Assembly: GCA_035709005.1 (NCBI GenBank)
Contig: DASTFB010000077.1
Span: 23,102 to 87,101, forward strand
Direction: 5' to 3'
Source: Candidatus Methylomirabilota bacterium
GTDB lineage: Bacteria > Methylomirabilota > Methylomirabilia > Rokubacteriales > CSP1-6
Length of the DNA stretch: 64,000 bases
The notes beneath the pieces are model-generated. The model searched no databases, was not told where the DNA came from, and worked only from the letters and a program-made list of their open reading frames with translations. The position numbers and the translations under genes were made by a program. Positions 1 to 64,000 of the stretch are shown here, in pieces; positions within the stretch are counted from its first letter, which is position 1; each line of letters begins with the position of its first letter.

Positions 1-1156
1 GATCGGCCTCAGCGGCCAGCGGTACCCGGCGGGTGTGGACCTTCAGGATCGCGGCGCGCCCGGTCTTGTCGGGAAGGTTCACGACCACGCGCCGATCGAA
101 GCGCCCGGGCCGCAGGAGCGCCTTGTCGAGCACGTCGGGCTGGTTGGTCGCGGCCAGCACGATGATGCCCTCCCGGCTGGAAAAGCCGTCCATCTCGGTG
201 AGGATCTGGTTCAGGGTCTGCTCCTGCTCGTTGGTGCCCCCGATCGCCACCTGGCCCCGCGCGCGGCCGATGGCGTCCAGCTCGTCGATGAACACGATGG
301 CCGGCGCGTTCTCCCGCGCCTGCTTGAACAGGTCGCGGACCCGAGCCGCGCCCACCCCCACGATCATCTCCACGAACTCCGCGGCACTCATCGAGAAGAA
401 CGGCACCCCCGCCTCCCCCGCCACCGCCCGGGCCAGCAGCGTCTTGCCGGTGCCGGGCGCGCCCACCAGCAAGACCCCTTTGGGAGCGGTGCCGCCGAGC
501 CGGGTGTACTTCTGGGGGTTCTTGAGGAACTCCACGATCTCCACGAGCTCGTTCTCGGCTTCGTCGATGCCGGCCACGTCGTCGAAGGTCACTTTCGTGT
601 CCTTCTCCTGGTCGTAGCGCCGCGCTCGGCTCTTGCCGATGCCCATGAGCCCGCCGCCCAGGCCGCCGCCCTGCTGGGCCCGCCGGAACATCCACACGTA
701 GAAGGCGATGAAGAGCAGGGCCGGCCCGAACCCGTAGAGCAGCGTCGCCAGGGGGCCGCGGCCCTCCTGGATCGGCTTGGCGCTGATCTCCACCTGGTGC
801 TCGACGAGGAACGCTTCCAGCCCCGGGTCCACGAACGACGGCACAGTCGTCGTGAACGCCGTCACCGCCTGGGACGCCTCCTGCTCGGCGCCGCGCTGGG
901 CGGGGGCCGGCCGGCCACTGCGGGACGCGGCGCTCGAATCGTCCCTCGGCGCATAGGTGACCGGGGTCTTGAAGCGGCCGGTGATGGTGTCGGCGCGGCT
1001 GTAGATGGCCTGGACGTTGCCCTTGGCGACTTCCTGCTTGAACAAGGTATAGGGCACGGTGACCGGCGCGTCGGGATCCGGCAAGAGCATGGTCACCAGG
1101 AAGTAGTTGACGATCAGGGCGAGCACGAACCAGAGCCACGTCTTGCGCGGAGGCAT
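1..1156 (-). CDS. ftsH: ATP-dependent zinc metalloprotease FtsH, C-terminus outside window
   Basis: Membrane-anchored AAA+ protease that degrades misfolded and regulatory membrane proteins. The frame is open from an ATG at 1156 to the window edge, giving 385 residues. Two membrane segments (about residues 7-25 and 137-158) flank a periplasmic part of about 110 residues. The AAA domain follows: Walker A GAPGTGKT at 232-239, Walker B FIDELDA at 289-295, and the second region of homology ending in RPGRFDRR at 349-356. The HEXXH protease domain lies beyond position 1. The C-terminal part of the periplasmic insert is longer and more Ser/Ala/Gln-rich than I expect for FtsH. The gene is separated by about 200 nt from the glucan phosphorylase upstream of it, so it may have its own promoter. 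The family assignment is certain; only the truncated end is unknown. Confidence 0.96.
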
Positions 1157-1352
1157 CGTCGCCTGTCGGGTGGACGGGGGGCGCCCGGGCCCGTCGCCCG
1201 GCTCGGCTCGGCCGGCCGCACCAGCGCTACTCTGGCGATGTTTCGGTTGGCCTATCCAGCTCATGGTCGTCTCCCCATTCGCGTCGGGACCGCGCGGGCA
1301 CGCGGCGTTCCAGGTCCACTCCCGGATCGGGCGCCAGCTCCGGCCGCCCGGG

Positions 1353-3857
1353 TCAGCGTTGCCACAGGATCTCGGGCGCCTCGAGCGGGATTGCGGCGAT
1401 CGGATGCCACGGGACCAGACGGGGCGTGTAGTGGGCGAGCGGACGCGTCGCCGGAAGCTTCACCGAGTACTCATAACCCGGCGCGGGGCCTTCGAGCGCC
1501 CGCCCCCGTTCCATGACGTGCCGCTCGGGCTCGCCGTGGTCGATCGGGTCGGCGTACAGCTCGACCCGCACCGCGTCGGCATCGAGGCCGCCCAGGCGGA
1601 CCTCCACGGTCACACGATGCGCGGCGCCGTCAGTTTCCGCGGTCATGGCCCCGAAGCGCGCCTGGGGCCAGTGCGCGGCGAGCGCCTGCCGCCACGCGCT
1701 CAGCTCCCTCCCGCGCCGGCCGCCGTCGGCGGCGCGGGCGCGGTACGCGGCCGCCGCCGGCACGTAGTAGCGCTCCGTGTACTCCCGCACGACCCGGTTG
1801 GTCGAGAATCTCGGCGTGAGCCGCGTCATGCTCGCGCGCATCCTGGCGATCCAGCCGGTCGGCATCCCGAGGGCGTCCCGCGTGTAGAAGGCGGGGATCA
1901 CCTCGCGCTCCAGGAGGGTATAGAGCGCCCGGGCCTCGGCGGCGTCCCAGGCGGGGTCGTCGCCATGCTCCTGGCCGTCCCCGAGCGCCCACCCGACATC
2001 CGGTGCATACGCCTCCGCCCACCAGCCGTCGAGCTCCGACAGGTTGAGGCCGCCGTTGACGAGGACCTTCATGCCGCTGGTGCCGCTCGCCTCCCACGGC
2101 CGCCGCGGCGTATTGAGCCACAGATCGGCCCCCTGCACGAGCCGCTCGGCCAGGAGCAGGTCGTAATCCGGGAAGAAGATCACGCGCCCGCGCACCTCGG
2201 GCCGACGCATGAAGGCGATCCAGGCCTTGATCATCTCCTGACCGGCCTCATCGGCGGGATGAGCCTTGCCGGCGAGGACGAGCTGCACCGGACGGTCACG
2301 ATCGGTCAGGATCCGGATCAGTCGGTCCCGGTCGTGGAGCAGCAAGGCGGGACGCTTGTACGTGGCGAAGCGCCGGGCCCACCCGATGGTGAGCGCGTCC
2401 GGGTTCAAGCACTGGCCCATCACGGCGGCTTCGTCCGGGTCCATGCCCATGGAGGCCGCCTGCAGGGCCGCGCGCTCGCGGGCATAGGTGACGAAGCTCT
2501 TCCGGGCGCGGGCCCGCATGGCCCACAGCTCGGCGTCGGCGACGCAGGCCAGATCCTGCTCGACGGTGGCCATGGTGCCACGCCAGCGCTCGAGTCCACA
2601 GCTCTTCGTCCACAGCGCATCGGCCTCGACGGAGTCCCAGGAGGGCGTGTGCACGCCGTTGGTGACGTGCCCGATCGGGATCTCGGGCTCGGGCCAGCGG
2701 GGAAAGCACGATCGAAAGAGGCGACGGCTCACCTGCCCGTGCAAGCGACTGACGCCATTGATCGCGCCGCTGCCCCGGATCGCGAGATACGCCATGTTGA
2801 ACGGCTCGTTCGGGTTCTCCGGATGCTCACGGCCGAGCGCCAGCAGGTCATGAAGGCCGAGCCCCAGGCCATCCTCGGCGTACCGGCGCAGGTAGAGATC
2901 GATCAGGCGGGGGGCGAAGCGGTCGAACCCGGCGGCGACCGGGGTGTGGGTAGTGAACAGGTTTCCCGCGCGCGTGACCGTCAACGCCACCGCGAAGGAG
3001 CACCGGTTGTCCTCCATGAAGCTCCGGGCCCGCTCCAGCACGGCGAAGGCCGCGTGGCCCTCGTTCAGGTGGCAGACCTCGGGCTCGAGGCGGAGCGCGC
3101 GCAGCAGGCGCCAGCCGGCGATGCCCAGGACGAGCTCCTGTCGGAGGCGGAGCTCCGGGCCGCCGCCGTAGAGCTCGCTGGCGATGCCGCGCGCGGCCGG
3201 CGGATTGGCGGGATCGTTGCTGTCGAGCAGGTAGAGCGCGAGCCGACCGACCTGCACCTGCCAGGCGCGGAACCAGAGCTTTCGACCCGGCAGCTCGATC
3301 GGGATGCGGATCCACTCGCCGCTGTCATTCCGCACCGGGCTGATGGGGAGCTGGGCGGGCTCGTTGTACGGATAGAGCTCTTCCTGGCTGCCGTCCGGGC
3401 CGATGGCCTGCCGGAAGTACCCGCGCTGATACAGCAGACCGACGGCGACGACGGGGACGCCTAGATCGCTGGCCGCCTTGAGCTGATCCCCGGCCACGTT
3501 GCCCAGCCCGCCGGAGTAGATGGGCAGGGCCTCGCTGAGCTCGAACTCCATGCAGAAGTACGCCACCCGCGTGAGCGGCGAGCCCGGGTGGTTGTGCTGG
3601 AACCAGGCGGGCGAGGCCAGATACTCGCGTCGCTCGGCGAGCAGCCGCGTCACCCGCGTCCGATACTCGGGGCGCGCCAGCACGCGCCGCAGCTTGCTCC
3701 GCGACACCGTCTGCAGCACCACCCAGGGATTGTGGGTCAGCGCCCAGAGCTCGGGATCGAGCTCGGTCCACAGCTCGTCGGTCCCGTGGTGCCAGGCCCA
3801 GCGCACGTTCAGCGTGAGCTCGGCGAGCGCGTCGACCGCGATGTCGGCCTCGGTCAT
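1353..3857 (-). CDS. glgP: Alpha-glucan phosphorylase, short (DUF3417) type
   Basis: PLP-dependent phosphorolysis of alpha-1,4-glucan to glucose-1-phosphate in the cytoplasm. The 834-residue protein begins with the N-terminal helical region typical of the bacterial short-type alpha-glucan phosphorylases ([31 protein letters not shown]). It ends with the PLP-lysine block [19 protein letters not shown] and the SELDGWW stretch. The ATG at 3857 overlaps the TGA of the phosphoglucomutase gene (ATGA), which sets the start; the frame stays open further upstream but there it only shadows pgm. The product glucose-1-P is the substrate of the upstream gene. Glycogen versus malto-oligosaccharide as in vivo substrate cannot be told from sequence. 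Confidence 0.95.
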
Positions 3858-5521
3858 GCCTGGCCTCGCCGCCGGCCCTGGCCCGCGAAGACGGCCTGAA
3901 TCGCCGCCTGCGCCTCCTCCTGGATCCGGCGCAGGTGGTCCTCCCCCTTGAAGCTCTCCGCGTAGAGCTTGTAGACCGCCTCGGTCCCGGACGGCCGCGC
4001 GGCGCACCAGCCGTGCTCGGTGACGATCTTGACGCCCCCGATCGGCTGGCCGCCATCGGGCGCCGCCGTCAGCACGGCCTGGATCGGCTCGCCGGCGAGC
4101 TCGGTCAGTCCGAGGGTCTCGGCGGTCAACTCCTGGAGCACGGCCTTCTCCTCGGGCGAGGCCGGGGCGTCGATCCGCTCGTAGGCTGGCTCGCCCAGCT
4201 CGCGCGTCAGATCCCGGTAGTGCTCGGCGGGATCTCGGCCGGTCCTGGCCGTGATCTCCGCCGCCAGCAACCCCATGAGCAGGCCGTCCTTGTCGGTGGC
4301 CCACACCGAGCCGTCCCGAGCCAGGAACGAGGCGCCGGCGCTCTCCTCCCCCGCGAAGCCGAGCGTGCCGTCCAGCAGCCCGTGGACGAAGTACTTGAAG
4401 CCGACGGGGACCTCGACCAGGCGCCGGCCCAGCCGCGCGGCCACGCGATCGATCATGCTGCTGCTCACGATGGTCTTGCCGACCGCGGCCGTCGGTGGCC
4501 ACCCCGGGCGATGCCGAAACAGATACCAGATGGCCGCGGCCAGATAGTGGTTGGGAGGGAGCAGCCCCCGACCTCGGGTCACGATGCCGTGCCGGTCCGC
4601 GTCGGGATCGGCGGCGAAGGCCACGTCGAACCGGTCGCGGAGCCCGATCAACCGGGCCATCGCGTACGGCGACGAGGGATCCATGCGGATCTTTCCATCC
4701 CAGTCCACCGTCATGAAGCGGAACGTGGGATCGACGTCCGGGTTCACGACGTCGAGAGAAACGCCGTAACGCCCGCCGATCGCCTCCCAGAAGCCGACGC
4801 TGGCACCGCCCAGCGGATCGACCCCGAACCGCAGCTTCGTCCCCCGCAGCACGTCCGTGTCGATCACCGTTGACAGCGCGCCGACGTACGACTCGACGTA
4901 ATCGAAGGGATGGATCGTGCCCGCCCGCCGGACCTGCTCGTACGGGACGCGCCGGACGGCGTGCAGCCCCTCAGCGAGCAGCACGTTGGCCCGCTTCTCG
5001 ATCCAGCGGGTGACGTCCGTGTCGGCCGGCCCGCCCGATGGCGGGTCGTACTTGAAGCCGCCGTACTCGGGCGGGTTGTGCGAGGGCGTGATCACGATCC
5101 CGTCGGCGAGCCCCTGCCCGCGGCCCCGGTTGTAGGCCAGGATCGCCTGCGAGATCGCCGGCGTGGGCGTGAACCGGCCGTGCGCGTCCTGCATGACGTC
5201 GACCTCGTTGGCGGCCAGGACCTCGAGCGCCGCCACCCGCGCCGGCTCGGACAGGGCGTGCGTGTCCCAGCCCAAAAAGAGCGGTCCGTCGACGCCGTGC
5301 TCCCGTCGGTAGTAACAGATCGCCTGCGTGATGGCCAGGATGTGGCCTTCGTTGAAGCCCAGGTCCAGCGAGGTTCCGCGATGGCCCGACGTGCCGAAGG
5401 CCACACGCTGAGCGGGCACCGACGGGTCGGGCCGCTCCGTGTAGAAGGCCGTCACCAGCCTGGGCACGTTCACCAGGAGGGAGGCTGGCGCCGGATGTCC
5501 CGCCATCGGGTGGACCTTCAT
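3854..5521 (-). CDS. pgm: Alpha-D-phosphohexomutase (phosphoglucomutase)
   Basis: Interconverts alpha-glucose-1-P and glucose-6-P. The 555-residue protein has all family marks: FGTSGHRG at 42-49, the phosphoserine loop TPSHNPP at 145-151 (Ser147), the metal loop DPDAD at 305-309, the sugar-specificity motif GEESAG, and the C-terminal phosphate loop RPSGTE. Length and motif spacing match the Pgm type with glucose specificity rather than the shorter phosphoglucosamine or phosphomannomutases. It lies 87 nt after the GH65 gene and is coupled by ATGA overlap to the phosphorylase after it, so one transcript probably covers glucan phosphorolysis and glucose-phosphate isomerisation. Confidence 0.96.
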
Positions 5522-5608
5522 GTCGTTTCGCCCATCTCAGGACCGATCACGAGGGGATCGAGCTTGCCATTGTACGCCTCCGTCCACTCGCGCGGACCTC
5601 GAGGACGG

Positions 5609-8032
5609 TCACGTCAGTCTGATGCGGCGGCGTTCCGACGGGGCGATCTCGTACATCTTGCCGTTGACGGCGATGCGGATGGATGGGGCCTGACAGTGCA
5701 TGGCCTTCACCCGGACGGCGTCCGGGGTCAACTCGAGGTCGAGCGACTGGCCGCGGTAGCGCACGAACAGCCGCAGGCGATGGAGCGGCTTGGGCAAGCG
5801 CGGGTCGAGCCGAAGCACGTCGCCGCGCAGCTCGATGCCGGTGTAACAGCGCTGCAGCACATCCACCGTCCCCGCCATGGCCCCCAGATGGATGCCCTCC
5901 GGCGTGGTTCCGCCCTGGATGTCGGCCACGTCGGTCACCAGGCCCTCCATGAAGACGTCCCAGGAGGCCGGGCGGTCGGCGCGGGCCAGGACCCAGGAGT
6001 CCGCCACCCGGCTGAGGGAAGAGTCGTGGGCGCTGCGCGCATAGTAGTAGTTGATGTTCCGGGCGATGGTCTGGGCGTCGAACGGATAGCCCAGGCGCTC
6101 GAACAACGACCGGAGCTCGGCGGCCGAGAAGAGGTAGAACAGCATGAGGACGTCGGGCTGCTTGGACAGCTTGTAGTTGATCGTGCTGTCGCCCTCCGCC
6201 TCCAGGATGAAGTCGAGCCGGTACAGGTGCCCGTAGCGCTTCCGGTAGGCCTCCCAGTCGAACTCCTTGAGCACCTCGTAGCCCTCGAACTGGCTGAGGA
6301 TCCCGTCCTCGTGGAACACCAGACGCATCCGCCGGCTGATGGTGTCCCACTCGCCGATCTCCTGATCCGTGAGCGCCAGCCGGTCGACGATCCGGCGGCG
6401 CACGTGAGCCGGGAGCAGGTCGAACACGGCCCGCGCGTGCACCAGCACCCAGACGGCCATGACGTTCGTGTAGGCGTTGTTGTTCAACCCGGGACGATCG
6501 GCGCCGGGGTAGCGGTCGTGGTACTCGTCCGGCCCCATCACCCCCCGGATCTCGTACCGCTCCAGAGCGGGATCGTACGTGGTCGCGCTGGCCCAGAACC
6601 GGGCCATGTCGAGCAGCATCTCGGCGCCGTAATCCACGAGGAACTCCAGGTCGCCGGTCACCTCGTAGTACTGCCAGATGTTGTAGGCGATCGCCGCCCC
6701 CACGTGCCGCTGCAGGTGGGTGTGATCCGGCATCCAGCGCCCCGAGCGGGGGTTGAAGAACTGGGTGTCGGTCTCCTCACGCCCGTTGCTGCCGCTCTGC
6801 CAGGGGAACATGGCGCCGCGGTAGCCGGCGGCGCGGGCCGCCACCCGGGCCTCCTCGAGCCGCCGATAGCGGTAGAGCAGCAGGGCCCGGCTGATCTCCG
6901 GCATGCGCAGGTTCAAGAACGGAAAGATGAACACCTCGTCCCAGAAGACGTGACCGCGGTAGGCCTCCCCGTGCAAGCCTCGGGCCGGCACCCCCACGTC
7001 GAGATCCCGCGTCTGCGGAGAGACCGTCTGCAAGAGGTGAAAGATGTGCAGCCGCACGAGGGCCGCGGTGGCGACGGCGCCGTTCCGGGGGGTGATGGGG
7101 TCGACGTCCACGTCCAGGTTCATACCGAAGGTCCGCCACAGGTGCTTCCAGGCGCGCGCGTGGGTCTGGAGCAGGGCCGCGAAGGCGCCTGCCCGCGTGA
7201 TCGCCGTCCGCGCCTCGAGCCCGCATTCGCTGATGGCCCGGTCCCGCGAGGTGTAGAGGGCCACGATCTTCTCGATCCGGACCGGCGTCCCGGCCGTGAC
7301 GTCCACCACGGTGTCCCGGGCGATGTACCGCGGCTCCGCGATGGGCGGACCGGTCTCGCCGACCTGCCGGTCACCCTCGAATACCTGGATCCGCGCCGCC
7401 TGGGCGATCACGATCTCCGACTGCCGGGTGCGGATCTTGAGCGCGATCCCGTCGCTGCCGACCGCCGCCGTCTCCAGCCCGTCCAGGTGCTCTTTCGTGA
7501 GATGGCGATAGCGCGCGACCAGGTCGTTGACGACACGACCGTCGAGCGCGGCCCGGATCTCCAGCGGGCCGGTCCAGTCCTCCGGGGTGATCGTGGTCTC
7601 GAGCGCAGCCAGGTGCGGCGCCGCCATGGACACCAGCCGCACGCTCCGCACCCGGGTCGTGCGACCCCCGGTGTCCCGCACCCGGACGTCACGGACGAGG
7701 ACGCCCCGGCGGAGATCGAGCGCTTGCCGGTACGACAAGATCTCGACGGCCTGCAGCGTGAACCACGGGTCTCCAGGTCTCCGGAACGTCAGAGGCAGCC
7801 AGTTGGGCGCATTGACGAGGTCTTCGTGCTCCAGGGTGCGGCCCTCGACGACGCTGGGCTGCCGGTCGTAGCACCCTGCGATGTACGTGCCGGGATAGTG
7901 CGTGGGGCCGGCGACGCTTTCGGGCGCGGCGCCCCGCGTGGCGAAGAAGCCGTTGCCCAGCGTGCACAGGGATTCGCGCAGCCGCTCCTGGGCCGGGTCG
8001 AACCCCTCGTAGACCAGCGACCATCCTTTCAT
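5609..8032 (-). CDS. Glycoside hydrolase family 65 disaccharide phosphorylase
   Basis: Inverting phosphorolysis of an alpha-glucosidic disaccharide (maltose, trehalose, kojibiose or nigerose) to beta-glucose-1-P plus glucose. The 807-residue protein has the N-terminal beta-sandwich (starting MKGWSLVYEG with LCTLGNGFFATRG), the (alpha/alpha)6 barrel with HVFWDEVFIFPF, and the general-acid motif GVMGPDEYHD with Glu503. The HAD beta-phosphoglucomutase-like gene immediately upstream overlaps its start by ATGA, the classic partner that turns beta-glucose-1-P into glucose-6-P; this supports phosphorylase rather than hydrolase activity. Substrate within GH65 is not decided here. A hydrolase of the same fold is the alternative. 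Confidence 0.9.
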   Translation of the reverse strand: MKGWSLVYEGFDPAQERLRESLCTLGNGFFATRGAAPESVAGPTHYPGTYIAGCYDRQPSVVEGRTLEHEDLVNAPNWLPLTFRRPGDPWFTLQAVEILSYRQALDLRRGVLVRDVRVRDTGGRTTRVRSVRLVSMAAPHLAALETTITPEDWTGPLEIRAALDGRVVNDLVARYRHLTKEHLDGLETAAVGSDGIALKIRTRQSEIVIAQAARIQVFEGDRQVGETGPPIAEPRYIARDTVVDVTAGTPVRIEKIVALYTSRDRAISECGLEARTAITRAGAFAALLQTHARAWKHLWRTFGMNLDVDVDPITPRNGAVATAALVRLHIFHLLQTVSPQTRDLDVGVPARGLHGEAYRGHVFWDEVFIFPFLNLRMPEISRALLLYRYRRLEEARVAARAAGYRGAMFPWQSGSNGREETDTQFFNPRSGRWMPDHTHLQRHVGAAIAYNIWQYYEVTGDLEFLVDYGAEMLLDMARFWASATTYDPALERYEIRGVMGPDEYHDRYPGADRPGLNNNAYTNVMAVWVLVHARAVFDLLPAHVRRRIVDRLALTDQEIGEWDTISRRMRLVFHEDGILSQFEGYEVLKEFDWEAYRKRYGHLYRLDFILEAEGDSTINYKLSKQPDVLMLFYLFSAAELRSLFERLGYPFDAQTIARNINYYYARSAHDSSLSRVADSWVLARADRPASWDVFMEGLVTDVADIQGGTTPEGIHLGAMAGTVDVLQRCYTGIELRGDVLRLDPRLPKPLHRLRLFVRYRGQSLDLELTPDAVRVKAMHCQAPSIRIAVNGKMYEIAPSERRRIRLT

Positions 8033-8799
8033 GACGCCGCCCTGGCGCGCGGGATCAGGCGAATCGTCCCCAGTTCGGCGACGACGACGTCGGCGCCGTG
8101 CTCGCGCAGGCGTTGAGCCTGATCGCCATCGCCGACCCCGATCACCAGGCCGAAGCCGCCCCGGCGCCCGGCCTCCACGCCGGCGGTGGCGTCCTCGAAG
8201 ACGACGCCGTGGGCCGGTGGGACGCCCAGCCGCCGGGCCGCCTCCAGGAACATCGCCGGATCGGGCTTGCCCGGCAGACCCAGGCGCGCGAGCTCGACCC
8301 CGTCGACCCGGATCTGGAACAGGTCGGTCAGCCGGGCCACGCGCAGGATGGCAGCGGTATTCCGGCTGGAGGACACCACCGCGGTCTTCACCCCGAGCGC
8401 ACGGGCCTGGCGCACCAGCGCGACCGCCGGCTGGTACACCCGCACGCCCTCCTGCTCGAGCAAGGCGAGAAAGTACCGGTTCTTGCGCTTGCCCAGGCCG
8501 TGCACGGTCTCCTCGCTCGCGTCGTCCTGTGGCGTCCCCTCGGGCAGCCGGAGCCCCCGGGAGGCCAGGAAGTCCCGAATGCCGGCGTGGCGGGGCTTGC
8601 CGTCCACGTAGGAGCGGTAGTCGGTGACGATGTCGAAGGGCTCGAACGGCACGCCGGTGCGCGCGGCCTGCGCCGTGAGGTGATCGTCGAAGAGCTGCTT
8701 CCAGGCCGAGGCGTGCAGCCCGGCCGTTCTCGTGATCACGCCGTCCAGATCGAACAGGAACGCTTCGAACCGGGACAGATCGATGACGACGGTATCCAC
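8029..8799 (-). CDS. pgmB: HAD-family beta-phosphoglucomutase-like protein
   Basis: Predicted conversion of beta-glucose-1-P from the adjacent GH65 phosphorylase to glucose-6-P. The 256-residue protein has the HAD nucleophile motif FDLDGVI (Asp17, Asp19), a helical cap with the RSYVDGKPRHAG stretch, the threonine/serine motif VVSSSRN, GKPDP, and the acidic FEDATAGV motif. It starts with GTG 3 nt after the stop of the copper ATPase gene and its TGA overlaps the ATG of the GH65 gene. The cap sequence is that of beta-PGM-like enzymes, but the phosphosugar specificity is inferred from the neighbour. Confidence 0.86.
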   Translation of the reverse strand: MDTVVIDLSRFEAFLFDLDGVITRTAGLHASAWKQLFDDHLTAQAARTGVPFEPFDIVTDYRSYVDGKPRHAGIRDFLASRGLRLPEGTPQDDASEETVHGLGKRKNRYFLALLEQEGVRVYQPAVALVRQARALGVKTAVVSSSRNTAAILRVARLTDLFQIRVDGVELARLGLPGKPDPAMFLEAARRLGVPPAHGVVFEDATAGVEAGRRGGFGLVIGVGDGDQAQRLREHGADVVVAELGTIRLIPRARAAS

Positions 8800-8802
8800 G
8801 CG

Positions 8803-11067
8803 CTAGAGGGCGACGCGCCGCAGGCGCAGCGCGTTGGCGATCACCGAGACCGAGCTGAACGTCATGGCGGCGCTGGCGATGATGGGGCTCAGCAGGATGC
8901 CGGCGAACGGATAGAGCACGCCGGCCGCGATGGGCACCCCGAGCGCATTGTAGACGAACGCGAAGAACAGGTTCTCGCGGATGTTGCGCATGGTGGCCTG
9001 GCTCAGCCGCCGGGCCCGCACGATCCCGCGCAGATCGCCCTTGACCAGCGTGATGTCGGCGCTCTCGATGGCCACGTCGGTGCCCGTCCCCATCGCGATG
9101 CCGACGTCGGCCTGGGCCAGCGCGGGGGCGTCGTTGACACCGTCCCCGGCCATGATCACGCGCCGTCCCTGCGCCTGCATGGTCTTCACGATGGCGAGCT
9201 TGGCCTCGGGGAGCACCTCGGCCTCGAACTCGTCGATCCCGAGCTTGCGGGCCACGGCCTCCGCGGTGCGTCGGCTGTCTCCGGTCACCATGACGATCCG
9301 CAAGCCGGATTCCCGCAGCGCGCGCAGGGCCTCGGGCGTGGAGGGCTTGATCGGGTCGGCGACGCCGATCAGGCCGGCCAGACGCGTGTCCACGGCGACG
9401 AACATCACGGTTTGCCCGTCGCCGCGCAGGGCGTCGGCCTCCGCGGCCAGGACGTCGACGTCGACGCCCGGCTCCTGCATGAGACGGCGGTTGCCGATCG
9501 CGACCCGGACGCCGTCGACCCGGCCTTCGACGCCCTTGCCGGTGACGGAGCGAAAGTCCTCGCTGCCCGGCACCGTCACCCCCCGCTCGGCCGCGCCGGC
9601 CAGGATGGCCGCGGCCAGCGGATGCTCGCTGCCCCGCTCGAGGCTCGCCGCCCACCGCAAGACCGCGGCCTCATCGTGCGGCCCCGCGGTCTGCACCGCC
9701 GTCAGTCGCGGCTTGCCTTCGGTCAGCGTGCCGGTCTTGTCCGCGACCAGCGTGTCGGCCTTCTCCGTGGTCTCGAGCGCCTCGGCGTTCTTGACGAGCA
9801 CGCCGGCCAGCGCGCCGCGTCCCGTGCCCACCATGATCGACATCGGAGTGGCCAGGCCCAGGGCGCACGGACAGGCGATGATGAGGACGGCGACGGCGTT
9901 CACCAGGCCATACACGAATCGGGGCTCGGGCCCCCAGAGCCCCCAGCCGATGAAGGTCAGCACGGCCGCGATCACCACGGCCGGCACGAACCACGCCGAC
10001 ACCTGGTCGGCGAGCTTCTGGATGGGGGCCCGCGTCCGCTGCGCCTCGCCGACCATCTGGACGATCCGGGCCAGCAGCGTCTCACTGCCCACGCGCTCGG
10101 CGCGCATGACGAAGGTGCCGGTGCCGTTCACCGTCCCGCCAATGACGCGGCTGCCCGCGGTCTTCTCGACCGGGATCGACTCGCCCGTCACCATCGACTC
10201 GTCGACCGCGCTGGCGCCCTCCACCAGCGCGCCGTCGACGGGCACGCGCTCGCCGGGACGCACCCGCAGGAGGTCGCCGACCTGCACCGCATCCAGCGGC
10301 ACGTCCTCTTCGTGGCCGTCCGGCCCGACACGCCGTGCCGTGGGCGGCGTCAGGTCGAGCAGCGCCTTGATCGCGCTGCTCGTCTGGCTGCGCGCCCGGA
10401 GCTCCAGCACCTGACCGAGCAGCACGAGCACGGTGATGACCGCCGCCGCCTCGAAGTAGAGGCCCACCTCGCCTCCGTGGGTCCGGAACGAGGCCGGAAA
10501 CACTCCGGGCGCGACGGTGGCGGCGAGGCTGTACACGTACGCCGTCCCGGTGCCCAGGGCGATCAGGGTGAACATGTTCAGGCTGCGATTGACGATCGAG
10601 TTCCAGGCCCGGACGAAGAACGGCCAGCCGGCCCCGAGGACGATGGGCGTTGCCAGCACGAGCTGCATCCACGCGGCGACGCGGCCGGGGATGAGGTGGC
10701 GCAGGGGTGCGCCGGGAAGCATGTCGCCGACCATGAAGGCCAGCAGGGGCAGCGTCAGCGCGAGACCGATCCAGAATCGCCGCGTCATGTCGACGAGCTC
10801 GGGATCGGGGCCGTCGTCGGGCCCGACGGTCATCGGCTCCAGGGCCATGCCGCAGATCGGGCAGCTCCCTGGCGCGTCGCGGACGATCTCCGGGTGCATG
10901 GGGCACGTCCACTGCGTGCGCGTCGGCGCCGGGGCCAGCGGCTCCAGCGCCATACCGCACTTGGGACACGTGCCCGACCCGACCTGGCGAACCTCGGGAT
11001 GCATAGGACAGGTGTACAGGGCGCCCTCTGGCGGGGACGGCGGTCGAGGCAGCGTAGGCCGCTTCAT
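8803..11067 (-). CDS. Copper-type P1B heavy-metal translocating ATPase
   Basis: Inner-membrane metal efflux ATPase of 754 residues. The N-terminus carries two short metal-binding repeats (CPMHPE...[10 protein letters not shown] and CPMHPE...[10 protein letters not shown]) instead of the usual GMxCxxC ferredoxin-like domains. Then come the P1B membrane helices with CPC at about 399-401, the TGES actuator motif, the DKTGT phosphorylation site (Asp443), and the [10 protein letters not shown] hinge. CPC plus NAL/YN-rich C-terminal helices indicate Cu(I) or Ag(I). I prefer the ATG at 11067, which starts [10 protein letters not shown]; a GTG 33 nt upstream would add 11 residues. It is the first gene of a run that continues into sugar phosphorylases, an unexpected partner. 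Confidence 0.92.
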
Positions 11068-11145
11068 AGGTGTCCGCTCGGGGAATCTCGACGCTCTCAC
11101 CGCGGTCAGGGCTTGTCAAGGCGCCGGGCTGGTAGGCTGAGCGTG

Positions 11146-11946
11146 ATGGCCGAACGCCTGGCTCGCGAGCTCGCCCGACTCCACGCCGTCCCGCTCACCG
11201 ACTTCGTCAAGACCAGGGACGCCCTGGCCCGCGAGCTGCGCGCCGCCCGGCGCACGGCCGAGGCGGATGCCGTAGCAAAGCTCCGGAAGCCGACGCCGGC
11301 CGTGTGGGCGATCAACCGGGTGGCTCGCGAAGACCCCGACGCGGTTGCCCGGCTCGTCGCGGTCGTGGACAGTCTCAAGCGCGCCCACTTCGGCGAGCCT
11401 GGGCCGCTGGCCGAGGCCACCGAGGCCCAGCGGTCGACCCTCGAGCACGTCCTCGAGCGGGCCAAGGCGGTCCTGGCGAACGCCGGCCTCGGGGTATCGG
11501 CGACCGTCCTGGGCCGCATGTCGGCGACACTCCTGGGCGCCGCCGCCGACCCCGAGGCCACCGCGGCCCTCCGCCAGGGACGATTGACGCACGAGCTGCC
11601 GGCCCCGGGGTTCGAGGCCCTCGGAGGAGCCCCGAGAGCGCGCACGGCTCGGCGTGACGAGGCAGCAGCCGAGTCGCGAGGATCGCGGGTCCGCGACGCC
11701 CGGCGCGCGGCCGAATCCCGAGCGCGCGAGGCCGAGCAACGCGCCCGGCAGGCCGAGCAGGTAGCGTCCGAGCGCCGCCAGGCCGCCGAGCAGGCGGCCC
11801 GCGAAGTGCACGACCTGAGGCAGCGCCTGCGCGAGGCCGAGCGGCGCGCCCGGGACGCGCGCCGGGCCGCGAAAGAGGCCGAGGCTGCGGCCAGCCGCGT
11901 CCGGCGGCAGGCCGACCAGGCCGATCCGACAGCCCGCTGGCATTGA
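11146..11946 (+). CDS. Conserved hypothetical coiled-coil protein next to Ku
   Basis: 266 residues, function unknown. The N-terminal 90 residues (with TDFVKTRDALARELRAA and KPTPAVWAINRV) match a conserved uncharacterised type I have seen beside DNA repair genes in actinobacteria-like genomes. The rest, from about residue 170, is a highly charged Ala/Arg/Glu heptad region predicted as a long coiled coil. No catalytic motif or signal peptide is visible. It lies 19 nt upstream of ku on the same strand, so a joint transcript and a DNA-end-related role are plausible but unproven. Confidence 0.8.
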   Translation: MAERLARELARLHAVPLTDFVKTRDALARELRAARRTAEADAVAKLRKPTPAVWAINRVAREDPDAVARLVAVVDSLKRAHFGEPGPLAEATEAQRSTLEHVLERAKAVLANAGLGVSATVLGRMSATLLGAAADPEATAALRQGRLTHELPAPGFEALGGAPRARTARRDEAAAESRGSRVRDARRAAESRAREAEQRARQAEQVASERRQAAEQAAREVHDLRQRLREAERRARDARRAAKEAEAAASRVRRQADQADPTARWH

Positions 11947-11965
11947 CGTTGCACTGCCGTCACTC

Positions 11966-12823
11966 ATGCCGAGGGCCATCTGGAGCGGCGCCGTCGCGTT
12001 CGGGCTGGTCAGTGTCCCCGTCAAGCTCTATTCGGCCACCGAGCGGCGGGCCGAGCTGGCGTTCCGGCAGCTTCACAAGAAAGATCACGCCCCCATCGAC
12101 TACCGGCGCTTCTGCAGCAAGGAAGATATCGAAGTCGACTGGAAGGACATCGCGCGGGGCTACGAGTACGCGAAAGGCCGGTTCGTCGTCTTGACCGAGG
12201 GGGACTTCGAGCGGGCCAAGACCCCGGCCACCCAGACCCTGGAGATCCGCGACTTCGTGCCGGGCGACCAGATCGACTTCGCGTTCTTCGAGACGCCCTA
12301 CTGGCTGGAGCCGACCCGGCCCGGCCGCAAGGCGTACGGCCTCCTCCGGGACGCCCTCGCCGAGACCGGCCGGGTGGGCATCGGTACCTTCGTGATGCGC
12401 CAGCGCGAGCACCTGGCCGCCCTCCGCCCCTCGGGCAAGGCCCTCCTGCTCACCACGATGCGCTTCGCCGACGAGATCCGCCCGGCCACGCAGCTGGATC
12501 TGCCGAACGGAGTCGGGGCCACGCGGGAGAAGAAGCTGGCCTTGCAGCTGATCGACACGCTGGCCTCGGACTGGGAACCCAAGAAGTATCGCGACACCTA
12601 CCGCGAGGTGCTACGGGCCGCGATCGAGCAGAAGGTCGAGGGCAAGGAGATCGTGATGCCCGAAGCGCCGAAGCCTCCCAAGGTCGTCGACCTCATGGAA
12701 GCGTTGCAGGCCAGCCTCAAGGCTCCGCGGCGGGACCTGGCCAAGGCGGCCGGCCGGATGGATCGGCGAAGCGCGACCGCCGGGCGACGCCGCAAGTCGG
12801 TCCGGGCAGCCAAGGCCGCGTAG
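11966..12823 (+). CDS. ku: Ku homodimer, non-homologous end-joining DNA-end binder
   Basis: Binds and bridges broken DNA ends and recruits ligase D. The 285-residue protein has the bacterial Ku start (RAIWSGAVAFGLVSVPVKLY), the central beta-barrel with GYEYAKGRFVVLTEGDFE, and the core TFVMRQREHLAALRPSGKALLLTTMRF split across 20-residue blocks. It ends in a basic Lys/Arg/Ala tail (RRRKSVRAAKAA) as in other bacterial Ku proteins. No ligD is present in the window; it should be elsewhere in the genome if NHEJ is complete. The start ATG follows the upstream coiled-coil gene by 19 nt. Confidence 0.96.
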   Translation: MPRAIWSGAVAFGLVSVPVKLYSATERRAELAFRQLHKKDHAPIDYRRFCSKEDIEVDWKDIARGYEYAKGRFVVLTEGDFERAKTPATQTLEIRDFVPGDQIDFAFFETPYWLEPTRPGRKAYGLLRDALAETGRVGIGTFVMRQREHLAALRPSGKALLLTTMRFADEIRPATQLDLPNGVGATREKKLALQLIDTLASDWEPKKYRDTYREVLRAAIEQKVEGKEIVMPEAPKPPKVVDLMEALQASLKAPRRDLAKAAGRMDRRSATAGRRRKSVRAAKAA

Positions 12824-12837
12824 CCGGCCGGCCGCCC

Positions 12838-14556
12838 TCAGCGACCGAACACCTCCGTGGCCTGGAGCCGGCGGGCGCTGGCCAGGGCATCCGCGGTGCC
12901 ATCGGCCAGGACCTGCCTGAGGTGCGCGGCCGTCAGCATGGCCGGCAAGAAGACATAGTCCGCTCCACCGGCATACAGCCGCTCGGCGTCCTTCATGTTG
13001 TCCGCCGTGACGACCAGGCGCGCGTTGGCGTTCAGGGCCCGGACCCGGCGCAGCAACTGCAGATTGCTCGTGCCCTTCAGAAACCAGTCCGAGATCCCCG
13101 AGACCACGACGGCCGCCTTCTCGATCCCCGCCTGACGAAGCGTCTCGGCGTTCGAGATGTCGCCGTAATAGGCCTCGATGCCATGGCGGCGGAGCCGCTC
13201 GAGCATCCCGGTGTCGACGTCGATCACGACGAGCCGGCGCAGGCTGGGGGCGTGACGCCGGAGGTGGTCCACCAGACTGACGCCCTCGCCGGACACGCCC
13301 AGGAAGAACACTTCGTCGCCGCGCCGCTGCCCCGGATGCCCGGTGTCGGCCTCCACCTCCGCGGCCGGGGCGGATCCGAACCAGCGGGCCAGGCCCAGGC
13401 GGTGCAGGGTGCTTGCCAGGGCGCCGGCCAACTGCTGGTTGCGCTGGATGCTGTAGGTCGAGATGACCGCCGTCATGAGCAGCGTGTACAGCACGAGCGA
13501 TGCCGCGTCCGGGCTCACGTGTCCCAAGCTGACACCGAGGGTGAACAGGATCAGCGAAAACTCGCTGATCTGCCCCAGGTTGATGCCCACGACGCTGGCG
13601 GTCTTCACATCCACACGCAGGGCGGCACACAGCGGATACGTCGCCACGAACTGCACGAGGATCACGAACGCCGACACGGCGCCGGCGAGCAGCAGAAGGT
13701 GCAGGGAGGGGCTGGGGACCTTCAGGCCCAGGGCGACGAAGAACAGGGTAAGGAAGACGTCGCGGATTTCGGTGACCCTCGGCACCACCTCGGTGCCGTA
13801 CGGAAATGACGCGATGAGCACGCCGGCGACGAGCGCCCCCATTTCCTTGGAGAGGCCCGCCCAGCCGGCCGCGCCGGACATCAGGAAACACCAGGCCATC
13901 GTCGTGACCAGCATCAGCTCGGAGGACATGGCGACGGCGCGGAACAGCGGCGCCAGGAGGAAGCGCCCGGCCAGCATCGCGGCGCCCAGGAGGGCGGCGC
14001 CGGTCCCCAGCGACACGAGGAGCGGCCCGGCCTGCAAGTGCGTGAGGTTCGGCTGTAACGCGAGGAAGGCGATCGCGTAGAGATCCTCGAACACGAGGAT
14101 GCCCAGCGTCACGCGGCCGGCAAAGGTCGTCAGCTCCCGCTTGTCGGACAAGAGCTTCACGAGGATCAGCGTGGAGGCGAAGCCGGTGCCGATCGCCAGG
14201 TACAACCGGTCGAACGGGCCCCCGGTGACCGCCGCGATCGGGGAGAGAACGAACCAGGCGGCCGCGGCACAGATCGGGACCTTGAGGAGACCGCTCACCG
14301 TGATGATGCGGCCGGCCTGCAGCAGGCGCGGCAAACTGAGCTCGAGCCCGATCAGGAAGAGGAGCAGGACCAGGCCGATCTCGGCGATGTGCTCGATGTT
14401 CGCTTCGTCGTGGACCAAGCCCAGGCCCACCTGCGGGCCCAGCAAGGCCCCGGCCACGATGTACCCGATGAGCAGTGGCTGCCCGAGGCGTTGGGCGAGA
14501 CCGGCCAGCGCCGCCGCGACGATGATGCAGATCCCGATGGCCCCGACGAGATCCAT
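12838..14556 (-). CDS. Kef-type cation:proton antiporter with C-terminal TrkA-N-like domain
   Basis: CPA2 monovalent cation/proton antiporter of 572 residues. About 12 hydrophobic segments cover residues 5-390 (starts MDLVGAIGICIIVAAALAGL; includes the extended conserved ILVFEDLYAI and LGQISEFSL segments). A cytoplasmic part from about 420 includes a Rossmann-type regulatory domain (VIDVDTGMLERLRRHGIEAYYGDISN) like KefC RCK/TrkA-N, which binds nucleotide or thiol ligands in relatives. The ATG at 14556 matches the first membrane helix; upstream in-frame sequence looks like noise. The gene is convergent with ku, with 14 nt between their stops. Confidence 0.92.
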   Translation of the reverse strand: MDLVGAIGICIIVAAALAGLAQRLGQPLLIGYIVAGALLGPQVGLGLVHDEANIEHIAEIGLVLLLFLIGLELSLPRLLQAGRIITVSGLLKVPICAAAAWFVLSPIAAVTGGPFDRLYLAIGTGFASTLILVKLLSDKRELTTFAGRVTLGILVFEDLYAIAFLALQPNLTHLQAGPLLVSLGTGAALLGAAMLAGRFLLAPLFRAVAMSSELMLVTTMAWCFLMSGAAGWAGLSKEMGALVAGVLIASFPYGTEVVPRVTEIRDVFLTLFFVALGLKVPSPSLHLLLLAGAVSAFVILVQFVATYPLCAALRVDVKTASVVGINLGQISEFSLILFTLGVSLGHVSPDAASLVLYTLLMTAVISTYSIQRNQQLAGALASTLHRLGLARWFGSAPAAEVEADTGHPGQRRGDEVFFLGVSGEGVSLVDHLRRHAPSLRRLVVIDVDTGMLERLRRHGIEAYYGDISNAETLRQAGIEKAAVVVSGISDWFLKGTSNLQLLRRVRALNANARLVVTADNMKDAERLYAGGADYVFLPAMLTAAHLRQVLADGTADALASARRLQATEVFGR

Positions 14557-14666
14557 GAACCTAGAAGGCGCGCCCGCACACGGGGGCTGAGCCCGCCATC
14601 GCTCCTGAACGGCAGGGCATACGCCATCATGCCCGATGCCGACGGCCGCGACCAAGTATCGGCGAT

Positions 14667-15143
14667 CTAGGCCTTGCGGGCGGCCGCGCTCCCGGGCGGT
14701 GTCTGCACCGGCGCGCTCTGATCCCGCACCAGCAGGATCGGCGTGCGCGTACCGCGGAGGACGGATTCGGCGACCGATCCCAGGATGAGGCGGCCGATGC
14801 CGCTGCGTCCGTGCGTGCTCATCACGACGAGGTCGGCGTGCGCCACGCGCGCGGCCTCCACGATCGCCGGCGCCGCCGCGCCGTACCATACCGACGTCCG
14901 CACCGGCTCGACGCCCTGGCGCCGGAGCCGGCTCGCCACCGACTCGAGGTACTCCTCGGCCTCACGCACCACGGCCACCTGGGCGTCGATCGGGTCGGCC
15001 CCGGGTAGCGTCGTGGCCTCGGCGGCTCGCAGCAGGATCAGCGAAGCCCCGGGATTGTCCTTGACGACCTCGACGGCCTTGGCGACGGCCACCTCGGCCA
15101 GCGGAGAACCATCGAGCGGAACCAGGACGGACGTGACCTTCAT
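14667..15143 (-). CDS. Universal stress protein, UspA family
   Basis: 158-residue single-domain Usp. It begins MKVTSVLVPLDGSPLAE (nucleotide-loop Asp) and has the ATP-binding signature GRSGIGRLILGSVAESVL (GX2GX9GS), so it is of the ATP-binding type. A strong Shine-Dalgarno (AAGGAGGAG) precedes the ATG. It lies 110 nt upstream of the antiporter gene on the same strand, a pairing often seen for Usp proteins with ion transporters. A role in stress control of the antiporter is an inference from position. Confidence 0.93.
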   Translation of the reverse strand: MKVTSVLVPLDGSPLAEVAVAKAVEVVKDNPGASLILLRAAEATTLPGADPIDAQVAVVREAEEYLESVASRLRRQGVEPVRTSVWYGAAAPAIVEAARVAHADLVVMSTHGRSGIGRLILGSVAESVLRGTRTPILLVRDQSAPVQTPPGSAAARKA

Positions 15144-15180
15144 GCTCTCCTCCTTATCGCGCGCGCCATCTCGGCGGCCG

Positions 15181-16671
15181 TCATCCGCGGGCGCGCCGCC
15201 AGGCCCAGGCTCCGACGGGCAGCGCGAGGTAGAGCACCACGGCGCCCACCAGCGTGGCCGCGATCGGCCGGTCGAGGAAGAACCACCAGTCGCCGCGCGA
15301 GAGGATCAACGCGCGCCGGAAGTGGGTCTCCAGCATCGGGCCCAGGATGAGGCCCAGGACGACGGGCGCCACCGGGAAGCCGTGGCGCTGCAAGGCCCAG
15401 CCGACCACGCCGAAGGTGGCCAGCACGTACAGGTCGAAGACGTTGTTGCTGACGGCGTAGGTGCCTGTGAAGCAGAAGATCAGGATCAGCGGCAACAGCA
15501 CCCGCGGGGGGACGCGGGCCAGCCGGACCCACAGGCCGATGAGCGGCAGGTTGAGGACCAGCAGCAGGACGTTGCCGATGTACATGCTGGCGATGAGCCC
15601 CCACACGAGGTCGGGGTTCTTCTCGAAGAGCAAGGGCCCCGGCCGAAGCCCGTAGAGCATCAGGGCGCCCAGGAGGACCGCCGTCGTCCCCGACCCGGGG
15701 ACGCCCAGCGTCAGCAGCGGGACCATCGCCCCGCCGCTGGCCGCATTGTTGGCCGTCTCCGGCGCGGCCACGCCCTCGATGACGCCCGTGCCGAACCGCT
15801 CCGGGTGCCGGGAGACTCGCTTCTCGGCCATGTAGGCCAGAATGGAGGCCAGCGTGGCGCCGGCGCCGGGCAGGACGCCGACGATGAACCCGATCAGAGT
15901 GGCCCGGGGCAGCGTGAACCGGCAGGCGCGCCAGTCCGCGCGCGTGGGCCAGATGCCGGTGATCGGACGATCGTAGATCTGCTGACGCAACGATCCCTCG
16001 GCCGTCGTGAGCACCTCGGCGACGGCGAACAGGCCCAGCGTGACCGGCAGGAAGTCGAGGCCATCCAGCAGGCTCGGGATTTCGAACGTGAACCGCGGCG
16101 AGCCGGTCATGGGGTCGCTGCCGATCGTGCCCAGGAGCAGGCCGAAGGCCGCCATGAGGAGGCCTTTGGCGACGGACTCCCCTACGATGCCGCCCAGGGT
16201 GCACAGGGCGAGCAGCATGAGGGCGAAGTACTCCGCCGGGCCGAAACCGAGCGCGACCTTCACGAGCGGCCGGGCCAGGAGCATCAGGAGGATGACGCTG
16301 GCCGTGCCGGCCACGAACGAGCCGATTGCCGCCATGCCCAGCGCCGGACCCGCGCGGCCCTGGCGGGCCATGCGATAACCGTCGAGACAGGTCATGACCG
16401 ACGACGTCTCGCCGGGCGTGTTGATCAAGATCGCGGTGGTGGACCCGCCATACTGCGAGCCGTAGTAGATCCCGGCCAGCATGATCAGCGCCGAGGTCGG
16501 GTTCATGCCGAAGGTGAGCGGCAACAGGATGGCGACCGTCGTCACCGGGCCGATGCCCGGCAGCACGCCGATGAGTGTTCCGCCGGCCACGCCGAGCAGG
16601 CAGTAGAACAGATTGGTGGGCGTGAGGGCCACGCTGAACCCCAGCGCCAGGCTCTGGACGATCTCCGTCAC
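15181..16671 (-). CDS. tctA: Tripartite tricarboxylate transporter large permease TctA
   Basis: Large membrane subunit (about 12 helices, 496 residues) of a TTT-family secondary importer that works with a periplasmic binding protein. Typical stretches are [40 protein letters not shown] and the second glycine-rich repeat [19 protein letters not shown]. The start is taken as GTG at 16671, overlapping the TGA of tctB (GTGA); an upstream GTG at 16692 would lie deeper inside tctB. The order on the strand is tctC, tctB, tctA. The cargo is probably a carboxylate but cannot be named. Confidence 0.94.
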
Positions 16672-17096
16672 GGCAGCGGCACCTTCAGCCACACGGCGAA
16701 GACCAGGTAGGTCAGCACAGTGGCCCCCGCCGCCACGGCGCCCACGACCGGCCAGCGGCGCTCGCCGTAGGCGCCGAGGAGCCCGGCCAGGAACAGCGTG
16801 CTGGTCGCCAGAAAACCCAGTCGCTCGAAGAGCACGATGTAGAGGACGATGGCGAGCGCGGTGGCCAGGAGACGGCGCCAGCGCCCCGGGTCCGCGTCGG
16901 TGGCGCGCGCCTGGCCCCCCGGGCGGAACGCGACGGCAGCCCCCAGGATGGCCATGACGAGCCCCAGCAGAATCGGCAGGAACCGGGTCCCGGGCCCCTC
17001 GTCGATGAGCGCTTCGGGTAGCCTGAGGGCCCCGGCGACGGCGATGACGCCCAGGAGCGCCATCGCCGCGCCCATGACCCGCTCTCCCGCGCCCAT
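16668..17096 (-). CDS. tctB: Tripartite tricarboxylate transporter small permease TctB
   Basis: Small four-helix membrane subunit, 142 residues, pairing with TctA. Hydrophobic stretches run from about residues 8-24, 40-58, 77-95 and 110-136, and the conserved start (M-G-A-G-E-R followed by a helix and GPGTRFLPILLG) fits the family. It lies between the binding protein and the large permease, with its stop overlapping the tctA start by 4 bp. Sequence conservation in TctB is low, so the call leans on position and topology. Confidence 0.88.
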   Translation of the reverse strand: MGAGERVMGAAMALLGVIAVAGALRLPEALIDEGPGTRFLPILLGLVMAILGAAVAFRPGGQARATDADPGRWRRLLATALAIVLYIVLFERLGFLATSTLFLAGLLGAYGERRWPVVGAVAAGATVLTYLVFAVWLKVPLP

Positions 17097-17118
17097 CGCG
17101 CCGGGGTCCCGAATCTCG

Positions 17119-18102
17119 CTACTTCTTCTTCAGCATGCCGAGCTCGGCGAAGACCGCCTTGTAGTTCTCGTACTCCTCCTCCACGAACTTCGAAAAGTCC
17201 TCACCGGTGAGCCAGCCGTCCTCCAGCACGCTCTTTTCGAGGTACCCCTTCCGCCACTCCGGGCTCTTGCGCACCTTGCCCAGGACGTCGACCCAGTAGT
17301 CCACGATCTGCTTGGGCAAGTTCCCCGGCCCGCCGACCGCCCGCCACTGCGTGCTGATGACGTTCACGCCGCTCTCGCGCATGGTCGGCACGTCCTTCAG
17401 CAGGCCCAGCCGCTGCTCGGCGGCCACGCCGAGCGCTTTGACCTGGCCGCTCTCCAGCTGACCGATGCACTCGTTGGGGTTGGCCCAGGCGGCGTTGGTG
17501 TGGCCGCCCAGGAGGTTGGTCAACACCTCGCCGCCGCTCTTGAACGGCACGTAGGTCAGGTCGACCTTGGTGGCCCGGTTCAGCGAGATGTTCGCGATGT
17601 GGTCCACCGTGCCCGACCCGGTCCCCCCGACGGACAGCCCGCCCTTGCCCTTGCTGCGCGCGGCGCCGAGGAACTCGGCGAGCGTGTTGTAGGGCGAGTC
17701 CTTGCGGACAATCAACAAATTCACGTCGGTGACCATGCGGGCGATGTAGGTGAAGTTCTTCTTGTAGTTCCAGGTGGCGTGGCCCAGCAGCTCCTGCTGG
17801 CCGTTGCCCTGGTCCACCGCCACCAGCGTGTAACCGTCGGCGGGCTTGTTGATCGCGTAAGACTTGCCCACGACTCCGCTGCCGCCCGACCGGTTGTTCA
17901 CGGTGAGCGCGAAGGGTACGAGCTTCTCCTGCTCGATGACCTTCACGATGTGCCGGTACATGATGTCGGTGCCGCCACCCGGCGCGTAGGGCACCACCAG
18001 CTCGATGGGGCGCGTCGGGTAGTTGGCCGCATCGCCGAGGGTGGCGCCGCCGGCCGCCAGCACCATCGCCCCGAGCACTGCCGCTGCGAGGAACTTGCGC
18101 AT
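17119..18102 (-). CDS. tctC: TctC-family periplasmic solute-binding protein
   Basis: Extracytoplasmic receptor (Bug/TctC) of 327 residues for the TctAB permease. Signal peptide MRKFLAAAVLGAMVLAAGGA is followed by YPTRPIELVVPYAPGGGTDI, the diagnostic ligand-loop start of this family, and GGTGSGTVDHIA in the second lobe. The ATG at 18102 is preceded by AAGGAGG at ideal spacing; a GTG 21 nt upstream would put that Shine-Dalgarno inside the coding region. The adjacent CaiB/BaiF genes suggest that the imported acid is activated by CoA transfer. Confidence 0.94.
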   Translation of the reverse strand: MRKFLAAAVLGAMVLAAGGATLGDAANYPTRPIELVVPYAPGGGTDIMYRHIVKVIEQEKLVPFALTVNNRSGGSGVVGKSYAINKPADGYTLVAVDQGNGQQELLGHATWNYKKNFTYIARMVTDVNLLIVRKDSPYNTLAEFLGAARSKGKGGLSVGGTGSGTVDHIANISLNRATKVDLTYVPFKSGGEVLTNLLGGHTNAAWANPNECIGQLESGQVKALGVAAEQRLGLLKDVPTMRESGVNVISTQWRAVGGPGNLPKQIVDYWVDVLGKVRKSPEWRKGYLEKSVLEDGWLTGEDFSKFVEEEYENYKAVFAELGMLKKK

Positions 18103-18127
18103 CGCTGCCTCCTTGATCGTCACGGGA

Positions 18128-19312
18128 CTAAATCACACCCTTGTCGCGCAGCGCCGCCTGGTCGGCATCGCTGACGCCCAGCTCGGCGAGGATCTCCGCC
18201 GTGTGCTGGCCCAGGAGCGGCGCCGGGCGGTCGACGGCGCCCGGCGTGTCGGAGAGCTTCACCGGGATGCCCAGGGCCTTGATGGGCCCGGCGCCGGGAT
18301 GGACGAGGTCGACGACCATGCCGCGGGCCAGCGTGTGGGGATCGCCAAGCGTCTCCGGGTACGTGTTGATGGGGCCGCAGGGCACGCCGCTCCGGTCCAG
18401 GCGCTCGAGCCACCACCCGCGATCCCGCATGACCGTGACGGCCTCGATCTCCGCGATGAGCGCCTTACGGTTGTCGAGACGCCCCCCGGCGGTGGCGAAG
18501 CGCGGGTCGCGCAGAAGCTCCGGCCGCCCGATGACCTCGCAGAGCGCAGAGAACAGCTTGTCGTTGGCGGCGCCGATCGTGAAGTACCCGTCACGCGCGC
18601 GCACGGCCTGATAGGGCGCCGTCAAGCGGTGCGCGGAGCCGAGGGGGCCGGGTACCCGGCCGGTCGTCCAGTACTCCGTCGACTCCCACACGGTCAGCGC
18701 CAGGGCCGCCTCCAGCAGCGAAGTGTCGACGCGCTGGCCTTCGCCCGTCCGATCCCGGTGCTCCAGCGCGGCCAGGATCCCATAGGCGCCGAAGAGCCCG
18801 GCCGCCAGGTCGCTCACCGGAATGCCGGCCTTGGCCGGCGGGCCGTCCTCCTCGCCGGTGACGCTGATGATGCCGCTCATGCCCTGGGCGATCAGGTCGT
18901 AGCCGCCGCGCGCGGCGTAGGGCCCCGTCTGGCCGAACCCGCTGATCGAGCAGTAGACCAGGCGCGGGTTCACGGCGCGCAGCGCCTCCCAGCCCAGGCC
19001 GAGGCGCTCGGCCACGCCGGCGCGGTAGTTCTCGACGAAGACGTCGGCCGTAGCCACCAGGCGCTTCATGAGCGCAACGCCCTCCGGCTGCTTGAGGTCG
19101 AGCGTCAGGCTCCGCTTGTTCCGGTTGACGGCCATGAAGGTCCCGCTGTGGCCGTGGCGTTGCGCGGGGCCCGGCCGCCGCATCGATTCGCCGGTGCCCG
19201 GCGGCTCCACCTTGATGACGTCGGCGCCCATGTCGGCCAGGTTCATGGCGCAGAACGGGCCGGCCATGGCCTGGGTGAGGTCGACCACGCGCACGCCGGC
19301 GAGCGCCTTCAC
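18128..19312 (-). CDS. CaiB/BaiF family CoA-transferase (copy 1)
   Basis: Class III CoA-transferase, 394 residues, moving CoA between acyl-CoA and a free acid through an aspartyl-CoA mixed anhydride. Family marks: GVRVVDLTQAMAGPF near the start, DVIKVEPPGTGES, NRNKRSLTLDL, GYDLIAQGMSG, and the catalytic Asp, most likely Asp168 in VSDLAAG. The GTG at 19312 overlaps the TGA of the second copy (GTGA). It sits 25 nt upstream of tctC, so both transferases and the transporter look like one operon. The acid substrate is unknown. Confidence 0.93.
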   Translation of the reverse strand: MKALAGVRVVDLTQAMAGPFCAMNLADMGADVIKVEPPGTGESMRRPGPAQRHGHSGTFMAVNRNKRSLTLDLKQPEGVALMKRLVATADVFVENYRAGVAERLGLGWEALRAVNPRLVYCSISGFGQTGPYAARGGYDLIAQGMSGIISVTGEEDGPPAKAGIPVSDLAAGLFGAYGILAALEHRDRTGEGQRVDTSLLEAALALTVWESTEYWTTGRVPGPLGSAHRLTAPYQAVRARDGYFTIGAANDKLFSALCEVIGRPELLRDPRFATAGGRLDNRKALIAEIEAVTVMRDRGWWLERLDRSGVPCGPINTYPETLGDPHTLARGMVVDLVHPGAGPIKALGIPVKLSDTPGAVDRPAPLLGQHTAEILAELGVSDADQAALRDKGVI

Positions 19313-20508
19313 GAGCGCACGATCCCTCGCGCCTCCAGGGCGGCGATCTCGTCGGCTGCATAGCCGGCTTCGCCGAGGACGCCCCGCGTGTCCTCGCCGA
19401 GGCGCGGCGCCGTCTTGCGCAGCCTGGCCGGGGTGCGCGAGAGCTTCACCGGGTTGCCCAGGCCCTGGACGCTGCCGGCTTCCGGGTGGCGAAGCTCCTG
19501 CACCATCCCGCGGGCTCGCACGTGGGGATCGGCCAGCGCCTCGGGCACGGAGTAGATCGGCCCCGCGGGAATCCCCGCCGCCTCGCACCGCTCGAGCCAG
19601 TGGGCCCGGGTCTTGCCGACCGTCACCGCCTCGATGAGGGCCTGAAGCTCGGCGCGGTACCGCACGCGCCCGGCGTTGTCGGTGAAGCGCGGATCGTCGA
19701 CCAGGTCGGGCCGCCCCACCAGCGCGGCGAGGCGCTGCCAGAGTCGCTCGGTGTTGGCGCCGACGGTAAAGTGCCCATCGCGAGCCCGCAAGGCCTGGTA
19801 GGGGCCGTTCATGCGGTGAGCCGTCCCCAGCCGCTGGGGCACCTGCCCCGTGAGCCACCACTCGGTCGCCTCCCACGCCGACAGCGCCACGCCCGCCTCG
19901 TACAGCGAGGTGTCGACGAGCTGCCCGCGTCCGGTCCGGTGGCGGGCGCGCAGCGCGCAGAGGATGCCGAAGACGGCGAACAGCCCGGCGCCCAGGTCGG
20001 TGATGGGGACGCCGACCTTGACCGGAGGGCCGTCGGGCGCGCCCGTCACGCTCATGATCCCGCTCATGGCCTGGGCGATCAGATCGTAGCCGCCCCGGGA
20101 GGCGTAGGGACCGGTCTGCCCGAAGCCCGAGATCGAGCAGTAGACGAGTCGGGGGTTGACCGCGGCCAGAGTCTCGTAGTCCACGCCCAGGCGCCGGGCC
20201 ACGCCGGGCCGGTAGTTCTCGACGAGCACGTCGGCGCTCTTCACCAGCCGCTCGAGGACGGCGACGCCCTCGGGCCGCCGGAGATCCAGGGCCAGCCCGC
20301 GCTTGTTGCGATTCACGGCCAGGAACGGGCCCGACAGCCCGGGCGACAGCTCCGGCTCCATCCGTCGCGAATGCTCGCCGTCGAGCGGCTCCACCTTGAT
20401 GACGTCGGCGCCCAGGTCGGCCAGGAGCATGCTGCAGAAGGGACCGGCCATCACCTGCGTCTGGTCGATCACGCGGAGGCCGGCGAGCGCATCCATGGCG
20501 CCGGGCAT
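19309..20508 (-). CDS. CaiB/BaiF family CoA-transferase (copy 2)
   Basis: Second class III CoA-transferase, 399 residues, clearly paralogous to the next gene: shared blocks include YCSISGFGQTGPYA, RGGYDLIAQ and the domain order throughout. The catalytic Asp is most likely Asp171 in ITDLGAG. Tandem class III transferases can be heteromeric partners or handle two acids; the sequence does not decide. It is the first gene of the predicted caiB-caiB-tctC-tctB-tctA operon and diverges from a crotonase gene 41 nt away. An internal Met at residue 5 is an alternative start. Confidence 0.92.
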   Translation of the reverse strand: MPGAMDALAGLRVIDQTQVMAGPFCSMLLADLGADVIKVEPLDGEHSRRMEPELSPGLSGPFLAVNRNKRGLALDLRRPEGVAVLERLVKSADVLVENYRPGVARRLGVDYETLAAVNPRLVYCSISGFGQTGPYASRGGYDLIAQAMSGIMSVTGAPDGPPVKVGVPITDLGAGLFAVFGILCALRARHRTGRGQLVDTSLYEAGVALSAWEATEWWLTGQVPQRLGTAHRMNGPYQALRARDGHFTVGANTERLWQRLAALVGRPDLVDDPRFTDNAGRVRYRAELQALIEAVTVGKTRAHWLERCEAAGIPAGPIYSVPEALADPHVRARGMVQELRHPEAGSVQGLGNPVKLSRTPARLRKTAPRLGEDTRGVLGEAGYAADEIAALEARGIVRS

Positions 20509-20549
20509 GCTAGCATGCGCCGACGGAGTTTCCGAGAGGGAGGCGCCCA

Positions 20550-21326
20550 GTGAGCGACGAGGTCCTGGTCTCGCGCGACGGGCCGGTCGTCACGCTGACC
20601 TTCAACCGGCCCCAGGCGCGCAACGCCCTGACGTGGGCGATGTACGAGCGGCTCTACCAGACCTGCGAGGAGGTGGACGCCGACGACAGCGTCCGGGTCC
20701 TGGTGCTGCGCGGGGCCGGCGGCCAGGCGTTCGTCGCCGGCACGGACATCAGCCAGTTCACGCAGTTCCGCTCCGCCGAGGACGGCCTGGCCTACGAGCG
20801 AGACGGCGACCGCCACCTGGGCCGGCTCGAGCGCGTGCGCAAGCCCGTCATCGCGCAGATCCAGGGCTACGCGGTGGGCGGCGGCTTCGCCATCGCCGCG
20901 GTGGCCGACCTGCGGATCGCCACGCCGGACTCCCGCTTCGGGCTGCCGATCGCCCGAACCCTCGGCAACTGCCTCTCGATGGAGGCGTACTCGCGCTTGC
21001 TGGACCTCTTCGGCCCGTCCCGGCTCAAGGAGCTCATCTTCACGGCCCGGCTGCTCGCCGCCGACGAGGCCCGGGCCGCAGGCTTCGTGCACGAGATCGT
21101 GGGGCCGGAGGCGATCGAGGCCCGCGTCCGCGACCTGGCCCAGCAGATCGCCGGGCATGCCCCGATCACGCTGCAGGTCACCAAGGAAGCCATCCGCCGG
21201 ATCCTGGAGCAGCGGCGGGCCCACGGGGGCGAGGACCTCATCGCCCGCACGTATGGCAGCGCCGACTTCCAGGAGGGGGTCCAGGCGTTCCTGGCGAAGC
21301 GCCAGCCGAACTGGACGGGGCGGTGA
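20550..21326 (+). CDS. Crotonase-fold enoyl-CoA hydratase-like protein lacking both usual glutamates
   Basis: 258-residue crotonase with the oxyanion-hole sequences VAGTDISQF and GYAVGGGFAIAAVADLRIAT. Compared with enoyl-CoA hydratase, both catalytic Glu positions are changed: the GGGCELA-type site reads GGGFAIA and the FGxPE site reads FGLPIARTLGN. Classical hydration is therefore doubtful; isomerase, hydrolase or decarboxylase-like chemistry is possible. GTG start with GGGAGGCG Shine-Dalgarno. It diverges from the CaiB pair and runs into the alpha/beta hydrolase, whose possible GTG start would overlap its stop. Confidence 0.9.
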   Translation: MSDEVLVSRDGPVVTLTFNRPQARNALTWAMYERLYQTCEEVDADDSVRVLVLRGAGGQAFVAGTDISQFTQFRSAEDGLAYERDGDRHLGRLERVRKPVIAQIQGYAVGGGFAIAAVADLRIATPDSRFGLPIARTLGNCLSMEAYSRLLDLFGPSRLKELIFTARLLAADEARAAGFVHEIVGPEAIEARVRDLAQQIAGHAPITLQVTKEAIRRILEQRRAHGGEDLIARTYGSADFQEGVQAFLAKRQPNWTGR

Positions 21327-21334
21327 TAACCGGC

Positions 21335-22495
21335 ATGGCCGACCACAGCCGCCGCAGTCACAAGTGGATCACCGAAGAGTTCTACAAGGTTCACGACGTC
21401 TACGGCTTCCGCGCCGCGATGTTCGTGGAGTGGGGCTTCCGCCCGGCCGATGTGAAGCGGACCACGGAGCGGATCAAGGTCCCCGAGGCGGCGTCCAAGG
21501 AGTGGGCCCGCACCGCCGCCCAGGAGGAGGAGCTGGCCCGGAAGGCCGAGGCCGCGGGCCACCGCGAGAGCGCGGCCGAGTTCTACCATCGCGCGGCCCT
21601 CTACTACGGCCCCGCCGGCGGCATGCTCCACGCCAACACTCCGCGGAAGCGCGACCTCTACGCGCGGCTGGTCCACTGCTATGCGAAGTTCACCGAGCTG
21701 TACGACGAGGCGCCGGTACAGCGCGTGGAGATTCCCTTCGAGCCGGGCAAGACCATCCCTGGCATTCTCCAGACGGTCCCGGGCAAACAGGCGCCCTGCA
21801 TCCTCGTCGTGCCCGGCATGGACACCATCAAGGAGTACATGCCCAACCCGTACCACAACCACTTCCGCCGGCGGGGCCTGGCCACCCTGAGCATCGACGG
21901 CCCCGGGCAGGGTGAGAGCAATGTGCGCGAGACCTGGGTGACGCTCGACAACTTCGAGCGCGCCGGCTCGGCGGCCATCGATTTTCTGAGCGGGCGGCCC
22001 GAGATCGACGCCTCGCGGATCGGCCTCTACGGCTGGAGCATGGGCAGCTACTGGGGGCCGCGCATCGCGGCCCACGATCCCCGCCTCAAGGCCTGCGCCG
22101 CCGCCATGGGCGTGTACATGCAGAAGAACACCATCTTCAAGCACGGCAAGCCGGCCTACCGCGCCAACTACATGTACATGTCGAACGTCCACGACGAGGA
22201 CGCCTTCGACGCCATGGCCGAGCAGATGACGCTCGAGCCTCTGGTCGGGCGCCTGCGCTGCCCGATGCTCCTGGCCATGGGCGAGTTCGACGAGCTCTGC
22301 CCGCTGGAGGACGCCGAGCGGCTCTACGAGATGCTACCGGGGCCGAAGGAGCTGTGGGTCTACGAGAACGAGACCCACACTCTGGGTGGGCGGCTTCCCG
22401 ACTTCCACCTCGCGGTGGCGGACTGGCTGCGGGACGCCCTGGACAGCAAGCTCAAGCCGGGCTACGCCCAGAAGCGATTCTTCCCGGCGCGCTGA
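21335..22495 (+). CDS. Alpha/beta hydrolase with N-terminal helical domain
   Basis: 386-residue serine hydrolase. About 125 N-terminal residues form a helical region, then a hydrolase core with SIDGPGQGES, the nucleophile elbow GWSMGS (Ser235), the acid in MGEFDELCP (Asp319) and His348 in ENETHTLGG. Length and layout resemble the 2,6-dihydroxypseudooxynicotine hydrolase/FrsA-like group that cleaves C-C or ester bonds. Start at ATG 21335; a GTG at 21323 in the same frame would overlap the upstream TGA by 4 bp and is a fair alternative. Substrate unknown, but the CoA-ester gene context suggests catabolism of an organic acid. Confidence 0.88.
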   Translation: MADHSRRSHKWITEEFYKVHDVYGFRAAMFVEWGFRPADVKRTTERIKVPEAASKEWARTAAQEEELARKAEAAGHRESAAEFYHRAALYYGPAGGMLHANTPRKRDLYARLVHCYAKFTELYDEAPVQRVEIPFEPGKTIPGILQTVPGKQAPCILVVPGMDTIKEYMPNPYHNHFRRRGLATLSIDGPGQGESNVRETWVTLDNFERAGSAAIDFLSGRPEIDASRIGLYGWSMGSYWGPRIAAHDPRLKACAAAMGVYMQKNTIFKHGKPAYRANYMYMSNVHDEDAFDAMAEQMTLEPLVGRLRCPMLLAMGEFDELCPLEDAERLYEMLPGPKELWVYENETHTLGGRLPDFHLAVADWLRDALDSKLKPGYAQKRFFPAR

Positions 22496-22510
22496 GGGGA
22501 CCGGGCCCGC

Positions 22511-23458
22511 TCAGGCCAGCCCGATCACGCGCTTGTCGACCATGGCGTGGATGCCCTTCACGTTGTTCACCGTCTGCGTCACGTGCAGGTCGCAGACGAA
22601 GCTACAGAGGTGGTACGCGTCCTGCCGGGACAGCCCGAGCCGGGCCCCCAGCCAGTCGAGCATGGTGCGCAGCGCCTGCTGCACCGCCGTGTCGAGGTCC
22701 CAGTCGAGCCCGAAGGTGATGAGGTGCTCCGGCGTTTCTGCGCGGGGGAACCGCCAGTCGAGATCCCGGCGCACGACGAACTCGAACGTTCCCGTCAGCG
22801 CCGTCTCGATGGCGGTGCCGCACACCTCGCCGTCCCCTTGCAACGCATGGCCGTCCCCGGTGGAGAACAGCGCGCCGGCCGTCCACACCGGCAGATAGAG
22901 GGTGCTGCCGGCCTGGAGGTCCTTGCAGTCCAGGTTGCCGCCGAACTCGCGCGGCTCCTTGCTGTTCTGCCGCCCGAACTCCGGCCGGGGCGCCACCGCC
23001 AGCTGGCCGAAGAAGGGACGGATCGGCAGCTTCAGCCCCCAGGGCGTGGTGGCCTGCCGGGCCCGCCGATCGAGCGCCAGGTGGATCACGTGCGTGTACG
23101 GGAAGTCGTCGGGCAACGTCCCCACCAGGGGCCGGAACGCATTCCAGCCCCAGTCCTGGCGGAGCTGGATGTCGAGCACGCGCACCTCGAGGACGTTGCC
23201 GGGCTCGGCCCCGTTCACGGAGATCGGCCCCGTGTAGATGTGGTTCCCCGACCCCTTGGGCACCTTGCGATGGATCTCCAGGTGCTCGGGCAGGATCGTG
23301 AAGCCCCGTTCTCTCGGCGGCAGATGGGCGGGATTGCCCGAGACGGTGTCGATGGTGACCCGATCGCCGGAGTCGATGGTCAGCACCGGCTTGAGCTCGG
23401 GGTCGAGGAAGCCCCAGTGCGCGGTGTCCGGTGAGGCCGGCAGGTGATGCTCGCTCAT
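22511..23458 (-). CDS. Acetamidase/formamidase family protein
   Basis: 315 residues, FmdA/AmdA family, which hydrolyses short amides to ammonia and acid. The sequence carries the family stretches HIYTGPISVNGAEPGNVLEV, an Asp/Cys-rich centre (NLDCKDLQAGSTLYLPV), and the GDGHALQGDGEVCGTAIE motif that holds metal- and substrate-binding residues. AAGGAGCG Shine-Dalgarno precedes the ATG. It is 13 nt downstream of a polysaccharide-deacetylase-like gene on the same strand and convergent with the hydrolase. The pair may handle an amide or ureide compound together. Confidence 0.93.
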   Translation of the reverse strand: MSEHHLPASPDTAHWGFLDPELKPVLTIDSGDRVTIDTVSGNPAHLPPRERGFTILPEHLEIHRKVPKGSGNHIYTGPISVNGAEPGNVLEVRVLDIQLRQDWGWNAFRPLVGTLPDDFPYTHVIHLALDRRARQATTPWGLKLPIRPFFGQLAVAPRPEFGRQNSKEPREFGGNLDCKDLQAGSTLYLPVWTAGALFSTGDGHALQGDGEVCGTAIETALTGTFEFVVRRDLDWRFPRAETPEHLITFGLDWDLDTAVQQALRTMLDWLGARLGLSRQDAYHLCSFVCDLHVTQTVNNVKGIHAMVDKRVIGLA

Positions 23459-23471
23459 GGTCGCGCTCCTT

Positions 23472-24377
23472 TCAGCTCCCCAGGAGGGTACCCTTCGGCA
23501 GCTTGAAGCAGTAGTCCGCGATGTCGCCGGCCCGCGTGTACCACACCCGATCCTTCAACGGGTGCTGCACGCAGTGGGTGAGGGCTTCCCGCAGCGGGCG
23601 GAGCCGGAAGGGCTGGCCCACGATGTACCCGTGCAGCGAGACACCCATGACCAGCGGCTGGCGCGCGCTGGCCTCCACCTGCTCGTCGAAGTGGTCCATG
23701 ATCATCTGGGCGAACTCCCGCCCGGTGTGATCCCGCTGGGCCAGCGCGCCGGCGTCGTTGAGCTCCATCGGATAGGGCACGGACAGGAGCGGGCCGGAGC
23801 GGGTCCGCATCCACACCGGCTGGTCGTCCATCGGCCAGTCCAGGCTGTGGGTGTACCCGGCTTCCTTGAGCAGATCCGGCGTGACGTTCGACTCGGCGGC
23901 GCCCGGACCCATCCAGCCCGTCGGTCGCACGCCGAAGTGCTTGGTGATCGACTCCGTCGTCTCGGCGATGATGCGGGCCTCGTCGTGCTCCCAGCGGCCG
24001 CTGAGCAGCTCGCTGTTGGTGCGCCCGTGGCCCAGCACGTCGTCGCCGCGGGCCTTGATCTTCTCGACCAGGTCGGGATAGAGCTCGGCGACCTGCCCGT
24101 TGAGGAGGATCGACGCGGGCAGCCCGAGCTGATCGAGGATCGCGAACACGCGCCAGATCCCCACGCGGTTGCCGTAGTCCAGCCAGGCGAAGTTACGCGA
24201 GGTGGAGGTCGGGTTGTTGCGGTTCGTCGGGTCCAAAACCCGGCCGGTCCCCCACGCGAAGTGCTCGATGTTCAGGGCCACGTAGAAGGCCAGCCGCTTG
24301 CCGGTCGGCCAGCTGTAGTCGCGGCGCTTTTCGATGCAGGAGAAGTCGTAGCGATTCTGGCCCGGCAACGTGAGCAT
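23472..24377 (-). CDS. Polysaccharide deacetylase (NodB-like) family hydrolase
   Basis: 301-residue NodB-fold protein of the PuuE/allantoinase-like branch rather than chitin deacetylase: it lacks a signal peptide, starts with RRDYSWPTGKRLAFYVALNIE, and has GHGRTNSELL and GWMGPGAAESNVTPDLLKEAG followed by LHGYIVGQPFRLRPL. Relatives act on cyclic amides and ureides, which fits the formamidase-like gene directly after it. GGAGGA Shine-Dalgarno lies before ATG 24377. The true substrate is not known. Confidence 0.88.
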   Translation of the reverse strand: MLTLPGQNRYDFSCIEKRRDYSWPTGKRLAFYVALNIEHFAWGTGRVLDPTNRNNPTSTSRNFAWLDYGNRVGIWRVFAILDQLGLPASILLNGQVAELYPDLVEKIKARGDDVLGHGRTNSELLSGRWEHDEARIIAETTESITKHFGVRPTGWMGPGAAESNVTPDLLKEAGYTHSLDWPMDDQPVWMRTRSGPLLSVPYPMELNDAGALAQRDHTGREFAQMIMDHFDEQVEASARQPLVMGVSLHGYIVGQPFRLRPLREALTHCVQHPLKDRVWYTRAGDIADYCFKLPKGTLLGS

Positions 24378-24511
24378 CGCTGTCCTCCACCGTCTTCGGT
24401 TGGCTGCTCGTCGCTCGCGCCGGCGAGGGCGCGCGCCGGCGGCCCCACCATTGTGCAGACCGGAGCGGGAAGTTCAAGGCGGCTGGCCGGCGCCGGGCCG
24501 CCCGGCCGCGC

Positions 24512-24541
24512 TTGACACGTTGCGGCGCTGGACTCTAGCAT
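24512..24541 (+). promoter_or_regulatory. Sigma-70-like promoter for the amidohydrolase-cupin pair
   Basis: TTGACA at 24512-24517 and TAGCAT at 24536-24541, 18 bp apart, 23 bp before the ATG at 24565. The -35 is a perfect consensus and the -10 matches at 4 of 6. The rest of the 187-nt gap (24378-24564) shows nothing else. Confidence 0.55.
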
Positions 24542-24564
24542 CGCCGGCAGGAGGACAGGCCCTC

Positions 24565-25725
24565 ATGAAGAACGGGTTCAAGGTGATGGACAGCGACTTG
24601 CACACGATGGAGCCGGACGGCCTGTGGGAGAAGTATCTGGCCGAGCCGTTCAAGAAATTCGCCCCGCAGTTCACGCGCGGCAGCGACGCCGCGCCCAACC
24701 AGCCCGTGATCAAGGTGGGCGCCCTGGAGATCGGCGAGATGTCCCGGCGTCCCCGCACGGCCGTCGTGGGCAAGGACCTGCAGCGCCGCGCCTTCGCCCG
24801 GCACCCCCACTACGAGGTCGCCCACGGGCGAGGGTACGACGCCGAGAGCCACGTGCAAGCGATGGACATCGAGGGCATCGACGTGGCCGTCATCTACGGG
24901 ACGCGGGGCCGCCAGGTGCTGATGCACGACGATCTCGATCCCGACGTGGCCGCCGCGCTGGCGCGGGCTCACAACGACTGGACCTACGATTACTGCCAGC
25001 ACAACCCGCGCCGCCTGAAGTTCGCCGCCCAGCTGGCGTTCCACAACATTCCGGCCGCCGTGCAGGAGGCCCGGCGCGCCGTGCGGGAGCTGGGCGCCGT
25101 CGCCGTGGTCGGCAATCCCAACCCGATCCGGGGCCGCCACGTCCACGATCCCGCGCTGGAGCCCCTGTGGGCGGCGATCGAGGAGCTCGGCGTCCCGGTC
25201 GGCTTCCATCCCACCGGGCAGTCCTCGCTGCGCGACGATCTGGCCCGCCGCTACCTCGACACCCCGAACGGCCGGGTGATCGGCGTGGCCGGGCGCAACC
25301 CGGTGGAGCTGATGATGGCGTTCGCCAGCATGGCTGCCGGTGGCGTGCTGGAGCGCCACCCGCGCCTGCGCTGCGCCTTCCTGGAAGGCACCTGTGGCTA
25401 CCTGCCGTGGTGGCTCTGGCGCCTGGACGAGGCGTGGGAGAAGTTCGGTCCCGGTTCCGAGGTCCAGATCTCCCAGCTGCCCAGCCAGTACTTCTTCCGC
25501 CAGTGTTACATCGCCACCGACGCCGACGAAAAACCGCTCCGGCAGGTCATCGAGGCCATCGGCGACGACGCCATCGTGGTATCCACCGATTATCCGCACT
25601 CCGACGGCCTCTTCCCCACGGCCATCGAGGAGTTCACCCGGCTGGAGGGGGTCGCCGACAAGTCCAAGGCCAAGATCCTCTGGGACAACTGCGCGCGCCT
25701 GTACAACCTGGTAGGGGCTGCCTAG
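24565..25725 (+). CDS. Amidohydrolase, family 2
   Basis: 386-residue TIM-barrel metal hydrolase or decarboxylase of the ACMSD/gamma-resorcylate decarboxylase-like superfamily. N-terminal DSDLHTMEPDGLW, central GFHPTGQSS, and C-terminal VVSTDYPHSDGLFP with the metal-site Asp are typical. It is preceded by CAGGAGG and followed after 13 nt by a cupin gene, with a consensus promoter in front. Both decarboxylation of an aromatic acid and ring hydrolysis are known in this family; nothing here decides. Confidence 0.91.
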   Translation: MKNGFKVMDSDLHTMEPDGLWEKYLAEPFKKFAPQFTRGSDAAPNQPVIKVGALEIGEMSRRPRTAVVGKDLQRRAFARHPHYEVAHGRGYDAESHVQAMDIEGIDVAVIYGTRGRQVLMHDDLDPDVAAALARAHNDWTYDYCQHNPRRLKFAAQLAFHNIPAAVQEARRAVRELGAVAVVGNPNPIRGRHVHDPALEPLWAAIEELGVPVGFHPTGQSSLRDDLARRYLDTPNGRVIGVAGRNPVELMMAFASMAAGGVLERHPRLRCAFLEGTCGYLPWWLWRLDEAWEKFGPGSEVQISQLPSQYFFRQCYIATDADEKPLRQVIEAIGDDAIVVSTDYPHSDGLFPTAIEEFTRLEGVADKSKAKILWDNCARLYNLVGAA

Positions 25726-25738
25726 AAAGGAGCCCGTC

Positions 25739-26296
25739 ATGGCTGCGGAGGCGTACACGCTCGATCGGTTCCTGGCCGACACGCGGGCGACCATCAAGAG
25801 CAAGGGTATTCCCGCGGGACTCGCGGAGATCCGTGAACATCTGGAAAAGCTGCTGGGCAACCCCGAGCTTCTGACCAAGCACCTGGGTGACCCGCCGCCC
25901 TACACCCAGCTCACTACCATCGGCCACGACCCGGAGACCGACGTCCACGTGCTCGTCCACGGCCGGGAGAAGGCGGGCAAGTCTTCCGTCCACGATCACG
26001 GCCCCTGCTGGGTCGTGTACGGCAATTACCGGAACCCCACACGGATGCGCCGCTGGCGCCGGCTCGACGACGGCAGCCGGCCGGGCTACGCGGAGCTGGC
26101 GCTGCAGCGCGCGTTCCTGAACGAGCCCGGCCACGCGGCGGTGTTCGCCGTCGGCGACATCCACTCCATCGAGTACGGCGACGATACCTTCTTCATCCGC
26201 GTGACCGGGGGCGACGTCGAGACGAAGGAGACCCTGCGCTTCGACGTCGACAAGAAGACCGTCGAGATCGCCAACCGGGCCAAGGGGCAGCACTGA
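25739..26296 (+). CDS. Cysteine-dioxygenase-like cupin protein
   Basis: 185 residues with a cupin metal site like thiol dioxygenases and CDO-type cupins: HDHGPCWVVYGNYR (His85, His87) and GDIHSIEY (His142). Fe(II)-dependent oxidation of a thiol or small organic acid is expected. AAAGGAGCC Shine-Dalgarno precedes ATG 25739; 13 nt separate it from the amidohydrolase, so one transcript is likely. No Cys-Tyr crosslink pair typical of eukaryotic CDO is evident, so the substrate stays open. Confidence 0.85.
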   Translation: MAAEAYTLDRFLADTRATIKSKGIPAGLAEIREHLEKLLGNPELLTKHLGDPPPYTQLTTIGHDPETDVHVLVHGREKAGKSSVHDHGPCWVVYGNYRNPTRMRRWRRLDDGSRPGYAELALQRAFLNEPGHAAVFAVGDIHSIEYGDDTFFIRVTGGDVETKETLRFDVDKKTVEIANRAKGQH

Positions 26297-26365
26297 CGCT
26301 CGCCAGATAGCGGACGCGACCATCCAGGAGCCGAGATTGAGCCGGTCTGGGATCCGACCTACGTG

Positions 26366-26562
26366 CTACACGACCGCGGGCACGCTCAGATCGACTCGGG
26401 GCGGCAGCTCGAGCGGCAGTTCGTTGCGATCCGGAAAGCGCAGGCCACAGCGCGCCATGACCGGCCGGATGCTGTCGAGGTAGGCGGCCGCGACGTCGCC
26501 GCTGTCCCGCGTCTTCAGGCGTCTGGGATCTCCTCCTTCGAGCGCACAGTCAGCGTGGTCAT
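26366..26562 (-). pseudogene. Small gene after the MerB-like selenoprotein, broken by a -1 frameshift
   Basis: A strong Shine-Dalgarno (AGGAGGACACTC) precedes ATG 26562 and the frame reads MTTLTVRSKEEIPDA, then TGA at codon 16. From that point a second frame, one base back, continues with strong G/C third-position bias (LKTRDSGDVAAAYLDSIRP... ending LPPRVDLSVPAVV) to TAG at 26366-26368. Joined, the product would be about 65 residues of unknown function. Reading the TGA as selenocysteine gives a non-coding-looking frame, so one missing base (mutation or assembly error) is more likely. No slippery heptamer is visible. Confidence 0.6.
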
Positions 26563-26599
26563 GAGTGTCCTCCTTCCGCGCCGAGGTTCTCGACAGGGG

Positions 26600-27325
26600 C
26601 TACCGGCGGTCCTCGGCGTCCGCGGTGCCAAGCCAGAACGGACTGCTCTTGCCAATCTGCTCGAGGTACGCGCGACGCTCCGCCGCCCGGCGCGGGTACC
26701 AGGTCGAAAGGTAGTTCGCGTCCAGCATGTGGCGCCGCGACTCCGTGCCGAAGAAGCCGGCGAGGGCGGCCAGCGGAATGAAGCCCTCCTCGGCGCGCGG
26801 CTGGAACGCCGGCCACCGGCGGGCGTGGTCTTCCGACCGGAAGAGGTTCATGCCCGTTCAGAGAAACGGTGGCCGGCCGCGGGACGGCCCGAAGCCGTAG
26901 TTGAGGTGCCCGACCACGCCGGGCGGGTCGACACCCACGAGGCGACCATCGCGCATCTCCACGCGCACCGGGTCGCCGCAGTCCAGACACGGGGCGTCGA
27001 TACGAACCGTCTGGCCGGGAAAGAGCCACGTCACCGAGGTGGCCTCGAATCCACACTGCGCGAACCAGTGCTGGACGCCGCGCACGTTGATCCGGTACTG
27101 CGTGGGCAGGTTGTTGAGCGGCGGGAACGAGGCGATGTAGTCCGTATCGGGATGCAGCCAGCCGATCGGGTAGGCCTGCATCACGTCGTGGAGCAGCCGG
27201 CGCCCCTCCTCGACGCTCAGCCCCAGCGCGCGAGCCAGCTCGGCGTAGTGGGGCGCTCGGCCCGCCTCGATGAGACCGCCCATGATGCGCTGGAACATCC
27301 GGTCCATGAGCAGCGGATCGCCCAT
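26600..27325 (-). CDS. MerB-like (alkylmercury lyase family) selenoprotein, TGA = Sec156
   Basis: 241-residue MerB-family protein read through an in-frame TGA at 26858-26860. The N-terminal winged-helix part (RAPHYAELARALGLSVEEG) and core (HWFAQCGFEATSVTWLFPGQ, APCLDCGDPV) align with organomercurial lyase: Cys91 matches catalytic Cys96 and Glu94 takes the place of Asp99. The TGA falls on the Cys159 equivalent (PFL-Sec-TGMNLF against SFC-C-HVHFF), and 85 further in-frame residues continue the MerB C-terminal region (EDHARRWPAF, FIPLAALAGFFG). A hairpin starts 17 nt after the T of TGA. Start ATG 27325 has AAGGGAGA before it. No merR, merA or merT is nearby, so true C-Hg cleavage is uncertain; the fold and active-site layout are well supported. 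Confidence 0.8.
26821..26855 (-). promoter_or_regulatory. Bacterial SECIS-like hairpin after the MerB TGA
   Basis: On the mRNA strand, 17-32 nt from the T of TGA (positions 26844-26829) form a perfect 6-bp stem TCTTCC/GGAAGA with loop GGTC, and an outer GGGC/GCCC pair can close it. The loop sequence and its distance (nt 23-26) nearly equal those of the E. coli fdhF SECIS as I recall it (GGUC at 22-25). Confidence 0.7.
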
Positions 27326-27367
27326 CGCTCTATCTCCCTTCACTGTGGAGACACCCGGCCGACAGAG

Positions 27368-27395
27368 AGAATATCGCCACGTTCGAGGAGGTCAA
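27368..27395 (-). promoter_or_regulatory. Sigma-70-like promoter for the MerB-like gene
   Basis: On the minus strand TTGACC (27395-27390) and TATTCT (27373-27368) are 16 bp apart, about 43 nt before ATG 27325. It lies back to back with the Liv promoter in the same 151-nt divergent gap. Confidence 0.5.
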
Positions 27396-27407
27396 TGCCG
27401 GGCCCGA

Positions 27408-27436
27408 TTGACAAAGCCGGACCGACTCTCTACTGT
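27408..27436 (+). promoter_or_regulatory. Sigma-70-like promoter for the Liv operon
   Basis: TTGACA at 27408-27413 and TACTGT at 27431-27436 with exact 17-bp spacing, about 40 nt before ATG 27477. The -35 is perfect; the -10 matches at 4 of 6. Confidence 0.6.
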
Positions 27437-27476
27437 GCGCCCACGATCGCCAGCCGCCCTCGTCGGGGAGGCAGAC

Positions 27477-28658
27477 ATGAGAGCTGTCCTGATCGCCCTG
27501 GTCCTGCTCGTCTTCACCGGCAGCGCGACGGCGGCGCCCTCGGGGTCTCCGATCCGGATCGGCAGCACGCTGGCCCTGACCGGACCGCTGGCGCCCACGG
27601 CGCTGCTGCACAAGATCGCCGGCGAGATCTACGTGGAAGAGCTGAACAAGGCCAACGGCCTGCTCGGCCGGCCGGTGGAATGGGTGCTGCTCGACGACCA
27701 GTCCAAGCCCGACGTCGCGCGCAGCCTGTACGAGAAGCTCATCACCGTGGACAAGGTGGATCTCCTGATGGGCCCGTACGCCACGAGCGGGATCCTCGCC
27801 GCGATGGGCGTGGCCCAGCGCTACCACAAGCTGCTGCCCCATCACACCTTCGGCATGCCGCACCTGGCGAAGTACGAGATGCACTTCCCCACCGCCGCCT
27901 TCGGGCCCGAGCCGCAGCGGACGGTGGCGACGACGGTCTTCGACGCCCTGGCCGCCACCAGCAAGCCCCCCCGGTCGGTCGCGATCGTCACGAACAAGTT
28001 CCCTTCCACCCAGCACCTGTCGTCGGGGGCCCGCCGGGTGGCCGAGCAGCGTGGTCTGAAGGTTCCGCTCTATCTCGAGTACGAGTTCGGCACGCGCGAT
28101 TTCGGCGCCATCGCCGCGCGCATCAAGGACGCCAACGCCGACTTGCTGTGGATCGGCGCCCTGGGTCTCGACGGCAACCAGATCCTCGAGGCGCTGAAGA
28201 AGCTCGACTACACGCCGCCGCGGCACTTCCATCTGTTCCCCGCCCCGGGGCCGCTGGCCGTGGCCCCCGACGGCAAGCTGGCGCTCTCCACGACCGTCTT
28301 CGAGGAGCACCCGCCGTTCCTGAACAACGCGGGCGCGACCCGGCTGGTACCGCTCTTCCGCGAGCGCGCCATCCGGGCCAACGTGCCCTACCCGCACGTG
28401 GACACCCAGGCCGGCGGCTCGTTCGCCGCCTGGCAGATCCTCGAAGCCGCGGTGACGGCGACCCGGAGCCTGGACGACAAGGTCCTGGCCCGGTGGCTGC
28501 GCAAGAACCGCGTCGACACGATCATCGGCCAGCTCCGCTTCGACGGTCCCAACAACTACGGAGACGACCTCTTCAAGGTGAAGCAGGTGCAGGACGGCAA
28601 GTGGGTGGTCGTGTGGCCCAGGGAGTTCGCCGCGCCCGGCGCCCGGCTCCTGCCCTGA
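27477..28658 (+). CDS. livK: Branched-chain amino acid type ABC transporter substrate-binding protein
   Basis: Periplasmic type I binding protein, 393 residues, signal peptide MRAVLIALVLLVFTGSATAA then PIRIGSTLALTGPLAPT, the typical Leu/Ile/Val-binding start. Lobe motifs GPYATSGILAAMGVAQRY and the long C-terminal lobe fit the family. GGGGAGGC precedes the ATG. It leads the Liv operon (binding protein, LivH, LivM-LivG fusion, LivF). Despite the name, such systems often carry aromatic acids, amides or ureas, which would fit the surrounding catabolic genes. Confidence 0.93.
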   Translation: MRAVLIALVLLVFTGSATAAPSGSPIRIGSTLALTGPLAPTALLHKIAGEIYVEELNKANGLLGRPVEWVLLDDQSKPDVARSLYEKLITVDKVDLLMGPYATSGILAAMGVAQRYHKLLPHHTFGMPHLAKYEMHFPTAAFGPEPQRTVATTVFDALAATSKPPRSVAIVTNKFPSTQHLSSGARRVAEQRGLKVPLYLEYEFGTRDFGAIAARIKDANADLLWIGALGLDGNQILEALKKLDYTPPRHFHLFPAPGPLAVAPDGKLALSTTVFEEHPPFLNNAGATRLVPLFRERAIRANVPYPHVDTQAGGSFAAWQILEAAVTATRSLDDKVLARWLRKNRVDTIIGQLRFDGPNNYGDDLFKVKQVQDGKWVVVWPREFAAPGARLLP

Positions 28659-28677
28659 TCGCTCGCCGCGCGGGCGC

Positions 28678-29529
28678 ATGCCGAGCCTGACCCTGCTCGG
28701 GCAGGCGCTGGTGTCGGGCCTGCTGGCGGGGGGAATCTACGGGCTGCTCGCGCTCGGCCTGAGCCTGTCCTGGGGCCTCCTGCGCGTGGTGAACCTGGCC
28801 CACTTCGCGCTCGCGCTGCTGGGCGCCTATCTGACCTACCAGCTCGGTAGCGCCTGGGACGTCTCGCCCTGGCTGGCCGCCGCAGCCATCGTCCCGGCCT
28901 TCTTCGTCCTGGGTCTCGGGCTGCACGCGGCGTTCAACTACTTCCGGGTCACCGAGTTCACCTCGCTGCTGGTGACCTTCGGCCTGGCCGTCATCCTCGA
29001 GTCGATCATCCAGTGGTTCTGGACGGCGGACTACCGTCGGTACGAGACCCCGTACGCCACAGTCTCCGGACGCGTCGGCCCCCTGTACATCCCCCTCCTC
29101 GAGTTGCTGGCCTGCCTGACGGCGGCGGTGCTGGCCCTGGCCACCTGGGCGTGGCTGCGCTTCACCTACGTGGGCAAGGCGCTCCGGGCCAGCGCCGAGG
29201 ATCCCGCCATCGCCGCGGCCTTCGGCGTGAACCACCGCCTCCAGGGCTTCCTGCTCGCCGGCCTGAGCGCAGCCTACGCCGCCATCGCCGGCGCCTTCAT
29301 CGCCCTGGTCTCGACGCTGGCTCCCGCCCAGATCTGGGCGTGGGTCGGGGTCGTGTTCGCGGTGGTCATCATCGGCGGCCTGGCCAATCCCATCGGGGCC
29401 CTGCTGGCCGGCCTCCTGATCGGCGTCAGCGAGTCCCTCACCATGGCGGTGGTGACGCCGGCCTGGGCGCCGCTGGTCTCGTTCTCGGTGCTAATTGTCT
29501 TGTTGATCGCCAGGCCGGGCCGGGTGTGA
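28678..29529 (+). CDS. livH: Branched-chain amino acid type ABC permease LivH
   Basis: Membrane subunit of 283 residues, about 8 helices. Conserved stretches: GLLALGLSLSWGLLRVVNLAHF near the N-terminus (a 22-residue block), RASAEDPAIAAAFGVN in the coupling loop, and GGLANPIGALLAGLLIG. Its TGA overlaps the GTG start of the fused LivM-LivG gene, so the stoichiometry of the permease is probably kept by translational coupling. Confidence 0.94.
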   Translation: MPSLTLLGQALVSGLLAGGIYGLLALGLSLSWGLLRVVNLAHFALALLGAYLTYQLGSAWDVSPWLAAAAIVPAFFVLGLGLHAAFNYFRVTEFTSLLVTFGLAVILESIIQWFWTADYRRYETPYATVSGRVGPLYIPLLELLACLTAAVLALATWAWLRFTYVGKALRASAEDPAIAAAFGVNHRLQGFLLAGLSAAYAAIAGAFIALVSTLAPAQIWAWVGVVFAVVIIGGLANPIGALLAGLLIGVSESLTMAVVTPAWAPLVSFSVLIVLLIARPGRV

Positions 29530-31280
29530 GCCCGGCGGCGCGCCGCGTCGCCGTCGGGCTGGCCTGTGCCGGACTGGGGCTGGGCGCGCTGGCGCTGCTC
29601 GGCCTGCCCGCCTTCTACGAGTCGTTTCTGTACCTGCTGTTCTCGTGGATCGCGCTGGCCACCAGCTGGGCCCTGCTGAGCGGCTACGCCGGTTACTTCA
29701 GCTTCGGCCACGGCGCCTTCTTCGGTGCCGGCATGTACACCACGGCCACCCTCACCACCGCGCTGGAGGTGCCGTTCCTCTGGACGCTGCCCGTCGCCGG
29801 CGCCCTGGCTGCGCTGCTCGGGGCGGGGATCGGCGCGGTGGTGTTCCGCGTGAAGCGGCTACGGGGCGAGTTGTTCGCGCTGCTCACGCTGGCCATCACC
29901 TTCGTGCTGGCGACCGTCGTGTTGAACACGCGCATCGACGGGGGCCCCGGCGTGTACCTGAGCGCCGTTCCCCTGCCGGCCTGGCTGGCGTCCCCCACCG
30001 GCACGCTGTACTGCCTGGGGCTGGCGCTCGCGGTCGGCACGGTGGGCGCCGCCTATGCGATCGCCCGTTCCCGCCTGGGGCTGGGCCTCTTCGCCATCCA
30101 CGACGACGAGGATGTGGCCGAGGTCGAGGGCGTCCCGACGTTCCGCTACAAGCTCGTGGCCTTCGCGCTGTCGGCGGGCATCGCCGGCGTCGCCGGCGCC
30201 GTCCACGCGATGTACGTGACCTACGTGACGGTCGGCGAGACGTTCTCGATCACCGTGCCCCTGTACGTGGTGCTCATGAGCGTGCTCGGCGGCGCCCGCC
30301 ACTGGCTGGGCCCGGCCGTGGGCGCGATCGTCATCGGCGCCTCGCTGTTCGTGTTCACCGGCGGCCAGCAGGCCGTGCTCGGGCGGGCGGTCGTGGCCCT
30401 GGCGCTGGTGCTGGCGATCCTGCTCTTGCCTGAGGGATTGGTGCCGGCGCTCGTCCGCCGCGCGCGGGCCTGGCGCCGCTCGCCGCCGGCGCTCGAGGCG
30501 GGGCCGGCGCAGGTGAGCGCCGTCCCGTCGGACGGCCAGCCGTCTCCGCCGGCGGCCGCGCTCGAGTGTCGGGACGTGGCAAAGACGTTCGGCGGAATCC
30601 AGGCGTTGCGCGGGGTGAGCCTCACCGTGGCGCCGGGTGAGATCGTCGGCCTCGTGGGCCCCAACGGCTCCGGCAAAACCACGCTGATCAACGCCATCAG
30701 CGGCCACTACCAGCCGGACCGCGGCCGGATCACGCTCGGCGGGGCCGAGCTCTCCGGACGCCCGGCACACGAGATCGCCGCGTTGGGCATTACCCGCACG
30801 TACCAGATCCCGCGGCCGTTCGCCCATCTGACCGTGCTCGACAACGTGGCGGTTGCGGCGACCTTCGGAGCGGCCCGCTGCCCGCCGCCCCGGGCCCGGG
30901 TGGAGGCGCGCCGCTGGCTGGCCTTCACCGGCCTGGGCCGCCGGGCCGCCTCCCTGCCCCACGAGCTGAACCTGCACGAGCGCAAGTTCCTGGAACTGGC
31001 CCGCGCCCTGGCCGGGCGCCCGCGGGTGATCCTGCTCGACGAGGTGCTGTCGGGACTGACGCCCGCCGAGATCGCCGGCGCCATCCGGCTCGTCCGGGCC
31101 ATCCACGCCGACGGCGTGGCCATCCTGTTCGTCGAGCACCTCATGCGCGCCGTGCTCGACCTCTCGCACCGGGTCGTGGTGCTCAACGAGGGCGAGGTCA
31201 TCGCCGAGGGCCGCCCGCACGAGGCGATGCGGGACCCCCGGGTCGTCGACGTCTACCTGGGCAAGAGCCATGTTGCTTGA
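29526..31280 (+). CDS. livMG: LivM permease fused to LivG ATPase
   Basis: 584-residue fusion. Residues 1-320 are LivM (YAGYFSFGHGAFFGAGMY, FAIHDDEDVAEVEGVPTFRYK, LLPEGLVPALVRR). A 30-residue Pro/Ala linker (about 325-350) leads to a LivG ATPase with Walker A GPNGSGKTT, the LivG-specific RTYQIPRPF, signature-region NLHERKFLELARALAG and Walker B VILLDEVLSGL. The usual LSGGQ is replaced by ELNLHERK, a change found in some LivG proteins. GTG start overlaps the livH stop (GTGA). Fused halves are rarer than separate genes. Confidence 0.93.
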   Translation: MSPAARRVAVGLACAGLGLGALALLGLPAFYESFLYLLFSWIALATSWALLSGYAGYFSFGHGAFFGAGMYTTATLTTALEVPFLWTLPVAGALAALLGAGIGAVVFRVKRLRGELFALLTLAITFVLATVVLNTRIDGGPGVYLSAVPLPAWLASPTGTLYCLGLALAVGTVGAAYAIARSRLGLGLFAIHDDEDVAEVEGVPTFRYKLVAFALSAGIAGVAGAVHAMYVTYVTVGETFSITVPLYVVLMSVLGGARHWLGPAVGAIVIGASLFVFTGGQQAVLGRAVVALALVLAILLLPEGLVPALVRRARAWRRSPPALEAGPAQVSAVPSDGQPSPPAAALECRDVAKTFGGIQALRGVSLTVAPGEIVGLVGPNGSGKTTLINAISGHYQPDRGRITLGGAELSGRPAHEIAALGITRTYQIPRPFAHLTVLDNVAVAATFGAARCPPPRARVEARRWLAFTGLGRRAASLPHELNLHERKFLELARALAGRPRVILLDEVLSGLTPAEIAGAIRLVRAIHADGVAILFVEHLMRAVLDLSHRVVVLNEGEVIAEGRPHEAMRDPRVVDVYLGKSHVA

Positions 31281-32001
31281 GGCGCGGCGGCTGGCCATCG
31301 CTTACGGCGACGCCCCCGCCGTGTGGGACGCCTCGCTGGACGTGGCCGCCGGGGAGATCGTCGCCGTCATCGGGCCGAACGGAGCGGGCAAGAGCACGCT
31401 CGTGAACACGATCGCCGGGCTGCAGCGAGCGCACGCCGGCGAGCTGCGCTGCGAGAGCGTCGACCTCAGGAAGGTGCCCTCCCACCTGGTGTGCCGCCAG
31501 GGCATCGCGCTGGTGCCCGAGGGCCGCCGGCTCTTCACCCGCATGTCCGTCCAGGAGAACCTCGAGATGGGGTGCTACCGCGGCGAAGCGCGCCGAGTAC
31601 GGACGCAGAGCCTGGAGCGCGTCCACCGGCTGTTTCCCATCCTGCGCGAGCGCCGGCACCAGCTGGCCGGCTCGCTCTCGGGCGGACAGCAGCAGATGTT
31701 GGCCATCGGGCGGGCCCTGATGGCCCGACCGCGCCTGCTGCTGCTGGACGAGCCGTCGCTGGGACTGGCGCCGGCGGTGGTCGACGCCATGTTCGACGTC
31801 ATCCGCGCCATCCACGCCGAAGGCGTGGCGATCCTGCTGGTGGAGCAGAACGTCATGCGGGCGCTCGACATCGCCGACCGCGCCTACGTGCTGGAAGAGG
31901 GCCGGATCGTGGCGGCCGGGCCACCCGCCGTCCTGCGCGAGCAGTCCGGTATCCGGCAGGCCTATCTGGGCCTCGGCGCCGGCACCGAACAGGCCCCGTG
32001 A
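31270..32001 (+). CDS. livF: Branched-chain amino acid type ABC ATPase LivF
   Basis: 243-residue ATPase with Walker A GPNGAGKST, signature LSGGQQQMLAIGRALM, Walker B LLLLDEPSLGLAP and H-loop-region VEQNVMRALDIA, all intact. The LivF pattern VPEGRRLFTRMSVQENLEMG is clear. Starts inside the end of livMG (11-nt overlap). Since LivG here has a degenerate signature, LivF supplies the canonical half of the ATP site pair. Confidence 0.95.
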   Translation: MLLEARRLAIAYGDAPAVWDASLDVAAGEIVAVIGPNGAGKSTLVNTIAGLQRAHAGELRCESVDLRKVPSHLVCRQGIALVPEGRRLFTRMSVQENLEMGCYRGEARRVRTQSLERVHRLFPILRERRHQLAGSLSGGQQQMLAIGRALMARPRLLLLDEPSLGLAPAVVDAMFDVIRAIHAEGVAILLVEQNVMRALDIADRAYVLEEGRIVAAGPPAVLREQSGIRQAYLGLGAGTEQAP

Positions 32002-32028
32002 AGAGGGCGGGACCTCAGGAGTTGTCCC

Positions 32029-32253
32029 TCAGTGCCCGCCGTGCGTGCCGATCTTCGGGATGGACATCACCAGGTGGAGATAGCCACCGAGCTCGTTGAT
32101 CTTCCGCATGTCGCCGGCGATGAAGGCGGCCCGCTCCACGTCGGTGAGGTCGGCGTCGGCGATCGCCGCCCGCCGATCCGCGATGAAGCGGGCGCGCAGG
32201 TCCGGATCCTTCTTCAAGCGGTACAGCAGGCTGTTGACCGCGTACCGGCTCAT
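32029..32253 (-). CDS. Extradiol dioxygenase small subunit, LigA type
   Basis: 74-residue helical protein of the LigA family (MSRYAVNSLLYRLKKDPDLR, ADLTDVERAAFIAGDM, LHLVMSIPKIGTHG), the small subunit of protocatechuate 4,5-dioxygenase-type enzymes. ATG 32253 overlaps the TGA of the large subunit (ATGA), so the two are made together. Stand-alone LigA proteins also occur, but its partner here is directly upstream. Confidence 0.88.
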   Translation of the reverse strand: MSRYAVNSLLYRLKKDPDLRARFIADRRAAIADADLTDVERAAFIAGDMRKINELGGYLHLVMSIPKIGTHGGH

Positions 32254-33095
32254 CGTACGTCCCATTCCACGGCCGCCAGGTTGATGCGCGGCAGCTCGCC
32301 GAAATAGCGGACCTGGGCCCGGGCCGGCGTCACGGCGCCCAGCAGGACCATCCAGTTGAGGAACTCGTGGCTGCCCGTCTTGTGGAGCTCGTCGGCGGTC
32401 AACTCCAGCAGCGGCTCGTGCTCGCCACGTTCCATCCAGTGGATCAGCTTCCGGTCGAAGACGGTGTCGGTCTCGCCGACGCGGCTCAGCAGCAGCTCGG
32501 GGAAGTGCGACAGCCCGCCCGTCGCGATGAGACCCACCCGCCAGGGACTCTTCGCCACCACCCGCGCGATGTGCTGGCCGAACTGGAAGCAGCGTCGGGC
32601 CGTCGGCTGTGGCGCGATGAAGGCGTTCACGAAGATGGGGACGAGCGGCGGTATGCGCCGCTGGCCCAGCATGGTGTTCACCGGGCTCAGGAACGCATGG
32701 TCGACGGGCGCTTCCCACGAGAGGGCGAGGTCGAACCCATTCTGGACGCCCTGCTCGAGGATCTGGCCGGCGAGCGCCTCGTGCAGGGGGTACTCCGCCG
32801 GCATGTGCTCGAGCACCTTGTCGAAGGCTTCTGCGGCGTCCTGCATCATGCGCGGGACCGTTTTGCCGATGCGCACGCAGATGGCCGGCACGCAATTGAA
32901 CGAGAACGCGTTCAGGTGATCGTCGGCGACCACGATGAGCGCGTCGGCCGTCTGCGCGGCGAAGCGCTCGCCCATCCCCTCGATGGCCGCCATCGCCGCC
33001 GTGACCTTCTGCCGGCCGACGTCGCCGCAGGCCGCCTGGTAGTAGTCGGGATCGAGCACGTGGGACATCGCACCGGCGAACACGATCTGACCCAT
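32250..33095 (-). CDS. Class III extradiol ring-cleavage dioxygenase large subunit, LigB type
   Basis: 281 residues, Fe(II) dioxygenase that cleaves catecholic rings next to the hydroxyls. Likely metal ligands are His12 (AMSHVLD), His60 (VADDHLNAF) and a Glu in SHEFLNWM; GGLSHFPE carries the catalytic His. Relatives include protocatechuate 4,5-dioxygenase and gallate/methylgallate dioxygenases. No ring-hydroxylating or downstream meta-cleavage gene is in the window, so the substrate is not assigned. Confidence 0.9.
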   Translation of the reverse strand: MGQIVFAGAMSHVLDPDYYQAACGDVGRQKVTAAMAAIEGMGERFAAQTADALIVVADDHLNAFSFNCVPAICVRIGKTVPRMMQDAAEAFDKVLEHMPAEYPLHEALAGQILEQGVQNGFDLALSWEAPVDHAFLSPVNTMLGQRRIPPLVPIFVNAFIAPQPTARRCFQFGQHIARVVAKSPWRVGLIATGGLSHFPELLLSRVGETDTVFDRKLIHWMERGEHEPLLELTADELHKTGSHEFLNWMVLLGAVTPARAQVRYFGELPRINLAAVEWDVR

Positions 33096-33189
33096 GGCGG
33101 CGGCCTCCCGTCCCCACGATCGATCTCACGCCGCGCCCTGTCAAGGGCCCGGCAGTGGTGCTAGAGTGCGCGCCGGAAGGAGATGCCAC
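33096..33189. promoter_or_regulatory. Divergent promoter region between extradiol dioxygenase and cupin genes
   Basis: A consensus TTGACA on the minus strand (33144-33139) falls inside the imperfect palindrome CCCTGTCAAGGG, which also offers a plus-strand CTGTCA -35 with TAGAGT 18 bp on. -10 matches are weak, so only the region is proposed. Confidence 0.35.
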
Positions 33190-33654
33190 GTGCCTGCCAC
33201 CATCCGCATCGATCGACTGGTCTCGGGCCCCATCCCGCCGCAGTCGGCGAACCCGACGTTGCCGAACGTGCTCCACACCCGCATCGCCGACGTCGTCGCC
33301 CAGATGGGCCCGCCGCCGTGGTCGCGGCGGATCATCGCCGATGAGCGCCAACTGGTGACGTTGATCGCGAGCCCGCCGAGCGGGGGGAACCGCCCGCACT
33401 GGCACCGGGAGTTCGACGAGTGGTGGGTGGTCCTCGCCGGGCGCTTGCAATGGGAGTTGACCGGCGGCCTCGTGGTGCAGGCCGGCAAGGACGACATCGT
33501 GTGGGTGCCTCGCGGCACCGTCCACCACATCGTCAACGTCGGCGAGGACCTGTCGTTGCGTCTGGCCGTCGCCATGCCGCCGGCGACGCATTACTTCAGC
33601 CCCTGCGAGCAGTGCGGCTTCACCGACGACGGCCCCCGCGAGTGGTGCGCGTGA
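33190..33654 (+). CDS. Single-domain cupin protein
   Basis: 154-residue cupin with GGNRPHWHREFDEWWVVLAGRL (two His and one Glu of the metal site) and VPRGTVHHIVNVG in the second half, plus a terminal CEQCGFTDDGPREWC stretch with three Cys. GTG start with GGAAGGAGA Shine-Dalgarno. It diverges from the extradiol dioxygenase, suggesting a shared catabolic role. Enzyme or sensor function is open. Confidence 0.82.
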   Translation: MPATIRIDRLVSGPIPPQSANPTLPNVLHTRIADVVAQMGPPPWSRRIIADERQLVTLIASPPSGGNRPHWHREFDEWWVVLAGRLQWELTGGLVVQAGKDDIVWVPRGTVHHIVNVGEDLSLRLAVAMPPATHYFSPCEQCGFTDDGPREWCA

Positions 33655-33659
33655 GCTGA

Positions 33660-34850
33660 TCAGCCCCTAGGCAGGCCGAGCACGCGCTCACCGATGATGT
33701 TGCGCTGGATCTCGCTGGTCCCCGCCGAGATCGTGTACTGCCGCGCGGCGAGCACCCGGTTGAACCAGCGGGGCGCGTCGGGGACGATCTCCGAAGGCCG
33801 GTTGACCAGCGCGTGCAGGCCGAGCAGCTCGCCGGCCACGTCGCCGATTCGCACGCCCAGCTCGGAGCCGCTGAGCTTCAGGATGGACCCCTCGGGCCCG
33901 GGCGGCTCGCCCCGGAGCTGACGGGTCAGGCTCCGGAGCCGGGTGTATTTGAGCGCCGCGGACTCGATGACGAGCTGCGCGAGCCGCTGGCGGAGGCGCG
34001 GATCCTCCCAGGCCGGGTGCTCGTCCACCCGCACGCGCCGGGCCAGCGCCAGGAGCCGCTCGATTTGCGCGGCATGGTTCCGGCCTCCCGCGGAGTGGCG
34101 CTCGTGCATGAGCGTGGTCGTCGCCACCTTCCAGCCCTGATCGAGCGGGCCGAGCAGGTTCGCCTTCGGCACGACCACGTCGGTCAGGAAGACCTCGTTG
34201 AAATGGTGGTGGCCGGTCATGAGGACGAGCGGGCGCACGGTGATCCCGGGCGTCGTCATGGGAATGAGCAGGCACGAGATCCCCTGGTGCTTCGGCGCCT
34301 CCGGGTTGGTGCGGGCGAGCAGGATGATCCAGTGGGCGAAGTGGGCCCCCGACGTCCACACCTTCTGGCCGTTGACCACGAAGTGATCGCCCCGATCCAC
34401 GGCCCGCGTCCCGAGGCTGGCCAGGTCGGAGCCCGCGCCCGGCTCGGAGAAGCCCTGGCACCAGATCTCGTCGGCGGCGAGGATGGCCGGCAGGTGCCGC
34501 CGCTTCTGCTCGTCGGTGCCCCAGTGGATGATGGTCGGCCCGACGAGATTCAGGGCCATATTGCCCGGGAGCACCGGGGCGCGCGCGGCCGTGTACTCCT
34601 CCTCCCAGATGACGCGCTCGATCACCCCGGCCTCGCGGCCCCCATACTGCCGCGGCCACGTGATGCCGACCCAACCGGCGGCGTGCATCGTCTTCTGCCA
34701 GGCCCGGCGGCGCTCAAACGTCGCGTGGTCGGAGGCCACCCGATCGTCGCTGGCGTCGTCCAGGCACAGCTCGGGCGACAGGTGCGCGGCGAGCCAACCA
34801 CGGAACTCCTGACGAAACGCCTCGTGCTCGGGAGCGTATTCGAAGTCCAT
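33660..34850 (-). CDS. Acyl-CoA dehydrogenase
   Basis: 396-residue FAD-dependent dehydrogenase. N-terminal helical domain, mid-domain with WCQGFSEPGAGSDLASLGTRA and GQKVWTSGAHFAHW (FAD and substrate contacts), and C-terminal SAGTSEIQRNIIGERVLGLPR. The catalytic base position does not follow the short-chain enzyme pattern obviously; the ILKLSGSELGVR part resembles the acad10/11-like and isobornylcholine-type groups. It is 10 nt downstream of the PLP lyase gene on the same strand. Confidence 0.92.
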   Translation of the reverse strand: MDFEYAPEHEAFRQEFRGWLAAHLSPELCLDDASDDRVASDHATFERRRAWQKTMHAAGWVGITWPRQYGGREAGVIERVIWEEEYTAARAPVLPGNMALNLVGPTIIHWGTDEQKRRHLPAILAADEIWCQGFSEPGAGSDLASLGTRAVDRGDHFVVNGQKVWTSGAHFAHWIILLARTNPEAPKHQGISCLLIPMTTPGITVRPLVLMTGHHHFNEVFLTDVVVPKANLLGPLDQGWKVATTTLMHERHSAGGRNHAAQIERLLALARRVRVDEHPAWEDPRLRQRLAQLVIESAALKYTRLRSLTRQLRGEPPGPEGSILKLSGSELGVRIGDVAGELLGLHALVNRPSEIVPDAPRWFNRVLAARQYTISAGTSEIQRNIIGERVLGLPRG

Positions 34851-34860
34851 GCTGCTCCAG

Positions 34861-36036
34861 TCAGGCCGACGCGGTGGCGAGGCGGGCGAAGCCGTCCTCG
34901 AGGTCGGCGATCAGGTCCTCCACCGCTTCGAGGCCGACGTGCACGCGCACCAGCGTGCCGCGTTCGCGCCACGGTCGCACCGTGCGGGTGTCGGCGGCCC
35001 GGGCCGGGATGATCAGGCTCTCGAAGCCGCCGAAGCTCGCCCCCATCTTGAACAGGCGAAGCCCTTCGAGCATCGCTGCCACGGCCGGCGGCGAGGTCGT
35101 GCGCAGCAGCACGGAGAAGAGGCTGGACGCCCCGAGAAAGTCGCGCTTCCACAGGGCGTGACCGGGATCGGTCGGCAGCGCCGGGTAGAGGACCCGGGCC
35201 ACCTCGGGCCGTCGCTCGAGCCAGGTGGTGACGGCCAGGGCTGACCGCTCGTGATGGCGCAGGCGCACGGCCAGGGTGCGCAGGCCACGCAGCGTCTCGT
35301 AGCAGACGTCAGGCGCGACACAGTCCCCGAAGGCGGCCACCCCGTCCTTGACGGTGCGGAAGAGCGCCTCGTCGCGGATGGTGATCGCGCCCACGAGCAG
35401 ATCGGAGTGGCCGGCCAGGTACTTGGTGCCGGCCTGAATCTCGATGTCCACGCCGTGCTCGAAGGCGTGGAAGTTGAGCGGCGTCGCCCAGGTGTTGTCC
35501 ATGATGACGAGGGCGCCCCTGGCGTGGGCCGCGCGGGCGATGGCCGGAACGTCCTGGACCTCGAAGGTCTGCGAGCCCGGCGACTCCACGTACACGACAC
35601 GGGTCGTGTCGCGGATCAGCCCCGCGATGCCGGCCCCGACGAGCGGGTCGTAGAAGGTCACCTCCACGCCCAGCCGGGCCAGCACCGTGGTGGCGAAGTT
35701 CCGGGTCGGCCCGTACGCGGAATCGGGGGCGAGCAGATGATCGCCCTGCCGCAGAACGGCCGTCAGGGTCTGGGTAATGGCCGCCAGCCCCGAGGAGACG
35801 ATGATCGCGTGCCGTCCGCCCGACAGCTCGGCCACCGCCTCGGCCAGCGCGAACGTAGTCGGCGTGCCGTGCATGCCGTAGGAGGTCTGGTGCGTGTAGC
35901 GGCGGGCCTGGCGCGCATCGAACTCGGCGACGGTCTGGTAGAGGATCGTCGAGGCCCGGTAGATCGGCGGGTTCACGACTCCGAAGTGACGCTCGGGATG
36001 CCGACCGGCGTGTACCACCTGCGTGTCTGGTTGCAT
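34861..36036 (-). CDS. Trans-sulfuration PLP enzyme, cystathionine beta-lyase type
   Basis: 391-residue Cys/Met metabolism PLP enzyme. Phosphate-loop SSGLAAIT at 81-88, PLP-binding Asp180 in VIMDNTWATP, and Schiff-base Lys205 in QAGTKYLAGHSD; RYTHQTSYGMHGTPT carries the Tyr/Arg contacts. Sequence and length (MetC about 395) favour cystathionine beta-lyase. GGAGGA lies just before the ATG. Its placement beside acyl-CoA and enolase-superfamily genes suggests use on a C-S compound in catabolism, which is only inference. Confidence 0.91.
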   Translation of the reverse strand: MQPDTQVVHAGRHPERHFGVVNPPIYRASTILYQTVAEFDARQARRYTHQTSYGMHGTPTTFALAEAVAELSGGRHAIIVSSGLAAITQTLTAVLRQGDHLLAPDSAYGPTRNFATTVLARLGVEVTFYDPLVGAGIAGLIRDTTRVVYVESPGSQTFEVQDVPAIARAAHARGALVIMDNTWATPLNFHAFEHGVDIEIQAGTKYLAGHSDLLVGAITIRDEALFRTVKDGVAAFGDCVAPDVCYETLRGLRTLAVRLRHHERSALAVTTWLERRPEVARVLYPALPTDPGHALWKRDFLGASSLFSVLLRTTSPPAVAAMLEGLRLFKMGASFGGFESLIIPARAADTRTVRPWRERGTLVRVHVGLEAVEDLIADLEDGFARLATASA

Positions 36037-36048
36037 TGGGTCCTCCGA

Positions 36049-37173
36049 CTAGGCCACCCGGTAGCGCCGGATCATCGCGTCGTCGAGCGCGAGGCCGAAC
36101 CCGGGGTCGGGCGGTACGTCGATCATGCCATCCTTGACGGCGGGGCGGTTGCTCCACAGAGCCTGCCAGACCGGGTCGCGCTCGGGGTCGGCGAAGCACT
36201 CGACGTAGGTGCCGTGCGGCACCGCCGCCAGGAGCTGCCGGGCGATCTGGGGCTCCTCGTGGTGGGCCATCTGGACGCCGGCCACGCTGCAGAGGGCGGC
36301 GGCCCGGCGCCACTCGGTCACGCCGCCACCTTCCGAGGCGTCGAAGTTGACGAGATCCACGGCCCCGGCCTCGAGGAGCCGCCGCACGCCGTGGCTGGTG
36401 ATCTCGCTCTGGCCGGCCGTGATGGGAATACGGGTCGACGCGCGCACCCGCGCCATCATGGCGGCATCGTCCTGCCAGTGGCAGGGCTCCTCGAACCATC
36501 GGATGTCCAGGGGCTCGACGAGCCGGGCGAAGCGCACCGCCTCGGCCACCGACCAGCCGCGGTTGGCATCCACGGCGATGGCGAAGTCGGGCCCGGCGGC
36601 CCGGCGCGCGGCTTCGACCCGCCGGGCATCCTCCTCGGGCGCGAGGCCACCTACCTTGAACTTGCACCCCGCCATTCCGGCCCGGCGATAGGCCTCCATC
36701 TCGGCGCCGATGTCGGTAAGGGTCTTGCCCGGCATGTAGTACCCGCCGATGGTGATGATCGAGAGCCGGCGGCGATGGCCCCCGAGCAGGGCGCACACGC
36801 TCTGGCCGACGGCCTTGCCGGCCAGGTCCCAGATCGCGCAGTCCACACAGGCGATGGCCTCGAGCAGGGCCTTTCGGCGGCGGCTGGCGTGGGTGAGCGC
36901 GAACAGGCGCTCCCAGATCTGCTCGCCCTCGAAGAGGCCGAGCCCGCGCACGCGCGGGGCGAGCACCTCCTTGATCAGAGCGACGATCTCGGGCCCGTCC
37001 TCGCGGTTGTCGCCGTTGTAGACCTCGCTGACGAGGCCCCCCTCGGTGCGGAGTCGCGTGATGACGGTGGAGCGCTTGAGCACGGCGTAGGTGCTGCCGC
37101 CGAAGTTGCGGGCGAGCGGAATGTCGACGGCGAGGGCCTCGATGCTGTGGATGCGCAGGTCGCCGTCGATCAC
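36049..37173 (-). CDS. Mandelate racemase/muconate lactonizing enzyme family (enolase superfamily)
   Basis: 374 residues. Enolase-superfamily catalytic groups are present: Lys171-x-Lys173 (GCKFKVGG), metal ligands Asp202 (VDANRGW), Glu228 (WFEEP) and Glu257 (AGQSEIT), and His304/His305 as the second base region (QMAHHEEP). The KxK plus His pair fits the mandelate racemase subgroup, acting on an alpha-hydroxy acid or sugar acid. GTG start 3 nt after the cupin stop, so they are co-transcribed. Confidence 0.92.
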   Translation of the reverse strand: MIDGDLRIHSIEALAVDIPLARNFGGSTYAVLKRSTVITRLRTEGGLVSEVYNGDNREDGPEIVALIKEVLAPRVRGLGLFEGEQIWERLFALTHASRRRKALLEAIACVDCAIWDLAGKAVGQSVCALLGGHRRRLSIITIGGYYMPGKTLTDIGAEMEAYRRAGMAGCKFKVGGLAPEEDARRVEAARRAAGPDFAIAVDANRGWSVAEAVRFARLVEPLDIRWFEEPCHWQDDAAMMARVRASTRIPITAGQSEITSHGVRRLLEAGAVDLVNFDASEGGGVTEWRRAAALCSVAGVQMAHHEEPQIARQLLAAVPHGTYVECFADPERDPVWQALWSNRPAVKDGMIDVPPDPGFGLALDDAMIRRYRVA

Positions 37174-37176
37174 GGT

Positions 37177-37704
37177 CTAGCTCAGCGGCCGGGCGCTGAT
37201 CAGGATGAACGCGACCAGGCACGGCCGGTCGCTCCGGTTGCTCCACGCGTGGTTGGTCCCTCGCTGCACGAGACAGTCGCCGGCGTGGAGCAGCGTCTCA
37301 CCTTCGTCCATGAGGGCCCAGATCTCGCCGGAGAGGACGATGGCGTAGTCGACCGTGGCCGTCTTGTGCATCCCCGGGTGCCGGGAGGCGTCGGGGTCCA
37401 TGGCGTGATCGGCCCCCATCGACGCGAACGCCGCCTTGCGGTCGAAGCCGCCCTTGTCCGGCGGAAACTCGACGACGCGAAAGATGGAGCCGCCCGCCGG
37501 TGGCTCCAGCACCACCGGCCGCGCGGCGGCGTCGGCCTGGCCCTCGTTGCTGGCCGGGCTCGCGTCCGTCACCCAGAGATTGGTGAGTCCGAAGTCCGCG
37601 CGGCCGGGAATCGTGAGCACGTGGGGCGCCGGCCCGTCGCTCGCGATGACGGACTTGCCTCGGGCATTGTGACCGGTCACGACGCGCCGGATCGGCTTGA
37701 GCAT
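37177..37704 (-). CDS. Cupin-domain protein
   Basis: 175 residues with the cupin pair GMHKTATVDYAIVLSGEIWA and CLVQRGTNHAWSNRSDRP, the pattern of the acid-dehydratase/DUF-type bicyclic cupins seen beside enolase-superfamily genes. AAGGGAGA before ATG 37704 fixes the start; further in-frame sequence upstream is non-coding. It leads the run cupin, racemase-like enzyme, trans-sulfuration lyase, acyl-CoA dehydrogenase, with gaps of 3, 12 and 10 nt. Confidence 0.85.
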   Translation of the reverse strand: MLKPIRRVVTGHNARGKSVIASDGPAPHVLTIPGRADFGLTNLWVTDASPASNEGQADAAARPVVLEPPAGGSIFRVVEFPPDKGGFDRKAAFASMGADHAMDPDASRHPGMHKTATVDYAIVLSGEIWALMDEGETLLHAGDCLVQRGTNHAWSNRSDRPCLVAFILISARPLS

Positions 37705-37817
37705 GGGATCTCTCCCTTCGAGGTGCCTGGCCCGGCATTCTATGCGATCGTTCGGCTCGCGGCATTCGGTTTGCACGGCCGGTCCGATCCCTGGAGGGCC
37801 GTCAGGAGGACTGAAAA

Positions 37818-38534
37818 ATGGCACGAGCCGACGCGGGCGCGTCCCGTCACCCGGAACGGCATCACACCGGTCGGAGCGGCTGGCTGCGCGCCGGAGTGCT
37901 GGGCGCCAACGATGGGCTGATCTCCACGAGCAGCCTGCTGGTCGGCGTGGCGGCAGCGCAGGCGGCGCGCGAGCCGCTGCTGATCACCGGGCTGGCCGGG
38001 CTGTTGTCGGGCGCCCTGTCGATGGCAGCGGGCGAATACGTGTCGGTCAGCTCCCAGGCCGACACCGAGCGCGCCGACCTCGAACAGGAGGCCCGCGAGC
38101 TGGCCACCCAGCCCGGCGCCGAGCGCGCCGAGCTGGCCGCGATCTACGTTCGGCGCGGGCTGGCGCCCGAGCTGGCCGCACAGGTCGCCGAGCAGCTGTC
38201 GGCTCACGATGCGCTGGCCGCCCACGCGCGTGACGAGCTGGGCATCTCCCGGGCCACGCGGGCGCGGCCGATTCAGGCCGCGCTGGCCTCGGCGGTGGCC
38301 TTTTCCCTGGGCGCGGCGGCGCCGGTGCTGATCGTGCTGCTGCTGCCGGTTGGATTTCTGGTGCCGGCGATCTCGGCCTCCACGCTGGTGCTGCTGGCGG
38401 TGCTCGGCGCCGTCGCTGCCCGGCTGGGCGGCGCCCCCCGGCTGAAAGGAAGTCTGCGGGTGGCGTTCTGGGGCGCCGCCGCGATGATCGTCACAGGAAT
38501 GGTCGGGCGGCTCTTCGACTCGAGCGGCGGCTAG
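37818..38534 (+). CDS. VIT1/CCC1-family iron/manganese transporter
   Basis: 238-residue membrane protein with five predicted helices. The family start LRAGVLGANDGLISTSSLLVG, the second helix ALSMAAGEYVSVSSQ, and a short cytoplasmic helical insert (RADLEQEARELA to LAAHARDELGI) are typical; relatives take Fe(II) or Mn(II) out of the cytosol in exchange for protons. Shine-Dalgarno CAGGAGG precedes the ATG. It diverges from the cupin gene by 113 nt. Confidence 0.93.
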   Translation: MARADAGASRHPERHHTGRSGWLRAGVLGANDGLISTSSLLVGVAAAQAAREPLLITGLAGLLSGALSMAAGEYVSVSSQADTERADLEQEARELATQPGAERAELAAIYVRRGLAPELAAQVAEQLSAHDALAAHARDELGISRATRARPIQAALASAVAFSLGAAAPVLIVLLLPVGFLVPAISASTLVLLAVLGAVAARLGGAPRLKGSLRVAFWGAAAMIVTGMVGRLFDSSGG

Positions 38535-38545
38535 CCGTCCGTGAC

Positions 38546-38582
38546 GCCCGGAGCTCGGGCTCATGGCCTCGCGATTACGAGG
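38546..38582. terminator. Two hairpins between convergent genes, possible bidirectional terminator
   Basis: Stem GCCCG/CGGGC with loop GAGCT at 38546-38560, then CCTCG/CGAGG with loop CGATTA at 38567-38582, in the 114-nt gap between convergent VIT and phosphatase genes. No T-run follows either hairpin. Confidence 0.3.
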
Positions 38583-38648
38583 GCTCGCGGGCCCGGACGT
38601 CATCGACCGACCGGTGCGTTCCACCGTCGAATGGCCGGGGCCTCCCGA

Positions 38649-39185
38649 CTACGCGCTCAACACGCTCACGGTGCCGGTGTCGAGCAGGAAGTGACGGCCC
38701 GCGGCGACCGGCCACCCCAACCACCGAGCCGCGAGCGCCCGGAGCAGATGCCCGTGACCGAACATCGCCACGTTGCCCGGCGTGGCCCGCGCCCGGGTGA
38801 TCACGCGGTCGACCCGGCGGCCCACGTCCTCCGGCCGCTCCCCGCCCGGCGCCCCGTCCGTGAACAGGAGCCACCCGGGCCTGCGCTCGTGGATCGCCGC
38901 GGTCGTCAACCCTTCGTACTCACCGTAGTTCCACTCGACGAGGTCCGGCTCCAGCTCGGCGCGGTCGCCGAGCCCGGTGAGCTCACACGTCTCACGCGCC
39001 CGCCTCAGGGGGCTCGTCAGCACGAGCGCGAACGTCTCTGCGGCCAGAATGGGAGCGAGGCCTTTCGCGACTCGACGCCCGGTCACCGTCAGCGGCAGGT
39101 CGGTCAGCCCCGTGTGCTGCCCGGTCCGGCTCCATTCCGCCTCGCCGTGGCGGATCAGCCATACCTCGATGGTGGTCCTGCCCAT
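38649..39185 (-). CDS. Histidine phosphatase superfamily (phosphoglycerate-mutase-like) protein
   Basis: 178 residues with the RHG motif VWLIRHGEAEWS, the second Arg and Glu in LTSPLRRARETCELTGLG and VEWNYGEYEG, and the second catalytic His in VAMFGHGHLLRALAARWLG. Likely cytoplasmic phosphatase of small phosphate esters such as alpha-ribazole phosphate or sugar phosphates. I take ATG 39185 (MGRTTIEVWLIRH); an ATG at 39233 would add 16 residues. Function beyond the superfamily is not shown. Confidence 0.87.
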   Translation of the reverse strand: MGRTTIEVWLIRHGEAEWSRTGQHTGLTDLPLTVTGRRVAKGLAPILAAETFALVLTSPLRRARETCELTGLGDRAELEPDLVEWNYGEYEGLTTAAIHERRPGWLLFTDGAPGGERPEDVGRRVDRVITRARATPGNVAMFGHGHLLRALAARWLGWPVAAGRHFLLDTGTVSVLSA

Positions 39186-39341
39186 CTCCACCGTCCTCGC
39201 AGGTTCGCCCGCCGGCTTCTGGCTCGCCGTCATTGTCCCACGAGGTCTGCGAGACGCCGGATGTCCGGCCGCCAGATGCGTTGTCATCGGCACGGTGGTT
39301 GCACGCCCCCATGCCGCGCGCGTGGCGCCGGAGGTGCCGAC

Positions 39342-39962
39342 ATGGAACAGACGGCGAGCAGCTACGGTCGGACGGCGTGGGGCCCGGGCAGGGACGCGGA
39401 CCTGCTGGCCAGGAACTGGTGGGCCGTCGTGCTGCGGGGGGTCGCCGGGATCATCTTCGGCATCGTCGCACTGGTCCTGCCGGCGGCCACCATCGCGGCG
39501 CTCGTCCTGCTGTTCGGCGCCTACGCGCTGGTGGACGGCATCTTCAACATCGTCGCCGCGGTGACCGGACGCACCGGCGAGCGCCCCTGGTGGACCCTGC
39601 TCCTGGCGGGCCTCGTCGGCATCGGCGCCGGCCTGGCGACCTTCTTCCTGCCCGGGCTGACCGCGCTCACGCTGCTCTACGTCATCGCGGCCTGGGCCAT
39701 CGTGATCGGTGTGCTCGAGATCGCGGCGGCGGTGCGGTTGCGCCGGGTCATCACGAACGAGTGGTGGCTGGGGCTCGGCGGGGCGCTGTCCATCGTCTTC
39801 GGCGTCTTGATCATGCTCGCCCCCGGGGCCGGGGCGCTGGCCATGGTGCTCTGGATCGGCGCATTCGCGGTGGTCTACGGCATCGCGCTGGTCGTGCTCG
39901 GCCTGCGACTGCGCGGACGGCGTACCGGGTCGCGCAGGGAAACGGTCCACCGCGCCGCCTGA
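39342..39962 (+). CDS. HdeD-family (DUF308) integral membrane protein
   Basis: 206 residues with six helices and the internal repeat of the HdeD family (VLRGVAGIIFGIVALVLPAAT, then WWLGLGGALSIVFGVLIMLAP). E. coli HdeD is tied to acid resistance; in other bacteria its role is unknown. GGAGGTG Shine-Dalgarno before ATG 39342. It lies alone on the plus strand, divergent from the phosphatase. Confidence 0.88.
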   Translation: MEQTASSYGRTAWGPGRDADLLARNWWAVVLRGVAGIIFGIVALVLPAATIAALVLLFGAYALVDGIFNIVAAVTGRTGERPWWTLLLAGLVGIGAGLATFFLPGLTALTLLYVIAAWAIVIGVLEIAAAVRLRRVITNEWWLGLGGALSIVFGVLIMLAPGAGALAMVLWIGAFAVVYGIALVVLGLRLRGRRTGSRRETVHRAA

Positions 39963-39987
39963 CGCGCTCGGGCTGACTGCGGCCCCG

Positions 39988-40068
39988 CTGACCTCGTTCG
40001 CTCCGACCTCGTTCGCGTTCATCCTCGGCATCGTGCCGCTCGTCATCGCCAGCGGGGCCGGGCCGGCG
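39988..40068 (+). pseudogene. Short remnant of an RND efflux transporter
   Basis: In the 260-nt gap before the SDR gene, one frame reads TSFAFILGIVPLVIASGAG, which matches a conserved membrane segment of AcrB/MexB-like RND pumps. A duplicated ACCTCGTTCGC precedes it. There is no start, and sequence on both sides gives no RND protein, so it looks like a decayed piece of an old gene. Confidence 0.5.
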
Positions 40069-40100
40069 GCGCGGCGTCGGCGGGGAGGTCGAGGCGGTCC

Positions 40101-40135
40101 GGCAATGAAAGGCGGCGGGGCCGCCTATCATTGCC
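40101..40135 (+). repeat. Long intergenic inverted repeat upstream of the SDR gene
   Basis: Arms GGCAATGA and TCATTGCC, then after an A/A mismatch AGGCGGC and GCCGCCT, around a GGG loop, giving 15 bp paired. It lies 88 nt before ATG 40223. It has no T-run, so terminator or regulator binding site are both possible. Confidence 0.55.
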
Positions 40136-40222
40136 GCGGGCCCTGTTGTATTGTCGTCCGGCGCCGCCCGGCGCCGGTCGGGCGCCGCGGACGCAGCCCA
40201 CGGACAACGCGCGAGGAAGCCC

Positions 40223-41122
40223 ATGAAGCTGCTGGACGGCAAGGTGGCGGTGGTGACGGGCGGGGGGACGGGCATCGGGCGCGCGGTGTCACTCGGTCTG
40301 GCGGCGGCAGGCGCGCGGGTCGTGGTCAACGACTACGGCGTCAGCGTGGACGGCCGCGATCCCTCCAGCGCGCCGGCCAATCAAGTCGTGGACGAGATCG
40401 TGAAGGCCGGGGGCCAGGCGATCGCCAGCCCGGAGAGCGTGGCCACGATGGCCGGCGGCCGGAACGTCATCGACCTCGCGCTCAAGGAGTTCGGCGACCT
40501 CCACATCCTCGTCTGCTGCGCGGGGATCCTGCGCGAGCGGATGATCTTCAACATGACCGAGGACGAATGGGACGCGGTCATCGCCGTCCATCTCAAGGGC
40601 CACTTCACGGTCATGCAGCCGGCCACGGCTCACATGCGCCAGAAGAAGACCGGCTCCATCACGACCTTCACGTCCGCGGCCGGTCTCGAGGGCTCCCCCG
40701 GTCAGCCGAACTACTCGGCGGCCAAAGAAGGGATCGTGGGTCTCACACGCTCCACGGCCCTCGCCATGGCCCGTTACGGGGTCCGCTGCAACGCGATCTC
40801 GCCCACCGCCGACACCCGGATGACCCGCCGGCTGCCCGACGATCGGCGCGCCGCGTCCACCGCCACCCCTCCCGAAGCGATCGCTCCGGTGGCGGTGTTT
40901 CTCGCCAGCGATCGCGCCGCCCACATCACGGGGCAGGTCGTCGGCGTGCGCGGCAACGAGGTGACGATCATGTCCCATCCGGCCCCCGTCCGTACGGTGA
41001 CCAGCGCCGAGACCTGGACGGGCGAGCGCCTGGCCGAGGTGTGGGATCGGGCGCTCGGCCAGGACCGCCTGCGCCGCCTCGACGCGCTGGGCATCGCGTG
41101 GCCGCCGGTGCCGCCGGCGTGA
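40223..41122 (+). CDS. Short-chain dehydrogenase/reductase, 3-hydroxyacyl-CoA-type
   Basis: 299-residue SDR. Cofactor motif TGGGTGIG at 12-19, catalytic Ser151, Tyr164 and Lys168 (YSAAK), plus NDYG after beta-2, which favours NAD. The long C-terminal tail after about 250 is typical of the peroxisomal MFE-2/HSD17B4-like SDRs that oxidise 3-hydroxyacyl-CoA. It opens a plus-strand run SDR, crotonase, DUF35, thiolase that reads as a beta-oxidation-like set. GAGGAAG precedes the ATG. Confidence 0.9.
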   Translation: MKLLDGKVAVVTGGGTGIGRAVSLGLAAAGARVVVNDYGVSVDGRDPSSAPANQVVDEIVKAGGQAIASPESVATMAGGRNVIDLALKEFGDLHILVCCAGILRERMIFNMTEDEWDAVIAVHLKGHFTVMQPATAHMRQKKTGSITTFTSAAGLEGSPGQPNYSAAKEGIVGLTRSTALAMARYGVRCNAISPTADTRMTRRLPDDRRAASTATPPEAIAPVAVFLASDRAAHITGQVVGVRGNEVTIMSHPAPVRTVTSAETWTGERLAEVWDRALGQDRLRRLDALGIAWPPVPPA

Positions 41123-41144
41123 CGCGCCGGCAGGAGGCCTGCCC

Positions 41145-41939
41145 ATGACGTACAAGTGCCTGCTCTACGAGGTGAAGGACGGCGTCGCCACCCTCACCCT
41201 CAACCGCCCCGATCGCCTCAACGCGCTCGGCGATACGCTGCGGGAGGATCTGCTCGACGCGGTCACGCGCACCGCCGCCAACCCCGACGTCCGCGTGATG
41301 GTGCTCACCGGCGCCGGCAAGGGCTTCTGCGCCGGCGGCGACGTCAAGGCCATGGACGAGGGCCGACAAGCCGGGCGCGAGCGGCCGGTGCTGGACAAGA
41401 TCGCGCCCTCGCGCGACCGCACGCTGCTGGCCATGCGTGACGCGCCCCAGCCGATCATTGCCGCCATCAACGGAGCGGCGGCCGGGGCCGGCATGAACCT
41501 GGCCCTGGCCTGCGACCTGCGTATCGCGTCGACGGCCGCGAAGTTCTCGCAAGCCTTCGTCAAGCGCGGGCTCCACCCGGACTGGGGCGGGACGTATTTC
41601 CTGCCCCGCGCGGTGGGCATGGCCAAGGCCTGCGAGCTGATCTTCACGGGCGATCTGATCGACGCGCAGGAGGCCCTGCGGCTCGGCCTGGTCGGCCGGG
41701 TGGTGGCGCCGGAGGAGCTGATCCCCGCTGCCGACGAGCTCGCCCGCAAGATCGCCGCCGGGCCGCCCCTGGCCATCCGGCTGGCCAAGCGCGCGCTCTA
41801 TCACAACGCGGACTGCGACCTGCGCCAGGCCCTGGAGTTCGAGACCTTCGCCCAGAACATCTGTCAGGACACCGAGGACGCTCGGGAGGGCGTGCGCGCC
41901 TTCGTGGAGAAACGCGCCCCCGTCTTCCGCGGGCGCTGA
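41145..41939 (+). CDS. Enoyl-CoA hydratase/isomerase (crotonase), PaaG-like
   Basis: 264-residue crotonase with oxyanion-hole sequences GKGFCAGGDVKAMDEG and GAAAGAGMNLALACDLRIAS. The acid residue typical of PaaG (SQAFVKRGLHPDWGGTYFLPR) is present, so isomerisation of an epoxy- or enoyl-CoA is possible. AGGAGG Shine-Dalgarno. Unlike the crotonase at 20550, its active-site layout is a known functional type. It lies between the SDR and DUF35/thiolase genes. Confidence 0.93.
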   Translation: MTYKCLLYEVKDGVATLTLNRPDRLNALGDTLREDLLDAVTRTAANPDVRVMVLTGAGKGFCAGGDVKAMDEGRQAGRERPVLDKIAPSRDRTLLAMRDAPQPIIAAINGAAAGAGMNLALACDLRIASTAAKFSQAFVKRGLHPDWGGTYFLPRAVGMAKACELIFTGDLIDAQEALRLGLVGRVVAPEELIPAADELARKIAAGPPLAIRLAKRALYHNADCDLRQALEFETFAQNICQDTEDAREGVRAFVEKRAPVFRGR

Positions 41940-41961
41940 CCGACCGAGAGCGAGGCCCCCC

Positions 41962-42399
41962 ATGGAGCTCGACCGCCCCCTGCCCCAGCCGATGACGCCT
42001 GAAGCCAAGCCCTACTGGGAGGGCGCCCGCCACGGCAAGCTGATGATTCCGAAGTGCCGCGCGTGCGGAAGGGCGTTCATGTACCCGCGCGTGCTGTGCC
42101 CGTTCTGCGCTTCTCGCGAGATCGACTGGATCCAGGCCAGCGGCCGCGGACGCCTCTATTCGTTCGAGATCGCCCACCAGATCCTCAACAAGGCCTTCAA
42201 GGTCAAGACCCCCGTGGTCCTGGCCATGGTGGAGCTGGAGGAGGGGCCGCGCCTGCTCACCAACCTGGTGGACGTCGAGCCCGATCCCACGAAGCTCCGG
42301 TGCGACATGCCGGTCGAGGTCGTCTTCGCGAAGCTCACGGACCAGGTGAGCCTGCCGATGTTCCGGCCGGCGAGGGCGGCGGCGGGAGGGGCGCTCTGA
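41962..42399 (+). CDS. DUF35 OB-fold protein with zinc ribbon
   Basis: 145 residues. N-terminal zinc ribbon with Cys32, Cys35, Cys46 and Cys49, then an OB-fold (GRLYSFEIAHQ, VKTPVVLAMVELEEGPRLL). Such proteins bind and complement thiolase-like partners or acyl-CoA substrates in archaea and bacteria. Its stop overlaps the start of the thiolase gene by one base (TGATG), supporting a complex between the two products. Confidence 0.92.
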   Translation: MELDRPLPQPMTPEAKPYWEGARHGKLMIPKCRACGRAFMYPRVLCPFCASREIDWIQASGRGRLYSFEIAHQILNKAFKVKTPVVLAMVELEEGPRLLTNLVDVEPDPTKLRCDMPVEVVFAKLTDQVSLPMFRPARAAAGGAL

Positions 42400-43559
42400 T
42401 GGACGTGGCCCGGATGCGCGAGCTCAGAAACTCGACCTGCATCGTGGGTGTGGACGAGAGCGACGAGATCGGCACACTGCCCGGCAAGAGCCAGCTCACG
42501 CTCCACGTGGAAGCCATCCACAACGCCGTCCGCGACGCCGGCCTCAAGGTCAGCGACATCGACGGCGTCTTCACGGCCGGCCAGCACTCACCCGCCACCA
42601 TCGCCGAGGCCATCGGGGTGACTCCCCGCTACGTCGACGGCACCACGGTGGGCGGCTGTTCCTTCATCATCATGGTGGGCCACGCCATGCTGGCCCTGCA
42701 CCACGGGCTGTGCGACGTGGCCGTCATCTCGCACGGCGAATCCGGCCGCTCCGGCGTGGGCGTCTCCCCGCGCCGCGATACCGCCCTGCCCGGTCAGTAC
42801 GAGCTGCCCTACGGCTTCGGCGGCGCGCCGACCTACTTCGGGCTGATCACCACGCGCCACATGCACGAATACGGCACGACCCTGGAGCAGTGGGCGCAGG
42901 TGGCCGTCTCCACCCGCCAGTGGGCCGCCCTCAACCCCAAGGCCCGCAATCGCGAGCCCATCACCGTGCAGGACGTGCTGAATTCCCGGCCCGTGGTCTG
43001 GCCCTTCAACATCCTGAACATCTGCCTGGTCACCGACGCCGGCGGCGCCGTGGTGATGACCCGGGCCGATCGCGCCCGGGACACCGCCAAGAAGCCCGTC
43101 TACGTCCGGGGCGCCGGCGAGGGCGCCGAGCACGTCATGCTCACCCAGATGCGGAACCTCACGTTCAGCGAGGCCACGCGACTCGCCGGTGAGAAGGCCT
43201 TCGCCATGGCCGGCGTGGGGCCCCGCGATTTCGACCACCTGATGTTCTACGACGCCTTCACCTCGGGGCCGCCGATCATGCTGGAGTCCCTGGGGTTCTG
43301 CAAACCCGGCGAGGGCGTGCACTATTTCGAGCCGGGCCGGTCGACGCCGGGGGGCAGCCTGCCGATCAACACCAACGGCGGCGGCCTCTCCTACACCCAC
43401 AGCGGCATGTACGGCATCTTCCCGATCATCGAGTCGGTGCGCCAGCTCCGCGGCGAGTGCGGTCCGCGGCAGGTGCCCAAGGTGAAGCTCTCGCTCGTCA
43501 ACGGCATGGGCGGCATGCTCTCGGCCGCGGGCACTCTCGTACTGTCGAGCGAACGCTAG
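42399..43559 (+). CDS. Thiolase-superfamily protein (SCP2/lipid-transfer thiolase type)
   Basis: 386-residue thiolase fold (with the C-terminal NTNGGGLSYTHSGMYG and NGMGGMLSAAGT motifs). The Cys in GGCSFI (about residue 87) may be the nucleophile; the second thiolase Cys is not plain. DUF35-linked thiolases like this one act in steroid side-chain or acetoacetyl-CoA chemistry. Start ATG overlaps the DUF35 stop. The SDR, crotonase, DUF35 and thiolase genes together could degrade a CoA-linked side chain. Confidence 0.9.
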   Translation: MDVARMRELRNSTCIVGVDESDEIGTLPGKSQLTLHVEAIHNAVRDAGLKVSDIDGVFTAGQHSPATIAEAIGVTPRYVDGTTVGGCSFIIMVGHAMLALHHGLCDVAVISHGESGRSGVGVSPRRDTALPGQYELPYGFGGAPTYFGLITTRHMHEYGTTLEQWAQVAVSTRQWAALNPKARNREPITVQDVLNSRPVVWPFNILNICLVTDAGGAVVMTRADRARDTAKKPVYVRGAGEGAEHVMLTQMRNLTFSEATRLAGEKAFAMAGVGPRDFDHLMFYDAFTSGPPIMLESLGFCKPGEGVHYFEPGRSTPGGSLPINTNGGGLSYTHSGMYGIFPIIESVRQLRGECGPRQVPKVKLSLVNGMGGMLSAAGTLVLSSER

Positions 43560-43582
43560 GGCGGGAGCACCCCCCGGATATC

Positions 43583-44114
43583 ATGCGGCCCATGGTCCTG
43601 TGGGTCGCCTTCTTGTTGATCATGGCCTCGGCGCCACCGGCGGGGGCCGGCATCGTGGTCCATATCGCCGACAGCGCAGATCCCGATACCTCGTTTCTGG
43701 GTGGAAACCAAGAGCAATCATGCGCTGATTCATGGCAGCTCCGTACAGAACATCGACGAGCGGTTCGTACGCCCGGGAGAGACAGCAAACATCTCCGTGC
43801 TGGCACTCAATCGGGCCAGCTGATCGCTCACACGGAGAAGACTCTGCCTCAGACAACCTACGGCGACACATGGATCGAGGAGCGCCGACAGAAAGATCCG
43901 GTTTATGCGCGGAAACTGGACCAGCGAGAACAACAGCACCTCAAGGAGCTGCGGGATCTGCTCTCGGAGATCAAGGCGCTGCTGGCGCTCGGTACGGAAG
44001 AGCGTCTACGGCTGCGATCCTTGCAGGCGAAGCACCCGGCCGGAGAAGACCCGCCAATGGGTCAGCAGCCGCCACGACCGAGGCGAATGGGTCATCCAGC
44101 TGCCGGGCAAATGA
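43583..44114 (+). pseudogene. Decayed secreted protein gene with frameshifts in an AT-richer patch
   Basis: Starts ATG 43583 with a signal peptide (MVLWVAFLLIMASAPPAGA, then GIVVHIADSADPDT). The coding frame then moves: one frame gives RFWVETKSNHALIHGSS and ends at TGA 43821-43823, the first frame resumes with a coiled-coil stretch (ARKLDQREQQHLKELRDLL), and the last part (RQWVSSRHDRGEWVIQLPGK) ends at TGA 44112-44114. Segments 2 and 4 share a frame. Codon third positions are less G/C-rich than in neighbours, suggesting transfer or relaxation. I know no family for it. Sequencing error is possible but three shifts in 500 nt point to decay. Confidence 0.6.
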
Positions 44115-44171
44115 CCGGATCGGGCCACGTCCCGGACGGAGTCGGGCGCCTGCGTCCGCCTACGCCCTGCC

Positions 44172-44864
44172 CTACGGCGGGCCGAAGACCAGGAAGTACT
44201 GGTAGGGCAGGAACGAGTGCTCGGTGAGCAGGCCATAGCCGGCCTGGCCCATCTCCTCCTTCACGGAGGCGACCGGGATACGGGCGTGGCGCGGCGGGCC
44301 CTCGGGGGCGTCCGGTAGAAAATCGATGATAGCCACGCGCCCACCCGGGCGCAGGCCCTGGCGAAGGCGGCCGAAGTAGCCGGGACGCTCGGCGATGTGG
44401 TGATAGGTGTTCACGAGGAGCACCACGTCGACGGGCTGGGGCAGCCGCGGGTCGTGCGGGGCCGCCTGGACGGCCGTGACGTTGGCGAGCCCTTCGCGGC
44501 GCGCGCGCTCGGCCAGGTGTTTCACCATGTCGGGCTCGAGGTCGACGCCGTAGACGTGGCCGCGTGGTACCGCTCGCGCCAGCCGCACGGCAAAATAGCC
44601 GGTGCCCGAGCCGATATCGGCCACGAGCGCGTCCGACGCCAGTGCGAGGGCCCGGATCACCTCGTCGGGCTTCTGCCAGGCGTCCCGCGCCGGGTCGTCG
44701 AACATCCGCGCCCAGCGCTCGGCATTCTGGAACTGATGCTGATGGTGCCCGGCGTCGTCGCGCCCGGCGCACCCGGCGGCGAGCAGGACGACCAGGGCCA
44801 GTACCCCTGCGGCCCAGAGCGCGCGCTCGGGCGTGGGCCTCGCCGGGTATGGCCCGATCCGCAT
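44172..44864 (-). CDS. Lipoprotein-anchored SAM-dependent methyltransferase
   Basis: 230 residues. Signal peptide with lipobox LAAGC (Cys32), then a class I methyltransferase fold: motif I VADIGSGTGYFAVRLARAV at about 81-99, GVDLEPDMVKHLAERA, and VLLVNTYHHIAERPGYFGRL. A methyltransferase outside the cytoplasm would lack SAM, so either the export signal is functional with an unusual role or the lipobox-like segment is a membrane anchor. ATG 44864 is the only start that includes the hydrophobic stretch. Confidence 0.85.
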   Translation of the reverse strand: MRIGPYPARPTPERALWAAGVLALVVLLAAGCAGRDDAGHHQHQFQNAERWARMFDDPARDAWQKPDEVIRALALASDALVADIGSGTGYFAVRLARAVPRGHVYGVDLEPDMVKHLAERARREGLANVTAVQAAPHDPRLPQPVDVVLLVNTYHHIAERPGYFGRLRQGLRPGGRVAIIDFLPDAPEGPPRHARIPVASVKEEMGQAGYGLLTEHSFLPYQYFLVFGPP

Positions 44865-45008
44865 GTCCCCAGCATACCGCGGGCCCACACCGAGCGCTGG
44901 GCCTCGGCCCGGAGCAGCGCCCCCGCCAGGACGACAGCGTGACGGCGCGCAGGCGCGAGCCCTGCTCGCCCGCATGAGCGCCGGCAGGGACGTTCCAAGA
45001 CGCTCGCA

Positions 45009-45209
45009 ATGCAGGGACGTATGGCTGATGTCGCGACACTGATCCTGCGTCTGGCCGTGTGCGGTCTGCTGGCCGGTCACGGCTTTCAGAAGCTCTTCGG
45101 CTGGTTCGGCGGTCCCGGTCTGAAAGGGACTGCGGGATGGCTCGAGTCGATCGGCCTGAAGCCCGACCACCGGTGGGCGCCCGTCGCGGGCCCGTCCGAA
45201 TTCGGCGGT
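45009..45209 (+). pseudogene. Truncated DoxX-family membrane protein
   Basis: Start of a DoxX protein (LRLAVCGLLAGHGFQKLFGW, GWLESIGLKPDHRWA, PSEFGG) that stops matching at SEFGG, where the usual helices 2-4 should begin. The frame continues into unrelated residues and then into the lipoprotein gene at 45297. A deletion between the two genes is the simplest reading. Confidence 0.72.
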
Positions 45210-45296
45210 GCGAGCAGGCAGCTCCGAGTCCGCTGGCACTGCGGTTGCAGCGGCATAAGAGTGCGGGATGATGGTTCAATCCCCTGGAGGAGCACC

Positions 45297-45644
45297 ATGT
45301 CGATGAAGCGGACGATACCGTATCTGGTCGCCCTATTGGCTTTGACTGCCTGTGCATCGCAACCCCGGAACGACACCGCCGGGACCACCGTGACCACCGT
45401 GCCCGCCACCACGCCAGCGCCGCAGGGCCAAGTCGTGGTGGTGGAATCCGGCAGCACCGTGCGGGGCGAGGTTCGTCACACCGTGACCGGCAAAGTGGAC
45501 GGAATCGATCGCAACGCCGGGGAGATCAGCGTCAAGGCAACGGACGGCACGAACATGCGCCTGAAGCTGCCCCCCCTGGCCACCGCCTCGATTCGGGAAG
45601 GGGACGACGTTTCCCTCAACGTCATCGTTCGGCCCCGGCCGTAA
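45297..45644 (+). CDS. Small lipoprotein with beta-rich C-terminal domain
   Basis: 115 residues. Signal peptide with lipobox LLALTAC (Cys about residue 18), a Thr/Pro/Ala linker, and a C-terminal beta domain (VRHTVTGKVDGIDRNAGEISVKATDGTNMRLKLPP, in two 20-residue halves) that resembles OB-like or SH3-like small domains. CTGGAGGAG Shine-Dalgarno precedes the ATG. No known family recognised. It follows the broken doxX piece directly. Confidence 0.82.
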   Translation: MSMKRTIPYLVALLALTACASQPRNDTAGTTVTTVPATTPAPQGQVVVVESGSTVRGEVRHTVTGKVDGIDRNAGEISVKATDGTNMRLKLPPLATASIREGDDVSLNVIVRPRP

Positions 45645-45666
45645 CCTCTCTTCCCGATCTGCCGTG

Positions 45667-45699
45667 CCCTGCCGCGACCCCGGAAAGGCCGCGGTAGGG
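45667..45699 (+). terminator. Hairpin after the lipoprotein gene
   Basis: Arms CCCTGCCGCG and CGCGGTAGGG (10 bp with one G:T pair) about 20 nt after the stop at 45644. No T-run follows, so it may act as a factor-dependent or attenuating hairpin. The rest of this 129-nt gap shows nothing else. Confidence 0.4.
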
Positions 45700-45773
45700 C
45701 GCGCGGATGCGTCCTCACCCTCCGCCACGCCGTCCGGGCTCGCGCCGCGGTGATAGACTCGCGTGGAGGTCAC

Positions 45774-46847
45774 ATGTCGGGCTTCGATCAGCAGAAAGCG
45801 GAGGCATTCGCCGGCCGCCTTCTGACCGCGCTCAACGACGCCGGTCTCTGTCTCATGGCGTCGATCGGCCACCGCACCGGCCTGTTCGACGCGATGCGGG
45901 ATCAGGCGCCCCAGACCTCCCACGAGATCGCCGCGCGGGCCGGGCTCCAAGAGCGCTACGTGCGGGAATGGCTGGGGGCGATGGTGACCTCGGGCGTCGT
46001 CACCGTGGATCCCCAGAGCCTGCGCTACCAGTTGCCACCGGAGCACGCGGCCTACCTCACGCGACAGGCGGCGGCGGACAACCTGGCCGTCTTCGCCCAG
46101 TACATCGCGTTGCTCGGCTCCGTGGAAGACGACATCGTCGAGTGCTTCCGGCACGGCGGCGGCGTGCCGTATGAGCGATTCCCCCGGTTCCATGCGGTGA
46201 TGGCCGAGGACAGCGGGCAATCCGTACTCTCCTCGCTCGAATCGCACATTCTTCCGCTCGTCCCGGGCCTGGCCGAGCGCCTTCGTCGCGGCGCGCGGGT
46301 CCTCGATGTCGGGTGCGGCAGCGGTCGGATCCTGAACCGGCTGGCCGAGCTGTTCCCCGGCAGCCGTTTCGTCGGCATGGATTTCTCCCCCGAGGCGATC
46401 GGTGTCGCGCGCGAGGAGGCCACCCGGCGAGGCCTGACCAACGTCGAGTTCGTCGTAGCCGATCTCAGCGACTTCGACCGGACGGCGTCGCCCCAGGCGT
46501 TCGATTTCGTCACCACCTTCGACGCCGTGCACGACCAGGCCAGACCGCTCAACGTCTTGAAGGGCATCCACCGGGCGCTGAAGCCCGACGGCGTCTACCT
46601 GATGCAGGACATCAAGGGCTCGAGCCACGCCCACAACAACATCGGGCATCCGCTGGGGACCCTGCTCTACACCGTGTCGTGCATGCACTGCATGACCGTG
46701 TCGCTGGCGCAAGGGGGCGAGGGGCTGGGCGCGATGTGGGGGGAGGAGAAGACGCGCGAGTATCTGCAGCGCGCGGGCTTCCGCACGGTGGAGAAACACG
46801 AGCTGGCCCACGACATCCAGAACAACTGGTACGTCGTCGGGAAGTGA
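45774..46847 (+). CDS. Class I SAM-dependent methyltransferase with N-terminal winged helix
   Basis: 357 residues. N-terminal dimerisation or winged-helix domain (about 1-110, MASIGHRTGLFDAM, RYVREWLGAMVTSG) then a methyltransferase domain with motif I VLDVGCGSGRI (177-187), VGMDFSPEAIGVAREEA and DFVTTFDAVHDQARP. This is the layout of O-methyltransferase-like enzymes and of the Rif-like transcription-methyltransferase fusions. GTGGAGG precedes ATG 45774. Substrate unknown. Confidence 0.9.
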   Translation: MSGFDQQKAEAFAGRLLTALNDAGLCLMASIGHRTGLFDAMRDQAPQTSHEIAARAGLQERYVREWLGAMVTSGVVTVDPQSLRYQLPPEHAAYLTRQAAADNLAVFAQYIALLGSVEDDIVECFRHGGGVPYERFPRFHAVMAEDSGQSVLSSLESHILPLVPGLAERLRRGARVLDVGCGSGRILNRLAELFPGSRFVGMDFSPEAIGVAREEATRRGLTNVEFVVADLSDFDRTASPQAFDFVTTFDAVHDQARPLNVLKGIHRALKPDGVYLMQDIKGSSHAHNNIGHPLGTLLYTVSCMHCMTVSLAQGGEGLGAMWGEEKTREYLQRAGFRTVEKHELAHDIQNNWYVVGK

Positions 46848-46907
46848 ACTTCCGCCTGCCGTTTTGGCGCACCTGACGACCAGCGCTGCCGCACGGAAGC
46901 CGCGACG

Positions 46908-47330
46908 TCAGGCGAGCCGGGTCCGGATATCGATCTCCGACGTCAGCGTCCGGTGCACGGGGCAGCGGTCCGCGATCTCCAGCAAGCGCGTGCGTTGCTC
47001 CTCGCTGAGCGCGCCGCTCAGCGAGATCTCCCGATCGATGCGATCGAGCATTCCCTCTCTGGTCTCGCATTCGGCGCAGTCTTTGGCATGGATCTTCCAG
47101 TGCTCCAGGTGGACGACGATGCCCTCGAGAGGCCATTGCTTGCGTCGCGCGTACAGCGCGAGCGTCATCGAGGTTCAGGAGCCGAGCGCCACCAGCAGAT
47201 AGTCGTAGGGTGAGGGCCCGGTATCGGTGCCCCCTGCCTCCACCGGCTCATCGGCCGCCAGGCGGTGCGACCCGGCGATGATCTCCTGCGCGAAGCCCGA
47301 CATCCCGCCGCGGACGACCACAGTGCCCAT
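46908..47330 (-). CDS. OsmC-like peroxiredoxin selenoprotein, TGA = Sec52
   Basis: 140-residue OsmC/Ohr-family thiol peroxidase read through an in-frame TGA at 47175-47177. Upstream of [23 protein letters not shown] and [13 protein letters not shown]; downstream: [18 protein letters not shown], then [13 protein letters not shown] and [10 protein letters not shown] with resolving Cys123. In the family the ALGS(C)TSMTL Cys is peroxidatic, and TGA replaces exactly that codon. A hairpin starts 17 nt after the T of TGA. GGGAGGA Shine-Dalgarno before ATG 47330; without readthrough only 51 residues would be made. OsmC-like selenoproteins are known from metagenomes, which supports this reading. Confidence 0.85.
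47145..47161 (-). promoter_or_regulatory. Bacterial SECIS-like hairpin after the OsmC TGA
   Basis: On the mRNA strand, 17-33 nt from the T of TGA form a 6-bp stem TCGCGC/GCGCGA with loop TGTAC (G at the second loop position). Stem start and stem length are the same as in the MerB-like gene. Confidence 0.65.
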
Positions 47331-47362
47331 ATCGTATCCTCCCGAGGCGCAAGGTTAGCCGC

Positions 47363-48934
47363 TCAGCCTTCCGCGATCGCCGCCGCGCGCTCGACGTCGG
47401 CCGGAGGTTCGGCCACTCGTGGGCGCCGGCCGAGGAGCAGGACCAACGGAATGACGGCCGCGAAGATCCACACGAGGCGCCAGAAGTTGTCGATGAACGA
47501 CAGCGACAGCGCCTCGCGCTGCACCATCTCGTACAGGTGCGCCCACGCCTGCTGCTCGGCGGTGACCTCGTCCGCCCCGCGCGCCGCGAACGTCGCGGCC
47601 AGCCGCTGGAACCGGTCCCACACGTCCGGTTCGTACAGGCTCACGTGGGTCGCCAGTCGGCTCTGGTGGACCTGGGCCCCGCGCTCCAGAAGCGTGGCCA
47701 TGGTGGCGATGCCGATGCTCCCGGCGATGGTCCGGGTGAAGTTGAACACCCCCGAGGCGTGGCCGAGCTCGCGCATGGGGACGGCGCTGAGCGCGACCGT
47801 GGACAGCGGCACGAACGTCAAGCCGATGCCGAGCCCCTGGATGAAGCGCGGCAGCATGATGCGCCAGAAGCTGGCCTCCAGCGTGAGGGTGGCCATCAGG
47901 TACATGGCGTAGGCGTTCAGCGCGCAGCCGCTCACGATGATCCAGCGGGGGTCGATGCGGTTGAGGAGCACGCCGGCGATCGGCATCGTGACCAGCGTGG
48001 CCACCCCCCCGGGGGCCAGCACCAGACCCGCCAGCATCGCCGTGTAGCCCATGAGGATCTGGGTATAGAGCGGCGAGAGCACCATGATTCCGTAGAAGGC
48101 GATGCTGATGACGAACATGCCCGCCGTGGCGACGGCGAACGTCGGGTGGCGCAGCACGCGGAGGTCGACGACCGGCTCCTCGGCCCGCAGCTCGCGCACG
48201 ACCAGGGCGACGAGGGCCACCGCTGCCACCGCGGTGAGCCACACGATGAGCGACGAGGCGAACCAGTCCTCGCGCTGGCCGCGATCGAGGACGAACTGCA
48301 GCGCCGAGACCCCCATCACCAGCAGCGCCAGCCCGGGCACATCGACCCGGCGCACCGCCGGCCGCTCCGCCGTGGGTTCCGGTACGACGAGCCACGCCAG
48401 GAGCGCCGCGAGGGCGCCCACCGGCACGTTGATGTAGAACACCCAGCGCCAGCTCCAGTTGTCGGTGATCCAGCCGCCGAGCGTGGGCCCGATGATCGGC
48501 GCGAACATGATGCCGACGCCCCAGATGGCCATGGCCATGCCCCGCTGGCTCAAAGGAAAGGTTTCGATCATCGTCGACTGGGAGAGCGGCACCAGCGGGC
48601 CCCCGGCCAGCCCTTGCAGGAACCGGGCGATCACGATGACGGCCAGGCTGGGCGCCGCACCCGCCGCGGCCGAGGTGAGGGTGAACGCCACCGTGGCCAC
48701 GATGAACAGCCGCTTGCGTCCGAGCAGGTCGGTCAACCAGCCTGTGATGGGCAGGCTGATGGCGTTGGCCACCAGGAACGACGTGAGCACCCACGTGATC
48801 TCGTCCACGCCGGCCGAGAGCGTGCCCCGCATGTGATCGAGGGCGACGTTGGCGATGGTGACGTCGAGGATGACCAGGAACGTCGCCATCATCGTCGTGA
48901 CGGCGACGATGCCGCGCTGCAGGCCTGGACTCAT
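47363..48934 (-). CDS. DHA2-family multidrug MFS efflux transporter, EmrB/QacA type
   Basis: 523 residues, 14 predicted helices. MFS motif-A region GWLTDLLGRKRLFIVAT, motif-C-like GPTLGGWITDNWSWRWVFYI with the antiporter signature, and TWVLTSFLVANAISLPITGW are typical of EmrB. ATG 48934 overlaps the stop of the HlyD gene (ATGA). With the HlyD adaptor it would export hydrophobic drugs or acids across the envelope with an outer-membrane TolC-like partner not found here. Confidence 0.94.
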   Translation of the reverse strand: MSPGLQRGIVAVTTMMATFLVILDVTIANVALDHMRGTLSAGVDEITWVLTSFLVANAISLPITGWLTDLLGRKRLFIVATVAFTLTSAAAGAAPSLAVIVIARFLQGLAGGPLVPLSQSTMIETFPLSQRGMAMAIWGVGIMFAPIIGPTLGGWITDNWSWRWVFYINVPVGALAALLAWLVVPEPTAERPAVRRVDVPGLALLVMGVSALQFVLDRGQREDWFASSLIVWLTAVAAVALVALVVRELRAEEPVVDLRVLRHPTFAVATAGMFVISIAFYGIMVLSPLYTQILMGYTAMLAGLVLAPGGVATLVTMPIAGVLLNRIDPRWIIVSGCALNAYAMYLMATLTLEASFWRIMLPRFIQGLGIGLTFVPLSTVALSAVPMRELGHASGVFNFTRTIAGSIGIATMATLLERGAQVHQSRLATHVSLYEPDVWDRFQRLAATFAARGADEVTAEQQAWAHLYEMVQREALSLSFIDNFWRLVWIFAAVIPLVLLLGRRPRVAEPPADVERAAAIAEG

Positions 48935-50241
48935 CTGAGCTCGATGACGGGAACGACCGACATGCCGGGCACCAGCAGCGCGTGCCCGTTCTGGCCCGGC
49001 TCGAGGACGAGCTTCACCGGGATCCGCTGGACGACTTTCACGAAGTTGCCGGAGGCGTTCTCCGGCGGCAGGAGGGAAAAGCGGGAGCCCGTGCCGCTCT
49101 GGATGGAGTCTACCCGGGCGCGGAGGACCAGACCGGGGTGCGTGTCGACGGAAATCGAGGCCCGCTGACCGGGACGCACGTGGGTGAGCTGGGTCTCCTT
49201 GTAGTTGGCGATGACCCAGACATCGGCGATGTCCACGACGGCCAGCAGCGGCTGGCCCGGCTGCACGACCTGTCCGACCTCGACGGTCCGGCGCGTCACC
49301 CGGCCGGCTACCGGCGCGGTGAGCGTCGTGTACTCGAGGTTGAGCTCGGCCTCGCGCAGAGCCGCGCGCGCCTCCGCCATCTGCGCCTCGGCGCTGGCCA
49401 GCTCGGCGCTACGCACCCGCACCTCCCCGCGGCGGCTTCGCGCGTGGCGGAGCGCGGCGTCGGCCTCCTCCCGCTGGCGCCCCGCCTGGGCCAGCGCCAC
49501 CTCCTGGCTGGCCACTTCGGCCTCGGCCTGGGCCACCTCGGCCCGGGCCCCATCCAGGCGCTGCCGCGCCGCCTCGAGGGCCGCCTCGGCCGTCTTGAAC
49601 ACGTTGTCGGCGTGGTCGAGCCCCTGACGGGCGATCAACGCGCGCTCGTGCAGCTCGCGCATTCGGCCCCGGTCGAGACTGGCCCGTTCGTGATCCGCCT
49701 GGCGGGCCGCGACGTCGGCCTGGGCCGCCTGCACCGCCGCTCGCCGCGCGGCGAGCCGGCTGCGGCGCTCGTCCAGGGCGCGCCGGGCGCTCTCGATGCC
49801 GAGCGCGTCCCGGGCGGCGGCCGCCTCGGCAACGGCGACCTGGCTGCGGGTGGCCTCGTCCGTCATGGGGACGTTGGCGGCCGCCATTTCCAGCCGACTG
49901 CGGGCCGAGGCCAGCGCCGCCCGGGCCTGCTGCACCTTGACCTCGAAGTCACGCGGGTCCAGGCGCACGAGCGGCGCTCCCGCCCGCACCTCCTCGTTGT
50001 CGCCGACGAGCACCTCGACGACGATGCCGCGCACGCGCGCGCTCACCGGCGACACGCGGGCCTCGACGAACGCGTCGTCCGTGGAGACGTGGCGATCCCA
50101 GTAGCGCCAGGCCCGGACGCCGTAGACCCCGGCCACGAGCACCCCGACAGCCACCAGCCCGAGGGCCAGCCGGCGCCGGCGTCGGCGCCAGCGTCCCGCA
50201 CCGGCTCGCCGGGAGACCGCCGCCGGATCGAGGTCGCTCAT
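48931..50241 (-). CDS. HlyD/EmrA-family membrane fusion adaptor
   Basis: 436 residues. N-terminal basic stretch, one membrane helix (about 26-47), a lipoyl-like half (VEVLVGDNEEVRAGAPLVRLDP), a long alpha-hairpin rich in Ala/Arg/Glu (about 85-290), the second lipoyl half and the beta-barrel domain (LEYTTLTAPVAGRVTRRTVE, VIANYKETQLTHVRPGQRAS). Periplasmic adaptor for the MFS pump. It lies 9 nt after the AsnC-type regulator. Confidence 0.94.
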   Translation of the reverse strand: MSDLDPAAVSRRAGAGRWRRRRRRLALGLVAVGVLVAGVYGVRAWRYWDRHVSTDDAFVEARVSPVSARVRGIVVEVLVGDNEEVRAGAPLVRLDPRDFEVKVQQARAALASARSRLEMAAANVPMTDEATRSQVAVAEAAAARDALGIESARRALDERRSRLAARRAAVQAAQADVAARQADHERASLDRGRMRELHERALIARQGLDHADNVFKTAEAALEAARQRLDGARAEVAQAEAEVASQEVALAQAGRQREEADAALRHARSRRGEVRVRSAELASAEAQMAEARAALREAELNLEYTTLTAPVAGRVTRRTVEVGQVVQPGQPLLAVVDIADVWVIANYKETQLTHVRPGQRASISVDTHPGLVLRARVDSIQSGTGSRFSLLPPENASGNFVKVVQRIPVKLVLEPGQNGHALLVPGMSVVPVIELR

Positions 50242-50250
50242 CCGGAGGCT

Positions 50251-50766
50251 TCAGCCGGCCCGCCGGCGCCGCCGCGAGCGCGGTGGGCGACCGTTGATCG
50301 TCGCCGCCGCGGGCAGGACGAACGTCGGGGTCCGCTTCACCACCTCCAGCACGCTGGAGGTGGTCGTGCGCACGATCCCGGGGACGCGGGACAGGCGCCG
50401 CGTGATGAAGTCCAGCAGCTCCTGGTTCGAGCGGAACACCGCGGCCGCGAGCACGTCGTAGCCCCCCGTCGTGATACCCACGAAGTAGACCTCCGGCGCC
50501 GCGGCGAGGCTCCTGGCCACGGCCCGGATCTTCGGCATCTCGGCCTGGATCTCGACGATGGCCCAGATCTGGTACCCGAGCTGGAGCGGGTTCGTCATGA
50601 CCGTGAACTCGATGAGGCCCCGGCGGACGAGCCGGTTCAACCGGTGCCGCACCGTCGACTCGGGCATGGCGAGCCGGCTGGCGATCCTCGCCACCGAGGC
50701 GCGAGGATTGTCCTGCAGCGAGCGGATGATCTCGATGTCGGCGGGCGCCAGCTTCAGGGAGTCCAC
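50251..50766 (-). CDS. Lrp/AsnC-family transcriptional regulator
   Basis: 171 residues. Helix-turn-helix at the N-terminus (ADIEIIRSLQDNPRASVARI, STVRHRLNRLVRRGLIEF) followed by the alpha/beta RAM domain (VYFVGITTGGYDVLAAAVF) that binds small ligands, then an Arg-rich C-terminal tail. I choose GTG 50766 (starts VDSLKLAPADIEIIR) with GGAGG upstream; a TTG 45 nt earlier is possible. First gene of regulator-HlyD-MFS, so it likely controls the pump. Confidence 0.88.
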   Translation of the reverse strand: MDSLKLAPADIEIIRSLQDNPRASVARIASRLAMPESTVRHRLNRLVRRGLIEFTVMTNPLQLGYQIWAIVEIQAEMPKIRAVARSLAAAPEVYFVGITTGGYDVLAAAVFRSNQELLDFITRRLSRVPGIVRTTTSSVLEVVKRTPTFVLPAAATINGRPPRSRRRRRAG

Positions 50767-50820
50767 GTTGCGGCCAGCCTCCACACGTACCGGATTGGCC
50801 AGGATCAGCAAGTGTCACAC

Positions 50821-50870
50821 GTGAGGATTGCGAAATCAACAATACCATAAAGCGTCTATTGCGGTAACGA
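50821..50870. promoter_or_regulatory. AT-rich operator/promoter region upstream of the AsnC-type regulator
   Basis: The region is markedly AT-richer than its surroundings. ATTGCG occurs at 50827-50832 and 50858-50863, 31 bp apart (about three turns of DNA), and GATTGCGAAATC is an imperfect palindrome; this layout fits Lrp/AsnC binding. On the minus strand TATTGT lies 17 bp from TTACCG as a weak promoter candidate. Confidence 0.4.
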
Positions 50871-50907
50871 CCGAACGGATGGCGGGGCCCGACGGCCCGG
50901 CCCGGCC

Positions 50908-53316
50908 TCAGGAAGCCTGGCGGAGGGGAAGCCGGTGGGCGCGGTCCGCCGACTGGGACGCGAGGGCCCAGCCCGGATGCGCGGCTGGGGATCGCGAGAC
51001 CTCGACATGCAGCTGGGACAGCGCGAGGGGATCTGTCAGGAAGAACAGCTTCTGGCCGTCGCTCAGCTCCTGGGGGCCGGCCTTCACCGCGGCCGCCACC
51101 GCGCGATCCCGGCGCCACTGCGCGCGGGCGGTCTCCCGCGCGTGGGAACACCCCACGGCACAGGCGATGGCGTTCACCTCCGGCTCCAGCACCGCGTCGA
51201 CGAACCCGGGCAGGCGCTCGTCGCGACCGGCATACGCGCGCACGGCCCGCAGTTCGTCGGGCGGCTCCGTCTCCTCGGGAATCAGCAGCAGACCGGCCCG
51301 GCGGAGCCGGCGGCCGAGGGACACCCGGCTGGAATAGACCGAGATCGGGATCGACAGCATCAGGGCGCCGACCACCGGCAGCAACAGCCACCAGGTATAC
51401 GAGGAATCCAGCCAGTAGACGGCGGCGGCCCAGGCGCCGGCGAAGAGCGTGTGCGCGCCGTGGCGGCGAATCCCCTCGCCCCAGGTGGTCTGCGCGTCCT
51501 CCCGGGGGGGGCTCTTCCAGGGCACGCTGAGGCCGGTGAGCGCAGCCAGCACGAACTGGGTGTGGAACAGCATGCGGATCGGCGCGAGCAAGGCCGAGAA
51601 CACCGTCTCGATCAGGAGGCTCAGGGTCACGCCCCGCACGCCGCCGAAGCGGCGGGGACCCTGGGCCACCACCAGTCCGGCGCCGAGGATCTTGGGCGCG
51701 AAGAGCACCACGGCCGTGGCGACGCCGAAGCCGATGGCGGCGTTGACGTCCCACCGGGGCCACACCGGAAAGAGCTGGCGAGGCTCGATGAAGTACTGGG
51801 GACCGACCACCGTCTGCACGACGATGAAGGCCGTCGACACCGCCAGGGAGAGGAACCACAGCGGCGCCGACACGTAGGTCATCACGCCGGTCATGAACAC
51901 CGCGCGGTGCGCGGAGTTGAGCCCCTGCCACAGGAACAGGCGCGAGTTGATCAGATTGCCCTGGCACCAGCGCCGGTCGCGCTTGAGCTCGTCGATGACG
52001 TTGGGCGGCATCTCCTCGTAGCTGCCGGGCAGGTCGTACGCCATCCACACCTTCCAGCCGGCCCGGCGCATCAGCGCGGCCTCCACGAAGTCGTGCGAGA
52101 GGATCTCGCCGGACAGGGGGCCGCGTCCCGGCAGCCGCCCCAGCGCGCAGTGGCGGACGAACGGTTCGATGCGGATGATGGCGTTGTGACCCCAGTAGTA
52201 GGACTCGCCCAGCTGCCAGAAGTGCAGCCCCGCCGTGAACAGCGGCCCGTAGACGCGAGTGGCGAACTGCTGCACGCGCGCGTACAGGGTCTCCCGGCCC
52301 GCCGCCCGCGGGGCCGTCTGGATGATGCCGGTGCTCGGGTTGGCCTCCATCAGGCGCACCAGCGTGGTCAAGCAGTCGCCGCTCATGACGCTGTCCGCGT
52401 CCAGCACGACCATGTACCGGTACTGGCTGCCCCAGCGCCGGCAGAAGTCGGCGACGTTGCCGCTCTTGCGCTTGATGCGATGGCGGCGCCAGCGATAGAA
52501 GATGTGCCCGAAGCCGCCGACCGCCGCGCACAGCTCCAGCCAGGCCTGCCGTTCCGCCACCAGCGTGTCCGGCTCGCTGCTGTCGCTGAGAATGAAGAAG
52601 TCGAACCACGGCAGCGCGCCGGCCCGGGCCACCGACTCGTAAGTGGCCCGCATCCCGGCGAAGACGCGGGCCACGTGCTCGTTGCGTATGGGCATGATGA
52701 CCGCGGTGCGGGCCTCCGGCGCGAGAGGGGTGCCGGGCGCGACCGAGCGGGTGATGGCGTGACGATCGCGGCCCCCGCACAGCAGCAGGAACCCGCTCAG
52801 CGCCGTCCAGAATCCCAGCGACACCCACAGGAACAGGATCGTGAACAGCGTGAGGATCGCCAGCTCCAGGGGCTGCTGCCCGTTGTACGGCAGGACCCTG
52901 GTGGTCATGTAGTGCGCGTAGGCCGCCGTCTGGGCCATGGCCAGGACGGCGAAGACCGTGCGACGGATGGCCGCGGTCCGCGTGACCTTGCGGCTGTCGG
53001 CCGACGACGGCATGTCGCCGGCCACGTGCGCCGCCGCGGCCGGGCCGGGGGGGCGCGCCTGGCGGCGCCGGAAGATCCGCGATACCAGCGACGTGGGCCA
53101 GCGAGTCGGCGCCATGGACATCCGGCAGACCGGGGGCGCGGTCTTGATCGCGCAGGCCTCGGCCGCCGCCTCCTCGCGGCCGTCGCGGGCGGCCTGCCCG
53201 GGGACAGCGAGCTCCAGGCGACGACGAACCGAAGCCAGGGCGGCATGCGGGCCGATCCGCTCGCCGTCGCTCGCCGCGAGGTCCGGCTCTACGCGGGCGG
53301 GAGGATGTAGCTCCAC
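50908..53316 (-). CDS. opgH: Osmoregulated periplasmic glucan glucosyltransferase MdoH/OpgH
   Basis: 802-residue GT2 membrane protein that builds the beta-1,2-linked glucan backbone of osmoregulated periplasmic glucans. Close to E. coli OpgH over the core: VIMPIRNEHVARVFAGMRAT, FILSDSSEPD, VVLDADSVMSGDC, SHDFVEAALMRRAGW and DELKRDRRWCQGNLI, with membrane helices before and after. I take GTG 53316 (starts VELHPPARVEPD), overlapping the end of opgG by 28 nt and preceded by CGGAGA. The N-terminal cytoplasmic region is shorter and more basic than in E. coli. Confidence 0.93.
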   Translation of the reverse strand: MELHPPARVEPDLAASDGERIGPHAALASVRRRLELAVPGQAARDGREEAAAEACAIKTAPPVCRMSMAPTRWPTSLVSRIFRRRQARPPGPAAAAHVAGDMPSSADSRKVTRTAAIRRTVFAVLAMAQTAAYAHYMTTRVLPYNGQQPLELAILTLFTILFLWVSLGFWTALSGFLLLCGGRDRHAITRSVAPGTPLAPEARTAVIMPIRNEHVARVFAGMRATYESVARAGALPWFDFFILSDSSEPDTLVAERQAWLELCAAVGGFGHIFYRWRRHRIKRKSGNVADFCRRWGSQYRYMVVLDADSVMSGDCLTTLVRLMEANPSTGIIQTAPRAAGRETLYARVQQFATRVYGPLFTAGLHFWQLGESYYWGHNAIIRIEPFVRHCALGRLPGRGPLSGEILSHDFVEAALMRRAGWKVWMAYDLPGSYEEMPPNVIDELKRDRRWCQGNLINSRLFLWQGLNSAHRAVFMTGVMTYVSAPLWFLSLAVSTAFIVVQTVVGPQYFIEPRQLFPVWPRWDVNAAIGFGVATAVVLFAPKILGAGLVVAQGPRRFGGVRGVTLSLLIETVFSALLAPIRMLFHTQFVLAALTGLSVPWKSPPREDAQTTWGEGIRRHGAHTLFAGAWAAAVYWLDSSYTWWLLLPVVGALMLSIPISVYSSRVSLGRRLRRAGLLLIPEETEPPDELRAVRAYAGRDERLPGFVDAVLEPEVNAIACAVGCSHARETARAQWRRDRAVAAAVKAGPQELSDGQKLFFLTDPLALSQLHVEVSRSPAAHPGWALASQSADRAHRLPLRQAS

Positions 53317-54869
53317 GTCTCCGACAAGACCTCTTTGCCCCGGCTCAGGTGGGCCCGAAGCTCGACTGGCTTGGTGGCGTCGACCTGCCGGAAGCGCACG
53401 ACGAGGCGCCAGCCCCCCGTGACCTCGTTCCGTCTCGTGTGTCGTTCCAGCAATTCGCCGTTCGGGCCGACCCACAAGGCGACGTCCACGGTGGCCTTGG
53501 CCGGCATCCGGCTGAGCGTCGGACCCTCGAAATCGACGTGGAGCTCGATGCTTCCATCGGGGTTCTTCACGAACCCGCGCCCGCGACGCGTCTCACTCAC
53601 CCAGCCCAGCGGCGGCCGGGCCTCTTGGTCCTTCTGCCACAGGACGCGGTACGCATACGGCAAGGCCTCGTTGGGCTTCGGCTGAAAATCGGGGACCCAG
53701 TAGGCGACGATATTGTCGTTGGTTTCGTCGGGGACCGGGATCTGTACCAGCTCCACCCGGCCCGGACCCCACGGCCCTCTCAGCTCGACCCAGGCGGAGG
53801 GGCGCAGATCGTAGCGCGCCTCGAGGTCCTTGTACGCGCCGAACGACCGCGCCCGCTGCATCAGCCCGAAGCCCTGGGGGCTCGTCACCGCGAACGAGGT
53901 CACGAGCAGGCGCTTGGGATTCACGAGCGGGCGCCAGATCCATTCCTTCTCGCTCACCTGAATGGAGAGGCCGTCGGAATCGTGGACCTGCGGCCGGTAG
54001 TCATCCCGCCCCGACCGCTGGTGCGCCCCGAAGGAGAACATGCTGGTGAGCGGCGCCAGCCCGAGCTTGGCCACGCTCTTGCGTAGGAACAGCCGGGCAT
54101 CGACGTCGAGCGCCGTCGTCACGCCCGGCCGGAGCACGAAGCGGAAGGCGCCGGTCGAGCGGGGCGAATCGAGCAGCGCGTAGATGGTGAGCTCCTTCGC
54201 CGCCGGCTGCGGACGCTCGATCCAGAACTCGAGGAACCGGGGAAACTCTTCGCCGGTATTCTCGGCGGTGTCGATGGCCAGGGCGCGGGCCGATAGCCCG
54301 AAGCGTTGCCCGCGGCCGATCCCCCGAAAGTAGCTGGCCCCCAGGAAGACCAGCACTTCGTCCTTGTACGTCGGCGTGTTCACGGGAAAGTGGACGCGAA
54401 AGCCGGCGAACCCCAGCCCGCGGACCTCGTCGCGGGCGATCTTGTTCTTCCCGTAGTCGAAGGCGTCGGGATCGAAGCGGATCTCCTGGAGTCCCTCGGG
54501 CCCGATCTCGTGGATCTTGACGGAATCCTCGTACACCCAGCCGGGGTGGAAGAACATGAGCTCGAACGGCAATTTCAGATTGCGCCACAGGGCGCGATCG
54601 GGCCGGAAGCGGATGTTCCGATACTGGTCGTAGTTCAGCGTCTTGAGGCCCTTGGGCAGGGCGGCGCCCGGTTTCTGATAGGCCGAGGCGGCGAGCTTCT
54701 CGGCCCGGGCGGCAACATCGTAGAAGCTGAAGGCGCGCGCCTCGGTGACGAGCAGCGCGAGGGCCGCGAGCAGCGCGAGGGAGCCGCCCACGACGAAGCG
54801 CCCTGCCCGTAGCCTCGGGTTCGCCGGGTCGGGCGAGCGATCACGTCGGGCGTCGATCCCCTTCAGCAC
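53289..54869 (-). CDS. opgG: Periplasmic glucan biosynthesis protein MdoG/OpgG
   Basis: 526 residues with a signal peptide (VVGGSLALLAALALLVTEARAFSF) and the two-domain OpgG fold (FDPDAFDYGKNKIARDEVRG, VLVFLGASYFRGIGRGQRFG). OpgG acts in the periplasm on the nascent beta-1,2 glucan backbone; OpgG/OpgD relatives have recently been classed as glycoside hydrolases. GTG start at 54869 with AGGACTG upstream. It precedes opgH, as in E. coli. Confidence 0.94.
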   Translation of the reverse strand: MLKGIDARRDRSPDPANPRLRAGRFVVGGSLALLAALALLVTEARAFSFYDVAARAEKLAASAYQKPGAALPKGLKTLNYDQYRNIRFRPDRALWRNLKLPFELMFFHPGWVYEDSVKIHEIGPEGLQEIRFDPDAFDYGKNKIARDEVRGLGFAGFRVHFPVNTPTYKDEVLVFLGASYFRGIGRGQRFGLSARALAIDTAENTGEEFPRFLEFWIERPQPAAKELTIYALLDSPRSTGAFRFVLRPGVTTALDVDARLFLRKSVAKLGLAPLTSMFSFGAHQRSGRDDYRPQVHDSDGLSIQVSEKEWIWRPLVNPKRLLVTSFAVTSPQGFGLMQRARSFGAYKDLEARYDLRPSAWVELRGPWGPGRVELVQIPVPDETNDNIVAYWVPDFQPKPNEALPYAYRVLWQKDQEARPPLGWVSETRRGRGFVKNPDGSIELHVDFEGPTLSRMPAKATVDVALWVGPNGELLERHTRRNEVTGGWRLVVRFRQVDATKPVELRAHLSRGKEVLSETWSYILPPA

Positions 54870-54990
54870 AGTCCTGTCAATATATCGAGTGAAATACGGA
54901 GTGCGTGTACTCAGCCACCTCGCTGACCCAGGGCGCCGTCACGCGGCCATGAGCGACACCAACAGAAGGTACATTCCGAACGTACCGAGG

Positions 54991-56331
54991 TCAAGCAATC
55001 GCCTGTCCCCTGGTGGCGATGACCTCGGCATAGAACCGGGCGCTATCCTTCGGCGTGCGCCGCTGGGTCTCGTAGTCGACGTGCACGAGTCCGAAGCGTC
55101 TGGAGTAACCCAGCGACCACTCGAAGTTGTCCAGTAAGGACCATACGAAGTATCCCCGCACGTCGACCCCGCGTTCGATCGCCGCGTGGACGGCGGCGAT
55201 GTGCTTGCGCAGATAGTCGACGCGCAGGGGATCGGCCAGGCGGTCGCCCTCCACCGCCGGCGGATCGAAGAACGCCGCGCCATTCTCGGTGACATAGATC
55301 GGCGGATTGCCGTACCGGTCCTTGACCCAGACCAGAGTGTCGGTCAATCCCGTCGGGAATACCTCCCACCCGGTCTGCGTGTAGGTCGCCCGCGGCTGGC
55401 GCACGGGCGCGGCCTGCAGCAGCCCCCCGTGGGGATCGAGGCGCACGACGTTGCGGGTGTAGTAGTTGAGCCCCAGGAAGTCGATCGGCTGCCGGATCAG
55501 GGCCAGGTCGTCGGCCGGCCACCGCGGCCAGGCCTCGCCGAAGATCTCGCCCAATTCCTCGGGGTAGCGTCCGAAGAAGACGGGGTCCAGATACTGGCGG
55601 TTCATGTAGGCATCGGCCCGCGCCACCGCGGCCCGGTCCTCGGGGGTGTCCGAGGCGGGGTATTTCGGCTCGAGATTCACGACGATGCCGATCCGATGCC
55701 GTCCTTCCGCGCGATAGCCCTTCACCGCTTCCGCATGGGCGTGCAGCAAGTTATGGGAGGCGAGCGGGGCCTCGAAGCGGTTGCGGTGGCCCGGGGCGAG
55801 GACGCCACACAGGTAGCCGCCGTCGGTCACGACCCAGGGCTCGTTGAGCGTGGCCCACAGCTTGACCCGACCGTCGAGCTTCCTGAAGACGATCCCGGCG
55901 TACTCGGCGAACCACTTCGCGATCTCTGGATTGAGCCAGCCCCCCCGGTCGTCGAGGGCCGCCGGCAGGTCCCAGTGATACAGCGTCACCATCGGCTCGA
56001 TGCCCTGGGCGAGCAGCGCATCGACCAGCCGGTCGTAAAAGGCCAGGCCCGCGGGGTTCACCGCGCCCCGCCCCTCGGGCACGACCCGGCTCCAGGAGAT
56101 GCTGAAGCGGTAGGCGGTCGTTCCGAGGCTCCGCATCAGCGCGACGTCGTCGAGATATCGCCGGTAGTGATCGCAGGCCACGTCACCGGTGGCGCCGTCG
56201 CGGACGAGGCCCGGCGTGTGGGTGAAGCGGTGCCAGATGCTGGGGCCGGCCCCGTCGGCCAGCGGCGAGCCCTCGATCTGATAGGCGGAGGTCGCGGTCC
56301 CCCAGAGGAAGCGCGGGGGAAACCGGATCAT
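54991..56331 (-). CDS. GH1 beta-glucosidase
   Basis: 446-residue GH1 enzyme. Acid/base Glu164 in LWATLNEPW and nucleophile Glu349 in YVTENGAAF; N-terminal FPPRFLWGTATSAYQIEG and the C-terminal WSLLDNFEWSLGYSRRFGL are classic. ATG 56331 overlaps the stop of the large discoidin hydrolase gene (ATGA). No signal peptide, so it cleaves imported beta-linked glucosides in the cytoplasm. It is the last gene of the glucan-use operon, 121 nt before opgG. Confidence 0.95.
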   Translation of the reverse strand: MIRFPPRFLWGTATSAYQIEGSPLADGAGPSIWHRFTHTPGLVRDGATGDVACDHYRRYLDDVALMRSLGTTAYRFSISWSRVVPEGRGAVNPAGLAFYDRLVDALLAQGIEPMVTLYHWDLPAALDDRGGWLNPEIAKWFAEYAGIVFRKLDGRVKLWATLNEPWVVTDGGYLCGVLAPGHRNRFEAPLASHNLLHAHAEAVKGYRAEGRHRIGIVVNLEPKYPASDTPEDRAAVARADAYMNRQYLDPVFFGRYPEELGEIFGEAWPRWPADDLALIRQPIDFLGLNYYTRNVVRLDPHGGLLQAAPVRQPRATYTQTGWEVFPTGLTDTLVWVKDRYGNPPIYVTENGAAFFDPPAVEGDRLADPLRVDYLRKHIAAVHAAIERGVDVRGYFVWSLLDNFEWSLGYSRRFGLVHVDYETQRRTPKDSARFYAEVIATRGQAIA

Positions 56332-59300
56332 TCGGGTCCGACGGCCACCGTCGCCGGCAGTTCGTGAAACCGGAGCTCCCTGCCCTGCCACTGCGCCGGC
56401 TTGTCGTTGACGCGGGCCTGCTGCGGTGGTGGCTGTTGGCCTGGCCAGGCGAGCACCAGGCCGCCGGGCGGGACCCGCGTGCCGCCGGCGACCCGCAAGA
56501 CCACCTGCCCGCTGTCTTTCTCGAGGGAGTACGTCAAGCTCCCGTACGGCGTGCGCAGGTCCCTCACCGTCACGCCCGATCCCTCGAGCCAGTCGGGCGG
56601 GACGCCGGCGGCCAGCACCAGGGTCTGGTCACCCTCTCGCTCGTAGGCGAAGAGATCGAGGACCGCGCGGATGAAGTCCGAGGCCACCCAGCCATGCGGC
56701 ATGTCGCCGACGAAGCGCGGCTGCCTCGGATCGCGGCCGATCACTTCGGGCCACTGGTTCCAGGCGGGCGGCCGGCGCCCGTCCAGGAAGAAGGCGAGGA
56801 GCTCGTGGGCCCGCTCGCGCCAGCCCAGGCGCAGGAAGGTGCCCACCGTCCGGATCTCGTACGGCGTGTAGTCCTCCCAGGTGGCGCGGCCGTCCCGCCG
56901 GGCGACGAACTCGCGCCAGTACCGTTCATACGTCCCCTGGACCAGATCGTCAGGCAGACGGTGAAGCTCGCCGCCTGGCGCGATGGCGATAGTCGACGAC
57001 GTGGGGTCGAAATCGCCCAGCTCGGCCGCGCCCGGGAGGTACGCGATCCCGTGGGCCGCCGTGGTGTGGCGAATCGACGCCGCCAGATCACCGCGGAACT
57101 CCTCGCGCTGGGCCGCCAGCCGCCGCGCCGCCGCCGAATCGCCCAGCGCCGTGGCCATCGCGATGGCGCCGTTGTAGCCCTTGAGGGCCCAGAAGTCGTC
57201 CCAGTACGAGTGCATCGGCTTGGCCGAATAGCCTTCGTGGCTGATGGACGCCGGCAGCAGCCCGTAGAACGCGCGGGTGGCGGGGGCCAGATTGGCGGCG
57301 GTGCGCTCGGATTGACGTAGCCTCTCGATGTACCGCACAGCGGCGTCGACGTGCGGCCACATCTGCTCCAGGAGGCGACGGTCGTTCGTGTAGCGGTACA
57401 CCTCGGCGGCCAGGAAGATCAGCTCGCCCGGGCTGTCGTGCTCGGGCACGGGATCGGCTCCCCGCTCGTCGACGCAGCAAGGCACCTTCCCGCTGGCGAA
57501 CTGCTGCCGTGCGTACCAGCGCAGGTAGTCGGCCGCGACGTCCGCGTGGCCCAGGCGGAGGAGCGACTCGGCGATCATCGCGCCATCGCGGATCCAGGAG
57601 CGCGCGTAGGATCGGGTCCCCGGCCGCAGCGCCGGGCCGTCGCGCGCGATCAGGATGTGGGCCAGGGCGGTGCGCAGCGCGGCGACCAGCGGGCGGCCCG
57701 GGGCCGGCACCTCGATGGCGACGCGACCGAGTCGCTCGCGCCACGCCGCGGCGACCGAAGCTTGCTGGCGCTCCATCCACGCCGCCGGCGCGGTCTCGGT
57801 GGAATCGGGCCGGAGCGGCGGCCCCGCCAGGGGCACGATGAGGCCGACGGTGGCGCTGGCGTTGGCGGGCAGGGTCAGGCGATAGCCGAGCGCCGCCGAG
57901 GCGAACCCGAACGCGTCGTGAATCTCTACGGCGCCGGCCCAGTCGGGGGCCCGGAGCAGGGCCGGAACGGGACCCGCCGCGAAGGGAAAGACACCGACAC
58001 GGTCCGGCGCGCGCAGGGGGAGCACCTGACGGTCGGAATTCACCGAGAGCGTCGAGCCATCCCACTTGATGTGCCCGATGCCGCTGACGCCGCCGGCCAT
58101 GTTCAGGAACTGCACGGGGGGATTCACCTGGAACGGACGTACGGCGAGGACCAGCTGGAGCGGCAGCGTCCGGCCGGTGCGGTTCCGGAGCTCGTAGCGG
58201 GCGAGGAGGCTCGACCGCTCGCGTGAGCCCGAGGCGAACGCCAACACCCTGAGCTCCCACTGGGCCTGGCGCCACGTCACCGCAGGGATCGGCAGGTAGT
58301 CGTCGACCAGGGAGTGAGCGATCTCGACGTCGGCCCACCCGGCCACCTGCGACCCGGCCACGACGAACGGCTCGATCGAGAACGCCCCCCGGCCGACTTC
58401 CAGCGCGCCGTCCTCGGACAGCAGCCCGCTGTGGGCGCCTCCGTCGATGCCGACCGTGGTCCACGCGGTCTGCTCGCCGGACATCCCGCGCGGGTACGTG
58501 CCGCGAGGCGACTCGCGGGCCAGGGCCTGAAAGAACGCGTTCGCGGACGCGCCGAACGCCAGGTCCCTGACTTCGAGCTCGGCCAGGGCATAGCTCGGCG
58601 TCGGTCCATCATGGACCGCCAGGCGCAGGAACCGTGTCTCCCCTTCCGGCAACCACACGGCGTCCGGACCACCGCGGGCCCCCACGATCTGGCGCACGGT
58701 GTACCAGCGCACGCCGTCGTCGGAGAACTGGACGTCGTACCGCGTGGCGTAGGCTTGCGCGAGCCAGCGCACGATCAGGCCGCCGAGCTCGCGCGGCCGC
58801 CGAAAGTCGACGGTGAGCGTCTGGGCGGGCCCCGCGGCCGGATCGCTTTTCCAGGCAGTCGTCCTGGAGCCGTCGAGGGCCAGCGGCCCCCCGGCGCCAG
58901 GCAACGAGGACGAGGCCCGCACCAGCGGCGGCAGGGCGACGGCGGGCGCGGCGGGCCGCTCGATGAGAACCAGATCGCTCACGTACAGCGAGCCCCGGCC
59001 GCCACCCCGCCCGGCCGCCACGCCAAGCTCCAGAGCGGCGGCGCGTCGCAGCGTGCGGTCCCCGGTGGGCCCCCACGCGAACTCGATGTGGCGTTTCTTG
59101 ATCCGGATCATCTGCCACTGGTTGGGGAACTCGAAATCCGCCCGGTTGACCCACCAGACGTTGTCGCCGCTGGCGTCGACCAGCTTGAGTTGGAAATGGT
59201 TGGGGGGCGCATCGGCGCGCAGGTAGAAGACGATCTCGTAGTTCGCCGGCAGCTCGAGGGGCAGGGCGCGCCGGGCCAGCGCATACCCGGCGGTACCGCC

Positions 59301-59519
59301 GAAGTCGAAGTCCAGCCGCAGACCCCGGCCCCGCGGGCCGGGCGCGGGATGCACCGAGGCCTGCACGCCCTCGGAGGCCACGGTCTGCCACGGCCCCAGG
59401 TCCTCGAAGCTGTCGAGCACCCGCGCCGGCGCCGGATGGGCCTCGCGCGCCAGGCCAGGCCCGGCCCCGCCGGCCAGAGCCAGGCCGAGCATCACCAGAG
59501 TTCGCCAGGTCCGCCTCAT
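56328..59519 (-). CDS. Large secreted glycoside-hydrolase-like protein with discoidin domain
   Basis: 1063 residues. Signal peptide MRRTWRTLVMLGLALAGGAG, an N-terminal carbohydrate-binding beta domain (about 30-190), an F5/8-type (discoidin) domain at about 205-325, and a C-terminal (alpha/alpha)6-like catalytic region with SYARSWIRDGAMIAESLLRL, HDSPGELIFLAAEVYRY and GDMPHGWVASDFIRAVLDLF. This layout matches GH15/GH63/GH94-like glucan enzymes, but the family is not fixed. ATG 59519 overlaps the permease stop. Its location between the sugar ABC genes and the GH1 gene suggests glucan breakdown outside the cytoplasm. Confidence 0.82.
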   Translation of the reverse strand: MRRTWRTLVMLGLALAGGAGPGLAREAHPAPARVLDSFEDLGPWQTVASEGVQASVHPAPGPRGRGLRLDFDFGGTAGYALARRALPLELPANYEIVFYLRADAPPNHFQLKLVDASGDNVWWVNRADFEFPNQWQMIRIKKRHIEFAWGPTGDRTLRRAAALELGVAAGRGGGRGSLYVSDLVLIERPAAPAVALPPLVRASSSLPGAGGPLALDGSRTTAWKSDPAAGPAQTLTVDFRRPRELGGLIVRWLAQAYATRYDVQFSDDGVRWYTVRQIVGARGGPDAVWLPEGETRFLRLAVHDGPTPSYALAELEVRDLAFGASANAFFQALARESPRGTYPRGMSGEQTAWTTVGIDGGAHSGLLSEDGALEVGRGAFSIEPFVVAGSQVAGWADVEIAHSLVDDYLPIPAVTWRQAQWELRVLAFASGSRERSSLLARYELRNRTGRTLPLQLVLAVRPFQVNPPVQFLNMAGGVSGIGHIKWDGSTLSVNSDRQVLPLRAPDRVGVFPFAAGPVPALLRAPDWAGAVEIHDAFGFASAALGYRLTLPANASATVGLIVPLAGPPLRPDSTETAPAAWMERQQASVAAAWRERLGRVAIEVPAPGRPLVAALRTALAHILIARDGPALRPGTRSYARSWIRDGAMIAESLLRLGHADVAADYLRWYARQQFASGKVPCCVDERGADPVPEHDSPGELIFLAAEVYRYTNDRRLLEQMWPHVDAAVRYIERLRQSERTAANLAPATRAFYGLLPASISHEGYSAKPMHSYWDDFWALKGYNGAIAMATALGDSAAARRLAAQREEFRGDLAASIRHTTAAHGIAYLPGAAELGDFDPTSSTIAIAPGGELHRLPDDLVQGTYERYWREFVARRDGRATWEDYTPYEIRTVGTFLRLGWRERAHELLAFFLDGRRPPAWNQWPEVIGRDPRQPRFVGDMPHGWVASDFIRAVLDLFAYEREGDQTLVLAAGVPPDWLEGSGVTVRDLRTPYGSLTYSLEKDSGQVVLRVAGGTRVPPGGLVLAWPGQQPPPQQARVNDKPAQWQGRELRFHELPATVAVGPE

Positions 59520-60334
59520 CCCTTGACGCTGCCGAGCATGAGACCCTGGATGTAGTAGCGCTGGAGCACCAGGAAGACCAGCAAGACGGGCAACGTCGTG
59601 ATGACGGCGCCGGCCATCATGAGCTCGCTGTCCTGCACGTGCTCGCGCGACAGGCTGGCCAGCGCGACCGGCAGCGTGTAGAGCTCGCTGTCGTTCAGGA
59701 CGATCAGCGGCCACATGAAGTCGTTCCAGGCGCCGAGCGAGGTGAACACCGCGAGCGTCACCACGATCGGCTGGAGCGCCGGCACGATGATCGAGCGGAA
59801 GATCCGGAACTCGCTCGCGCCATCGATGCGGGCGGCTTCCAGCAACTCGTCCGGCACCGTCAGCGCGTACTGGCGCACCAGGAAGATGCCGAAGATGCTG
59901 GCCATCGCCGGGACGATGACCCCCCCGTACGTGTTCACGAGGCCCAGCTGCTTGAGCAGCAGGAAGAGTGGCACCATGGCCACTTGCGAGGGAATCACCA
60001 GCGCGCCCAGGAGCAGCTTGAAGATGCGGTCGCGCCCGGCGAAGCGCAGCTTGGCGAAGGCGTAACCGGCGGCGACGTTGATGAGCAGCGACACGAGCGT
60101 CACCGCCGTCGTCAGAGCGACGCTGTTGAGCAGGTAGCGCCCCATGCCGACGTGCCCGAACAGCTCGCGGTAGTTCGCGAGCGTTGCCTGGCTCGGCAGG
60201 AACGGCGGCGGCAGGCTGCTCGCCTCGCCCGGCGCCATGAACGACGCCGACACCATCCACACCAGTGGCCAGAGCGTGAGCGTGACGGCGCCCAGCAGCG
60301 CGCCGTTCACGAGAAGTCCCGGCAGACGCGGCAT
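59516..60334 (-). CDS. Carbohydrate ABC transporter permease, MalG type
   Basis: 272 residues, six helices, EAA loop EAARIDGASEFRIFRSIIVP and the C-terminal segment SVKG typical of MalG-like subunits. Its start ATG shares one base with the stop of the MalF-type gene (TGATG). Partner of the MalF-type permease; the ATPase subunit is not in the window and may be a shared MsmK-type protein elsewhere. Confidence 0.93.
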   Translation of the reverse strand: MPRLPGLLVNGALLGAVTLTLWPLVWMVSASFMAPGEASSLPPPFLPSQATLANYRELFGHVGMGRYLLNSVALTTAVTLVSLLINVAAGYAFAKLRFAGRDRIFKLLLGALVIPSQVAMVPLFLLLKQLGLVNTYGGVIVPAMASIFGIFLVRQYALTVPDELLEAARIDGASEFRIFRSIIVPALQPIVVTLAVFTSLGAWNDFMWPLIVLNDSELYTLPVALASLSREHVQDSELMMAGAVITTLPVLLVFLVLQRYYIQGLMLGSVKG

Positions 60335-61212
60335 CAGGCGGCCGACTCCCAGCGCGTGAGCCGCAGCTGCAGCGCGGTCACCCCGAAGATGCAGAGGAAC
60401 AAGACGAAGGCGACGGCCGACGCCGAGCCGAGGTTCCACCACTTGAAGCCTTCCTCGTACATGAAGTAGAGCACGCTCACCGTGCTCTGCAGGGGGCCGC
60501 CCTGCGTCATCACGTAGGGCTCGGCAAAGAGCTGGAAGTAGCCGGCGATGGTGAGGATGTTCACCAGCGCCACGATCGGCGCCAGCATGGGGAGGGTGAC
60601 GTGCCGGAATTGCTGCCACCGCGACGCGCCGTCGATACGGGCCGCTTCGTAGAGCGGCTCCGGGATGCTCTGCAGGCCGGCCAGCAGGATGATCATGTTG
60701 TAGCCGAAGTTCTTCCACACGGCGAAGACGATGATAGCAGGCATGGCCCAGTGCGGATCCCCGAGCCAGTCGACGGGCGGAATCCCGAGGCGGCCCAGCG
60801 CGTAGTTGAGCCATCCATAGTGGGGGTTGAAGAGGTACCGCCACACGACGGCGACGGCCACCAGCGTCGTCACCACGGGGGCGAACAGCGCCGTGCGAAA
60901 AAAGGCCGGGAATCGCACGAGCCGGGAGTTGAGCAGGAGCGCGAAGACCAGCGAGGCCCCGATCGAGAGCGGCACGCCGACGACGACGAAGTACAGCGTG
61001 TTCCCGAAGGCCTGCCAGAAGAGCGGCGTCTGGAGCAACCGACCGTAGTTGCGCAGCCCCACCAGCCGGAGATTGGCCGGATCGGCGAGCGCGTAGATGT
61101 CGAAATCGGTGAGGCTCAGCGCCAGCGCGGCCAGCACGGGCAGGAAGAAGAACACGCCAATCACCAGTAACGCGGGCGCCACGAAGCACCAGGCAGCGCC
61201 CGAGACCCTCAA
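60334..61212 (-). CDS. Carbohydrate ABC transporter permease, MalF type
   Basis: 292 residues, six helices, EAA loop EAARIDGASRWQQFRHVTLP. I set the start at TTG 61212, which overlaps the TGA of the binding-protein gene (TTGA) and gives a protein beginning MRVSGAAWCFVAPALL just before helix 1; upstream in-frame sequence is a shadow of the binding-protein gene. TTG is uncommon but matches the overlap habit of this genome. Confidence 0.9.
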   Translation of the reverse strand: MRVSGAAWCFVAPALLVIGVFFFLPVLAALALSLTDFDIYALADPANLRLVGLRNYGRLLQTPLFWQAFGNTLYFVVVGVPLSIGASLVFALLLNSRLVRFPAFFRTALFAPVVTTLVAVAVVWRYLFNPHYGWLNYALGRLGIPPVDWLGDPHWAMPAIIVFAVWKNFGYNMIILLAGLQSIPEPLYEAARIDGASRWQQFRHVTLPMLAPIVALVNILTIAGYFQLFAEPYVMTQGGPLQSTVSVLYFMYEEGFKWWNLGSASAVAFVLFLCIFGVTALQLRLTRWESAA

Positions 61213-62501
61213 CCGGCGCCCCTCCGGGCCAGGAGCCAGCGGCGCTTCTCGAGAATCCGATCCGCTCGCGCGTCCAGCTCCCGGACGGCCTGATCCACCG
61301 ACAGCTCGCCGTGCACGGCACGCTCGGCCACCAGGCGCATCTCGTTGGCGATGCGCTCCCACTCGGGCACCTTGGGTGCCGGCTCGACGCGCTCCAGCTG
61401 CTCGCGGAACGCGCGGGCCTGGACGTCGCCGGCCAGCCCGGGATCCTGCCAGGTCGCGCGGCGCGGCGGCAGGTCGCCGGTCAGCGTGTGGAACCGGCGC
61501 TGAATGGCCGGCTGCGAGAGGAACTCGACGAGCCGCCACGCCTCCGCCTGGTGGCGAGAGGCCCGGAACACCACCAGGCTGGAGCCGCCCGCGATCGAGA
61601 CACCCGGCCCGTCCGGCCCGGGCAAGGGCGCCGTCATCCAGCGTTCCTGCTGGTCGGCGGGCAGCCGGCGACGGAGCTCGCCGATGTTCCAGGGGCCCGA
61701 CACATAGAACGCGAACCGGCCGCGTCCGAACTCGATCCAGACGTTGGCGATCGCCGCGCTGGCCACGGCCGGCGCCCAGCCGCGCTCGAACATCTCCAGG
61801 TAGAAGCCGAGCGCCCGGCGAAAGCCGGGGGCCGAGAAGTTGCCCCAGCGGCCGCCGTCGCGCAGGAGGGGCTCATCCTGCTGCAGGGCCAGGGCGAGGA
61901 GCGGCTCGAACTCATTGAGCGGCAGGAGAATCGGGAAACGATCGGGGCCGGCGGACCGTTGCACGGCGACCAGCATCTCCCTCCACTCCTGCCACGAGCG
62001 CGGCGGCGCGGAGAACCCGGCCTGCGCCAGGAGATCCCGGCGGTAGAACAGCAGGCGCGTATCCACGTACCACGGCACGCCGTAGAGCGTACCGTCGACT
62101 CGGTTCGTGTCCCAGATGCCGGCGAAGTAATCGTCGGCGTGAACGATCGCCGACGCCGCCACGTGCCGGTCGAGCGGGGCGAGCGCCTTCAGCGCCACGA
62201 ACTCCGGCAGCCAGGTGTTTCCGAGCTGACACACATCGGGCGTGGCGTCCCCGGCGAACGCGGTGAGGAGCTTCTCATGGGCGGCGGTCCACGGGAGCTG
62301 CTGGACCTTGACGGTGATGTCGGGGTTCGCGCGCTCGAACTCGGGCAGCAGCTGGGCCACCACCTCGCCCTCGCGGCCCATCGCCCAGAACCGGAGAACG
62401 ACGTCGCGCGAGGAGGAGGAGCCGCAGCCTGTCAGGAGCGACAGCGCGGCGAGGACACCGAGGATCGCGGCCCGGGGGAGAGGGCCCCGAACCCTAGTCA
62501 C
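61209..62501 (-). CDS. Carbohydrate ABC transporter substrate-binding lipoprotein
   Basis: 430 residues, lipobox LSLLTGC (Cys about residue 26), then the family-1 sugar-binding pattern VVLRFWAMGREGEVVAQLLP and EFERANPDITVKVQQLPW. A C-terminal helical tail (about 395-425) is longer than usual. GTG start overlaps the end of the PF10091 gene by 8 nt. It should deliver oligosaccharides released by that hydrolase to the permease pair. Confidence 0.93.
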   Translation of the reverse strand: MTRVRGPLPRAAILGVLAALSLLTGCGSSSSRDVVLRFWAMGREGEVVAQLLPEFERANPDITVKVQQLPWTAAHEKLLTAFAGDATPDVCQLGNTWLPEFVALKALAPLDRHVAASAIVHADDYFAGIWDTNRVDGTLYGVPWYVDTRLLFYRRDLLAQAGFSAPPRSWQEWREMLVAVQRSAGPDRFPILLPLNEFEPLLALALQQDEPLLRDGGRWGNFSAPGFRRALGFYLEMFERGWAPAVASAAIANVWIEFGRGRFAFYVSGPWNIGELRRRLPADQQERWMTAPLPGPDGPGVSIAGGSSLVVFRASRHQAEAWRLVEFLSQPAIQRRFHTLTGDLPPRRATWQDPGLAGDVQARAFREQLERVEPAPKVPEWERIANEMRLVAERAVHGELSVDQAVRELDARADRILEKRRWLLARRGAG

Positions 62502-64000
62502 CGGGGGCCGTGAGCCAGCCGCCCGAGAACCCGGCCCGCTCGAGACCCCGACGCAGATACGGATTGTCGCGCATCACGCGCCAGATCAAGGCGCTACGGT
62601 AGTTCTCGATCATGGCGAGGATGGCCCCCTGGTCGATCCCGAGATAGTCTCCCGCGACCCACCCGAAGCCCTGGACCTGACGCCCGTGCCGGAGGCGAAA
62701 GTCGAAGGCGTAGGTGAAGCTCCGGTTGAACGCATCCAGAAAGCCGTATTTCGAGTAGATATGCTCGCCGAACCGGCGGTGCATCTCGAGCGTCGTCGGG
62801 ATGACGATCTCCGGCGCGAAGGGGATGGACGCCACCACGGCCGTCGGCGCCAGGGTGCAATCGTCGCGCTTGCCCGCGAGGTCGATCCCCCGCGCGGTGT
62901 AGCTCCGGAACACCCGGCGGCCGTTGACGTCCTCGACCACGATGTCGGCCGGCCCGTCACTGGCCGTGATCCCCCAGACGGTCGCCCCGTAGTCCCGGCA
63001 CCGCTGGGGATTGGCGATCGCGTACGCTTGCTGGGCGTAGACGGCGCGCCGGCTGTTTTCGAAGTAGTCCAGCCCGCGCTTGCGCATGTAGGTGTCCTGG
63101 ATACCCCGGAAATCGGTCCACACGTGCGTGTACTGATGCCCGAACAGGGGCGGAAAGCTCAGATACTCCTGACCGAAGAACGTGCCCCAGTGGCTGTCGT
63201 ACGTGCTGATCCACTCCGTCCACGCTTCCGCGCCCACGGGGAACGTCGGCGAGCCGAGGGCCAGGAGGTACACGAGCATCGCCTCGTTGTACCCGCGCCA
63301 GTCGTATTTCAAGAACCCGTCTTCGGGCGACCAGCCGAGGCTGATGGCTGGCGCCTTGGGCTGCGCCCACCGCCAGTCGACGCGCCGGTAGATCGTGTCG
63401 GCCAGGGCGCGGATCTCCACTTCCTCCGGATGCCCCCCGTCGAAGTAGGACTGACAGAAGAGCGCGCCGGCGAGCAGGATGGCGGTGTCGACGGTCGACA
63501 GCTCGCTGTCCTCGAAGCGCTCGCCGGTCTTCATGTCCAGGAAGTGATAGAAGAAGCCGCGGTGCCCGTCCGCCCCCCGGGCGCCGGGCCCCTCGGCGGG
63601 CCTGGCGAAGAACCGCAAGGTGACCAGCACTCGCTGTCGCGCCTGCTCGCGCGTGATGTAGCCGCGCTCGACGCCGATGGGATAGGTGGTCAGGCCGAAG
63701 CCCACGGCGGCGACGCTGGAGTACGACGGCGTGGGATACCGATCGGGGATCAGGCCGTTCTCGGGGTTCGCCGTCTCCCAGAAGAAGCGAAAGGTGCGCT
63801 CCTGAACATCCGCCAGAAGCGGGTCGAGGGGATCGGTGACCGGCTTCGGCCGGGACGTTAGCAGACGGCCCGGCGTGGGCGCCACCAGCGTGTGCAGCTT
63901 GAGGCTCTGCGCCTCCCCGTTGACTGCGGCGATGAGGACCGTGACGAGCGATGCGATGGTCGCGACCAGAGCGACACAGACCGTCAGATGTCGTCCGGAC
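62494..64000 (-). CDS. PF10091 (GH144-type) glycoside hydrolase, N-terminus outside window
   Basis: Frame open to the right edge (at least 501 residues). A hydrophobic segment near the edge (LTVCVALVATIASLVTVLIA) is a signal peptide or anchor, so the true start lies past 64000. The catalytic part has RTFRFFWETANPENGLIPDR, SSVAAVGFGLTTYPIGVERG, GFFYHFLDMKTGERF, ELSTVDTAILLAGAL and FGWVAGDYLGIDQGAILAMI, typical of PF10091. Members classed as GH144 are endo-beta-1,2-glucanases. With opgGH and a GH1 gene nearby, a beta-1,2-glucan target is likely but unproven. Confidence 0.9.
   Translation of the reverse strand, partial: SGRHLTVCVALVATIASLVTVLIAAVNGEAQSLKLHTLVAPTPGRLLTSRPKPVTDPLDPLLADVQERTFRFFWETANPENGLIPDRYPTPSYSSVAAVGFGLTTYPIGVERGYITREQARQRVLVTLRFFARPAEGPGARGADGHRGFFYHFLDMKTGERFEDSELSTVDTAILLAGALFCQSYFDGGHPEEVEIRALADTIYRRVDWRWAQPKAPAISLGWSPEDGFLKYDWRGYNEAMLVYLLALGSPTFPVGAEAWTEWISTYDSHWGTFFGQEYLSFPPLFGHQYTHVWTDFRGIQDTYMRKRGLDYFENSRRAVYAQQAYAIANPQRCRDYGATVWGITASDGPADIVVEDVNGRRVFRSYTARGIDLAGKRDDCTLAPTAVVASIPFAPEIVIPTTLEMHRRFGEHIYSKYGFLDAFNRSFTYAFDFRLRHGRQVQGFGWVAGDYLGIDQGAILAMIENYRSALIWRVMRDNPYLRRGLERAGFSGGWLTAPGD

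What the first reader, a model, noticed from the sequence alone, without database searches (positions are those of the whole stretch)
26600..27325. MerB-family protein with TGA (selenocysteine) at the catalytic Cys159 position
The sequence shows a MerB-like frame with one TGA at codon 156 and 85 further in-frame residues that continue the family C-terminus. Aligning to E. coli plasmid MerB by eye, Cys91 matches Cys96 and the TGA matches Cys159; spacing between the two sites is 65 here and 63 in MerB. Selenium binds mercury more tightly than sulfur, so a Sec at this site could change C-Hg cleavage, or mark a related non-mercury reaction since no mer genes are near. I do not recall a characterised Sec-containing MerB.
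Basis: partly seen in the sequence, partly recalled or inferred. Interest (0 to 1): 0.93.

Follow-up and report, generated by a model that had tools for sequence, protein, structure and literature searches.

The report
MerB-like enzymes with selenium-recoded catalytic cysteines
A bacterial relative of MerB, the enzyme that cleaves carbon-mercury bonds, carries UGA exactly where MerB has a catalytic cysteine, followed by a hairpin predicted to recode it, so it likely makes a selenium-containing enzyme that would break carbon-metal bonds; relatives in other phyla carry UGA at both catalytic cysteines.

Summary

Beyond the finding: in 29 genomes of at least three phyla the MerB Cys96 column is also TGA, with a hairpin of its own (32 of 33 TGA genes, 2 of 82 Cys genes). 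All 29 have selA. The acid at the Asp99 column is kept in 51 of 51 clade members, so a MerB-type triad remains.

A Sec MerB-like family (SaoL, one Sec) is already known; all 11 proteins tested score below its cut-off. The reaction is inferred: no conserved neighbours, no MerA over cut-off here, no activity data.

The parts
26600..27325 (-). MerB-family gene, 241 codons with TGA read as Sec (codon 156), then TAG
   Evidence: PF03243 54.4 bits; purifying selection on both sides of the TGA; MerB fold
26858..26860 (-). in-frame TGA, predicted Sec156, at the MerB Cys159 column
   Evidence: alignments; codon counts
26820..26856 (-). predicted bacterial SECIS: 6-bp upper stem, apical loop GGUC starting 19 nt after the TGA, outer stem; hairpin core 26844-26829
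   Evidence: fold -16.9 kcal/mol; motif tied to TGA and absent at Cys codons of this column; meets the bSECIS model quoted
27053..27055 (-). codon TGT, Cys91, MerB Cys96 column (TGA in the double-TGA relatives)
27044..27046 (-). Glu94, MerB Asp99 column; acid in 51 of 51 clade members (49 E, 2 D)
26978..26989 (-). Cys113-Leu-Asp-Cys116; Cys113 is at the MerB Cys117 column; both Cys in 51 of 51 clade members
27334..27338 (-). ribosome-binding-site-like GGGAG upstream of the ATG
   Evidence: sequence
27368..27395 (-). promoter-like site TTGACC-16-TATTCT upstream of the gene (consensus match only)

Best explanation
This gene likely encodes a selenoprotein of the MerB fold in which the UGA at MerB's Cys159 column is predicted to be read as selenocysteine through the hairpin just behind it, and which would cleave carbon-metal bonds in the way MerB does. 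Inferred mechanism: the Cys91 thiolate and the Sec156 selenolate clamp a soft metal centre (R-Hg+ the leading candidate). Glu94, at the place of Asp99, takes a proton and passes it to the leaving carbon, releasing R-H. The metal is then handed to cellular thiols or selenols, perhaps through Cys113/Cys116, since there is no MerA over cut-off. In the double-TGA relatives both clamp residues would be selenocysteine. Shown by sequence: the UGA and its column, the conserved downstream frame, the hairpin and its co-occurrence with UGA, the acid, the Sec machinery in the same genome. Predicted: the fold. Inferred: Sec insertion in the cell, the reaction, the substrate.
Against: No activity or selenium measurement exists. 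No neighbour family occurs in more than 6 of 50 loci or at a fixed place, and no MerA is over cut-off in this genome (2 of 95 in the phylum), so nothing but the active site points to mercury. Glu replaces Asp99. Scores to the curated MerB models are far below cut-off (28 of 193, 24 of 200 bits). Three of 49 full-length database relatives have Ser at the Cys96 column, so that residue is not strictly kept. Some copies are decayed: frame breaks in G059, G098, G472 and G485, an internal deletion that takes the Cys96 region in G050, fragments in L047, L073 and L087, so the gene is dispensable in places. 5 of 103 TGA genes lack a hairpin better than z -1, and L138 is +0.9. The nt 12-36 window of that test was chosen after the hairpin had been seen, and related genes are not independent. 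On dinucleotide shuffles the window's own 46 nt give only z -1.55. One TGA genome, G077 (81% complete), shows no selA. Since 84 of 95 genomes of the phylum have selA anyway, its presence here is weak evidence by itself. Rfam gave no match in the window.
Confidence: 0.68

Rival explanations
1. A selenoprotein of MerB fold that no longer cleaves bonds but binds or senses soft metals or metalloids, as a scavenger or sensor domain.
Against: The acid at the Asp99 column is kept in 51 of 51, which binding alone would not need. Solved MerBs align over the N-terminal part too, so it does not mark a regulator.
Confidence: 0.18
2. A Sec organometal lyase whose natural substrate is not mercury (for example an organo-arsenic, -tin, -lead or -selenium compound), in the spirit of the Sec-assisted organometallic (SAO) system that contains SaoL.
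For: No MerA over cut-off here and in 93 of 95 genomes of the phylum; G095 and G630 carry three double-TGA paralogues each, which suggests more than one substrate; SAO is described as an organometallic system (PMC13188914 passages).
Against: No direct evidence for any such substrate; the SAO genes were not searched for here.
Confidence: 0.3
3. The TGA is a true stop: a 155-residue protein is the product, or the gene is a pseudogene.
For: 118 of the 120 database homologues listed stop there; some copies are plainly decayed.
Against: 85 downstream codons under purifying selection (pN/pS 0.32), TGA but no TAA or TAG at the column, a hairpin tied to TGA, Sec machinery. A stop there would remove the second catalytic residue.
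Confidence: 0.03
4. The genome reads TGA as tryptophan or another residue (code 4-like reassignment).
For: Full-length database proteins have W at both columns in 43 of 49, as a gene caller reading TGA as Trp would give.
Against: Long ORFs beside the gene are open under table 11; tRNA-Sec and selA/B/D are present; relatives whose DNA was read carry Cys, not Trp, at these columns where they lack TGA. A tRNA-Trp with anticodon TCA was not looked for.
Confidence: 0.01

Closest known systems
SaoL, MerB-like organometallic lyase (NCBIfam NF040728; Haft and Gwadz 2023, paper not held, known here from passages of PMC13188914)
   Same: MerB homologue with one Sec; L043's Sec column falls on the last profile column (66-159 of 159), so the Sec site is probably the same
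   Different: 11 proteins tested score 30-87 bits against a cut-off of 140; motif given as CU with one Sec, here x-U and in relatives a second Sec at the Cys96 column; no conserved neighbours here, whereas the SAO operon is described with six selenoprotein genes
MerB, organomercurial lyase (NF009710, NF033555; PDB 3F0O, 3F2F)
   Same: Fold, Cys at 96, acid at 99, Cys at 117, catalytic position 159
   Different: Sec for Cys159, Glu for Asp99, about 20% identity, an extra conserved Cys (CxxC), no conserved mer context, no MerA over cut-off
MerB2 of PDB 5C17
   Same: Best structural (VIA) and sequence match among solved chains
   Different: 20% identity; no Sec
Sec metal-binding protein 'putative mercuric reductase' (NF041115, UxxU, two Sec; table passage of PMC13188914)
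   Same: A predicted mercury-related protein with two Sec
   Different: Different family and motif; its two Sec sit in one UxxU motif, not at two distant catalytic columns

Membership tests
Pfam MerB (PF03243) | profile score over the gathering cut-off | tested here: met
   54.4 bits against 27, residues 79-189 of P0002
canonical MerB (NF009710, NF033555) | score over the curated cut-offs | tested here: not met
   28.2 of 193 and 24 of 200 bits
canonical MerB (NF009710, NF033555) | Cys96, Asp99, Cys159 | tested here: not met
   Cys kept at 96 here, Glu at 99, TGA at 159; chemically similar groups at all three places
canonical MerB (NF009710, NF033555) | MerA in the genome | tested here: not met
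   best MerA hit 321.8 bits, cut-off 454.45; genome 95% complete
canonical MerB (NF009710, NF033555) | mer genes beside it | tested here: inconclusive
   no neighbour family conserved among 50 loci; merR, merT and merP were not searched by family
canonical MerB (NF009710, NF033555) | cleaves the C-Hg bond | not testable with these tools
   needs an enzyme assay
SaoL (NF040728) | score over the curated cut-off of 140 bits | tested here: not met
   34.2 bits for the window protein, 30-87 for 10 relatives
SaoL (NF040728) | place in a SAO operon | not tested
   sao genes were not searched by family; only shared neighbours were looked for
bacterial selenoprotein | in-frame TGA at a column that is Cys in homologues | tested here: met
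bacterial selenoprotein | bSECIS: loop 3-9 nt, stem 4-16 bp, G in the first two loop bases, 16-37 nt from the TGA, MFE <= -7.5 | tested here: met
   loop 4 nt (GGUC), stem 6 bp, 19 nt, -16.9 kcal/mol; model as quoted
bacterial selenoprotein | selA, selB, selC, selD in the genome | tested here: met
bacterial selenoprotein | selenium in the protein | not testable with these tools
   needs 75Se or mass spectrometry

The most novel reading that the evidence does not exclude
A cross-phylum clade of MerB-fold enzymes has replaced both metal-clamping cysteines by selenocysteine, each with its own SECIS, making a diselenolate organometal lyase that works without MerA; the window's enzyme is a member with one Sec and one Cys. 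It would be a selenium-based route of methylmercury or other organometal breakdown in bacteria whose gene is now recorded as truncated.
Probability: 0.45. Interest if true: 0.9.

Novelty: new variant of a known kind. Interest (0 to 1): 0.78.

Why it matters
MerB work centres on the strictly conserved Cys96, Asp99 and Cys159 (passage of PMC8261052), and nearly all the database records listed here stop at the TGA, so such enzymes are likely passed over. If they cleave methylmercury, the capacity of uncultured bacteria to demethylate it is underestimated. The same paper says that activities of organisms with MerB but no MerA have yet to be reported and asks how MerB could keep working there; these genes make that testable. 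Cys and Sec exchanged at the two metal-binding residues of one enzyme also give a natural test of what selenium adds to C-metal bond cleavage.

Tried and rejected
True stop or pseudogene, and reassigned TGA: see rival explanations. Function from neighbours: 17 loci and then 50 loci were compared by ORFs of 80 or 90 aa and more; apart from the gene itself and frames overlapping it, no family is in more than 6 of 50 loci and none at a fixed place. Mer context: MerA was looked for in 95 genomes (2 over cut-off, not this one); other mer genes were not searched. Rfam at gathering thresholds gave no match in the window. PDB fold searches show MerB and MerB2 and, for the N-terminal part alone, winged-helix proteins; no other family is excluded by their absence.

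Statistics: the hairpin test used 300 synonymous shuffles per gene with each gene's own codon counts; genes identical over the matched stretch were dropped. It covers loci L023-L167 that align at the column and have a Cys or TGA codon there. The tree (quick method, 93 rows of at least 150 aligned residues, the two trait columns removed) needs at least 4 changes at the Cys159 column and 5 at the Cys96 column; it cannot tell gain from loss and 27 of 90 inner branches are weak. For the selA contrast 15 genomes whose match showed no in-frame stop were given; G118 (fragment) was not given, and G454 was taken out afterwards because one search found TGA in its gene.

Literature: Haft and Gwadz 2023 (PMC9879109) and Haft and Tolstoy 2025 (PMC12013261) are not held, so a double-Sec MerB described there cannot be excluded. 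None was found in the listings of searches; these cover open PMC papers only. Passages seen: PMC13188914 (2026 inventory; lists MerB-like SaoL with one Sec), PMC9312934, PMC10418091, PMC8261052, PMC4525700; term look-ups in PMC2398784 and PMC5029168 found no MerB, and in PMC12013277 only a reference. The groundwater study that PMC13188914 cites for a Methylomirabilota MAG with 63 selenoproteins was not found by one search.

Full report
What is there. The finding's frame runs on the minus strand from ATG 27325 to TAG 26602-26600. Under table 11 it falls into two ORFs, 27343-26858 and 26851-26600, parted by a single TGA at 26860-26858. Read through, it is 241 aa with the TGA as codon 156. Pfam MerB covers residues 79-189 of the P0002 numbering (six more residues at the N-terminus) at 54.4 bits, across the TGA. 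HMMER alignments to MerB2 (5c17) and MerB (3fn8, 3f2g) place Cys91 on Cys96 and the TGA on Cys159.

It is not chance. In 13 own-clade genes the only column with TGA in all is this one; mean pN/pS is 0.25 before it and 0.32 after it (78 pairs). Of 813 homologous proteins found, 120 are listed and 118 of these end just before the TGA. In the own phylum 48 of 95 genomes have a match, distant paralogues included; no TAA or TAG stands at the column in 91 loci (duplicates included).

Recoding. The same genome (4.59 Mb, 134 contigs, 95% complete) has tRNA-Sec (68.9 bits) and selA 1.3 kb from it on one contig, selB, and a selD that itself has an in-frame TGA, all over their cut-offs. selA is over cut-off in 83 of 95 genomes of the phylum, so its presence alone says little. 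Behind the TGA lies CUUCC-GGUC-GGAAG inside a longer hairpin of -16.9 kcal/mol. It meets all four points of the bacterial SECIS model quoted in PMC13188914. On dinucleotide shuffles of 46 nt the energy is unremarkable (z -1.55), so the case rests on comparison. In the 13 genes third codon positions vary on both sides but are fixed in the stem codons. Two Cys-bearing paralogues (L081 TGC, L082 TGT) have changed stem codons while their TGA sisters keep them. Against synonymous shuffles TGA genes have mean z -1.91 (98 of 103 below -1) and Cys genes +0.12 (3 of 18).

A second recoded cysteine. In L043, L065, L067 and L068 the Cys96 column is TGA as well. Profile searches then found double-TGA genes in 24 of 395 genomes of the phylum of G095 (two of these split by frame breaks) and 3 of 400 of the phylum of G097; codons were read at both columns. 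With G096 and G040 this makes 29 genomes; G040 is in the window's own phylum, so at least three phyla are involved. One copy lies on a 4.48-Mb contig. Behind the first TGA is a different hairpin, GCTRGC-5-GCYGGC, in 32 of 33 TGA genes and 2 of 82 Cys genes, with z -1.94 against -0.12. All 29 genomes have selA, against 8 of 14 whose MerB-like match shows no in-frame stop (p 0.0005; Cys codons were read in 8 of the 14). Independently, 43 of 49 full-length database proteins examined (47 plus P0003 and P0004) have W at exactly these two columns, as a caller that reads TGA as Trp would give; 3 have C/C, 2 S/W and 1 S/C. Their DNA was not seen.

Relationship. In a tree of 93 genes (46 C/U, 31 U/U, 16 C/C) the window's clade of C/U genes lies inside a 51-gene clade that holds all 31 U/U genes. 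At least 5 changes at the Cys96 column and 4 at the Cys159 column are needed, so Cys and Sec have been exchanged repeatedly at both sites; the direction is not determined. Three further groups have TGA at the Cys159 column: a second Rokubacteria group, a group in one family of the same class with another hairpin (CTTCTGTACGGAAG), and a group in the G097 phylum.

How it most likely works. AlphaFold2 gives 93.8 mean pLDDT; the 11 Foldseek matches at E<=0.001 are all MerB or MerB2. In MerB, Cys96, Asp99 and Cys159 are catalytic (passages of PMC8261052 and PMC4525700). Here the acid is Glu (49) or Asp (2) in 51 of 51, and CxxC, whose first Cys is at MerB's Cys117, is kept in 51 of 51. So the recoding touches only the metal-binding residues. 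I infer proton-assisted cleavage of a carbon-metal bond held between Cys91 and Sec156. Selenolates are softer, and selenols more acidic, than their sulfur counterparts (general knowledge). That the substrate is organomercury is the leading guess, not shown: no conserved neighbours and no MerA over cut-off.

What is known. A Sec MerB-like protein is in print as SaoL. All 11 proteins tested lie at 30-87 bits against its cut-off of 140, and it is listed with one Sec in the motif CU. I therefore file this as a new variant: a separate Sec clade of MerB-like proteins, with one or both catalytic cysteines recoded. The key SaoL paper could not be read.

Noticed in passing
L067:6001-7185 and L068:6004-7554: Double-TGA MerB domains fused to a guanylate cyclase domain (L067) and to an AAA domain (L068), hinting at signalling or regulated versions.
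   Followed up: partly
L074-L100 (e.g. L075, L079, L090), mostly the same family as the window's genome: A second, about 28% identical MerB-like group (NFFRSE motif) with TGA and the same hairpin, and two Cys sisters, L081 and L082, with changed stem codons.
   Followed up: partly
L046, L048, L049, L051, L052, L080: A third group with TGA at the Cys159 column but a different hairpin, CTTCTGTACGGAAG (one copy CTTCTGTACTGAAG).
   Followed up: partly
L018 (G000:C87:189561-190505): The genome's selD has one in-frame TGA, so SelD itself is probably a selenoprotein.
   Followed up: no
G086:C77:745-2106, G087:C127:14620-15984, G036:C140:2509-3822 and others: MerA-profile matches below cut-off in the phylum with one or two in-frame TGA, possibly further selenoproteins.
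   Followed up: no
window 26562-26380, minus strand: Just downstream a start with a strong ribosome-binding site is followed by only 15 codons and a TGA; coding-looking sequence seems to continue in another frame, so this small gene looks broken.
   Followed up: no
G095 and G630: Each carries three double-TGA MerB-like paralogues.
   Followed up: no
database proteins P0123-P0169: Full-length records with W at both catalytic columns, probably from gene callers using a TGA=Trp code, a misreading that hides the family.
   Followed up: partly
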